The position numbers and the translations under genes were made by a program. The notes under the pieces were generated by a model, which was not told the origin of the DNA, searched no databases, and was given only the letters and a program-made list of their open reading frames with translations. From Candidatus Gastranaerophilales bacterium (GTDB lineage: Bacteria; Cyanobacteriota; Vampirovibrionia; Gastranaerophilales; Gastranaerophilaceae), in contig CALVEJ010000012.1 in NCBI GenBank assembly GCA_944326535.1, forward strand, positions 1-37,818: DNA of 37,818 nt, given 5' to 3'. This document shows positions 1-37,818 of the stretch, piece by piece. Positions within the stretch are counted from its first letter, which is position 1, and each line of letters opens with the position of its first letter.

Positions 1-340
1 AAGAATCTATTGTTTAAAGATCCTTCGGGTTTCACCCGTCCGGAAATCCGCTGTCTTGGATTATTGGCGTTCGGACGACCCCGCCCCGCTATGCGGGGAG
101 CGGGCGTCCGTCCTCACATGGCTGTTCGCTCGTCTGTTTCACAGACTCGACTCCACAGCCGCACAAAATCCGCCTCTTGGATTTCCTTTTCGTTCGGAAC
201 TGTCATTCGCTGCCGCTTTCGCTTCTGCTCATTTCGTTCCTCACTTACCGGGTTTCACCCGTCCGGAAATCCGCCTCTTGGATTATTGGCGGTTCAAAAG
301 TTTTAGCACTCTGCTTTGATTTGCTTCGCAAATCTAGCTT
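1..340. repeat. Mosaic of dispersed non-coding repeats
   Basis: This stretch is visibly richer in GC than its surroundings and is built from repeated pieces. A 43-44 nt segment at 26-69 recurs almost unchanged at 249-291, both containing GGGTTTCACCCGTCCGGAAA and then TCTTGGATTATTGGCG. A third partial copy (AATCCGCCTCTTGGATT) sits at about 168-184. The first 37 nt are repeated in inverted orientation at 37726-37761 with a single 1-nt length difference. Short open frames cross the region in all phases, but they are proline/arginine/serine-rich, have no ribosome binding site and resemble no family, so I call it non-coding. I cannot see a transposase or clean terminal repeats. Confidence 0.75.
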
Positions 341-403
341 CGTCAAACTTTTTCACAAGACGGCATTCCCTCATTTCATTCGGTCAGCCTTGCCAAAATC
401 CGT

Positions 404-432
404 AAAAAAAAGCTCTAATTTAACATTAGAGC
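404..432 (-). terminator. Rho-independent terminator, leftward
   Basis: An 8-bp perfect stem (GCTCTAAT at 412-419 with ATTAGAGC at 425-432, 5-nt loop) is flanked on its left by a run of eight A, which is a run of eight T when read leftwards. That is the classical stem plus U-tract. No protein gene lies to its right on the minus strand, so it either ends a small RNA starting near position 545 or acts as an insulator before the repeat region. A rightward reading has only a weak T-tract (ACTTTT) after the stem. Confidence 0.6.
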
Positions 433-550
433 AATACTTTTAATAGGAAGGGAAGGTTAGGAAGTTAGGTAGGTTAGTTAGTGTGAAAGTGTCTCGTCTA
501 TTTTTATTAGGTTTATTAAAATCTCGTTTAGTTTATTTAATGCTTGCATA
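404..550 (-). ncRNA. Candidate small RNA, leftward
   Basis: A minus-strand promoter-like pair is visible: TTGAAC near 576-571, then a TATATA-rich -10 near 554-549. The terminator at 432-404 lies about 120-140 nt downstream. The predicted transcript is mostly unstructured. Its middle is a pyrimidine-rich run (about 441-480) with repeated CTAACC/CCTAAC/CCTTCC units that could pair with purine-rich Shine-Dalgarno sequences. It also carries ACGAGA twice. A 23-codon frame (478-549, minus) is present without a ribosome binding site. Function is unknown and the whole call is inference from promoter and terminator placement. Confidence 0.3.
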
Positions 551-597
551 TATATAAAGTATATACAAAGTTCAAAATTGCAGACATGAGTATATAC
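544..597 (+). promoter_or_regulatory. Promoter region of the 702 gene
   Basis: The motif TTGCATATATATAAAGTATA at 544-563 matches, with few changes, a motif upstream of three minus-strand genes (11496-11517, 16572-16593, 20530-20551). A second rightward possibility is TTCAAA at 571-576 with TATACT at about 592-597. The start codon is more than 100 nt downstream, so the leader would be long. The same stretch also contains the leftward promoter of the candidate small RNA. Confidence 0.35.
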
Positions 598-701
598 TGT
601 TACATTTCTTTATAAAACTATTTGATAATGCAAAAAATATTATTTAGAGGTTTAATAATATTTACGCTAGCATTAACAATACAAGAGACTTTGCAGAAGG
701 T

Positions 702-1610
702 ATGAAAATTAGCGGAGTAAAAAATCACGTATCAAATATTCTCGCCAATCCAAGAATTCTTGGTCCGGCAGTTTTTGCTGCAATCGGAGCCGCCAAAACA
801 GTTGAGGACTACAAAAAAGCTGACCCGGAACACAAAACAGTTGTCCTTTTACGAGATGGCGCCATTTTGACAGGTTCTCTTGCTGCTTTTACTCTTATGA
901 CACCTTTTACAAAAATGTTCTGTAATACAGAATTCATCGGATCGATTGTAAAGGGTGCACAGAACTTAGTAGAGAGACAAAAAAAATCAATAAAAATTTC
1001 GAGTAATGTACTCAGAACAACTGCGGATATAATGAAAAAAACCGAACGTGTACTAAAGGAAGCTATTTCCGGTACAATTAATACTCTGGCTGGTATCGCC
1101 GGTGCTGTTTTATCAAATGAATTGATGGAAAAGTATGTGTTTTCAAAACCGCCTTTTCTTGTTAATTCCGAGAAAGAAAATGATATTATTCCTTCCGAAA
1201 TTCCGGCTTTTATGCAGCCGGTAAACGAAATATTTGAAAAGTTTAATCTTTCAGGATATACGTATGCTCAGGATGCCGCAAACAAGGTCTTTTCTTCTAT
1301 GGTCGGTATTGCTGATATAAAAGCCCTTGAAAAGCCAATGATTGCTCTTTCAGGATTTTCGGTTGCTGACACAAAGGGATATGACAACAAGCTGAAAAAG
1401 ACCACATATGACTTGCTGGCAAATGTTTTAATTCCTACGATATTTGTTTCAGCTACAGGTTTGTTTGTTGCCGATAAAAAATCTTTGATAAAATATCCGT
1501 CTTTGTTTGCTGCACTTGTTGCAGGTTCGTATACAGGCGAGTTTGTTGCAAAAAACCTTGAAAAGAAAATTAATTCGACAATAGACGGAATGAAAATCAA
1601 TTTTAAATAA
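702..1610 (+). CDS. Lineage-specific membrane-associated protein
   Basis: This 302-residue protein matches no family I recognise. It has three hydrophobic stretches: about residues 17-30, about 45-70, and a long C-terminal one near 240-285 ending in a Gly/Ala-rich helix. Between them is a Lys-rich region with helical character (about 90-120). Its N-terminal layout, NP followed by a hydrophobic Ala/Gly stretch, an acidic/basic DxEHK-type linker and then a second Ala/Gly-rich helix, resembles the unknown protein at 10778-11470, as does its Gly/Ala-rich C-terminal helix followed by Lys-rich residues. I infer distant paralogy. The start is uncertain: the ATG has AGAAGG only 1 nt upstream, and the frame stays open back to 645 with no better ATG. 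Confidence 0.7.
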   Translation: MKISGVKNHVSNILANPRILGPAVFAAIGAAKTVEDYKKADPEHKTVVLLRDGAILTGSLAAFTLMTPFTKMFCNTEFIGSIVKGAQNLVERQKKSIKISSNVLRTTADIMKKTERVLKEAISGTINTLAGIAGAVLSNELMEKYVFSKPPFLVNSEKENDIIPSEIPAFMQPVNEIFEKFNLSGYTYAQDAANKVFSSMVGIADIKALEKPMIALSGFSVADTKGYDNKLKKTTYDLLANVLIPTIFVSATGLFVADKKSLIKYPSLFAALVAGSYTGEFVAKNLEKKINSTIDGMKINFK

Positions 1611-1638
1611 TCGAAAAATATTAAAAAATATTAAAAAA

Positions 1639-1669
1639 TTGGCATGGTCTGTAATTCTGTTATTATAAA
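1639..1669 (+). promoter_or_regulatory. Promoter of the STAS-rsmI pair
   Basis: TTGGCA at 1639-1644 is followed after 16 nt by TATTAT (1661-1666), or after 19 nt by TATAAA. This is a plausible sigma-70-type promoter giving a leader of about 55-60 nt before the STAS gene. Confidence 0.45.
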
Positions 1670-1731
1670 TATGTTGAGGGAGTTAAGGCGTTAGTTTTTA
1701 CATTCGCCAAAATCTTGGGAAGAATTAAATA

Positions 1732-2037
1732 ATGCAAAAAATATACATTAGCTCATGGCTGAACGAGCAAGGTTCTGCCATACAATTTGTGCCGAATTTG
1801 GGAGGAGTGCTGGAGTTGGACTTTTCCAATGTAGAACAGCTGTCATTAAAAGATATAGAAACACTTCTGGCTTTGCAGAAGCTTGCTGTATTTAACGAAG
1901 TAAAACTCAGTGTGGAAAATATGAAACCTGCAGTTTCAAGAATTTTTGAACAGACGGGCTTGTATAAAATGCTTGATGTTTTTGACAACAGTGCAATATT
2001 TAAGATAAAAAAAAGACAGGGGCTGGCTTTTGACTAA
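1732..2037 (+). CDS. STAS-domain protein (anti-sigma antagonist-like)
   Basis: This is a small (101 residue) single-domain protein. The order of elements fits a STAS fold: an LDFSNVEQLS strand-loop near residues 27-38, a helix, the KLSVENM strand near 58-66, and a final helix ending EQTGLYKMLDVFD, which is the usual STAS C-terminal signature. STAS proteins of this size act as anti-anti-sigma factors or phosphorylation-switched partners. The usual DSSG phospho-serine motif is replaced by LSLKD, so phospho-switching is uncertain. The rsmI start lies inside its last codons, so the two are translationally coupled. No anti-sigma kinase lies in the window. Confidence 0.65.
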   Translation: MQKIYISSWLNEQGSAIQFVPNLGGVLELDFSNVEQLSLKDIETLLALQKLAVFNEVKLSVENMKPAVSRIFEQTGLYKMLDVFDNSAIFKIKKRQGLAFD

Positions 2038-2869
2038 TCTAAAAAAAGAAAATGATATTCAGTTGTATGTTGTTGCCACTCCGATAGGCAACAGGGCTGA
2101 TATGACTTTTCGTGCGGTTGATATTTTAAAAAGTGTTGATTTAATTGCCTGTGAGGATTGCAGGACAAGTGCTCCATTGCTTGAGTATTATGGTATTTCA
2201 ACAAAACTTGTTTCTTATCACAAATTTAATGAAAAACAAAGAACATTAGAAATATTGAAATTGATAGACGAAGGTAAAAAAGTTGCACTGATTTCTGATG
2301 CAGGTACGCCGTGTATCTCCGATCCGGGAAGAGTTCTTGTCCAGGAACTTTTTGAAAAAGGTGTGAGGGTTTCTGCCGTCCCCGGCGCCTGTGCTGTGCC
2401 GGCATTCTTGTCGATGGTTCCGAGATTTGGTGAGGAGTTTTCTTTTATCGGCTTTGTTCCGAGAGGGGAAAAACAGCAGCAAGAGTTCTTTGAAAAATAC
2501 AGGAGCTTTGATACGGTTTTTTACGAGTCTGCAAACAGACTGCAGGATACAATGCAAAATATTTTGGAATTTCGTGGAGAAAAAACCTTTATTTCTGTCG
2601 GTCGTGAACTTACAAAGATATACGAAGAAATCCGTTACGGAACTATTAAAGAAGTGATTAAGTATTTTGAAAATAATACACTGAAAGGCGAGATTGTATG
2701 TCTTTTGTATGCTCAAAAAACTGCGGATGGTGATGATTTGGATTTGATTGATAAGATTAGAAAATTGAAAAAATCAGGGTATTCTGACAAGGATATTTCC
2801 ACTATACTGTCTTCTCTTTTTGACGTTAACAAAAATAAGGTTTATAAACTTTCTTTAAACATAAAATAG
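2030..2869 (+). CDS. rsmI: 16S rRNA (cytidine-1402 2'-O)-methyltransferase
   Basis: RsmI uses SAM to methylate the ribose of C1402 in the decoding centre of 16S rRNA. The 279-residue length is typical. The sequence shows the tetrapyrrole-methylase-type fold: the VATPIGNRADMT motif (about residues 15-26), CEDCRTSAPLLEYYGI (41-56), the glycine-rich ISDAGTPCISDPG loop (88-100), and the VPGACAVPAFLSM segment. The start is TTG at 2030, chosen because AGGGG at 2018-2022 is correctly spaced (7 nt) and the next residues lead straight into the fold. It overlaps the STAS gene by 8 nt. Identification is firm. Confidence 0.95.
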   Translation: MTNLKKENDIQLYVVATPIGNRADMTFRAVDILKSVDLIACEDCRTSAPLLEYYGISTKLVSYHKFNEKQRTLEILKLIDEGKKVALISDAGTPCISDPGRVLVQELFEKGVRVSAVPGACAVPAFLSMVPRFGEEFSFIGFVPRGEKQQQEFFEKYRSFDTVFYESANRLQDTMQNILEFRGEKTFISVGRELTKIYEEIRYGTIKEVIKYFENNTLKGEIVCLLYAQKTADGDDLDLIDKIRKLKKSGYSDKDISTILSSLFDVNKNKVYKLSLNIK

Positions 2870-2910
2870 ATTTCCGGCAAAAAATATTTTTTTTATGTTT
2901 TGCTCAGAAT

Positions 2911-3738
2911 ATGAAAATTTATTCTCTGAATAATATGAACCCCATGATTTCTTATAATCCGCCGAAACCCTCTTTTGGTGCAGCTTCTGATATTACTTTA
3001 AAATATATCAAAAAAAACAGATTTTATTTGCTTCCCGAAAGAATGCAAAAAGTGGTGGAAAAGGTTATGGCTTCTTCTTATGAGAAGGAACCTTCTTTGC
3101 GTGATCTGCATTTGATGACATACCGTCCTATCCTTGATTGTAAATCACTTGAAGAAGTGAAGAATATTTTTCCCGAGTTTCGGGATGTTTTACAGGCTAA
3201 TGCTGTTGTTCAAAGAAATTCTTCCAATTTTAGAAAAATACAGCAGCAAATCTCAATGAAGGAGCTTTCTTTGTTTCTTTTAAAAGAGAGATGGGGAAGC
3301 TTGAAAACCATGGATGAAATAGCAAAACAGTTGGGGTTAAAAGGAAAAAGCACACTGGACTGGCTTTTTGATAAAATTCGAATACCCGATCTCGGAAAGA
3401 ATTATCAAAATTTGCTCAAGTCATCTGATGATGTGATGAATAATCAAATTTCACAAAAAGTAAAGGCGTATAATGCTGCAAATCCTCAAAAGATAATTGA
3501 ACATAACAGAAAACTATCTTCAAGCAAAAGATGTATAGATCTAAACAGAGAACTGACTCTTCAAATGTGGGACAGAATGCCTGAATTGAAAAAAGCAATG
3601 GGGGATTTTAGAAGAGAACACCCAAAATTGAGAGATGGATTTTATCAGGCATTTTGGGACAGCCATCCTGAGTTTAAGCAGGAAGTCAGCAAGGTTAGGC
3701 TGGAATTGGCGCAGCAAAGACGTTTGGATAAAAAATAA
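2911..3738 (+). CDS. Unknown HTH-containing protein with N-terminal FGA segment
   Basis: This 275-residue protein belongs to no family I can name. The N-terminus is a short low-complexity leader (Asn/Met/Pro-rich) ending in PKPSFGAA at about residues 18-25. The body is helical and basic. MDEIAKQLGLKGKSTLDWLF, near residues 135-154, reads like a helix-turn-helix and could bind nucleic acid. The C-terminal half has repeated Trp/His/Pro-containing helices (MWDRMPELKKAM, FWDSHPEFKQEV) that look like imperfect repeats of one unit. No Shine-Dalgarno sequence is evident before the ATG. It sits alone between rsmI and the ribbon-helix-helix gene. Confidence 0.65.
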   Translation: MKIYSLNNMNPMISYNPPKPSFGAASDITLKYIKKNRFYLLPERMQKVVEKVMASSYEKEPSLRDLHLMTYRPILDCKSLEEVKNIFPEFRDVLQANAVVQRNSSNFRKIQQQISMKELSLFLLKERWGSLKTMDEIAKQLGLKGKSTLDWLFDKIRIPDLGKNYQNLLKSSDDVMNNQISQKVKAYNAANPQKIIEHNRKLSSSKRCIDLNRELTLQMWDRMPELKKAMGDFRREHPKLRDGFYQAFWDSHPEFKQEVSKVRLELAQQRRLDKK

Positions 3739-3862
3739 GAAGTACTGTTATGTAAAGTAATTATAAAGTTTAGCCAATGTGATATAGAAAATATAACTTT
3801 TTGATGTATAATGATATGTGTTGCTGATGCAAAAAGACTATTAAATCATCAAAGGAGACAAA

Positions 3863-4051
3863 ATGGCAAGAATTTTAGTATCAATGCCCGATGAATTTTT
3901 AAGTAAAATTGACGCAGTTGCCGGAAATGAACAGAGAACAAGAAGTGAACTTGTAAGAGAAGCATTGCGTAGTTATATCAAACGTACAAAGCTGCCAAAT
4001 CCTCAAAAAGCATTAAATAATGCAAAAATTCTTGAAGAAATTCTTGATTAG
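3863..4051 (+). CDS. Ribbon-helix-helix (CopG-type) regulator
   Basis: This 62-residue protein has the classic RHH pattern: an N-terminal beta strand (RILVSMPDEFL), helix A (SKIDAVAGNEQ), then RTRSELVREALRSYIKR for the turn and helix B. Such dimers bind DNA through the paired strands and act as autoregulators, plasmid-type repressors or antitoxins. AAAGGAGAC lies just upstream of the ATG, a strong ribosome binding site, and TATAAT at 3807-3812 is a likely -10. No toxin-sized frame follows (the next gene is a nucleotidyltransferase), so I prefer a solitary transcription regulator. Confidence 0.8.
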   Translation: MARILVSMPDEFLSKIDAVAGNEQRTRSELVREALRSYIKRTKLPNPQKALNNAKILEEILD

Positions 4052-4097
4052 TTTTTGTGTATAATTTTTATTTTTTTATTTAGACAGAGTTTGCAAT

Positions 4098-4817
4098 ATG
4101 GAAATATTGGCGATTATTCCTGCCCGTGGCGGTTCAAAGGGGATTCCCGGAAAAAATATAAAGCTGCTTGCAGGTAAACCCTTGCTTTTTTATACAATTG
4201 ATGCTGCTAAAAATTCAAAATATATAACCAGAACGGTTGTATCAACGGAAAGTGCACAGATAAAAGACATTGCGCTTTCGCTTGGTGCAGAGGTGATTGA
4301 CCGTCCTATTGAACTTGCTCAGGATGAGACAAAAACAGCACCTGTTCTTTTGCAGGTAGTTTCTGAACTGGAAAAACAAAATTATTATCCGGATATTGTT
4401 GTTTTGCTTCAGGCAACGTGTCCTTTGCGTAATGCAAAAGAACTGGATGAAGCAATAGAGTTGTTTTTTGCAAACCGGAAAAACGGAGTTGATTCTGTAT
4501 TTGCCGCAAAAGAGATTGGAACGACACATTCTAAATGGAGAAGGTCTCCAGAAGATGAAGCAGACAAAGTGTATGAGTGTCTCTACGATTACAGAAACAG
4601 ACCGAGACGTCAGGACAAGGACAAACATTATCCGATGTATGCTGAAACCGGAGCAACATATATTATAAAAACAGATGTTATGAAAAGGGTAAAAGATTTT
4701 ATAGGAGACAAACCGGAATTGTATCTTGACGGTTCAGCCGGTGATATTGATGCAATTGAGGATTTTGAAAAAGCGGAAAAAATCATTCTTCAAAGGCAAC
4801 AAGAGGGAAATGCATGA
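4098..4817 (+). CDS. neuA: CMP-nonulosonate (sialic-type sugar) cytidylyltransferase
   Basis: The family activates a nine-carbon acidic sugar (sialic, pseudaminic or legionaminic acid) with CTP, giving CMP-sugar for surface glycans. The 239 residues show the nucleotide-binding PARGGSKGIPGKN loop (residues 8-20), the GKPLLFYTIDAA segment, the LLQATCPLR motif near 103-111, and a C-terminal D(I/A)D motif in GDIDAIEDFEKAE. Which sugar it uses cannot be read from the sequence: neuA, pseF and legF products look alike, so the symbol is approximate. No other sugar-pathway gene is nearby, which is unusual because these genes normally cluster. Its stop overlaps the next start (ATGA). Confidence 0.85.
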   Translation: MEILAIIPARGGSKGIPGKNIKLLAGKPLLFYTIDAAKNSKYITRTVVSTESAQIKDIALSLGAEVIDRPIELAQDETKTAPVLLQVVSELEKQNYYPDIVVLLQATCPLRNAKELDEAIELFFANRKNGVDSVFAAKEIGTTHSKWRRSPEDEADKVYECLYDYRNRPRRQDKDKHYPMYAETGATYIIKTDVMKRVKDFIGDKPELYLDGSAGDIDAIEDFEKAEKIILQRQQEGNA

Positions 4818-5380
4818 AGAAAGTTATGTATTCCGATATGAATTCTCTCGGCAGTCTTGTTGATGTTTTTTTGCAAAACCCGGCAATTTCCGTGGGAATG
4901 AAAAAAGCTACTTTGTTTAAATTCTGGCATAAAGCTTCCGGAAAGAAATTTGAAAAAGCCAGTGAAGCTGTAGGCTTAAATTTGAAAAACGGAAAAAATG
5001 TCTTGACTGTTGCGTGCGCAAATGCTGCTGTGACATCAGAGCTTATGATGTTTAAATCTGATATCCTGAAAAAAATTAATGATTTTGCAATACCGCTTGG
5101 TATTGAAATTGATGATATTTTCTTTTCTCACAAAATATGGCATGATCCTTTATACTCAGAAAAAATTAATGAGAATATGAATGTTATCGATGAAAATCCT
5201 TACAAAGAAGATTTGACGGGTTTTGATCCGGACAAGATAAATATTTCGGAAGAAGAAATTGCCCAGATTAAAGAAAATATTATGAAAAACAAAGCCCTCT
5301 CGCATAATCAGCAAGAAAGGCTTTTAAGTTCTATAGTTTACGATTTAAAGGTTAATAAGTTTAAGAACCTGAAACAATAA
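4814..5380 (+). CDS. DciA-like (DUF721) protein
   Basis: This 188-residue protein has the DUF721 pattern: FKFWHKASGKKFEKASEAVGLNLKNGKNVLTVACANAAVTSELMMFKSDILKKIN, read in pieces from about residue 35 to 88, with the conserved Trp, the short basic loop, the VLTV strand and the long helix. DciA proteins are the ancestral partners that help load the replicative helicase DnaB in bacteria lacking DnaC. The acidic C-terminal tail beyond about residue 105 is extra and of unknown role. Its start overlaps the neuA stop by 4 nt (translational coupling). Its last 20 nt overlap the end of the convergent LCP gene. Confidence 0.65.
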   Translation: MKKVMYSDMNSLGSLVDVFLQNPAISVGMKKATLFKFWHKASGKKFEKASEAVGLNLKNGKNVLTVACANAAVTSELMMFKSDILKKINDFAIPLGIEIDDIFFSHKIWHDPLYSEKINENMNVIDENPYKEDLTGFDPDKINISEEEIAQIKENIMKNKALSHNQQERLLSSIVYDLKVNKFKNLKQ

Positions 5381-6659
5381 TCGTAAAATCGCTGTGCACA
5401 CAGTACATTCTGACAGGATCATACACAAACTGCGAGCCTTTTACTTCCGGTATCTGTTTTTTTAGCCAGCTTACAAAGTCACTGGTAACTGCTGCATTGT
5501 GACCGATGATTTGAGAATGCGGAAGATGTGCTCTGCCGATACAGTTTACTTCGTATCCGGAGCTTTCAAGTTCATCTTTTATTCTCATTGCTTCTTCTTC
5601 TTTATCGAATGCATACATGATACCGGCAACAAGCTTTTTGTCAGTCGGGGTAGGTTTGTCTCTGTATACCATTCTATCAATTACTTCCTGTGTTTTTTCA
5701 GGATCCAAAATCCAGTAGCTTATGTATCCTTTTTTTGACGGCGCACCCGGAAGTGTTGCAAATTCTACATCATTCATATCTATATTTCTGAGTGTTGCAG
5801 CCAGATGCGACATTTCATATAAAGAAAGATTTGTTTTTACATAACTTGATGCAATATTCAAAACTTCCGGTATCTTTGAAATTACGGACGGAGACTGTAA
5901 TTTTTCCAAAACAGCTTTTACAAACCATTGCTGTCTGGAGGTTCTGCCTATATCACCAAGTCCGTCTTTTCTAAATCTTAAATATCCTTCTACTTGATCA
6001 CCGTTTAGAACGTGCAGCCCCTTTGTCAAATTAATATGTAAACCGGCTGTATTATCGTTGTAGTACATGTTTTTTTCAATATATACTGGAACGCCGCCTA
6101 GGGCATCTACGAGTTTTTTTACGCCATCATTATTTATCAGTATATATTTATCAATTTTTACACCAAGAGTGTCTTCTACGGTTTTGATTGTCAGATCAAT
6201 ACCGCCCAATGCATGTGCGGCATTTATTTTTTGCACACCGTAGTCTCCGGCGAGGTAAACTTTGCTGTCTCTCGGGATAGATATTGCATTGATAGAATGT
6301 CTGCCCGGATCAATATTGACAAGAATCATAGTGTCAGAGCGTGTGCCTTTGAATTTGTCTGCATTTTTTCCGTTAGAATCAACACCGACAATAAGTATAT
6401 TTTGCTTGTGCTGTAATACGGGAAGGTTAAACCCTTTTTGGTCTTTTGGATTCAGGTCTTTAAGATAGCTCATTATTATTTTGGAGTATTTACTGTCAGA
6501 GCCGATTGTAGCTATATATGCTATGCCGGCTATACAAATAACTAATGCGGTCAAAAGAAGACCGATTATTATTTTTCCAAAACCTCCCTTTGAATGTGTG
6601 TTTTTATGTTTATACAGGTACGCATTATACTGTTCGTCTTTGTCTCTCAATTCATTCAT
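5361..6659 (-). CDS. LytR-CpsA-Psr (LCP) family transferase
   Basis: LCP enzymes attach polyprenyl-linked glycopolymers to peptidoglycan outside the membrane. The 432 residues begin with a short cytosolic part, a single transmembrane helix at about 31-52 (IIIGLLLTALVICIAGIAYI), then the LCP domain: NILIVGVDSNG, TRSDTMILVNID, ISIPRDSKVY with its catalytic-site Arg/Asp, the NAAHALGG motif, and YLRFRKDGLGDIGRTSRQQ with the conserved arginines. The C-terminal 90 residues (AGIMYAFDKEEEAMRIKDEL onward) fit a LytR_C domain. AGGATAG precedes the ATG. It is divergent from proB, and its 3' end overlaps the DciA-like gene. Confidence 0.92.
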   Translation of the reverse strand: MNELRDKDEQYNAYLYKHKNTHSKGGFGKIIIGLLLTALVICIAGIAYIATIGSDSKYSKIIMSYLKDLNPKDQKGFNLPVLQHKQNILIVGVDSNGKNADKFKGTRSDTMILVNIDPGRHSINAISIPRDSKVYLAGDYGVQKINAAHALGGIDLTIKTVEDTLGVKIDKYILINNDGVKKLVDALGGVPVYIEKNMYYNDNTAGLHINLTKGLHVLNGDQVEGYLRFRKDGLGDIGRTSRQQWFVKAVLEKLQSPSVISKIPEVLNIASSYVKTNLSLYEMSHLAATLRNIDMNDVEFATLPGAPSKKGYISYWILDPEKTQEVIDRMVYRDKPTPTDKKLVAGIMYAFDKEEEAMRIKDELESSGYEVNCIGRAHLPHSQIIGHNAAVTSDFVSWLKKQIPEVKGSQFVYDPVRMYCVHSDFTIIVSGS

Positions 6660-6780
6660 TATCTTCTATCCTGATTTTTGTTCCGGAAATTAAAAAATTT
6701 GTCTGTTTTATTTACCAATATCTTACTTCAAAAAAATTTTTTTTAATACATTGTTTATTTTAATTTCTTCATTTTTTTTT

Positions 6781-6786
6781 TATAAT
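6781..6786 (+). promoter_or_regulatory. -10 box of proB, 6 nt before the ATG
   Basis: A perfect TATAAT is separated from the preferred proB ATG (6793) by only 6 nt. Transcription would be expected to start at or beside the A of the ATG. No ribosome binding site can fit. The -35 region is AT-rich without a clear hexamer. Confidence 0.5.
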
Positions 6787-6792
6787 TCCTGT

Positions 6793-7959
6793 ATGCAAAA
6801 TGATGTAAGAGAAAAGATAATAAATTCAAACAGAATTGTTTTCAAATTCGGAACTAATGTGCTCAGAAATGAAGACAAGGAAATTTCTTTGTCGAGAATT
6901 TATAACTTTATTGAAGACATTGCTTATCTTAAAAAACTGGGAAAAGAACCGATTATTGTTACATCGGGAGCGGTAGGTCTCGGTGCAAAACGTTTGAGCG
7001 TTGATTCTTCCGAGAGTATGTCTGTAAAACAGGCATGTGCTGCTGTCGGGCAGTCAAGGCTGATGAGTATTTATGAAGACGGCTTTGACAAGTACGGAAT
7101 TATTACTGCACAAATTCTTTTGACGGAAGAAGATTTTACTCACAGAAGAAAATATTTGAGTCTGCATGATACGTTGAATACATTGATTAATCTCGGCACC
7201 ATTCCTGTTATAAATCAAAATGATACCGTGTCCACGGAAGAACTTGATTTTTATCAGGATGCATTTGAAGTTTCTTTTTCCGATAATGACAAATTGTCGG
7301 CGCTTGTGGCGAGCGAGTTGGATGCAGATCTTCTGGTTGTGCTTTCCGATATAGATGGATTGTATGATGACAATCCGAAACTCAATCCGGATGCAAAAAA
7401 AATTGATATAGTAGAGCAGGTTACAGAAGAGTTTCAGAACTTTGTCAAAAATGCACTCAGCCCTGTCAGCGGCGGCAGAGGAGGAATGAAAACAAAGCTG
7501 GAAGCAATGAAAGTTGTCACACGATCAGGCGGAATGTCTGTTATTGCAAATGGCAAAACACCGCATATAATAAAACGTCTTTTTGATAAAGAAGAAAAAG
7601 AAATGCTCGGTACGGTTTTTCTCCCTACGGAAAATCTTGCAAACAAAAAACGCTGGATTGCATATGCAACAAATATTCAGGCAAGATTGACCGTAAATGA
7701 CGGTGCAAAAAACGCATTGATACAGGAAAACAAAAGTCTGCTTCCGATAGGTATTTTAAATATTGAAGGAGACTGTCAGAAGGGAGATATTGTCAGTATC
7801 ATTGACACACAGGGTAATGAGTTTGCCAGAGGGATGGTAAATTACAACTGTTCTGACTGCAAAAGAATTATGGGGCATCACTCCGACGATATTTTGGAAA
7901 TTCTCGGCTACAAAAATTATGATGCAATAATCACAAGAGACAATATAGCTTTATTATGA
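6793..7959 (+). CDS. proB: Glutamate 5-kinase
   Basis: ProB phosphorylates the gamma-carboxyl of glutamate, the first step of proline synthesis. The amino acid kinase domain is complete: VFKFGTNVLRNED near the N-terminus, VTSGAVGLGAK, NQNDTVSTEEL, FSDNDKLSALVA and a GGRGGMKTKLEA motif. A C-terminal PUA domain (about residues 285-388) follows, as in long ProB forms. I choose ATG 6793 (388 residues) over the upstream in-frame TTG at 6751, because the TTG version adds a hydrophobic leader unlike ProB and lies upstream of the -10 box. First gene of proB-proA-hemW. Confidence 0.95.
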   Translation: MQNDVREKIINSNRIVFKFGTNVLRNEDKEISLSRIYNFIEDIAYLKKLGKEPIIVTSGAVGLGAKRLSVDSSESMSVKQACAAVGQSRLMSIYEDGFDKYGIITAQILLTEEDFTHRRKYLSLHDTLNTLINLGTIPVINQNDTVSTEELDFYQDAFEVSFSDNDKLSALVASELDADLLVVLSDIDGLYDDNPKLNPDAKKIDIVEQVTEEFQNFVKNALSPVSGGRGGMKTKLEAMKVVTRSGGMSVIANGKTPHIIKRLFDKEEKEMLGTVFLPTENLANKKRWIAYATNIQARLTVNDGAKNALIQENKSLLPIGILNIEGDCQKGDIVSIIDTQGNEFARGMVNYNCSDCKRIMGHHSDDILEILGYKNYDAIITRDNIALL

Positions 7960-8003
7960 TTTAAAAAGTTAATATTCTGCTTCTAGAAAAGAGGATAAAA
8001 ATC

Positions 8004-9305
8004 GTGACAAATTTGGAACAAATGGCTCAGAACGCAAAACTTGCATCTTATACACTTTCTTCATTGAATACGCTTACAAAAGACAGCGTTCTTCTTGCAA
8101 TTGCCGACAAACTTGAACAAAACAAAGATATTATTATGCAAGAAAATCAAAGAGATCTTGAAGAAGCAAAAAAAATGCTTGATGATGGAGCTATTTCCCT
8201 GAGCGTTTTTAACAGACTGAAGCTGGATGAAAACAAAATGAGGGATATGATACAGGGAATAAGAGACGTAAAAAGACTCGAAGACCCTGTAAATAAAAAG
8301 CTCTGGGCAATGGGGCTTGATACGGGATTGGACTTGTACAGAGTCAGCTGTCCTATTGGTGTTATCGGTGTTATTTTTGAAGCAAGACCGGATGTCATTC
8401 CACAGATATGTTCTCTTGCAATAAAATCGGGAAATGCTGTTTTGCTTAAAGGCGGCAAAGAAGCTTATTACACAAACGTTATTTTGACAAAGCTGATAAA
8501 AGATACTCTGAATGAATTTGAACAGTTCCCCCAAAATGCAATTAATCTGCTTTTTACAAGAGATGATGTCGCACAAATGCTAAAACTGGATAAATACATT
8601 GATCTAATTATTCCAAGAGGCGGCAATTCACTTGTACAGTATGTAAAAGAAAATACAAAAATCCCTGTTATGGGGCATTCTGACGGAATTTGCCATATAT
8701 ATATAGATGAAACTGCGGATTTGAAAAATGCGGCAGAGATTTGTGTTGATGCAAAAACGCAGTATCCCAGCGCATGCAACGCTGTTGAAACAATACTCGT
8801 ACATGAAAGTCTTTTGGAAAACTATCTCCCTCAGCTTGTTCTGGAACTTGAAAAGGCTAAAGTTACGGTAAAAGGCTGTGAAAGATGCAGAGAATTTGTA
8901 CCTCATCTAGAACTTGCAACAAAAGATGACTGGTCAACAGAATACGGAGACAAGACAGTTTCCGTAAAGGCAGTGAAAGATATTTTTGATGCAATAGCAC
9001 ACATAAACGTATACGGATCAGGGCACACTGATTGTATCTTGTCACAGGATCAGCAGAGCATAGATGTATTTATGAATCTTGTGGATTCTGCCGGTGTGTT
9101 TGCTAATGCTTCTACGAGATTTGCTGACGGGTACAGATACGGACTGGGTGCTGAAGTCGGAATTTCAACGGCAAAAACTCATGCAAGAGGGCCTGTCGGC
9201 CTAGAGGGGCTTGTTATTTACAAATACAAATTGTTTGGTTCCGGTCAGATTGTTGCTCCTTATGCTGACGGCAAAAAGACATTTATTCACCAGAGAATAA
9301 TATAA
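8004..9305 (+). CDS. proA: Gamma-glutamyl phosphate reductase
   Basis: ProA reduces glutamyl 5-phosphate with NADPH to glutamate semialdehyde, which cyclises towards proline. The 433 residues show the aldehyde-dehydrogenase-like fold: GVIGVIFEARPDVIPQI (about 113-129), LKGGKEAYYTN, LIIPRGGNSLVQYV, the catalytic Cys in YPSACNAVETILVHE, and the C-terminal TKTHARGPVGLEGL-type segment (here STAKTHARGPVG). The start is GTG at 8004 with AGAGGAT upstream. It follows proB by 44 nt. proC, the last proline step, is not in the window. Confidence 0.96.
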   Translation: MTNLEQMAQNAKLASYTLSSLNTLTKDSVLLAIADKLEQNKDIIMQENQRDLEEAKKMLDDGAISLSVFNRLKLDENKMRDMIQGIRDVKRLEDPVNKKLWAMGLDTGLDLYRVSCPIGVIGVIFEARPDVIPQICSLAIKSGNAVLLKGGKEAYYTNVILTKLIKDTLNEFEQFPQNAINLLFTRDDVAQMLKLDKYIDLIIPRGGNSLVQYVKENTKIPVMGHSDGICHIYIDETADLKNAAEICVDAKTQYPSACNAVETILVHESLLENYLPQLVLELEKAKVTVKGCERCREFVPHLELATKDDWSTEYGDKTVSVKAVKDIFDAIAHINVYGSGHTDCILSQDQQSIDVFMNLVDSAGVFANASTRFADGYRYGLGAEVGISTAKTHARGPVGLEGLVIYKYKLFGSGQIVAPYADGKKTFIHQRII

Positions 9306-10396
9306 TGGTACAAAGCGCTTATATACATATCCCTTTTTGTAAAAGCAAATGTAAATACTGCTCTTTTGTTTCGTATGCAAATTGTTCTAAAGAGCAGAAA
9401 CGGGAATATGTTGATGCACTTCTTGAAGAGATATCCTTTTTTTATAAAAAAGAACCTCTAAAAACACTTTATATCGGCGGAGGCACACCAACGGTTCTTG
9501 ATTGTGAAGAGCTGTCAAGGATTGTCTCTGCTTTTAACTTTGAATCCGGGGCAGAAATTACGGTTGAAGTTAATCCGGAAACTGTTGATTTGGGTTATCT
9601 ATGTGATTTAAAAAGTTTCGGGATAAATCGTTTGTCTGTCGGTGTTCAGTCGTTTGATGATAAAATTTTAAAAACAATAGGTCGTATCCATACTTCGCAA
9701 AAGGCGGTTGATACGGTTTTTGCCGCACGGGATGCCGGTTTTTCAAACATAAGTTTGGATTTTATTTATGGGCTGCCTGATCAAGGGCTTGATGATTTTG
9801 TTTCCGATCTAAAAAAAGCAGCCGGACTTGAGGTTTCTCATATTTCTTTGTACGGGTTAAAGATTGAAGAGGGCTGTGCTTTTTACTTATCTCGTCCCCA
9901 AAATATTGCTGATGACGACTTGCAGGCTGATATGTATCTTTCTGCTATTGATTGTCTTGAAAAAGAAGGTTTTACACATTACGAAGTAAGTAATTTTTGC
10001 AAAGATGAAAAGTACTCCCGTCACAATTTGAACTACTGGGAGGCAAAAGAATATTACGGATTTGGTGCTGCCGCCCATGGATATACAGATGGCTTTAGAT
10101 ATTCCAACTTTGCACCTTTGGGTAAGTATATGCAAAACTACAAACAAAAAGAAATGCTGCATATATTAACGGACAAGGAAAAACTCGAGGAATCGATATT
10201 TCTCGGTTTTCGCTGCAAAAAGGGAATTGATGTTTCAAAAATAAACAATGCTTTTAATATAGATTTTGAAGATAAATATAAAAATATTCTTGAAAAATAC
10301 AAAAATTCCGGACATATTGCAAAGACAAAAGATGGTTATTCCCTGACAGATAACGGCTTTTTGCTTTCAAATATAATTCTTTCGGATTTTATTTAA
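9305..10396 (+). CDS. hemW: Radical SAM heme chaperone HemW
   Basis: The protein has the HemN/HemW architecture in 363 residues: HIPFCKSKCKYCSF carries the radical SAM CxxxCxxC (C12, C16, C19), then YIGGGTPTVL, EVNPETVD, NRLSVGVQSFDD, LDFIYGLPDQ, and the C-terminal HemN_C-type region. True coproporphyrinogen dehydrogenase (HemN) has a further cysteine directly after the motif; here it is Ser, and the protein is short. I therefore call HemW, which binds and delivers heme rather than oxidising coproporphyrinogen. The ATG overlaps the proA stop (TAATG), so it is coupled to the proline operon without an obvious metabolic link. Confidence 0.9.
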   Translation: MVQSAYIHIPFCKSKCKYCSFVSYANCSKEQKREYVDALLEEISFFYKKEPLKTLYIGGGTPTVLDCEELSRIVSAFNFESGAEITVEVNPETVDLGYLCDLKSFGINRLSVGVQSFDDKILKTIGRIHTSQKAVDTVFAARDAGFSNISLDFIYGLPDQGLDDFVSDLKKAAGLEVSHISLYGLKIEEGCAFYLSRPQNIADDDLQADMYLSAIDCLEKEGFTHYEVSNFCKDEKYSRHNLNYWEAKEYYGFGAAAHGYTDGFRYSNFAPLGKYMQNYKQKEMLHILTDKEKLEESIFLGFRCKKGIDVSKINNAFNIDFEDKYKNILEKYKNSGHIAKTKDGYSLTDNGFLLSNIILSDFI

Positions 10397-10413
10397 TATG
10401 TTAAAAATACTTT

Positions 10414-10442
10414 ACAATTGTTGATGTTTTTATCAAAAACAT
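10414..10442 (+). terminator. Weak hairpin after hemW
   Basis: ATGTTTTT (10424-10431) and AAAAACAT (10435-10442) form an 8-bp, A/T-rich stem with a 3-nt loop about 30 nt after the hemW stop. The following T-tract is short, so termination would be weak. The palindrome ACAATTGT at 10414-10421, just before it, recurs twice upstream of yidD. Confidence 0.3.
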
Positions 10443-10523
10443 TAAAGTTTTAAATGTAAAATACCGACATGTAGACTGTGAAGGAAATCAGGTAAACAGG
10501 TATTTTTAAAAGGAATAAAGACT

Positions 10524-10724
10524 ATGTCGTCAACAGCAAACTTTTTTTCAAACAAAGATCCTAATCTGCCGAATTTGAATTTGAAACATCTGCCGAGAAT
10601 AAAATCCGCATTGCCGAATATTCAAATGCAGGGTGATTCTGATTTTCTTTTTGATATTGACGGTGAAAGAGTTGCCCTGTCAGAAGTTGCAGACAAAATG
10701 AGCACTATATTCTTTAACTCATAG
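10524..10724 (+). CDS. Small unknown acidic-tailed protein
   Basis: This 66-residue frame has a good ribosome binding site (AAAGGAATAAAG, about 8 nt before the ATG) and stands alone in its own transcription unit. It starts with a polar Asn/Pro-rich segment (SNKDPNLPNLNLKH), continues with a basic amphipathic piece, and ends in an acidic, hydrophobic helix (DFLFDIDGERVALSEVADKM). No signal peptide, cysteine pair or transmembrane helix is visible. I do not recognise it. Its composition resembles other lineage-specific proteins here, and a real gene is likely because of the ribosome binding site and clean spacing. Confidence 0.55.
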   Translation: MSSTANFFSNKDPNLPNLNLKHLPRIKSALPNIQMQGDSDFLFDIDGERVALSEVADKMSTIFFNS

Positions 10725-10777
10725 AGTATATTTATGCTAATGCAACATTTGTTTTTAACTAAGAATGACAATAATGA

Positions 10778-11470
10778 TTAAGCGAGAGTTTTTTCCTGTC
10801 CGCTTACCGCAAAATATTCGCTGTCGTCTATGTTATCTATATCTTCGTTATTTTGATTGTTTGTACGATTGAGGCTTGTTGCTGCAATTTCATTGAGTTT
10901 TTGTGTATTGTTGTTTAGTTTTTCTGCTTTCTCTTTTTTTCCGGGGAAGAATAATTCTCCGAGTTTGTAACCAAGAGTGCTGCCTGCAATTGAACCCATA
11001 ACAAACAAAACACCTTCTGCTACTTTAACCAATGCATTTACTTTAGAATTTGGTATTTTATTTACAAATGCTTGATAAGAATTTGCTTTAAAGAACTGTT
11101 TCATTGCTGCTTCTGCGCCGAACATTGAAGTCATTCCAAAAATTTCTCTTTTCAAAGCTGTTTCTTTGTCATCAGCAACAAGTACCCTATATCCTGCTGC
11201 ACCGATAAGAAGCGGGTTAACATTTTTACTTGCCCAGCTGGCACCCTTTTTTGCATAACCGAGTACTTTACTTTTTTCCGTTACATGACCCATCGCATCA
11301 AGTGCAGCCTGTGCACCCTTACCCACAACATTGTCAAGCTGTGCTGCTGCTCTTGCGGCATTGGTAAACTGACCGATATCGGCAAAAATTCTGCCTTTGT
11401 CATCAGTGTTTACAACCTTGTCGGCATTTCTGAAACCAAAAATTGTTGATTTAACGAGAGTATCGTACAT
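10778..11470 (-). CDS. Lineage-specific membrane-associated protein
   Basis: I do not recognise this 230-residue protein. A first part (1-75) is polar and Ala-rich. NPLLIGAAGYRVLVADDKETALKREIF begins a segment (about 86-130) whose order of elements resembles the N-terminal part of the protein at 702-1610, and a Gly-rich hydrophobic helix (EGVLFVMGSIAGSTLGYKL, about 158-178) precedes a Lys-rich stretch, again as in that protein. The last 50 residues are Asn/Asp-rich and disordered-looking. A TATA-rich motif shared with two other minus-strand genes ends 25 nt before the ATG. I infer a paralogous pair of envelope or membrane-associated proteins. Confidence 0.7.
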   Translation of the reverse strand: MYDTLVKSTIFGFRNADKVVNTDDKGRIFADIGQFTNAARAAAQLDNVVGKGAQAALDAMGHVTEKSKVLGYAKKGASWASKNVNPLLIGAAGYRVLVADDKETALKREIFGMTSMFGAEAAMKQFFKANSYQAFVNKIPNSKVNALVKVAEGVLFVMGSIAGSTLGYKLGELFFPGKKEKAEKLNNNTQKLNEIAATSLNRTNNQNNEDIDNIDDSEYFAVSGQEKTLA

Positions 11471-11495
11471 TCAGTAACCACTTTCTTACCAATAA

Positions 11496-11517
11496 CTTCA
11501 CTTATATATATAAACAC
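11496..11517 (-). promoter_or_regulatory. Shared TATA-rich upstream motif, copy 2
   Basis: Read on the minus strand this is GTGTTTATATATATAAGTGA and two more bases, ending 25 nt before the ATG at 11470. It aligns without gaps to the copies at 16572-16593 and 20530-20551. It probably contains the -10 element of the gene. Confidence 0.45.
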
Positions 11518-11557
11518 CATGACAATTCGAAAATTGCCTGTGCTTTTGTTATTCTTT

Positions 11558-11587
11558 ACAATTGTTACAATTGTGCTAAAATACAAT
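11558..11587 (+). promoter_or_regulatory. yidD promoter with tandem palindromes
   Basis: TACAAT at 11582-11587 is a likely -10. Just upstream lie two copies of the 8-bp palindrome ACAATTGT (11558-11565 and 11567-11574), separated by one base and covering the -35 position. This could be a repressor or activator site. A single copy occurs at 10414-10421. Confidence 0.35.
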
Positions 11588-11602
11588 CAGGGATAGTGTT
11601 TT

Positions 11603-11812
11603 ATGATTAAAAAGTTTCTCATTTTTTTAATAAATTTTTATCAAAAATTGTCATCTTTAAAACCTCCGGTTTGCAGATTTTATCCGACATGCTCTCAATA
11701 TATGAAAGAAGCCATAATTAAATACGGAGTAATAAAAGGCGGATGGCTTGGAATTAAAAGGATTTGCCGTTGTCATCCCTTTAATCCCGGAGGGCATGAT
11801 CCGGTACCCTAA
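11603..11812 (+). CDS. yidD: Membrane protein insertion efficiency factor
   Basis: YidD is a small amphipathic protein that assists YidC-dependent membrane protein insertion. The 69 residues carry the family signature: the N-terminal INFYQK helix, [18 protein letters not shown] with conserved cysteines, [15 protein letters not shown], and the final [15 protein letters not shown] lies 8 nt before the ATG. In many genomes it lies with rpmH, rnpA and yidC; here it stands alone between unrelated genes. Confidence 0.95.
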
Positions 11813-11817
11813 AAAGG

Positions 11818-12162
11818 TTAAACATAATTTTTTACGGTTGAAAGAAAATCGCTAATTTTTATCGGTTTTGTAATGTAGTCGGCACAGCCCAGCTCTTTTG
11901 TCTTTTTGATTTCTTCATCCATTGCACAGGCTGATACAACAACAATCGGTGTATTTTTTTTGTATAAAGCCAAAAAGTCGTAACCCGATACAACGGGCAT
12001 TTGAATATCGAGAAGAATTAATGAATATTCGTTCAAATTGGCTTTTTCAATACCTTCTTTTCCGTCTTGCGCCGTATCAACACTGTATCCCTGTGATTCA
12101 AGGATATCTTTCATTAGTTTTAGGTTTAGATCATTGTCTTCTATTATCAAAATTTGAGGCAT
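11818..12162 (-). CDS. Single-domain response regulator
   Basis: This is a 114-residue receiver domain with no output domain. The acidic pocket (E8, D9), phosphorylation site D52 in LLDIQMP, switch Ser77 and Lys99 in YITKPI are all present. Related stand-alone receivers (DivK or Spo0F type) relay phosphate or act by protein-protein contact. It begins only 4 nt after the stop of the GAF kinase, so the two are one operon and the kinase is its likely phosphodonor. Any final target is outside the window. Confidence 0.92.
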   Translation of the reverse strand: MPQILIIEDNDLNLKLMKDILESQGYSVDTAQDGKEGIEKANLNEYSLILLDIQMPVVSGYDFLALYKKNTPIVVVSACAMDEEIKKTKELGCADYITKPIKISDFLSTVKNYV

Positions 12163-12166
12163 ATTT

Positions 12167-13456
12167 TTAGATTTCTTTTGGTTTTTTATGTCTGAGCGGA
12201 AGTTTTACAAAGAAAGTTGTTCCCGCAGAAACAATACTTTCAAACCAAATTTTTCCGCCGTGAAGCTCTACAAGCTCTTTTGTGATTGTCAAACCGAGAC
12301 CGGTTGAGCTTTCTTTTTTTGAATATACATTGTTGAGCTGGACAAATTTTCCGAATATTTTTCCTTTGTATTTCATATCAATACCGATACCGTTGTCTTT
12401 TACGTATAAAGTTACGTATTTTTTGTCATAGGTATAGCCGATATTTATTTGTCCGTTTTCTTTGGTAAATTTGATGGCATTGCTCAGCAGATTGTATAAA
12501 ATTTGCTGTATTTTCTGGTAATCCGCATCAATTTCCAAAAAATCTTTTGTGTCTTTTTCCAGTTTAATTTTTTTCTTGTTTGCCAGAGGGCGTACTATAT
12601 TTACAACTTCATTCAGTGATGTTTGAAGGTTAAATCTGGATAATGCAAGTTTTACAGCTTTTGCTTCAATTTTTGAAAGCTCAAGAATTTCATTTATCAT
12701 TCCCAAAAGATGAATTCCTGATGCATTGATATCCGTAACGTATTCTTCCTGTTTTTCTGTCAGCGGTCCGAATATTTTCATGGAAAGTGCTTCTGAAAAG
12801 CCTATTATTGCATTAAGCGGTGTTCTGAGTTCGTGTGAGATATTTGCCAGAAACTCATTTTTCAATTTGTCTGCAGCAAGAATTTTTTCGTTTTGTTTTT
12901 TTATTGTCGCATATGCATTTGCCTTGTCAGTAATACTGTCTTGCAGCGCTTTAAGCTGAAGTTTAAAAACGCTGGACAATTCCGAGTCCTTTATTGAATA
13001 TGACACAAGAGTACTGTATGCCTGTGAAATTTCAACATCATCATTGTTAAACGGAAATTCTTTTGGTCTGGAGATAAGCATAAAACCAAAGACCGTGTTT
13101 TTGATGCCTAATTTTATAAGAAGGAATGTTGAATTTGTTTTTTTCAGATTTAGTGCGTTAAAAAATCCCGAATTTTCATCAAATTCTATTGCTGATTCTG
13201 TGTCATACAATTTGCTTTTTAATATTTCGGGAAAATTTATTACGGTCTCTCCGTCCGCAACGGGGGAGGAACTTGTAAATGTTTTTTTGTATTGGATATT
13301 TGCGCATCCTGCGTTTAGATAGCAGATATATGCACTGTCAAAATCAATTACACTTTTTAGTTCTATAATTGCTTTTTCAAAATTTTCATTTATGTCATCG
13401 GAAGATGACAGCAATTCCGGAATTCTTTTTAGTACTGTTTGGTATTTGTTGTTCAT
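12167..13456 (-). CDS. GAF-domain sensor histidine kinase
   Basis: This is a 429-residue soluble kinase with no transmembrane segment. Residues 1 to about 165 look like a GAF domain. A coiled coil (about 165-200) leads to the HisKA domain with phospho-acceptor His208 in FLANISHELRTPLNAIIGFSEAL-type sequence. The HATPase domain has its N box (YNLLSNAIKFT), G1 (DNGIGID) and G2 (STGLGLTITKEL). It senses an unknown cytosolic signal and should pass phosphate to the adjacent single-domain receiver. A strong promoter places the transcript start at or next to the ATG (TATAAT ends 8 nt before it). Confidence 0.92.
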   Translation of the reverse strand: MNNKYQTVLKRIPELLSSSDDINENFEKAIIELKSVIDFDSAYICYLNAGCANIQYKKTFTSSSPVADGETVINFPEILKSKLYDTESAIEFDENSGFFNALNLKKTNSTFLLIKLGIKNTVFGFMLISRPKEFPFNNDDVEISQAYSTLVSYSIKDSELSSVFKLQLKALQDSITDKANAYATIKKQNEKILAADKLKNEFLANISHELRTPLNAIIGFSEALSMKIFGPLTEKQEEYVTDINASGIHLLGMINEILELSKIEAKAVKLALSRFNLQTSLNEVVNIVRPLANKKKIKLEKDTKDFLEIDADYQKIQQILYNLLSNAIKFTKENGQINIGYTYDKKYVTLYVKDNGIGIDMKYKGKIFGKFVQLNNVYSKKESSTGLGLTITKELVELHGGKIWFESIVSAGTTFFVKLPLRHKKPKEI

Positions 13457-13464
13457 AGCTATTT

Positions 13465-13493
13465 ATTATATTGTTAAAGAACTTTTAGGACAA
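13465..13493 (-). promoter_or_regulatory. Promoter of the GAF kinase, 8 nt before the ATG
   Basis: On the minus strand TTGTCC (13493-13488), a 17-nt spacer and a perfect TATAAT (13470-13465) are followed by 8 nt and then the ATG at 13456. Transcription should begin within a base or two of the start codon, leaving no room for a ribosome binding site. Confidence 0.6.
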
Positions 13494-13576
13494 GTATTTA
13501 AAATATATTTATAGAAAAGGTCTTGTTTCTGTCAGATTATTTTTTCAAGTTGTTTGAGAATGCTATATAAACTAAT

Positions 13577-13605
13577 AAAGCCTCCTGTTAAAAACAAGAG
13601 GCTTT
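13577..13605 (-). terminator. Hairpin terminator of fba
   Basis: A 13-bp stem (AAAGCCTC and GAGGCTTT plus five inner pairs including one G-U, loop of three) lies about 30 nt after the fba stop. The distal T-tract on the minus strand is interrupted (ATTAGTTTAT), but stem strength and position make it the fba terminator. Confidence 0.75.
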
Positions 13606-13633
13606 AAAATTAATTATTGCAATGAGATTTCGA

Positions 13634-14593
13634 TTAATCGTCAGCGTGTCCTGCTGTTCCCAATACGTCTCTCATTTTGTGCATAACCATTTCTTTAACG
13701 GCTGTTCTGCCGGGACCCATGTATTCACGAGGATCGAATTTTTCAGGATGTTCAACAAAGAACTCTCTGATTGTAGAAGTCATAGCCAATCTCAAGTCTG
13801 TATCGATGTTGATTTTAGCTACACCGTTTTTAGAAGCGTATGCAAGCATTTCTTCAGGAACACCCTGAGCATCAGGCAGGTTTCCGCCGAATTTGTTGCA
13901 TTTTTCAACAAATGCTTTCGGAACTGAAGATGAACCGTGAAGTACGATAGGATAATCGTAACCTACAACGTCAAAAATAGCTTTTTTACATTCAGCAAGT
14001 CTTTCAAAGTCGAGTTTTGCTTCGCCTTTAAATTTGTAAGCACCGTGAGAAGTACCGATAGCAATAGCCAAAGAGTCACAGCCTGTTTCTTTAACAAATC
14101 TTGCTGCTTCTTCCGGATCTGTGTAAGTTGCGTGGTGAGCAGCAACTTTAACGTCATCTTCTACACCGGCAAGTTTACCGAGTTCTGCTTCTACTGAAAC
14201 GCCTCTTTCGTGAGCGTAGTCTACAACCTGTTTTGTTAAAGCAATGTTTTCTTCGAGCGGGAATCTTGAACCGTCAATCATAACTGATGAAAAACCGCCG
14301 TCGATACAAGCTTTACAAATTTCAAAATCCGCACCGTGATCCAGGTGAAGAGCTATAGGTACAGTAGTTGTAGCCAGAGCAGCTTCAACCAATTTGATAA
14401 GGTAAGTTTGATTAGCGTATTTTCTTGCACCTGCAGATACCTGAAGAATGATTGGTGATCTTGTTTCTTCAGCAGCTTCTGCAATACCTTGCAAGATTTC
14501 CATGTTGTTAACATTGTAAGCACCGATAGCATATTTGCCGGCGAGTGCTTTTTTGAACATTTCGCCTGTTCCTACTAATTTTCTTTCTGCCAT
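13634..14593 (-). CDS. fba: Class II fructose-bisphosphate aldolase
   Basis: The enzyme splits fructose 1,6-bisphosphate into glyceraldehyde 3-phosphate and dihydroxyacetone phosphate, and runs backwards in gluconeogenesis. The 319 residues show the zinc-site ALHLDHG (D85, H86), a GGFSSVMIDGSRFPLEEN segment, VEAELGKLAGVEDD, the second zinc His region (AIGTSHGAYKF), the HGSSSVP glycine loop and KINIDTDLRLA. GAGGAG precedes the ATG. It is divergent from rimO and has its own terminator. The minus-strand promoter TTGTAA-N17-TACTTT (14662-14634) shares its -35 hexamer with the rimO promoter. Confidence 0.96.
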   Translation of the reverse strand: MAERKLVGTGEMFKKALAGKYAIGAYNVNNMEILQGIAEAAEETRSPIILQVSAGARKYANQTYLIKLVEAALATTTVPIALHLDHGADFEICKACIDGGFSSVMIDGSRFPLEENIALTKQVVDYAHERGVSVEAELGKLAGVEDDVKVAAHHATYTDPEEAARFVKETGCDSLAIAIGTSHGAYKFKGEAKLDFERLAECKKAIFDVVGYDYPIVLHGSSSVPKAFVEKCNKFGGNLPDAQGVPEEMLAYASKNGVAKINIDTDLRLAMTSTIREFFVEHPEKFDPREYMGPGRTAVKEMVMHKMRDVLGTAGHADD

Positions 14594-14633
14594 GAGTTTT
14601 TCTCCTCTTTTTTACTCGAGCATATTCATGACA

Positions 14634-14685
14634 AAAGTACCTCAAAAAAGAGATGATTACAAGAATTTCTTTTTTGAAATACAAT
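14634..14685. promoter_or_regulatory. Divergent fba/rimO promoters sharing a -35
   Basis: Bases 14657-14662 read TTACAA rightwards, 17 nt before TACAAT (14680-14685), the rimO -10. Read leftwards they are TTGTAA, 17 nt before TACTTT (14639-14634), the likely fba -10. The rimO -10 ends 7 nt before its ATG, so that mRNA is probably leaderless. The fba leader is about 35 nt and carries a good ribosome binding site. Confidence 0.55.
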
Positions 14686-14692
14686 AATAGAC

Positions 14693-16009
14693 ATGGATAA
14701 GAAACATAAAATTGCGTTAATAAACCATGGTTGTGCAAAAAACCTGGTAGATTCGGAACTTATGCTCGGGCTGCTTGCCGGCAGCGGAATTGATATCACT
14801 CTTGATGAAACAAAGGCGGATATTGTAATTATTAATACCTGCTCTTTTATTCATGATGCGGAAAAAGAGTCTGTGCAGTCAATTCTTCAAATGATAGAAG
14901 AGGGGAAAAAGGTTATTATCACCGGCTGTCTCCCTCAAAAGCACAATGAAGAGCTAAAAAAAGCAATTCCGGAAACTGTTGCAATGCTTGGAACATCGGA
15001 TATTTCAAAAATCGTTGATGTTGTAAGAAAAGTTCTGGATAAAGATTGCGAATATATAAATGAAGTTTCTAAAGACCCTGTGTATACATATCCTGAGGAT
15101 GTTGAAAGACAACAGATTACCGTTGGTTCAAGCTCTTATGTAAAAATAGCTGACGGCTGCAATTACAAATGCGGATATTGTGTCATTCCTCATTTGAGAG
15201 GTCCGTATCGTTCAAGACCAATAGAAAAAATTGTTGATGAGGTAAGGCATCTTGGTCAAAAAGGAGTATCGGAAGTCGTTTTGATTGCTCAGGATACTAC
15301 CGGATATGGTATAGATATGTATGGAAAGCCTTCTCTGGCAAGTCTTTTAAAAAAATTAAACAAAATAGAAGAGATAAATTGGATAAGAGTAATGTACACT
15401 TATCCCTCCATGTTTGACGATGAGTTGATAGATGCATATGCGCAATGTGACAAGGTTGTAAAATATGTTGATATACCATTGCAGCATTCTCATCCTGAAA
15501 TGCTCAAAGCAATGAGAAGACCGGTTATTGACTATCGTGCGTTTTTGAAAAAACTCCGTGAAAGAATAAAAAACGTTGCAGTCAGAACTACTTTCATAGT
15601 GGGCTATCCCGGTGAAACGCAGGAAATGTTTGATGATTTGTATGAGTTTGTGAAAGAAGCCGAATTTAACAAAATGGGGGCTTTTGAGTTTTCCAGAGAA
15701 AAGAACACATATGCTGATACATTGCCGGATCAAATTCCCGCAAGGATAAAGAAGCAGCGCAAAAATAAACTGATGAAGCTTCAGCAAAAAATCTCATTTG
15801 AAGTAAATCAGAAATTTGTCGGAAAAACTATTCCCTGCATAATTGAGGCAGTCTCTGCCGACGGACAGGTTATAGCACGCTCATATGCCGATGCGCCGGA
15901 AGTTGACGGACTTGTGTATATCACGACGGACAAAAATCCTGTGCCCGGAGATATTGAACAAGTCAAAATTGTTGATTGCGACGAGTATGATTTATATGGT
16001 GAATTGTAA
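14693..16009 (+). CDS. rimO: Ribosomal protein S12 methylthiotransferase
   Basis: RimO is a radical SAM enzyme that adds a methylthio group to the conserved aspartate of ribosomal protein S12. The 438 residues have the N-terminal UPF0004 domain with its three cluster cysteines (C14, C50, C79), the radical SAM CxxxCxxC in GCNYKCGYC (C156, C160, C163), and a C-terminal TRAM domain. The NTCSFI...AEKESVQ motif distinguishes RimO from the tRNA enzyme MiaB. There is no ribosome binding site; the promoter abuts the start codon. It ends 1 nt before the end of the convergent unknown gene. Confidence 0.95.
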   Translation: MDKKHKIALINHGCAKNLVDSELMLGLLAGSGIDITLDETKADIVIINTCSFIHDAEKESVQSILQMIEEGKKVIITGCLPQKHNEELKKAIPETVAMLGTSDISKIVDVVRKVLDKDCEYINEVSKDPVYTYPEDVERQQITVGSSSYVKIADGCNYKCGYCVIPHLRGPYRSRPIEKIVDEVRHLGQKGVSEVVLIAQDTTGYGIDMYGKPSLASLLKKLNKIEEINWIRVMYTYPSMFDDELIDAYAQCDKVVKYVDIPLQHSHPEMLKAMRRPVIDYRAFLKKLRERIKNVAVRTTFIVGYPGETQEMFDDLYEFVKEAEFNKMGAFEFSREKNTYADTLPDQIPARIKKQRKNKLMKLQQKISFEVNQKFVGKTIPCIIEAVSADGQVIARSYADAPEVDGLVYITTDKNPVPGDIEQVKIVDCDEYDLYGEL

Positions 16010-16010
16010 T

Positions 16011-16544
16011 CTACGCCAAAATATCTCTTTCACCGGTATTTTGAAACTCAACCGCAGCATAATTTGAACTGCTGTCATAGCTGCCTGTGAGTTTTGTACC
16101 TGATTGAGCTTCACCATTTTGTTCTATCTGCGCAATCCTTGTTTCTACGTCACGCTGTCCTTTTTTCGCCAGATAAATTTGATGGTCAAAATTTGGATTT
16201 AGATTATTAAAATGAGTAAATCTGAATAACGAGGCAAACTGGTTTTGTGCGTTTTGCAGCGTTGACAGATCATTTGTATTCCAGATATCCAGATTTGCAA
16301 TTGCATTGTATTTTTTTTCTGCAACTGTAGTGTTTTCCGCTTCAATTTTTTTTGCGTGCTCGGCACGAAATTCTGCTATACGTTTGTAGTAGTCATCTAC
16401 GGATTCATATATCCCTTGTGCAAGCCGACTGGAATTTAACATTGCCTGCTGCCGTTTGTAGTCCGTAAATGCATAAATCGGGTTTGTTTCCCGAATCGGC
16501 ACGGATTGCGCAGCCATGCCTTTGATTGCATCAAAGCTCCCCAT
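16011..16544 (-). CDS. Unknown helical protein
   Basis: This 177-residue protein matches no family I know. It starts with a short hydrophobic/polar piece (MGSFDAIKGMAAQSVPI), followed by long charged helices with coiled-coil character (about residues 25-85 and 120-145). The tail is Ser/Gly/Asn-rich and ends EFQNTGERDILA. There is no signal peptide or membrane helix. GAGGAAAGG precedes the ATG, giving an excellent ribosome binding site, and a copy of the shared TATA-rich motif lies 27 nt upstream of the start. The ORF, ribosome binding site and promoter together make it a convincing gene of unknown role. Confidence 0.7.
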   Translation of the reverse strand: MGSFDAIKGMAAQSVPIRETNPIYAFTDYKRQQAMLNSSRLAQGIYESVDDYYKRIAEFRAEHAKKIEAENTTVAEKKYNAIANLDIWNTNDLSTLQNAQNQFASLFRFTHFNNLNPNFDHQIYLAKKGQRDVETRIAQIEQNGEAQSGTKLTGSYDSSSNYAAVEFQNTGERDILA

Positions 16545-16571
16545 TTTTTCCTTTCCTCAAATTGTATATAG

Positions 16572-16593
16572 TATCCCTTATATATATAAAAAC
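16572..16593 (-). promoter_or_regulatory. Shared TATA-rich upstream motif, copy 3
   Basis: On the minus strand this reads GTTTTTATATATATAAGGGA then TA, ending 27 nt before the ATG at 16544. It has the spacing GTTT-N12-GGGATA, which resembles general-stress sigma (sigma-B/F type) promoters, although the TATA core could equally be an ordinary -10. Confidence 0.45.
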
Positions 16594-16737
16594 ATTTGGC
16601 AGCTAAAGATTGCGTGGCTTTTTGAAAAATTTAATATTTTTAATATTTTGTTTGACGATAGATGTAGTTTTTATTCATCCTCTCGTGGGAATACAGATGA
16701 AAATTGGGTGACATTCTGAAGAAAGACTATATGCAAT

Positions 16738-16830
16738 GCCTAAAGATTCTTCGCTTCGCTCAGAATGACGAAAAGGCTAAAGCTTCAGAATTCCGAATGG
16801 ACTGGAGTCTCAGAATGACAAAAAATCCAT
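16738..16830. repeat. Dispersed 'cagaatgac' repeat, internal copy
   Basis: GATTCTTCGCTTCGCTCAGA at 16745 onward, followed by ATGACGAAAAGGCTAAAGC and a second CTCAGAATGAC, matches pieces near 37683 and 37788-37818 with few changes. The 365-bp gap between the unknown gene (start 16544) and lepB (end 16910) holds this repeat, the copy 3 motif and otherwise AT-rich DNA with no gene that I can support. Confidence 0.7.
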
Positions 16831-16909
16831 TTTTATCAGACAGAAAATATAGTCTGCAAAACCCGATTATGCAGTCAGCTCGGAAAGATATACTCCAAAA
16901 TCATACACG

Positions 16910-17557
16910 TTAATATTCCGGTCTTTGGAATATATTTAATCTTGTGGGCGGCCAGAACAAAAATACCGCACGGCCGATAAATCTTTCTTTGGGTAAAAAT
17001 CCCCAGAATCTGGAATCCTGCGAGTTGCCTCTGTTGTCTCCCATCATAAAATACTGTCCTGCCGGAATTTTCATCGGACCGCAGTACATATCATATGAGC
17101 AGGGGATATAGTCATCAGGACTCATAATGTATGGTTCTTTGATAGGTTTATCATTTATATAAACCTGAAACTTGCCGTTTACAAACTCTTTAATTTCCAG
17201 CTTGTCCCCCGGCAGACCGATAACTCTTTTTATATAAGCTATGTCTTTGCAGAAAAAACCGGTCAATCTGGCAAAAATAGACCATGCATCTGTTTTTATC
17301 TCCTCTTCCGGAGGGTAAAATACCATTATGTCGCCTCGTTTTGGTGTTGAATAAAATCTGGAAAACCTTTCAACAAATATTCTGTCACCTTCAATAAGTG
17401 TCGGGTGCATTGATGCTGATGGAATCCATCGAATTTCACCAATAAAAAATCTTATAAAAATAACCATTACAACTACAAAAACAATAGTTTCTACGGTCTC
17501 TTTCAATCCCGCAATAATTTTTTCTTTTTTTGTTTTATTTTCTGTTTGATTATCCAT
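16910..17557 (-). CDS. lepB: Signal peptidase I
   Basis: LepB removes signal peptides from exported proteins at the outer face of the inner membrane. The 215 residues have one N-terminal transmembrane helix (about 22-40), then WIPSASMHPTL with catalytic Ser49, IKRVIGLPGDKLEI with general-base Lys110, and the MGDNRGNSQDSRFWG box. I choose the ATG at 17557 rather than the in-frame TTG at 17590, because it gives the usual short cytosolic N-terminus. Its first 8 nt overlap the 3' end of the polyprenyl synthetase gene, so both are one operon. Confidence 0.95.
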   Translation of the reverse strand: MDNQTENKTKKEKIIAGLKETVETIVFVVVMVIFIRFFIGEIRWIPSASMHPTLIEGDRIFVERFSRFYSTPKRGDIMVFYPPEEEIKTDAWSIFARLTGFFCKDIAYIKRVIGLPGDKLEIKEFVNGKFQVYINDKPIKEPYIMSPDDYIPCSYDMYCGPMKIPAGQYFMMGDNRGNSQDSRFWGFLPKERFIGRAVFLFWPPTRLNIFQRPEY

Positions 17558-18515
17558 CTTGTTTTTCTTTAAATAGATTGCACAAATCAATCAATGCTCT
17601 TTTGTATAAATTATCCTCAAGAAACGATATATTTTCAATAGCCGAATCAATGTAGAATTTTACAAGGGATTTTGTTTTCTCTATCGCATCTGTGTTTTTG
17701 AGCTGTTTTAGCATCTGTTTAACATTGTTTAATGAAGAAACATTTTCTCCGTATTTTTCGAGTGCACAAAAGATTACAGGCGCTGAATAATCACCGTTTT
17801 CTATGTCTTCATTTACCTTTTCCTGATTATTGAAATTATCAAGATCATTTTGTATTTGAAACGCAATACCAAAGTTGATTGCAAAATTCGACAGGTGTTG
17901 TATTTCTTCTTCGGAACAATTGTTCAAATATGCGGAAGACAGGATACCGGCTTCAAAAAGTTTTGCTGTTTTGTTTTTGGATTTCTCAATATATTCATTA
18001 ATTGTCGAAATTTTAAACCTGTTAAAATACTGGTGAAGCTCTCCTTTTATCATCTCAGACAGCGTGGATGAATGAATTTTTCTTATTCTTTCGTCATTAT
18101 AAGAAGCCAGTGTCTTCAACACTTCACACAAAAGATAGTCTCCTGCAAGCACAGCAAGCTTTGAGTCATAGTCAAAATTTAGTGTTTTGAATCCTCTGCG
18201 GTATAGTGAACAGTCGATTATATCATCATGTATAAGTGTTGCATTGTGAATGAGTTCATCGCAAAGAGCCAGTTTGTAGTGGCAGCCGGTTATTTCTTTG
18301 TTCATCGCTTTGGTTGTCAAAAAAATCAATAGAGAGCGAATACGTTTCCCCTTTTTGGACAAGAATTCATTTAAAATCGGAAGAATTTGGTTTTTTTTGT
18401 CCTCATTTTTTTTTGAGACAAAATAGTCTTCAAAATATTTGTCCAGAGTTTTTATTTCTTCACTGACAGTTTGTGATATTTCTGTATATTTTTGTTTAAA
18501 ATATTTGTTTTCCAA
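17550..18515 (-). CDS. Polyprenyl diphosphate synthase-like protein
   Basis: This is a trans-prenyltransferase family protein of 321 residues. Family members condense isopentenyl diphosphate onto allylic diphosphates to make quinone tails or carrier lipids. KGKRIRS binds the diphosphate and the first Asp-rich motif is intact (HDDIID, about residues 97-102). The second motif reads FQIQNDLDNF instead of the usual FQ(I/L)xDDxxD, so the first Asp is Asn. Chain length cannot be deduced. The start is TTG, since no in-frame ATG exists upstream before a stop and the next is far inside. No clear ribosome binding site. Operon with lepB. Confidence 0.85.
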   Translation of the reverse strand: MENKYFKQKYTEISQTVSEEIKTLDKYFEDYFVSKKNEDKKNQILPILNEFLSKKGKRIRSLLIFLTTKAMNKEITGCHYKLALCDELIHNATLIHDDIIDCSLYRRGFKTLNFDYDSKLAVLAGDYLLCEVLKTLASYNDERIRKIHSSTLSEMIKGELHQYFNRFKISTINEYIEKSKNKTAKLFEAGILSSAYLNNCSEEEIQHLSNFAINFGIAFQIQNDLDNFNNQEKVNEDIENGDYSAPVIFCALEKYGENVSSLNNVKQMLKQLKNTDAIEKTKSLVKFYIDSAIENISFLEDNLYKRALIDLCNLFKEKQDG

Positions 18516-18635
18516 TGATTTGTTGTCCGATGAATTTCTATTTTGTAATTATATAATAAATTTTTTACTTATTAATGGTACAGTGTAGCAATTTTTTTTA
18601 TTCAGGCGATTTTGGGCTTTCAGGATAAAAATAAT

Positions 18636-19640
18636 ATGATTAGATTTGATACAGTTACTTGTAAAAATAGGAATAATCTCTCTTTTAAAGCATATATGGG
18701 ACAAACTCCCATATATCGCCAGGGGTATAATGATATTACTTTAAATAACAAAACTGCTTTTATGAGAGATTTTGAGACTTTGGAATTTGTCCGTGACTAT
18801 GTTGTAAAAACATTTCCCAATGGCGCCAAAATAGATGAGTTCGGCTGTTCTACAGGTCAAAAACCATACAGCTTGCTTGTATTGCTGGATGATTACAATA
18901 ATGATAAGAAATATAAAATAACTGGTTATGACTTCAAAGAGGTTTTTGACAGTATTGAAGCGCCTTTGTTTCTTGTTGAGGATAATGTTATATGCGAATC
19001 TATGCTTTTTCCTCATTTTGAGGGAGACAAAACGATAAGCAGGGCAAAGGCAAAAGATATACGGGACAAGTTTTTTAAATATCTGCCGGAATGCGATTAC
19101 AATACGCTTAAAACCTTTGAAGAAAGGCATATGCATAATATGATTTGTCAGCCTTGGGGAGTCGTAGTAAAACCGGATGAAAAATATACAAAAGGTGTTA
19201 TTAATTTTGTTGCAGGAGATATAAACAATATAAATAGATTTTTAATGCCGTCTGAGAGCAATGCTGTTATTTTTCAAAATGCTTTGTATCACTTGATGGG
19301 CAGCAGCAAGGCTTTTGGCAAAATACCGGCAGAAACACTTGAAAATCTTTTGATATTATTCAGAAAAATAAATATAGTTCTTTCAAAAGATGGTCTGTTT
19401 GTTCTCGGCAATCTCCCGATAGATCACATATATAATGATACAATGCTTGAAAAATGCCATTATGTTTATCAAAACAACGAAAGAATAAAAGTGTATGATG
19501 ATTCAATAATTCATAAACTGTTACACAAAAGCGGATTTGAACCTGTCTATTATGACAAAATACCGGAGGGGCTTATATACACAAAAGAATCAAATGATAT
19601 ATTTCTGCCCGCAGTATGGAAAAAAGTCCGTGATGTATAA
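18636..19640 (+). CDS. CheR-like SAM methyltransferase, N-terminal FxA segment
   Basis: This is a 334-residue protein whose SAM motif, DEFGCSTGQKPYSLLVLL (near residues 65-82), matches the CheR-type pattern (a C-S-T-G-x-x-x-Y-S loop). AVIFQNALYHLMG and LSKDGLFVLGNLPID fit the later CheR strands. CheR methylates chemoreceptor glutamates, but no chemoreceptor or chemotaxis gene is nearby, so the substrate is unknown. The first residues (MIRFDTVTCKNRNNLSFKAYMG) carry the same kind of N-terminal segment as two other proteins here. I choose ATG 18636 (AGGAT upstream) over the in-frame TTG at 18612. It converges on the muramidase gene with a 6-nt gap. Confidence 0.7.
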   Translation: MIRFDTVTCKNRNNLSFKAYMGQTPIYRQGYNDITLNNKTAFMRDFETLEFVRDYVVKTFPNGAKIDEFGCSTGQKPYSLLVLLDDYNNDKKYKITGYDFKEVFDSIEAPLFLVEDNVICESMLFPHFEGDKTISRAKAKDIRDKFFKYLPECDYNTLKTFEERHMHNMICQPWGVVVKPDEKYTKGVINFVAGDINNINRFLMPSESNAVIFQNALYHLMGSSKAFGKIPAETLENLLILFRKINIVLSKDGLFVLGNLPIDHIYNDTMLEKCHYVYQNNERIKVYDDSIIHKLLHKSGFEPVYYDKIPEGLIYTKESNDIFLPAVWKKVRDV

Positions 19641-19646
19641 TACGGC

Positions 19647-20513
19647 TTATGCATCTGCCATATACTTGTTTGTCAGCGCATTTATATTGCTGCCCCAGTT
19701 TGCATTCAATCCGTTTGGATCATTTTGGGCGCCTATCGGACAGTATTTTGAATGTATTTGTGATATCGTTACAAGTCCTTGAGAAACATAGCTTTCTGAT
19801 AACAATTTTGCTAAATATTCCAGACATTCATCTACGTTTTTAAATGTCCTTAATTCTGTAAAGTTACTTTCGCCTGACATAATGCCTGCAACATTGTTTT
19901 TGTTTTGTGCGGCATTGCTCTTTCCGTTTGCACTTTCATGATTTACGAGAGCGGCCAGAAATGCTGCGTTGATTCCGTATTTTTCCTGCAGTTTTAAAAG
20001 TGTTTTGCCTTTTCCTTTTAATACACCGTCAAGATGTTTGTTTAAATCTCTTGCCGAGCCTTCATATTTTGTTGTTGCAACATTGAAATTGTAGTTGCCG
20101 TAATCTGCTGTTGGTGTTGTTGGTGTATTTGTATTTTGATTAGCCGTTAGTTTTTGAAACATTGATTTCATGTTATCAAAATAGTTTTGCATATATTTGT
20201 TTTGCATTTGTACGGCTTGATCTAAACCTGCCTGCCAGTCAAAATTATTGAAATTCATTGCAGGCATGGAGAAATTGAAATTTCCTGTACCGAAAGAATT
20301 TATGCCTTGCATCGGGAAATTGAAATTTCCTGTGCCAAAAGAATTTATGCCTTGCATCGGGAAGTTAAATATATTCTCCGTACTGTTAAAGTTTAAATTC
20401 GGAATTGAGCTGTTCCAAATACTCAAATTGGAGCTGTCACTAGCTGCCGGAGTGGAAAATTCGAAATTATTCCAGTTTGGTGCCAAGTAATTTTGTATTT
20501 TGTCTACGCTCAT
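19647..20513 (-). CDS. Lysozyme-like muramidase/glucosaminidase with tandem repeats
   Basis: The C-terminal half (about residues 145-288) fits the glucosaminidase (GH73/FlgJ-like) fold: LQEKYGINAAFLAALVNHES with putative catalytic Glu193, then the NNVAGI loop. Such enzymes cut peptidoglycan. The N-terminal half is low-complexity, Asn/Phe/Met-rich, and contains two exact copies of NFPMQGINSFGTGNF (residues 50-64 and 65-79) plus a degraded third. No signal peptide is visible, so its route to the wall is unknown; holin- or flagellar-type export, or release on lysis, are possibilities. AGGGGA precedes the ATG. The shared motif copy 4 lies 16 nt before the start. Confidence 0.75.
   Translation of the reverse strand: MSVDKIQNYLAPNWNNFEFSTPAASDSSNLSIWNSSIPNLNFNSTENIFNFPMQGINSFGTGNFNFPMQGINSFGTGNFNFSMPAMNFNNFDWQAGLDQAVQMQNKYMQNYFDNMKSMFQKLTANQNTNTPTTPTADYGNYNFNVATTKYEGSARDLNKHLDGVLKGKGKTLLKLQEKYGINAAFLAALVNHESANGKSNAAQNKNNVAGIMSGESNFTELRTFKNVDECLEYLAKLLSESYVSQGLVTISQIHSKYCPIGAQNDPNGLNANWGSNINALTNKYMADA
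20271..20360. repeat. 45-bp tandem repeat inside the muramidase gene
   Basis: Two 45-bp units (20271-20315 and 20316-20360), differing at a few positions, encode the duplicated NFPMQGINSFGTGNF block. The unit length is a multiple of three, so copy number can change without a frameshift. Confidence 0.9.
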
Positions 20514-20529
20514 AAATTCCCCTAATAAA

Positions 20530-20560
20530 TATCCCTTACTTATATAAAAACAAGTAAGGG
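20530..20560 (-). promoter_or_regulatory. Shared TATA-rich motif, copy 4, with inverted repeat
   Basis: On the minus strand 20551-20530 read GTTTTTATATAAGTAAGGGA then TA, matching copies 2 and 3. CCCTTACTT (20533-20541) and AAGTAAGGG (20552-20560) form a perfect 9-bp inverted repeat with a 10-nt loop around the TATA core. It could be an operator, or a weak terminator for the peptidase gene just upstream, though the T-tract after it is poor. Confidence 0.45.
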
Positions 20561-20617
20561 ATAAAAATTGACTTTTGAGTTAAAAATAATGTAAACAAAT
20601 TTTTACAAATCCGGATA

Positions 20618-22357
20618 TTATTCTGCCGCAAGCTTATCGGCGAGGGGTGTTTTGAGTATTCCGTTCAGTGATTTGTCTATTTCTCTGAGTCTTTTTGAAA
20701 TTGTTTCCATTTCATCTGTCCATACAAAGTTGTCCAGTACATATTTTTCTCCGGCTGCAAAATCTTTTGACAATTGAACACGTATGATTTCAGCCAGCAT
20801 TTTTTGTGCTGTCGGAACCATTTTTTCCATATCAATTTCAATCAGTCCTTCATTATTCAGCCAGATTGCTTTGTTTTCAATGAAATATTTTGTCTGCATT
20901 ACCGTTCTTACCCTATGTGCTTGTGAAAGATTTGGTTTTGCTTTCATAAAGTTGTCAGCTGCATATGTGACAAGGATTTGTTTTTTTTCTTCTTCTGTGT
21001 ACATTCCGAGCTCAACAAGCACATCAAGCAAAGCTAAAGAGCCCATATCCGCTTTGTTTTCTTCTATAATATTTTTATATTTTCCAAGAGCCTCTGTTCC
21101 TGATTTTGGTCCGAGAGAGTGAACATTTTCATGTCCTATAGTAAACCAGTGATCTGCCTCCTGGTTGTAATATTTGTGCAAATCTTTTGCAAGTGTTGCA
21201 TCGAGTCTTTTTTGTCTTCTCTCTTTTGCTTCGGGACTTGTGCTGATACGGATTTGTCTGTGGTAGACATTTCTTCTGCCGCCGCCTATTTTTAATGAAG
21301 GTTTGTCATTATTCGGCAAGTTTTGAGCGAGTGTAATTCCGCCTCTGTAAGTTCCTTCATCTCCTCTGAGCGTGACTATATCAACATCAACCATTGTCTG
21401 TTTTTCTTCGTCGCCGTGTCCTATATTTTGCTCATATTCATCTTTGTACGGCATATGCTGTGCGAGTGTAGGCATATATTTTTTTATTTCAAGCAGTTTG
21501 TCCGTACCTTCTTTGTTTACGATACCGACTCTTATTCCTATTGAATCTTTGGAAATAGGTTCAATATTGTTTTTGTCCAGCAGTTCTTTTAGTTCTTCGT
21601 TTTCTACAACGGTACCCGTCATTTCATCAGCGTACTGTTCTCTTGAAATTGTAAACTCCAATGGCGTGTCTTGCAGCTCTGCCCATTTTTTGTCTGCATA
21701 AGCATCATTTTTCGGATTGTTTTCACAAAGGGCTATAGCTTGAAGTTTTAGATATTTGTTGAAGTCTTCATTTGTGGAAACTTCAGCTGCTGCTTCAAGT
21801 TCATCTGCTATATAATCAAATTCTTTTTTGAAATATTCGGTATAATCAACGGCTTTTAATTTGTTTCCGTCTCTGACAACCATTGAACGCTGGTTTAAAA
21901 TGTTTTTGACTTCTTCAATTTCTCCGTTTTTGAGCATGTCGATTAGAATTTTATGGAACTCTTCTTTTGTTAAATCTGCCGGATAAAAACCTTTGCCTGG
22001 TAATTCTTTTGTGTCTTTTGCAAGAAATATTTTGTTTGCTTCGGAGTCTACTGCGTTCATACCTATTTGAGCGTTGAAGAGAGTGAGTGTCATTTGTGCA
22101 TCTTCATTTCCGTTTTGAGACTCTTGTTCAAGATATGCCTTGAACTCAAGGTTGTCGGGGTTGTCCTGCTGCATAAAAACATTGTCTATTGCTTTTGCCG
22201 CTTTAACTAAATGTTTCAGCGCTTCTTTATCTCCGTCCGCAAGAGCGGCATATTCCTTACTGTCTTCTTTCAGCATTTCTTTTGGGATGAGACATTCCTT
22301 TGATGTTCTTCTTACCAGTTCTTCATGGGAAAGGTTCAATTCAAAATTTTTTGACAT
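20618..22357 (-). CDS. M49-like (dipeptidyl-peptidase III type) zinc peptidase
   Basis: This 579-residue protein has a zinc-binding HENVH (H409, E410, H413) followed by SLGP, and EENKADMGSLALLDVLVELG (E432/E433) twenty residues on. This pair, HExxH-x-x-G-P with E-E-x-x-A-D, is the hallmark of the M49 family rather than thermolysin-type enzymes. The N-terminal LVKAAKAIDNVFMQQDNPDN also fits M49. The family removes dipeptides from peptide N-termini in the cytosol. No signal peptide is visible. GGAG precedes the ATG. The M49 assignment is from motif recognition; substrate is unknown. Confidence 0.65.
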   Translation of the reverse strand: MSKNFELNLSHEELVRRTSKECLIPKEMLKEDSKEYAALADGDKEALKHLVKAAKAIDNVFMQQDNPDNLEFKAYLEQESQNGNEDAQMTLTLFNAQIGMNAVDSEANKIFLAKDTKELPGKGFYPADLTKEEFHKILIDMLKNGEIEEVKNILNQRSMVVRDGNKLKAVDYTEYFKKEFDYIADELEAAAEVSTNEDFNKYLKLQAIALCENNPKNDAYADKKWAELQDTPLEFTISREQYADEMTGTVVENEELKELLDKNNIEPISKDSIGIRVGIVNKEGTDKLLEIKKYMPTLAQHMPYKDEYEQNIGHGDEEKQTMVDVDIVTLRGDEGTYRGGITLAQNLPNNDKPSLKIGGGRRNVYHRQIRISTSPEAKERRQKRLDATLAKDLHKYYNQEADHWFTIGHENVHSLGPKSGTEALGKYKNIIEENKADMGSLALLDVLVELGMYTEEEKKQILVTYAADNFMKAKPNLSQAHRVRTVMQTKYFIENKAIWLNNEGLIEIDMEKMVPTAQKMLAEIIRVQLSKDFAAGEKYVLDNFVWTDEMETISKRLREIDKSLNGILKTPLADKLAAE

Positions 22358-22400
22358 AATATAAACTCCGTTTCGTTTTTCTTTTGGGAAAATAAAATTC

Positions 22401-23075
22401 TTACTTTTTTATAACAAAAGCATATCTATCGTTTTTGTACTCCAAAAAAGTGCTTTTAACAATCCCTTTTTCCGTGTATTTTATATTCAAATCTTCTAAC
22501 AGCTGTTTTTGTGCCAGAGCTTCTTTGTGTCCCTGATTTACAATCAGCATCTGTCCGCCGTCTTTTAGAACAGAAATTGCATGTGACAGCAGTTTTTCCG
22601 GCATAAAATATTTTTCGGGCAGACCCCAGTATCTTAAAGGTTCTATCGTCACAAACGGCAGAAACCATATTATATAATTATATGTGTTTTTAATAGAAAG
22701 CAGGTTTCCTGATATATAGTTCGTGTTTTTCAGCTTTTTTATGTAAAATTTTGCTGTTTCATATCTGGAATAAAAATTGCTGTACAACCTGTGTGCATCC
22801 AGTTCAACGCCGTTCAGGCAGATATTTTTGTTGAAACTTTTGAAAAAATGATATTCACCTTTTGCATAAAACCAGTTTTTTGAACCGATATCCAGTATTT
22901 TGGCACTGTCTGCCGGCATTTTTTTTATGCATTGCTCCAAAATATCGTAAGTGTATAAATTCTCCAAATAATTGTATAAAAGTTTCTTTTCATCTTTTTC
23001 AACAAAGTTTTTTCTGGAAAATTTTGTTTTGTTTCTTATAAAAAAGTCTATGCTGTTTTTTAAATCTTCTAACAT
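22401..23075 (-). CDS. SAM-dependent methyltransferase-like protein
   Basis: This 224-residue protein has a class I methyltransferase fold: AKILDIGSKNWFYAKGEY (motif I, about residues 58-75), GVELDAHRLYSN (acidic residue of motif II), and LKDGGQMLIVNQGH towards the C-terminus. Motif I is glycine-poor (DIGSKNWFY), so SAM binding is likely but not certain. It is not close to any named subfamily. It begins 3 nt after the stop of the DMT permease, with AAGGA as ribosome binding site, so the two are co-transcribed and may act on the same small molecule. Confidence 0.65.
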   Translation of the reverse strand: MLEDLKNSIDFFIRNKTKFSRKNFVEKDEKKLLYNYLENLYTYDILEQCIKKMPADSAKILDIGSKNWFYAKGEYHFFKSFNKNICLNGVELDAHRLYSNFYSRYETAKFYIKKLKNTNYISGNLLSIKNTYNYIIWFLPFVTIEPLRYWGLPEKYFMPEKLLSHAISVLKDGGQMLIVNQGHKEALAQKQLLEDLNIKYTEKGIVKSTFLEYKNDRYAFVIKK

Positions 23076-23078
23076 TCC

Positions 23079-23960
23079 TTAATTATACAATATTATCAAA
23101 ACGGCACCCGTTATCATTATCAGAGTACCGAGGAGTTTTTTTCTTATATCTTTTTCTTTAAATATTTTGTAGCCGAAAAAGACACTGACAACGGAACTCA
23201 ATTGAAAAAGTGAGAGCGCATAGGCAACATTCATTCTTTCAAATACAAAATTCGTTGCATATTGTGACAGTCCGATGCAGGCTGCAATATAAAAAAGGAT
23301 TTTCATGTTTGGGTAATTTTTAAAAGACAAAAGCTCTTTTCGAAACTCGATTTTTGAGGTTTTGGCAAGAATAATTGAAAAAACAGCACCGAACATACAC
23401 CATGAAACAAATGCCTGAAATACGGATGAAGCAAGTATTACTTTTTTGATAAATATTGCTTCTGCCGCACTAAAAAACAGGGCAAGAAACCGGTATTGAA
23501 TTTGTTTGTTTTTTAAAAGTGCAAAACTGAATTTTTCTTCAAGCGTATCCAGTACAAAGTAACTTCCGGCGATAATCATAAGCATTCCGAAAAGACTTGT
23601 TATATCAGGAAGCTCTTTCAAAAGAAAGATGCCAAATACCAGCCCGACAACCGCTTTGTATGCGTTTATCGGTCCGAGTACGGAGATGTCGCCTTTTTCA
23701 AGCGCCTTTACAAGAAATCCGTTTCCGAGTGCGCCAAGTATTCCGACAATTGTTGAATTTATCCAAAATTCTCTATTTAAGGAAATGGGAGAATTGAAGC
23801 AGAAGAAGGGTATACATACTATTGTAAGTATAAGGTATGTCAAGGCATTTATCATTAAAGGCGGGCAAACATTCATTGCCAGTTTTTTTTGAAAAACATT
23901 AGCAAGGCTGTTTGAAAAAATACGTATTATTACTGCTGTTGTCAGAATAAAAATATACAT
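23079..23960 (-). CDS. EamA/DMT-superfamily permease
   Basis: This 293-residue protein is almost all hydrophobic, with about ten membrane helices arranged as two repeats, the EamA pattern. Examples are VLGPINAYKAVVGLVFGIFLLKELP in the first half and YALSLFQLSSVVSVFFGYKIFKEKD in the second. Family members export amino acids, nucleosides or other small metabolites; the substrate cannot be read here. I choose ATG 23960, because a near-consensus promoter (CTGACA-N17-TATAAT) ends 10 nt before it and an upstream TTG at 24020 would lie above that promoter. It is the first gene of a pair with the methyltransferase-like protein. Confidence 0.85.
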   Translation of the reverse strand: MYIFILTTAVIIRIFSNSLANVFQKKLAMNVCPPLMINALTYLILTIVCIPFFCFNSPISLNREFWINSTIVGILGALGNGFLVKALEKGDISVLGPINAYKAVVGLVFGIFLLKELPDITSLFGMLMIIAGSYFVLDTLEEKFSFALLKNKQIQYRFLALFFSAAEAIFIKKVILASSVFQAFVSWCMFGAVFSIILAKTSKIEFRKELLSFKNYPNMKILFYIAACIGLSQYATNFVFERMNVAYALSLFQLSSVVSVFFGYKIFKEKDIRKKLLGTLIMITGAVLIILYN

Positions 23961-23970
23961 AATGTTCAAT

Positions 23971-23999
23971 ATTATAAAATTTAAACAACTCTTTGTCAG
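23971..23999 (-). promoter_or_regulatory. Near-consensus promoter of the DMT permease
   Basis: On the minus strand CTGACA (23999-23994), a 17-nt spacer and TATAAT (23976-23971) match the sigma-70 consensus at 11 of 12 positions. The -10 ends 10 nt before the ATG at 23960, predicting a leader of only a few bases. It fixes the start codon choice. Confidence 0.7.
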
Positions 24000-24029
24000 T
24001 AAAAAATATACAAATAACAAAATTTGAAG

Positions 24030-24035
24030 TAGAAT
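24030..24035 (+). promoter_or_regulatory. -10 box of the secreted-protein gene
   Basis: TAGAAT ends 6 nt before the ATG at 24042, with no ribosome binding site between. This is the same short spacing as at proB, rimO and the GAF kinase. The -35 is unclear. Confidence 0.4.
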
Positions 24036-24041
24036 AATCTT

Positions 24042-24680
24042 ATGAGAAAAATCCTGTCATTATTTTTGGTTTTTTTGTTTACAGTGAACTCGGCGCTGGC
24101 TTTCTCTGTTGATACAACAGGCTGGGCGGATAAGCCGGAGCTTGTCAGTGTTAGCGCATCTGAGATGGATTTGAAAAGTGATCTGAAAAATGATTTCAGA
24201 GTATTTCAAACTACAATTACAAACAATACGGATGCTGCGGTAGATGTAATTATACCTTCCAACAAAATAGCAAATGATTCGGTTGAAAAACTTATAGCCT
24301 CAGGACTGTCTTTTAAAGAACTCATGGCTGTTCCGGCACAGCTTGCAACGGACAGCTACAAAGAAGATGTCGGACAAGGTACTGTGGCAAAAGCTCACAA
24401 AAGCCTGATTTGTGTTCTTGCAACAGCAGGTGCTGTTGCTGCCGGTGCTGGATTTTTGGGAATGTACCCGCAGCAAAAAACAGAGGAGTTTTTTGCTCAT
24501 AAAAAAATGAGAAAAGAGTACAAAAAGATTTCAAAAAATGTTATTTGCGATTTGACATTGCCGCCTTTGGAACAGGCTGATGTGCTGCTTTTTGTTCCTA
24601 TTGATTATCAAAATCCGCTTCTTATAATCAATTCCAGAAACGATGCCAGTGACGTGTATACCGACTATCATCAGCTATAA
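24042..24680 (+). CDS. Secreted or membrane-anchored unknown protein
   Basis: The 212-residue protein starts with a clear signal peptide: two basic residues, a hydrophobic core (ILSLFLVFLFTVNSALA) and a likely cleavage after ALA at about residue 21. The mature part begins with a region rich in Asp/Ser/Val and has a hydrophobic Ala/Gly-rich segment (ICVLATAGAVAAGAGFLGMY, about 124-143) that may span the membrane. After it come basic residues and a compact beta-rich tail. No family is recognised. It is divergent from the DMT permease and convergent with ybaK, with the twin structured element in between. Confidence 0.7.
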   Translation: MRKILSLFLVFLFTVNSALAFSVDTTGWADKPELVSVSASEMDLKSDLKNDFRVFQTTITNNTDAAVDVIIPSNKIANDSVEKLIASGLSFKELMAVPAQLATDSYKEDVGQGTVAKAHKSLICVLATAGAVAAGAGFLGMYPQQKTEEFFAHKKMRKEYKKISKNVICDLTLPPLEQADVLLFVPIDYQNPLLIINSRNDASDVYTDYHQL

Positions 24681-24695
24681 TATTTAATCTAGTGT

Positions 24696-24890
24696 CGTCT
24701 TCCCGTCCATTAAGGCTTGACATTTAGTCAACCCTTAACGGAGTCCTTGCTTCGAGCCTTCGAAGCTCAAAGACTCACCTTTTCAATATGTCACTCCAAA
24801 AATTCGTTTACGTCTTCCTCTCATAAAACCTGACTTTTAGTCAGCTTTTATTCGGCAGAGTGCTCCTTGTTACGAATTTTTTTTCGAACA
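24696..24890. repeat. Twin structured element, two diverged copies
   Basis: Two units start with CGTCTTCC at 24696 and 24811 (115 nt apart). In each, a stem of 6 bp, a C-C mismatch and 5 bp closes a 5-nt loop. Copy 1: TTAAGG-C-TTGAC (24710-24721), ATTTA, GTCAA-C-CCTTAA (24727-24738). Copy 2: ATAAAA-C-CTGAC (24823-24834), TTTTA, GTCAG-C-TTTTAT (24840-24851). The paired bases differ between copies but still pair. A second hairpin follows each (24741-24776 and 24868-24890), after a shared TCCTTG. The element fills the gap between convergent genes. It lacks the T-tract of a terminator and has no coding frame. It may be a structured RNA, a 3'-UTR element or a REP-like repeat. Confidence 0.7.
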
Positions 24891-24893
24891 TAT

Positions 24894-25367
24894 TTATTGT
24901 GCACAAATATCTGCTGTTGTTACTTTTATGACTTTATTCAAGTCTGAAAAACTCAGCTCAACCTGATACCCTATTTTTCCTGCACTGAAAATTATACTGT
25001 CAAAACTTTGAGCAGAAGCATCCGCAATGGTAGGATAGACTTTTTTCATTCCTATGGGGGAGCAGCCTCCGTGGATATAGCCTGTTACTTTCAGCAGATC
25101 TTTTTGTTTTATCATTTCTACGGATTTTTCTCCTGCCGCATGGGCGGCTTTTTTCATATCAAGTTCTTTTGCCACGGGTATCATAAATACATGATATTCT
25201 CCGGATTTCCCCTGTGTTACCAGTGTTTTAAAAACCATGTCCGGATTTTGCCCCAAAGCAGCCGCAACATCTACACCGCTGATTGCATCCGTATCGGCAT
25301 AACAATAGTGTTTATATGAAATTTTGTTTTTGTCCAAAATCCGCATTACATTTGTTTTGTAATCCAT
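24894..25367 (-). CDS. ybaK: Cys-tRNA(Pro)/YbaK-type deacylase
   Basis: YbaK hydrolyses cysteine wrongly attached to tRNA-Pro, protecting proline codons. The 157 residues show the family layout: an N-terminal helix, VFKTLVTQG strand-loop, a central KAAHAAGEK segment with the conserved Lys/Ala, and the signature GGCSPIGMKK near residues 100-109. I prefer the ATG at 25367, which has GGAG 5-6 nt upstream, over an upstream in-frame start at 25409. It is a lone gene, divergent from tkt. Confidence 0.9.
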   Translation of the reverse strand: MDYKTNVMRILDKNKISYKHYCYADTDAISGVDVAAALGQNPDMVFKTLVTQGKSGEYHVFMIPVAKELDMKKAAHAAGEKSVEMIKQKDLLKVTGYIHGGCSPIGMKKVYPTIADASAQSFDSIIFSAGKIGYQVELSFSDLNKVIKVTTADICAQ

Positions 25368-25495
25368 TTTTTCTCCGGTTTTGTTATTACATATATAAAT
25401 ATAATACAAATTCTTTTTATATTCTGGTTTCTAAATAACAAAAAAAGTGGTATTATTTTGTATACACGCTTGATACACAAATAGGATACTCCCAA

Positions 25496-27490
25496 ATGAG
25501 TAATATAGAGGAAAAAACAGTTAATGCAATCAGAATTCTTGCTGCCGATGCTATTCAGAAAGCAAATTCAGGACATCCGGGGCTTCCTTTGGGGGCTGCA
25601 CCTATGGCATATGAATTGTGGGCAAAGCATTTAAAGTTTAATCCTAAAGACTCAAAGTGGATAAACAGGGACAGATTTATACTTTCTGCAGGTCATGGTT
25701 CTGCACTTTTGTATGCGCTCAATCATCTTTTTGGCTGCGGTTTGACTATTGAAGACATAAAGGACTTTAGACAGTTCGGTTCAAAAACTCCGGGACATCC
25801 TGAGTATGCACATACCCCTGCTGTTGAAGCAACAACTGGACCTTTGGGCGCAGGAATGGGCATGGCTGTCGGAATGGCAATGGCTCAAGCGCATCTGGCG
25901 AAAATTTTTAACAAACTCGAATATCCTATTTTTGACAATTATACGTATGTTCTGGGCGGTGACGGATGTATGATGGAAGGTATTTCTTCGGAAGCATTCT
26001 CTTTTGCCGGCACTCTGGGTTTGGACAAATTAATAGTATTTTATGACAGCAACAAAATTTCCATAGAAGGTGATACGGATATAACATTCTGTGAAAATGT
26101 AGAAGAAAGAATGAAAGCGTTTGGTTTCCAGGTTTTGACTGTTGAAGACGGAAATGACCTGGCGGCAATCGGTAAAGCGATAGAAGAAGCAAAAGCGGAA
26201 AAAGAAAAACCTTCATTTATTACGGTTAAAACAAAAATAGGATACGGCTGTCCTGCAAAACAAGGCAAGGCATGCGCTCACGGCGAGCCTCTCGGGGTTG
26301 AAAATGTTGAAGAGCTGAGAAAAACTCTCGGATGGCAGTGCCGGGATCCTTTCTGTGTTGATAAAGATGTATATGACCATTGCTGTGAACTTACAAAGAA
26401 AAATATCTTAGCTTATGAAAAGTGGAATTGTCTTTTTGATGAATACTGTAAAAAGTATCCTGAAATGAAAAAGCTGTGGGATAAGTATTTTTCTGACATT
26501 GATGCTCAAAAATTGCTGGATGACAAAGATTTTTGGACTTTTGAAAACAAACCGGCAGCAACAAGGGCTTCGTCCGGGGAGCTTATTAACAGACTTAAAG
26601 ATATAATGCCCAATATCATTGGCGGAAGCGCTGATCTCGGACCTTCAAACAAATCGGAAATCAAAGGCGGCGGTGATTTTACAAAAGAAACTCCGCAAGG
26701 TCGTAATATACACTATGGTGTCAGGGAACAGGCAATGGCTGCAATCGCCAACGGAATTGCTTTGTATGGAGGTTTAAAAAATTACGTTGCTACATTTTTT
26801 GTATTCAGTGATTATTTAAAACCGATGGCAAGGTTGTCTGCTTTGATGGAATTACCGGTTACTTATATCTTTACGCATGACAGTATCGGTGTCGGTGAAG
26901 ACGGACCAACTCACGAACCAGTTGAGCAGCTGGCGATGTTTCGTTCAACGCCAAACTTTGTGGTTTATCGACCGGCCGATGCAATAGAAACCGCTGCCGG
27001 GTGGTATACTGCCGTGACCAGCAAAAAAACACCGACGGCACTTGTTTTAACAAGACAGAATATAAATCAAATTGATACGGATATAAAAAGACGTGACGGC
27101 GCTTTAAAAGGAGCATATGTTATATCAAAAGAGAAAAAATCCTCTCCCGATGTGATTATCATAGCCACGGGTTCTGAAGTTGAACTTGCTATCAAGGCAC
27201 AATCAGCGTTGAGAGAAGAAAATATTGATGCACGTGTTGTAAGTATGCCGTCTATGGTGATATTTGACAAACAAACTCGGGAATACAAAGAATCCGTTCT
27301 GCCGAATTCCGTAAGAAAAAGAGTTGCGATAGAGGCATTGTCCGGCTTTGGATGGGAAAAGTATATCGGTTTGGATGGCGCAATGTTGACAATGGACCGA
27401 TTTGGCGCATCTGCTCCGGCAAAGGTGCTTTTTGAAAAATTCGGTTTTACTGTTGAAAATGTAGTAAAAACGGTAAAATCTATACTGTAG
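25496..27490 (+). CDS. tkt: Transketolase
   Basis: The thiamine-diphosphate enzyme moves two-carbon units between sugar phosphates in the pentose phosphate pathway. The 664-residue length is standard. The N-terminal SGHPGLPLGAAPMAYELW, the GDGCMMEG...N thiamine/metal motif (GDG at about 157), ATFFVFSDYLKPMARLSALM and the substrate-binding THDSIGVGEDGPTHEPVEQL are all complete, followed by the C-terminal domain. TAGGAT at 25482-25487 could be a -10 (TTGTAT 18 nt upstream) or provide a weak ribosome binding site. It overlaps the convergent HD-domain gene by 11 nt. Confidence 0.97.
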   Translation: MSNIEEKTVNAIRILAADAIQKANSGHPGLPLGAAPMAYELWAKHLKFNPKDSKWINRDRFILSAGHGSALLYALNHLFGCGLTIEDIKDFRQFGSKTPGHPEYAHTPAVEATTGPLGAGMGMAVGMAMAQAHLAKIFNKLEYPIFDNYTYVLGGDGCMMEGISSEAFSFAGTLGLDKLIVFYDSNKISIEGDTDITFCENVEERMKAFGFQVLTVEDGNDLAAIGKAIEEAKAEKEKPSFITVKTKIGYGCPAKQGKACAHGEPLGVENVEELRKTLGWQCRDPFCVDKDVYDHCCELTKKNILAYEKWNCLFDEYCKKYPEMKKLWDKYFSDIDAQKLLDDKDFWTFENKPAATRASSGELINRLKDIMPNIIGGSADLGPSNKSEIKGGGDFTKETPQGRNIHYGVREQAMAAIANGIALYGGLKNYVATFFVFSDYLKPMARLSALMELPVTYIFTHDSIGVGEDGPTHEPVEQLAMFRSTPNFVVYRPADAIETAAGWYTAVTSKKTPTALVLTRQNINQIDTDIKRRDGALKGAYVISKEKKSSPDVIIIATGSEVELAIKAQSALREENIDARVVSMPSMVIFDKQTREYKESVLPNSVRKRVAIEALSGFGWEKYIGLDGAMLTMDRFGASAPAKVLFEKFGFTVENVVKTVKSIL

Positions 27491-28865
27491 TGCCCGTAAT
27501 ATGGCTGTACGTACTCAAGGCAAATTTATCGGTCATCCCTGAGATATAATCAACAACTGCTTGTTGATAGTCTTTTGGGTTTTCTAAATGATAGACGATT
27601 TCGTTTTTTTGCTCAGGTTTTCTGCATTTGTTTTCGGAGTATGTTACAAGCCAGTCTCTAAAATTATTGATGTATTTGTCATTTACTGGCAGATAGTCAA
27701 TTGTTTGGCTGCCTCTGTACATTGATGAATAATAATTAAATATTGTATTCAGGACTTTTTCACATTTTTCTTTTGAAATACTTCTGATATCATTTCTGTA
27801 GTAGATGTTTTCTGTATTATATTTTTTCACGGCATCCATAATTTTTGAAACCGGTTCTGAAAATCTTATACCCTTTACCAAAGACGAATTCTGTATAATG
27901 TCATTTATAAAAAGATTTGTTAGTGTAGTATTGTTTACTTCATCATCAAAATCGGGTTTTATTGATTGTACGAGTGTTTTTAATTCCTGCAGATTTTTTT
28001 GTGTAAGTACACCAATCCTGACAGCGTCTTCTATGTCTCTTCCGAGATATGCAATTTTGTCGGAAATTTTTACAACAATTCCTTCCCAGGTATAAGGCTG
28101 GACTTCTGCAGGCTTTTGAAGACTGTTTAAATCTATAAACTCTTTTCTCGGTCTGAGTCCGTTTTCGTCAACTTCTCCGCAGTGGTTTATTATACCGTCA
28201 CGAACCGCATAGGTAAGGTTCATATTGCGTATATTACCTTTTGAATCATGATACAGGCTGAATTTTTCAACCATTCTAAGTCCGTTTTTCTCATGCCAGA
28301 ATGTGGGAAGCCCGTTTGCCTGTGTAATTTTCTTGAGTACTCTTTCTCCGTCATGACCAAAAGGCGCATGCCCGATATCATGCCCCTGTGCAATTGCTTC
28401 AGCCAGTTCTTCATTGAGCCCGAGCTGTTTTGAAATAGTTCTGGCTGTGTCTACAACCTGAAGAACATGAGAGCTTCGTGTTGAGACCATATCATTTTCC
28501 GGTACCGGAAAAACCTGAGTTTTGTATCTCAAACGGTCATATGCCTCGGAGTTCATGATACGGTTTTTGTCCCTGTCAAAAGGTGTTCTCCAATCCTGAT
28601 GGCTGTCTTCAAGCTGAAATTGTCTTGAAATTGCATTTTGCCAGTTGGGATTTGATTCGGTCATTGCTGCGGTTTTAAAAAGCTGCATTCTTGGAAGAAG
28701 TGCAGCTTTGAAATTCGGAATAAAACGATAATCTATAGATATGACGGAAGTATTGAAAGTATTCTGTATTATATCGTTTTTCAAAACACTGTCTTTCTTC
28801 GCAGTATCAGGCGTTGCGGCGTAGTGTTTTGCGGAAAAATTAATGTTTGTTATCGGTGAGAGCAT
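27480..28865 (-). CDS. dGTPase-like HD-domain triphosphohydrolase, extended N-terminus
   Basis: The body matches deoxynucleoside triphosphate triphosphohydrolases, which cut dNTPs to nucleosides and triphosphate: RTPFDRDKNRIMNSEAYDRL (93-112), metal-binding SSHVLQVV (H133), GHDIGHAPFGHDGE (H162, D163, H166, H171) and INHCGE. A 90-residue N-terminal extension not seen in typical Dgt starts LSPITNINFSAKHYAA, with the [S/N]FxA segment. The insert may regulate or target the enzyme. dNTP specificity is unknown. A TATAAA -10 ends 6 nt before the ATG. It overlaps the end of tkt. Confidence 0.85.
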   Translation of the reverse strand: MLSPITNINFSAKHYAATPDTAKKDSVLKNDIIQNTFNTSVISIDYRFIPNFKAALLPRMQLFKTAAMTESNPNWQNAISRQFQLEDSHQDWRTPFDRDKNRIMNSEAYDRLRYKTQVFPVPENDMVSTRSSHVLQVVDTARTISKQLGLNEELAEAIAQGHDIGHAPFGHDGERVLKKITQANGLPTFWHEKNGLRMVEKFSLYHDSKGNIRNMNLTYAVRDGIINHCGEVDENGLRPRKEFIDLNSLQKPAEVQPYTWEGIVVKISDKIAYLGRDIEDAVRIGVLTQKNLQELKTLVQSIKPDFDDEVNNTTLTNLFINDIIQNSSLVKGIRFSEPVSKIMDAVKKYNTENIYYRNDIRSISKEKCEKVLNTIFNYYSSMYRGSQTIDYLPVNDKYINNFRDWLVTYSENKCRKPEQKNEIVYHLENPKDYQQAVVDYISGMTDKFALSTYSHITGTTV

Positions 28866-29014
28866 AATCTATTTATAGCAGTTAATTTTTTTGTTTAAAA
28901 CAGATTATGAATTTTTTGTAACCTTTGCATAAAAAATCCCGTAATTTCTTTGCAATACTTGGAAAAAGTTGCTATATTGATATAGCTATAATTCAGGTAG
29001 AATATGGAGAAAAA

Positions 29015-30208
29015 ATGCTTTCATTGGAAAAAATAATAATTGCGGCAAATACACTCAAAGAAGTTATAAGAAAAACGGACTTGATATATTCGCAGGCTCT
29101 TTCCAAAAATAATGAAATATATTTGAAAGCGGAAAATCTTCAGGTTACCGGTTCATTCAAAGTCAGGGGTGCATATGTAAAAGTTGCATCTTTGTCTGAC
29201 GAACAGAAAGCAAAAGGTATTATCGCCTGTTCTGCTGGAAATCATGCGCAGGGTGTTGCTCTTGCTGCTCAAAAAAGCGGAATAAAATCTACAATTTTTA
29301 TTCCCAGCACTGCTCCTATTTCAAAAATTGAGGCGACAAGAAAATACGGAGCACAAATAGAGCTGGTTGACGGTGTCTATGATGATGCATATAATGCTGC
29401 GTGTAAGTTCCAAAAAGAGACAGGAGCTGAGTTTATACATCCGTTCGATGATGAAGATGTTATTGCCGGTCAGGGTACGATTGCGCTTGAACTTTTGGAG
29501 CAACTTCCCGATATTGATGCGGTAATTGTTCCTATTGGCGGCGGCGGATTGATCTCTGGTATAGCTTATACAATAAAAACCTTAAAACCTTCATGCAAGG
29601 TCTACGGTGTTCAGGCAGAGGGTGCCGCAAGCATGTTTCACTCGTTTGAAGTGAACAAGCGTGAAGAACTGCCAAAAGTTTCGACTTTTGCTGACGGAAC
29701 GGCGGTAAAAATGCCTGGGGTGCATACTTTTGAGCTCTGTCAAAAATATGTGGATAAAATTGTTACTGTCAGTGATGATGAAATTGCAACGGCAATACTT
29801 ACTCTTATGGAGTCACAGAAACTTGTTGCTGAAGGGGCGGGAGCATTGAGTGTAGCGGCTGCGTTGTTCAAAAAACTGCCGATAGAAGACAAAAAAGTTG
29901 TTTGTGTTGTTTCCGGAGGAAATATTGATGTAAATATTCTTTCAAGAGTGATAAACAGAGGACTTTTAAAGTCGGGCAGATTGTCTGATTTGACTATAGA
30001 AATGCTGGACAAACCGGGTCAGCTTAAAGAGGTTTCTCAAATTATTGCTGATTTGGGTGCAAATGTTATTCGTGTCCGTCATAATCAAGGCGGTGAAGGC
30101 ACGGATATAAACGATTGCTATTTGAAAATATCTATGGAAACGAAAAATCTTAGACATTTTTGTGAAATAAAACAGGCATTGAGCAAAGCCGGATACAGGC
30201 TTTCATAA
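29015..30208 (+). CDS. ilvA: Threonine dehydratase with ACT domain
   Basis: This PLP enzyme converts threonine to 2-oxobutanoate and ammonia, feeding isoleucine synthesis or catabolism. The 397 residues show the PLP-lysine motif (TGSFKVRGAY, near residue 40), the SAGNHAQGVA loop, the PIGGGGLISGIAY glycine loop for the cofactor phosphate, and VVSGGNID. The last 70 residues form one ACT-type regulatory domain (LTIEMLDKPGQLKEV). A single short ACT domain is the form typical of ~400-residue enzymes. ATG 29015 is chosen because GGAG lies 5 nt upstream; an upstream TTG adds 30 non-family residues. Confidence 0.93.
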   Translation: MLSLEKIIIAANTLKEVIRKTDLIYSQALSKNNEIYLKAENLQVTGSFKVRGAYVKVASLSDEQKAKGIIACSAGNHAQGVALAAQKSGIKSTIFIPSTAPISKIEATRKYGAQIELVDGVYDDAYNAACKFQKETGAEFIHPFDDEDVIAGQGTIALELLEQLPDIDAVIVPIGGGGLISGIAYTIKTLKPSCKVYGVQAEGAASMFHSFEVNKREELPKVSTFADGTAVKMPGVHTFELCQKYVDKIVTVSDDEIATAILTLMESQKLVAEGAGALSVAAALFKKLPIEDKKVVCVVSGGNIDVNILSRVINRGLLKSGRLSDLTIEMLDKPGQLKEVSQIIADLGANVIRVRHNQGGEGTDINDCYLKISMETKNLRHFCEIKQALSKAGYRLS

Positions 30209-30230
30209 AACATAAAAGAGGTGAATGGTT

Positions 30231-30605
30231 ATGAAAAAAATAATATTAACAGACAAGGCGCCGGCGCCTATAGGCCCGTATTCACAGGCATATTTGTGCG
30301 AAAATACGCTTTACTGTTCGGGGCAGATTGCGATTGAACCAAAAACCGGAGAGTTTTTAAACGGTAATATTGAGGAGCAAACTGAAAAAGTAATTTCAAA
30401 TATTTCAGAGCTTTTAACCGCTGCCGGTTTTGGTTTTGAAGATGTTGTAAAAACAACCTGCTTTCTGGCTGACATGGATGATTTTGTCAGGTTTAATGAG
30501 GTTTATGCAAGATATTTTGTCTCAAAACCCGCAAGGTCATGTGTCGCAGCAAAACAATTGCCGAAAAATGCTCTTGTTGAAATAGAAATTGTGGCAATAA
30601 AATAA
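30231..30605 (+). CDS. ridA: RidA-family enamine/imine deaminase
   Basis: RidA hydrolyses the reactive 2-aminoacrylate and related enamines that PLP enzymes such as threonine dehydratase release. The 124 residues carry the family pattern: APAPIGPYSQAY at the N-terminus, YCSGQIAIEP, the TEKVISNISELLTAAG helix, and the substrate-binding Arg in KPARSCVAAKQLP. It directly follows ilvA, an exact functional match of maker and cleaner. I choose ATG 30231 because AGAGGTG is 7 nt upstream; the ATG at 30225 is too close to it. Confidence 0.95.
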   Translation: MKKIILTDKAPAPIGPYSQAYLCENTLYCSGQIAIEPKTGEFLNGNIEEQTEKVISNISELLTAAGFGFEDVVKTTCFLADMDDFVRFNEVYARYFVSKPARSCVAAKQLPKNALVEIEIVAIK

Positions 30606-30823
30606 AATTTGATAATAATAATCAATTGTTTGTTTTTTCTTAACAATAATTTACATGGCTAAAATCCTCTGTGAGCTGGCTTCTTGGCCTAATTTGTTTT
30701 TTTCTTGTAACAAAAAATTTGACATTAAGGCAAAAAAAAACGCAATTTTTATTTTGTTCAAATTTTATTTAATTTATCCAGTGTAGAAAAATTACAACTT
30801 ATTTAAATAGGAGTAGGACATAA

Positions 30824-33001
30824 ATGGAAGTCAATCGTATTAACTTGGAACAGAACATTCGTTCTCAAAAAAGTGGAAAAAAATCCCCGAAAAATGTAGA
30901 ATCAACAAATCAGCAGGTTAACGAAGCTGATGTAAAGAAAAATAGCAAAGCATGGGCGGCATATACAGCAGCTTTGCTTGCTTTAGGTGCAATGCCAGCA
31001 ACTACCAGCTGTGTTCAACAGGAACAATATACAAACGTAAATTTTGATCAGGAAGAACTTAAAAACTTGATTAAACAGATGATTGCAAATCAACAGCAAA
31101 TGATTGAATTGATGCAGCAAAATAATGAGAATAATAAAGAGCAAATTGAATTGTTAAAGAATATTCAAGATGTATTAAACAAAATTAACGATGGTGTTAT
31201 TGATATTAATGAAGGTTTGACAACGATTACTGCTCTTATTCAAGATTCAAACAGCTTTGACCAGGAATTTTTGGATAAAATTGACCAGATTATCCAAGGT
31301 CAAGGCACAGAAAACGAAAAATTGCAGCAGATATTAGAAGAAAATCAAAAACAAACTGCATTTTTATCTAACATTCAGCCTTATATTGAATCAATAGCAA
31401 ATATCAATCAGGGTATTGCAGACAAATTGGATGAATTCTATCAGGCATTTTTGGATGGTGAACTCTCTCACTCAGATTTTATGCAAAAATTGCTTGATGC
31501 TGTTAATAAAAATACAGGTGTTTCTGAAGACATTCTTGCTGCGGTCAATGAACTGAAAGCATCTTATGAAGCAGGACACATTGAAGAAGCTGATTTGCTT
31601 AAACAAATTGCTCAATTGCTGGCAAGCATTGACGGAAAGATGGATGCTGTTATTGATGCTCTCAACAATATCAATGAAAGCATTATCAGACATTCAAACA
31701 GAGTTGAAGAAAATCATAATGAAACAATGGATGCATTAACAAATATTGGTTCAACAATTGAAAACGGATTTGGCATTACTCAGTCTCAGCTGAACGAGTT
31801 GATTCAGCTCAACAGAGAGGGCAATCAAAATGTTGTAGACCTGATGGTTGATCTTGATGAAATGAAAGATATTCTGAATCAGATTAAAAACGGCGAAGGC
31901 AACATGAGACTCGAAGAGTTGATTACAAAATACGGCGATATCATGGACGGCAGATTCCAGGAAGTCCTTGATAAATTAAACGGCGGGTTGGATATCAATG
32001 ATGATGATCTCAATGCTCTTATCATTGCAATCAACAATTCTAAAAATGATTTGTCAAAAATCCAGGAAGATATGGGTACAATTATAGCATTGTTACAAAA
32101 TGCTCAAGAAGCCGGTATTTCTTCTGAAGATTTGCAGGTTATCGTAGATGCAATTAACAATCTCCAAAATTCAAACGAGCAAGGTAATGATGCTGTTCAG
32201 GCTAATTTACAAGATATTCTTGAACGTTTGGCAAGCATTGACGGAATGGTAAGTGTAATCTCTGAAACACAGGGACAAATTTTGAACAGCTTGAACAGAT
32301 ACGGTGCTGTTGCTACAGTTGCATTTGAAGAAATAACTCAAGGTATTGAAGATTTGGCAAACGGTCAAATTACATATGAAGATGCTCAGGACTTGCTGGC
32401 AGACTTCAGAACAGCAGCAAATCAGGCATTGAGCTATCAATCTCAGGCAGTTGAATTACTTCAGGCTCTCTTGAATTCTCAAGGTGCCGGTGAAGACGGA
32501 TTGACTCTTGAACAAATCGATGAACTTATCAACAATAATGATACATTTAATCAAATCAAAGATTTGCTTGGTGATTTGAATGTTGACAGAGTTACAAATG
32601 AAACATTGAATCAGGCTTTATCTTCTCACCAGACTGACCTGAGTAAAGTTCAGGAAGATATGGGTACTATCATTGCTCTTCTCCAAAACTTACAAATGGG
32701 CGATGTTACTATTGATACAAGCACTCTTGAAGCAACTATCAATGAACTCGTCTCTGCAGTAGAGAATCAGGGTGTAACATCTAACTCATCGATGAGAGAA
32801 GTTATTTCTCTTCTTAACAACTTAATTCAAATGATACAGGATCAACAAGAACCAACTGATCCGTCAACAAGAATGATGAGCTTGACAGCTATGAATGATG
32901 AATCAAGATTCCCTGCAAAATATGGTTATGCTGACGGACCAACAATCCATTTCTTTGATGCATATTCAAGATTGGCAGCTTCAGAAAAATACAATGCATA
33001 G
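30824..33001 (+). CDS. Long coiled-coil protein with internal signal-like segment
   Basis: This 725-residue protein of unknown family starts with about 42 polar residues, then an Ala/Leu-rich segment (AWAAYTAALLALGAM, 43-57) ending ATTSC (C63), like a lipoprotein signal placed too far inside. The rest is almost pure Gln/Asn/Glu-rich helix with heptad hydrophobics. A 17-residue block, LSKIQEDMGTIIALLQN (410-426), recurs as LSKVQEDMGTIIALLQN (606-622), with a weaker TTITALIQ at about 131. Cell-surface anchoring is the inference. GGAGTAGGA lies upstream of the ATG. The 218-nt upstream gap contains TTGACA at 30719. It is a single-gene unit ending at a strong terminator. Confidence 0.65.
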   Translation: MEVNRINLEQNIRSQKSGKKSPKNVESTNQQVNEADVKKNSKAWAAYTAALLALGAMPATTSCVQQEQYTNVNFDQEELKNLIKQMIANQQQMIELMQQNNENNKEQIELLKNIQDVLNKINDGVIDINEGLTTITALIQDSNSFDQEFLDKIDQIIQGQGTENEKLQQILEENQKQTAFLSNIQPYIESIANINQGIADKLDEFYQAFLDGELSHSDFMQKLLDAVNKNTGVSEDILAAVNELKASYEAGHIEEADLLKQIAQLLASIDGKMDAVIDALNNINESIIRHSNRVEENHNETMDALTNIGSTIENGFGITQSQLNELIQLNREGNQNVVDLMVDLDEMKDILNQIKNGEGNMRLEELITKYGDIMDGRFQEVLDKLNGGLDINDDDLNALIIAINNSKNDLSKIQEDMGTIIALLQNAQEAGISSEDLQVIVDAINNLQNSNEQGNDAVQANLQDILERLASIDGMVSVISETQGQILNSLNRYGAVATVAFEEITQGIEDLANGQITYEDAQDLLADFRTAANQALSYQSQAVELLQALLNSQGAGEDGLTLEQIDELINNNDTFNQIKDLLGDLNVDRVTNETLNQALSSHQTDLSKVQEDMGTIIALLQNLQMGDVTIDTSTLEATINELVSAVENQGVTSNSSMREVISLLNNLIQMIQDQQEPTDPSTRMMSLTAMNDESRFPAKYGYADGPTIHFFDAYSRLAASEKYNA

Positions 33002-33039
33002 TTCATAAAATAACCTTTCTACTTTTGTTAATATGAACA

Positions 33040-33072
33040 AAAATGCACCTGAGATATTCTCAGGTGCATTTT
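33040..33072 (+). terminator. Strong terminator of the coiled-coil gene
   Basis: AAAATGCACCTGAGA and TCTCAGGTGCATTTT form a perfect 15-bp stem with loop TAT, 39 nt after the stop codon. Four T end the stem and more T-rich bases follow. Confidence 0.85.
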
Positions 33073-33104
33073 CTAATTTCTTACATTTTTTCAAGTTCAG
33101 TTCT

Positions 33105-33343
33105 GTCCGCTCGGGAAAACTGAACGTTTACCCTCGCATGTGGGCTCACTGCGTTACGCCCACGGATTTTCGCTTCTTGAAACACAAACGCTCACGAAAA
33201 GCGTGGTTTCCGTGAGCATGTGCCCTGGGTTCGGTTTTAACCTCACACGGCGGGCACATTTGATTTCGCCTCTTGAAATACGTCCGCTCGGGAAAACTGA
33301 ACGTTTACCCTCGCATGTGGGCTCACTGCGTTACGCCCACGGA
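33105..33343. repeat. Exact 62-bp direct repeat with hairpin-rich spacer
   Basis: Bases 33105-33166 and 33282-33343 are identical (start GTCCGCTCGGGAAAACTGAA, end GCCCACGGA). Each copy can form GTGGGC/GCCCAC. The 115-bp spacer has two further stems, GCTCACG/CGTGAGC and ATGTGCCC/GGGCACAT, and the elements TTTCGCTTCTTGAAA and TTTCGCCTCTTGAAA. The stop and last six codons of the convergent ABC exporter gene lie within the second copy. The gap 33002-33322 holds only the terminator and this repeat. Confidence 0.85.
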
Positions 33344-35110
33344 CGATTTCGCAAATTGCATTTCGTAGAGCTTTTTGTAGAAGCCGTTTTCTCTGCACAA
33401 TAGTTCATCGTGTGTTCCGAGTTCAACGAGTTCGCCCTCATTTATTACGGCAATTTTATCTGCATTTTTTATTGTTGAAAGTCTGTGGGCAATAACAAAA
33501 ACGGTTTTGTTTTGCATAAGGTTATCAAGCGCCTTTTGTACAATGGCTTCTGATTTGTTATCCAATGCGGAAGTTGCTTCATCGAGAATAACAATAGGAG
33601 CATCTTTTAGCATTGCTCTGGCAATAGCCACACGCTGTCTTTGACCGCCCGAAAGTGTTGTTCCTCTTTCTCCCAGTTCGGAATTCAGTCCGTCCGGCAT
33701 TTCTTCCAAAAACTCATCCAGGTGTGCCGCTCGGACAACACGGTCAATATCATCATCAGTTGCATTGAAGTTGCCCATAAGAAGATTTTCTTTTATGGTT
33801 CCGGAGAACAAGAAATTGTCCTGAAAAACAACTGATATATTGTTTCTTAATGATTCCAGCTTAATATCCCTGATATCAATTCCGTCTATTTTAATCGCAC
33901 CTGATTTTACGTCATAAAATCTTGGTATAAGATTTGCAATAGTTGTTTTGCCGCCTCCTGAATTACCCACAATTGCAACGGTTTCACCAACTTTTGCCTG
34001 TAAGTTTATATCTTTTAATACAGGAATATCTTCAACATATTCAAAGCATACATGCTCCAGCGTTACACCGTCTTTTACCCCATTTATTTCTACGGCATTT
34101 TCTTTGCTTTCAATTTCCGGCATTAAATCAAACAATTCAAACGTCCTGCACATTGAAACAAATATTGTCTGCAGACCTGTCAATGTGTTTCCGAGTGTTT
34201 TTACCGGTTTGTATAAAAGCAGTAGTGATGTGACAAAAGACAAAAGACTTCCGCTTGTCATCTGTCCCGACAATACAAGATAAGTTCCGAATGCCAGCAC
34301 AAATGCAATACCGAAAGATGCAATGGTATACATTATCGGAGACATCCAGGCTACTCTTTTGACCAGAGACATGTTTACATCAAATGAATCATGTATTTCT
34401 TTTGAAAATTTGTTGTATTGATGTTGAGCAAGATTGTATGATGTAATGATTTTGTTTCCTGCACAAGTTTCATTGAAGTCTGTTGTGATATTTCCGCCGA
34501 TTTTCATATTTTCATTTGATGCGGATTTTATTCTTTTTCTTATTAATGCAGCAGGGATAAAAGCTACACACAAAACAACAACACCGACAAGCGCAAGTTT
34601 CCAGGAGTTGTATAACATTACGCCGATTAAAGCAAATGCCCCTATTCCGGAACCCATAAGCGCTTTTAAATTGTCTAAAACACCTTTTGACGCTGTTTCC
34701 GGGTCTGACAAAAATCTTGTCAGTATAATACCGGAAGAGTTTTCATCATAAAATTTTGGATCCATCTGTACAAGTTTTTGAAACAGAGCTTTTTTTACAT
34801 CATTTGTAACTTTCTGTCCCGTCCAGCTTGTCAGATAGTCGTTCAGGTATCTTAGAACACCCTGAAGCATTGCAAAAGCAACAATGCCGAATGGTATTAA
34901 ATATGCGAGAATCATATTTTTTTTAATCAAAACTTCATCCATATAAGGTTTCAGTGCATATGCAATTACACCGTCCAGCGCTCCTACAGGCAAAGCAATG
35001 CATAAACTCAAAATTATTCTGAACAAATACGGCTTTATATATTTATATATTCTTTTGCTCAAATATGCATAGTCAAATGAATTTTCCGCTAATGTGTCTT
35101 TTAGTTTCAT
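33323..35110 (-). CDS. MsbA-type ABC exporter (half-transporter)
   Basis: This is a fused permease-ATPase half-transporter (595 residues) that works as a homodimer, probably exporting a lipid or other amphiphile. Six membrane helices fill residues 30-310. The ATPase has Walker A (GNSGGGKTT), Q-loop (VVFQDN), signature (LSGGQRQRV), Walker B (IVILDEATSALD) and switch His (IAHRLS). I start at ATG 35110, preceded by AGGAAAAAATTA, not the in-frame TTG at 35158. Its last residues SVGVTQ and its stop come from a repeat copy. It is the third gene of a regulator-kinase-exporter cluster. Confidence 0.92.
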   Translation of the reverse strand: MKLKDTLAENSFDYAYLSKRIYKYIKPYLFRIILSLCIALPVGALDGVIAYALKPYMDEVLIKKNMILAYLIPFGIVAFAMLQGVLRYLNDYLTSWTGQKVTNDVKKALFQKLVQMDPKFYDENSSGIILTRFLSDPETASKGVLDNLKALMGSGIGAFALIGVMLYNSWKLALVGVVVLCVAFIPAALIRKRIKSASNENMKIGGNITTDFNETCAGNKIITSYNLAQHQYNKFSKEIHDSFDVNMSLVKRVAWMSPIMYTIASFGIAFVLAFGTYLVLSGQMTSGSLLSFVTSLLLLYKPVKTLGNTLTGLQTIFVSMCRTFELFDLMPEIESKENAVEINGVKDGVTLEHVCFEYVEDIPVLKDINLQAKVGETVAIVGNSGGGKTTIANLIPRFYDVKSGAIKIDGIDIRDIKLESLRNNISVVFQDNFLFSGTIKENLLMGNFNATDDDIDRVVRAAHLDEFLEEMPDGLNSELGERGTTLSGGQRQRVAIARAMLKDAPIVILDEATSALDNKSEAIVQKALDNLMQNKTVFVIAHRLSTIKNADKIAVINEGELVELGTHDELLCRENGFYKKLYEMQFAKSSVGVTQ

Positions 35111-35161
35111 TAATTTTTTCCTGTCTCTATACCTGTTAAAAAATAATACCCCAAACAAAAT

Positions 35162-36850
35162 TTAAGAACAAATTGGCAGCTTTATGACAACTGTAAATAA
35201 ATTGTCTTTTGTTGATTCAAGCTCAATTGAACCGTTCATTGCTTTTATCAGTCCCTTTACAATAAACAATCCCAGTCCAGTTCCCCGTGTAGTTCTGGTT
35301 GTTTTGTCATCAATTCTTATGAATTTGCCGAACAGTTTATTCAACTTTTCAGGCGGAATATAATCGTATGCATTTGATATTCTGATTATGGCGGTATTTT
35401 TTTCTTGTTCGACTTTCACTTCTATCGGAGTATCCGGATAAGAATATTTGTATGCATTTTCCAAAATATTTATAAAAACCTGTTCTAACCTGTCATTGTC
35501 TGCAAGAATATCCGGAAAATCATCAGAAATAGATACATTAACTTCTCGTTCGGCTTTGTGTTTTGTTGACAATATTGCATCATTGATTGTATCAGCAAGG
35601 TTTACATTTTCGATTATCAAATTCAACTTTGCACCTTCAATATCAGGAATAACAAGCAAATCTTCCACCATTCTGCTCAATCTTTCCGATTGATTTTTTA
35701 TAATTTTCAATGATTTTTGTTTTGTTTCTTCATCCAGTTCAATATCCTGACGAAGAAGTCTGGAAGTGTACCCTTTTATGCTGGTCAATGGAGTTCGAAA
35801 CTCGTGGCTTACGGTATCAATCAGATTTGAACGGAATTCATCAAGTTTTTTTAGTTCCTTGTTTGAGTGTTTGAGCTGTCTGTATGTCTTGTTAATTTCA
35901 TCAGCCATTTTGTTAAATTCTTCAGCCAGAAATATTGTTTCATGAGGAGTGAAAACATTAGTTAAAAGACGAACTTTGCGTTTGTAATTTCCTTTTGACA
36001 GGGCGATAATTCCTTTAAACAACTGTCTTATATTTATATACAAATATGATGTATAAATACCGACAACAAATATTATGAACAAAGCAGATGCGCACAATGC
36101 AAGAATAATCTTATATCTTGCTGTATTGATTGTTGTTTTTGTAATGTGATGAGTTGTGTTAACAATAATTGTCATTCCTGATACGGGAAGTCTAAAGTAT
36201 GCCAGAGGCTGGTTTTTTACTTTACCGAATATTACCGCTTCATTTGTTTTGAGGTTTTTGGGCAGAGCATATGTTACTCTTTCAAAGTCCTTTTTGTTAT
36301 AATTGTGTGCGGCAACAAGTTCTTTTTTTGCATTGATGATGTAAATCTGCCTGTCGTCTTTTTTGTAGATATTGAATACCTGATCTTCAAAAACCCTTTC
36401 ATCTATAGTTGCAATTATTGCTTCTCTGTCATTGATTTTTTTTAGTATTTCTATATTTTTTTTATCTTCGCTGAAAGAAGAATAGTTTTCCCATATTTTA
36501 TATTTATCCGTGTCAGTTTTGTTGATAATTTCCAAAGATGCAAGTATTTTTGAATTTATTAAAAGATCTTTAAGATATACCTGTTTGTCGTAGTCGGATT
36601 TTATATGTTTCAAAGACAGAACAATCTGGTTGAGTTCATCTTCTCCTGATTCAGCAAATGTTTCAATATTTGATGCAATGGATTCTGAGATACTCATTGC
36701 TGAATATTGCAGCTCATTTCTGACTGCGTGCTGGTTAATGTTGTTGATAATAACTGCACTGACAGCAGTAGGAACAATTACGGCAAGCAATAGAACAATT
36801 ATAATTTGTTCTACTATTTTCAGTCTTCTTAAATCTTTGAGCTTTTTCAT
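35162..36850 (-). CDS. Membrane sensor histidine kinase
   Basis: In its 562 residues are a transmembrane helix (about 16-36), an extracytoplasmic sensor (40-240), a second helix (246-268), a HAMP linker, a HisKA domain with His349 in DTVSHEFRTPLTSIKGYTSRLL-type sequence, and a HATPase domain. The N box (NILENAYKYS) and G2 box (RGTGLGLFIV) are intact, but the G1 box reads SNAYDYIPPEKL where DxGxGI is expected. The gene starts 2 nt after the response regulator stop, so both form a two-component pair. Confidence 0.93.
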   Translation of the reverse strand: MKKLKDLRRLKIVEQIIIVLLLAVIVPTAVSAVIINNINQHAVRNELQYSAMSISESIASNIETFAESGEDELNQIVLSLKHIKSDYDKQVYLKDLLINSKILASLEIINKTDTDKYKIWENYSSFSEDKKNIEILKKINDREAIIATIDERVFEDQVFNIYKKDDRQIYIINAKKELVAAHNYNKKDFERVTYALPKNLKTNEAVIFGKVKNQPLAYFRLPVSGMTIIVNTTHHITKTTINTARYKIILALCASALFIIFVVGIYTSYLYINIRQLFKGIIALSKGNYKRKVRLLTNVFTPHETIFLAEEFNKMADEINKTYRQLKHSNKELKKLDEFRSNLIDTVSHEFRTPLTSIKGYTSRLLRQDIELDEETKQKSLKIIKNQSERLSRMVEDLLVIPDIEGAKLNLIIENVNLADTINDAILSTKHKAEREVNVSISDDFPDILADNDRLEQVFINILENAYKYSYPDTPIEVKVEQEKNTAIIRISNAYDYIPPEKLNKLFGKFIRIDDKTTRTTRGTGLGLFIVKGLIKAMNGSIELESTKDNLFTVVIKLPICS

Positions 36851-36852
36851 AA

Positions 36853-37575
36853 TTAATTCTCTTCGGCAGTTTCACTTATAGGTGTGAGTTTGTAGCCGAC
36901 ATTTGTAACCGTATGCAGGTATTTTGGGTTTTTTGTGTCTTTTTCAATTTTTTGTCTGAGTCCGCCGACATGAACTCTGACCATACGTACATCTTCATCG
37001 GAGTCATATCCCCAGACTTCATCAAGCAGTACAGCAAGAGAAACTGAATCGTTAAAATGCTGCATAAGACAATATAAAATTTCAAACTCTGTAGGAGTAA
37101 GCTTGATTTTTTTGCCTTCGATTGCTGTTTCCAAAGATTCCGGAAAAAGTTCAATATCTCCCATTTTTAAGATTTCTTTTTTAAATTCCGATTCGTTTGA
37201 TGAGTTATCCGAATTTCTTCTCAATAAAGCTTTTACACGAAGAAGAACCTCCTGAATGTCAAAAGGTTTTACAAGATAATCATCAGCGCCGCAGTCAAAG
37301 CCCTGTGTTTTATCGCCGATTGTTCCTTTTGCAGTGAGCAGAAGTACAGGTACATCCGGTTTTGCCTTTCTTAGATTTTTGCACACGTCAAAACCGTTCA
37401 TTTTGGGCATCATGACGTCAAGAAGTATTATGTCATAATAATTGTTGACAGCTTTGTTTAGCCCTTCCATACCGTCACAGGCTGTATCAACAGAATATCC
37501 GCTGTGAGCCAGGTCAAATTCCAAGAGCTCTCTTATTTCATCGTCGTCGTCAACTACCAGTATTCTTTTTTGCAT
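36853..37575 (-). CDS. OmpR-family response regulator
   Basis: The 240-residue protein has a receiver domain (acidic residues D9-D12, phosphorylation site D53 in LLDVMMP, Lys in LVKPFD) and a winged-helix DNA-binding domain (KLTPTEFEILYCLMQHFNDSV, then VRVHVGGLRQKIEKD). It should activate or repress genes when phosphorylated by the adjacent kinase, perhaps including its own operon and the exporter. An inverted repeat, CAATAT-N6-ATATTG (37595-37612), lies upstream and could be its operator. Confidence 0.95.
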   Translation of the reverse strand: MQKRILVVDDDDEIRELLEFDLAHSGYSVDTACDGMEGLNKAVNNYYDIILLDVMMPKMNGFDVCKNLRKAKPDVPVLLLTAKGTIGDKTQGFDCGADDYLVKPFDIQEVLLRVKALLRRNSDNSSNESEFKKEILKMGDIELFPESLETAIEGKKIKLTPTEFEILYCLMQHFNDSVSLAVLLDEVWGYDSDEDVRMVRVHVGGLRQKIEKDTKNPKYLHTVTNVGYKLTPISETAEEN

Positions 37576-37594
37576 AAATAACCGCCTTTATAAC

Positions 37595-37612
37595 CAATAT
37601 TTTCTCATATTG
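37595..37612. promoter_or_regulatory. Inverted repeat upstream of the response regulator
   Basis: CAATAT and ATATTG are separated by 6 nt, about 20 nt before the ATG at 37575. It is a candidate operator, possibly for autoregulation, though a 6-bp inverted repeat in AT-rich DNA can arise by chance. Confidence 0.3.
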
Positions 37613-37679
37613 ATTTTTTTTAAACAAGAATTTGTTAATAATGTTAAAATGTCCGAAAATTTTTGTGAGAAAAATATGT

Positions 37680-37818
37680 GAAGATTCTTCGCTGTGCTCA
37701 GAATGACATGGAATCGTCATCCTGAGGGTGAAACCCGAAGGATCTTTAACAATAGATTCTTCGGTCACTATGTTCCCTCAGAATGACGAAAAGTCTAAAG
37801 CCTCAGAATGACAGAGAG
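37680..37818. repeat. Dispersed 'cagaatgac' repeat, terminal copy
   Basis: Several CTCAGAATGAC units alternate with GATTCTTCG units here. 37726-37761 is the inverted copy of window bases 1-37. 37788-37818 (AGAATGACGAAAAGTCTAAA onward) matches the repeat at 16761. No gene is visible beyond 37575. Confidence 0.75.

Follow-up and report, generated by a model that had tools for sequence, protein, structure and literature searches.

A gene-less mobile DNA element with nested hairpins, dispersed in genomes of Candidatus Gastranaerophilales

Two similar hairpins in one 209-bp element

What are the two similar hairpins that lie 115 nt apart between convergent genes of a Candidatus Gastranaerophilales bacterium? 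Working from the window alone (here, the 37,818-nucleotide contig CALVEJ010000012.1), a first-pass annotation had described two tandem 115-nt units under selection for structure, and considered a structured RNA, a 3′ UTR processing element or a REP-like mobile repeat. Much of this description holds. The shared CGTCTTCC is present at 24696 and 24811, and the stems read TTAAGG-C-TTGAC/GTCAA-C-CCTTAA and ATAAAA-C-CTGAC/GTCAG-C-TTTTAT, each with a 5-nt loop. Both carry the identical C-C mismatch, which becomes G-G on the minus strand—the informative one. The stems are A/T-rich and neither hairpin is followed by a T-tract at 24696–24890, in line with the claim that this is no simple terminator. Likewise, every difference between the two stems is compensated, although the number of differing pairs had been put too high at about seven: four of eleven differ (outer pairs 1, 5, 6, and 7). 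The region is also far more stably folded than dinucleotide shuffles, with z-scores of −5.0 on the plus and −6.6 on the minus strand.

The tandem units themselves, however, dissolved on closer reading. Instead of two repeats, we find two hairpins lodged in separate hairpins of one element of 209 bp (Table 1), located 3 nt past the stop codon of a gene with a tRNA-editing domain. Its extent, given before as 24696–24890, is 24682–24890. What looked like a 115-nt period is the spacing of the two host hairpins, and there is no homology between the "second hairpins" assigned to each unit. In the window copy each host hairpin holds one core hairpin—core A sits in the loop of host hairpin 1—which accounts for two similar hairpins 115 nt apart, and CGTCTTCC is the junction of core with host hairpin.

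Table 1 Features of the window element and its neighbours (positions in the window)
Feature	Position	Strand	Sequence	Remarks
Whole mobile element, 209 bp	24682–24890	minus	TGTTCGAA...CTAGATTAAAT	Empty site in closest relative; shared ends
Left end	24883–24890	minus	TGTTCGA	Common to all complete copies listed; flanks unrelated
Host hairpin 1, subterminal at left end	24798–24881	minus		Arms 24872–24881 and 24798–24807
Core hairpin A	24817–24861	minus	ACTCTGCCGA-stem-TAAAA loop-stem-GAGAGG	Second copy of the first-pass annotation
Linker separating the two host hairpins	24776–24797	minus		Extra modules here in other copies
Host hairpin 2, subterminal at right end	24696–24775	minus		Outer stem 24770–24775/24696–24701; inner hairpin 24749–24766
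Core hairpin, type B	24702–24748	minus	AGGACTCCG-stem-TAAAT loop-stem-GGACGGG	First copy of the first-pass annotation; inside host hairpin 2
Right end	24682–24692	minus	CTAGATTAAAT	
Aminoacyl-tRNA editing domain gene	24894–25409	minus		
Flanking gene without Pfam match	24042–24680	plus		

Dispersed copies with fixed ends, and empty sites in a relative

A 15-mer from one of the loops recurs throughout the window's own genome. There, the whole element returned 38 similarity matches, five of them full length, and four further loci show its 209-bp arrangement at 98% identity. That the stems are alike by chance or through local duplication in tandem, as the wording of the first-pass annotation implies and two similar stems at a 115-nt distance might suggest, is therefore a negligible prospect given these four loci and the existence of single-hairpin copies; tandem duplication in particular was ruled out by copies with one or neither hairpin.

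Matching of the ends increased the count in the same genome to about 45 copies of 111–322 bp, none of which contains a gene. Across the aligned loci the outer ends are fixed (TGTTCGA on the left, CTAGATTARAT on the right, minus strand) and the flanks unrelated; the two ends are not complementary, so terminal inverted repeats are absent. The right end alone gave 59 genome matches at ≤2 mismatches, compared with five in a reversed control. Genus-wide, the element measures 113–123 bp, with matches in 21 of the 36 genomes searched, so that relatives hold many more copies; G015 and G018 are rich in the element, and none was found in G010, G012, G021, and G022. In minimal copies of 114 bp (L395–L397, L401), a linker joins two hairpins: the first is A/T-rich and starts at a distance of 8 nt from the left end, and the second stops 9 nt short of the right end. 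Neither end-pairing in the own genome nor the loci examined yielded a longer, autonomous form with the same ends, and no transposase gene lay between such ends in the sequences searched.

We looked for empty sites in ~1.2 Mb of G020, the closest relative available. There, the same two convergent genes flank an orthologous gap without the element, and at further empty sites (L289, L018, L009, L291, and others) the flanks join within 0–5 bases. For L289, L018, and L009, the summed filled flanks equal the length of the empty site exactly, so that filled and empty sites differ by the element alone. Insertion therefore leaves the target site unduplicated, and the ends given above hold. The element is almost certainly mobile, and many of its copies are recent. 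The feature in the window is one copy of a gene-less mobile DNA element, both of whose hairpins are palindromic passenger modules. Of the identities initially considered, the REP-like mobile repeat was thus correct in kind, given dispersed copies and clean empty sites in relatives. A structured RNA or a 3′ UTR processing element as the primary identity was not borne out: the same site is empty in the closest relative, and the Rfam 15 covariance models gave no match in the window at gathering score. At a permissive threshold, tRNAs alone exceeded the gathering score among six related loci.

Core hairpins and the nesting of palindromic modules

The core consists of ACTCTGCCGA-stem-loop-stem-GAGAGG, with fixed boxes, a constant loop size, and variable stems. 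Its pattern CTCTGCCG-N(10–38)-GAGAGG has 29 occurrences in the own genome, compared with none in the reversed control. The covarying homologues on which the initial reading hinged do exist: cores are present in 40 of 59 relatives (with a single reversed-control match over all genomes together), and among 35 distinct cores both partners have changed in nine of the twelve variable-stem pairs. Their covariation score reaches 0.379, as compared to 0.036–0.093 when the partners are slid. Collection-wide, matches to the core boxes are mostly chance; those with a palindromic middle belong to Gastranaerophilales or gut MAGs. Two other identities for the core were set aside. CUGCC...GAGG had hinted at a ribozyme, twister or another, which found no Rfam support at permissive thresholds, and the core boxes do not seem to match the published R′/R″ boxes of an attC/integron site.

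The structural constraint postulated from two copies is hence real and extends far beyond them. Selection on structure, however, is not forced by it, because template switching in palindromes likewise produces compensated changes. Hairpins have been documented to arise and to be preserved by such switching (PMC8794818), and that the compensated stems derive mainly from it—by quasi-palindrome correction rather than structural selection—is a reasonable possibility, if short of probable. Changes in the stems are paired and complementary, and one-sided G-T intermediates are few: only nine of the 374 paired cells of the variable core stem are wobble G-T pairs, arguing for a DNA-level hairpin or template-switch correction and not for selection at the RNA level. 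Yet mismatches persist at fixed positions (G-G at columns 16/32; 46 unpaired stem cells), which implies that correction is incomplete, and box sequences and loop size are fixed as well.

Copies of the element differ from one another by whole palindromic modules, usually seated in one of the two hairpins and otherwise in the linker. The longer ones represent the minimal element plus modules: hairpin 1 may hold a core in its loop, hairpin 2 a type B core or a 90-bp multi-hairpin module, and the linker other modules (as seen in L405 vs. L396, and in L016). Host hairpin 1, an inverted repeat with compensated pairs genus-wide, has core-free versions in L010, L018, and L392–L397; the type B core of hairpin 2 is present in L011, L014, L015, and L019 and absent from L288, L292, and L392. 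Compensated pairs across the genus are found in host hairpin 2, too. The element grows as its own hairpins take up additional ones, and composite repeats growing in this manner can wrongly pass for conserved structured RNA.

Beyond the window copy, the ~90-bp module (GGAATCAGACCGGCACG...GTCTGATTACAAGACA) recurs within hairpin 2 at L403, L404, L406, L295, and L296. Some cores lie directly beside, or within the 3′ box of, another core (L375:8679–8719 and 9128–9167; L025:265–352), sites that we read as hairpin-in-hairpin stacking. A further multi-copy context in relatives, GGAGTGGTACAC-core-TAGCGAG (L038, L043, L046, L348), is probably another composite repeat.

Cores also occur outside the element. 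In the loci examined, 36 of 57 such cores lie ≤450 bp from a tRNA gene (24 upstream on the same strand, nine downstream on the opposite strand, and three in other arrangements), often in tandem with the repeated outer part of that gene. Arrays of this type were observed at L023, L025–L028, L030, L037, L041, L128, L367, and L375, next to tRNAs for Met, Phe, Leu, Ala, Pro, Lys, Thr, and others. Their repeated unit comprises the outer 10–20 nt of the tRNA gene along with its promoter or terminator, and the side of the tRNA sets the direction of the hairpin.

Target sites, mode of movement, and known relatives

The element inserts into A/T-rich intergenic DNA, and the 63 insertions analysed follow a loose A/T-rich tetramer. 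Among 52 sites, 88% have A at −4 relative to the left end, while the other positions are only A/T-rich, and the last five bases before that end are 88% A+T; the preference concerns the left flank only. When the 20 A3T3 hexamers were ranked for this flank, TTATAA (38/63) and TATAAT (35/63) led, with other permutations reaching up to 33, and no TTGACA signal was seen. A −10 promoter box as the target motif is therefore inseparable from plain A/T-richness, and we dropped it. To the right, 23 of the 63 sites show a Shine-Dalgarno sequence and an open start codon within 60 nt on the element strand, against two with the mirror arrangement (p = 2e-5). As these start codons are mostly 10–38 nt downstream, the element usually forms part of a leader.

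This orientation bias, together with the fact that the element is structured also as RNA and has compensated stems, is what a regulatory RNA might display—one spread by chance and kept by selection, serving as a 5′ UTR structure upstream of starts and as a 3′ UTR structure elsewhere. We deem this account quite improbable: the neighbouring genes are unrelated, the closest relative lacks the element at these sites, G-U/G-T pairs are nearly missing from the core stems though RNA-level selection would tolerate them, Rfam offers no match, and the exact ends go unexplained.

We rather take the element for what is probably a non-autonomous, REP/MITE-like transposon whose single-stranded hairpins would be acted upon in trans by a putative HUH-type enzyme; for the single-strand hairpin mechanism as such, we see the case as evenly balanced. 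Conserved subterminal hairpins, a feature of the IS200/IS605 type, are present at both ends, and the DNA fold of the element has a z-score of −4.9 on the top and −2.7 on the bottom strand. According to this proposal, the element would fold and move as a single strand, namely the top strand (here, minus), and an HUH/Y1-type transposase would recognise the subterminal hairpins, then cut and join, as in IS200/IS605 and REP systems. Modules within the hairpins would be tolerated because hairpin bases and element ends remain intact, and composites could go on spreading.

Absence of a target duplication and A/T-rich targets are, however, also compatible with a site-specific recombinase—a tyrosine integrase with loose A/T-rich targets, or a serine recombinase—that would use a double-stranded circle, leaving the hairpins incidental or regulatory. 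The related core arrays even lie at tRNA genes, the classic integrase targets. Against this stand the compensated changes that conserve hairpins at both ends, a flank preference confined to the left, the better folding of the top strand, and our failure to find a larger integrative form, and we regard a recombinase as unlikely.

Among known systems, IS200/IS605 elements (IS608, ISDra2) and their gene-less derivatives share subterminal hairpins, lack of duplication, and strand asymmetry with our element, and insertion 3′ of a short tetranucleotide may be a further common trait (PMC5934647). IS608 itself inserts precisely 3′ of a tetranucleotide and bears subterminal palindromes at both ends (PMC5934647). 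Unlike TTAC in IS608, though, the target here is loose, no guide pairing is evident, and the host genome has no Y1 transposase. As to guide tetranucleotides, inspection showed that the 4 nt ahead of the two hairpins differ and are not complementary to the target: CGAG, which precedes hairpin 1, cannot pair with AWWT, and hairpin 2 is preceded by no shared guide.

REP/REPIN sequences (RAYT = TnpA-REP, GTAG superfamily) resemble the core in being small, dispersed extragenic palindromes with a stem mismatch, many copies, and presumed single-strand mobility. In contrast, the core is without a GTAG tag, the flanks before ACTC varying among TGGC, TCTC, GTTG, GGAC, and GAGC; the element is, at 111–322 bp, bounded by defined asymmetric ends; and most genomes bearing it have no RAYT. 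The window copy also resembles CGTC-tagged REPs, including RPE-4 and RPE-6 of Rickettsia (PMC3733652), which likewise have CGTC at one palindrome end (CGTCTTCC) and no known dedicated transposase, and among which REPs nested inside palindromes have been reported (PMC3733652). In our case, however, CGTC belongs to the flank of the host element and not to the core, the cores at tRNA genes lack it, and the core stem spans 12 positions instead of 8–9. Bacterial MITEs (e.g., Nezha of cyanobacteria, NEMIS, ERIC) are similarly gene-less, multi-copy, and extragenic at 70–300 bp, whereas our element has neither terminal inverted repeats nor a target-site duplication.

The element fails the tested defining features of GTAG-REPs, CGTC-REPs, and classical MITEs, and we assign it to a new family, similar in general kind to REP or IS200/IS605-derived elements. 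It is doubtful that it constitutes a mobile-palindrome system separate from both REP/RAYT and IS200/IS605—one that would have its own enzyme, strand-specific insertion at leaders or exposed promoters, nesting, and a sister branch of cores building orientation-locked tRNA arrays throughout Gastranaerophilaceae. Palindromic repeats that carry no gene and have no known transposase have long been puzzling, CGTC REPs and RPEs being other examples. The present family provides unusually clean material: its ends are exact, empty sites are many, a minimal form of 114 bp exists, insertion shows a strand bias, and close relatives bear signs of recent activity. This makes the mover and the strand directly testable.

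With regard to the mover, our searches turned up no mobilising enzyme, any specific known transposase appears improbable, and the true mobiliser may have been lost from the draft assemblies. TnpB was present in one of 23 genus genomes and Y2_Tnp in none, with a silent control for the latter; TnpB, Y2, and reverse-transcriptase mobilisers, being rare or not found in the genus, were set aside. A phage or plasmid origin yielded no match, and viral-contig matches to the core boxes or the right end look like chance. Y1_Tnp proteins of the genus are RAYT-like (~178 aa), encoded in eight of 23 genomes and absent from the own genome (G000; at 93.4% completeness, a missed gene is possible). RAYT is accompanied by its own GTAG-REPs in several genomes of the genus, and most RAYTs whose flanks were read neighbour REPs of another sequence, GTAGGTTGGG...CCCAAC. 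Since these REP sequences differ from the element, and RAYT presence does not track copy number—several element-rich genomes have none—we rejected RAYT as the mobiliser.

Two RAYT loci deserve mention in their own right. At L349:1200–2010 of G002, beside tRNA-Phe, a RAYT-like gene with its own GTAGGTTGGG REPs occupies the very tip of a core hairpin, apparently an insertion into the hairpin loop. At L344 of G001, tandem repeats 3′ of the RAYT gene combine a tRNA-3′-like sequence with CTCGAACA-TTTAGATTAG, which resembles the element's two ends joined.
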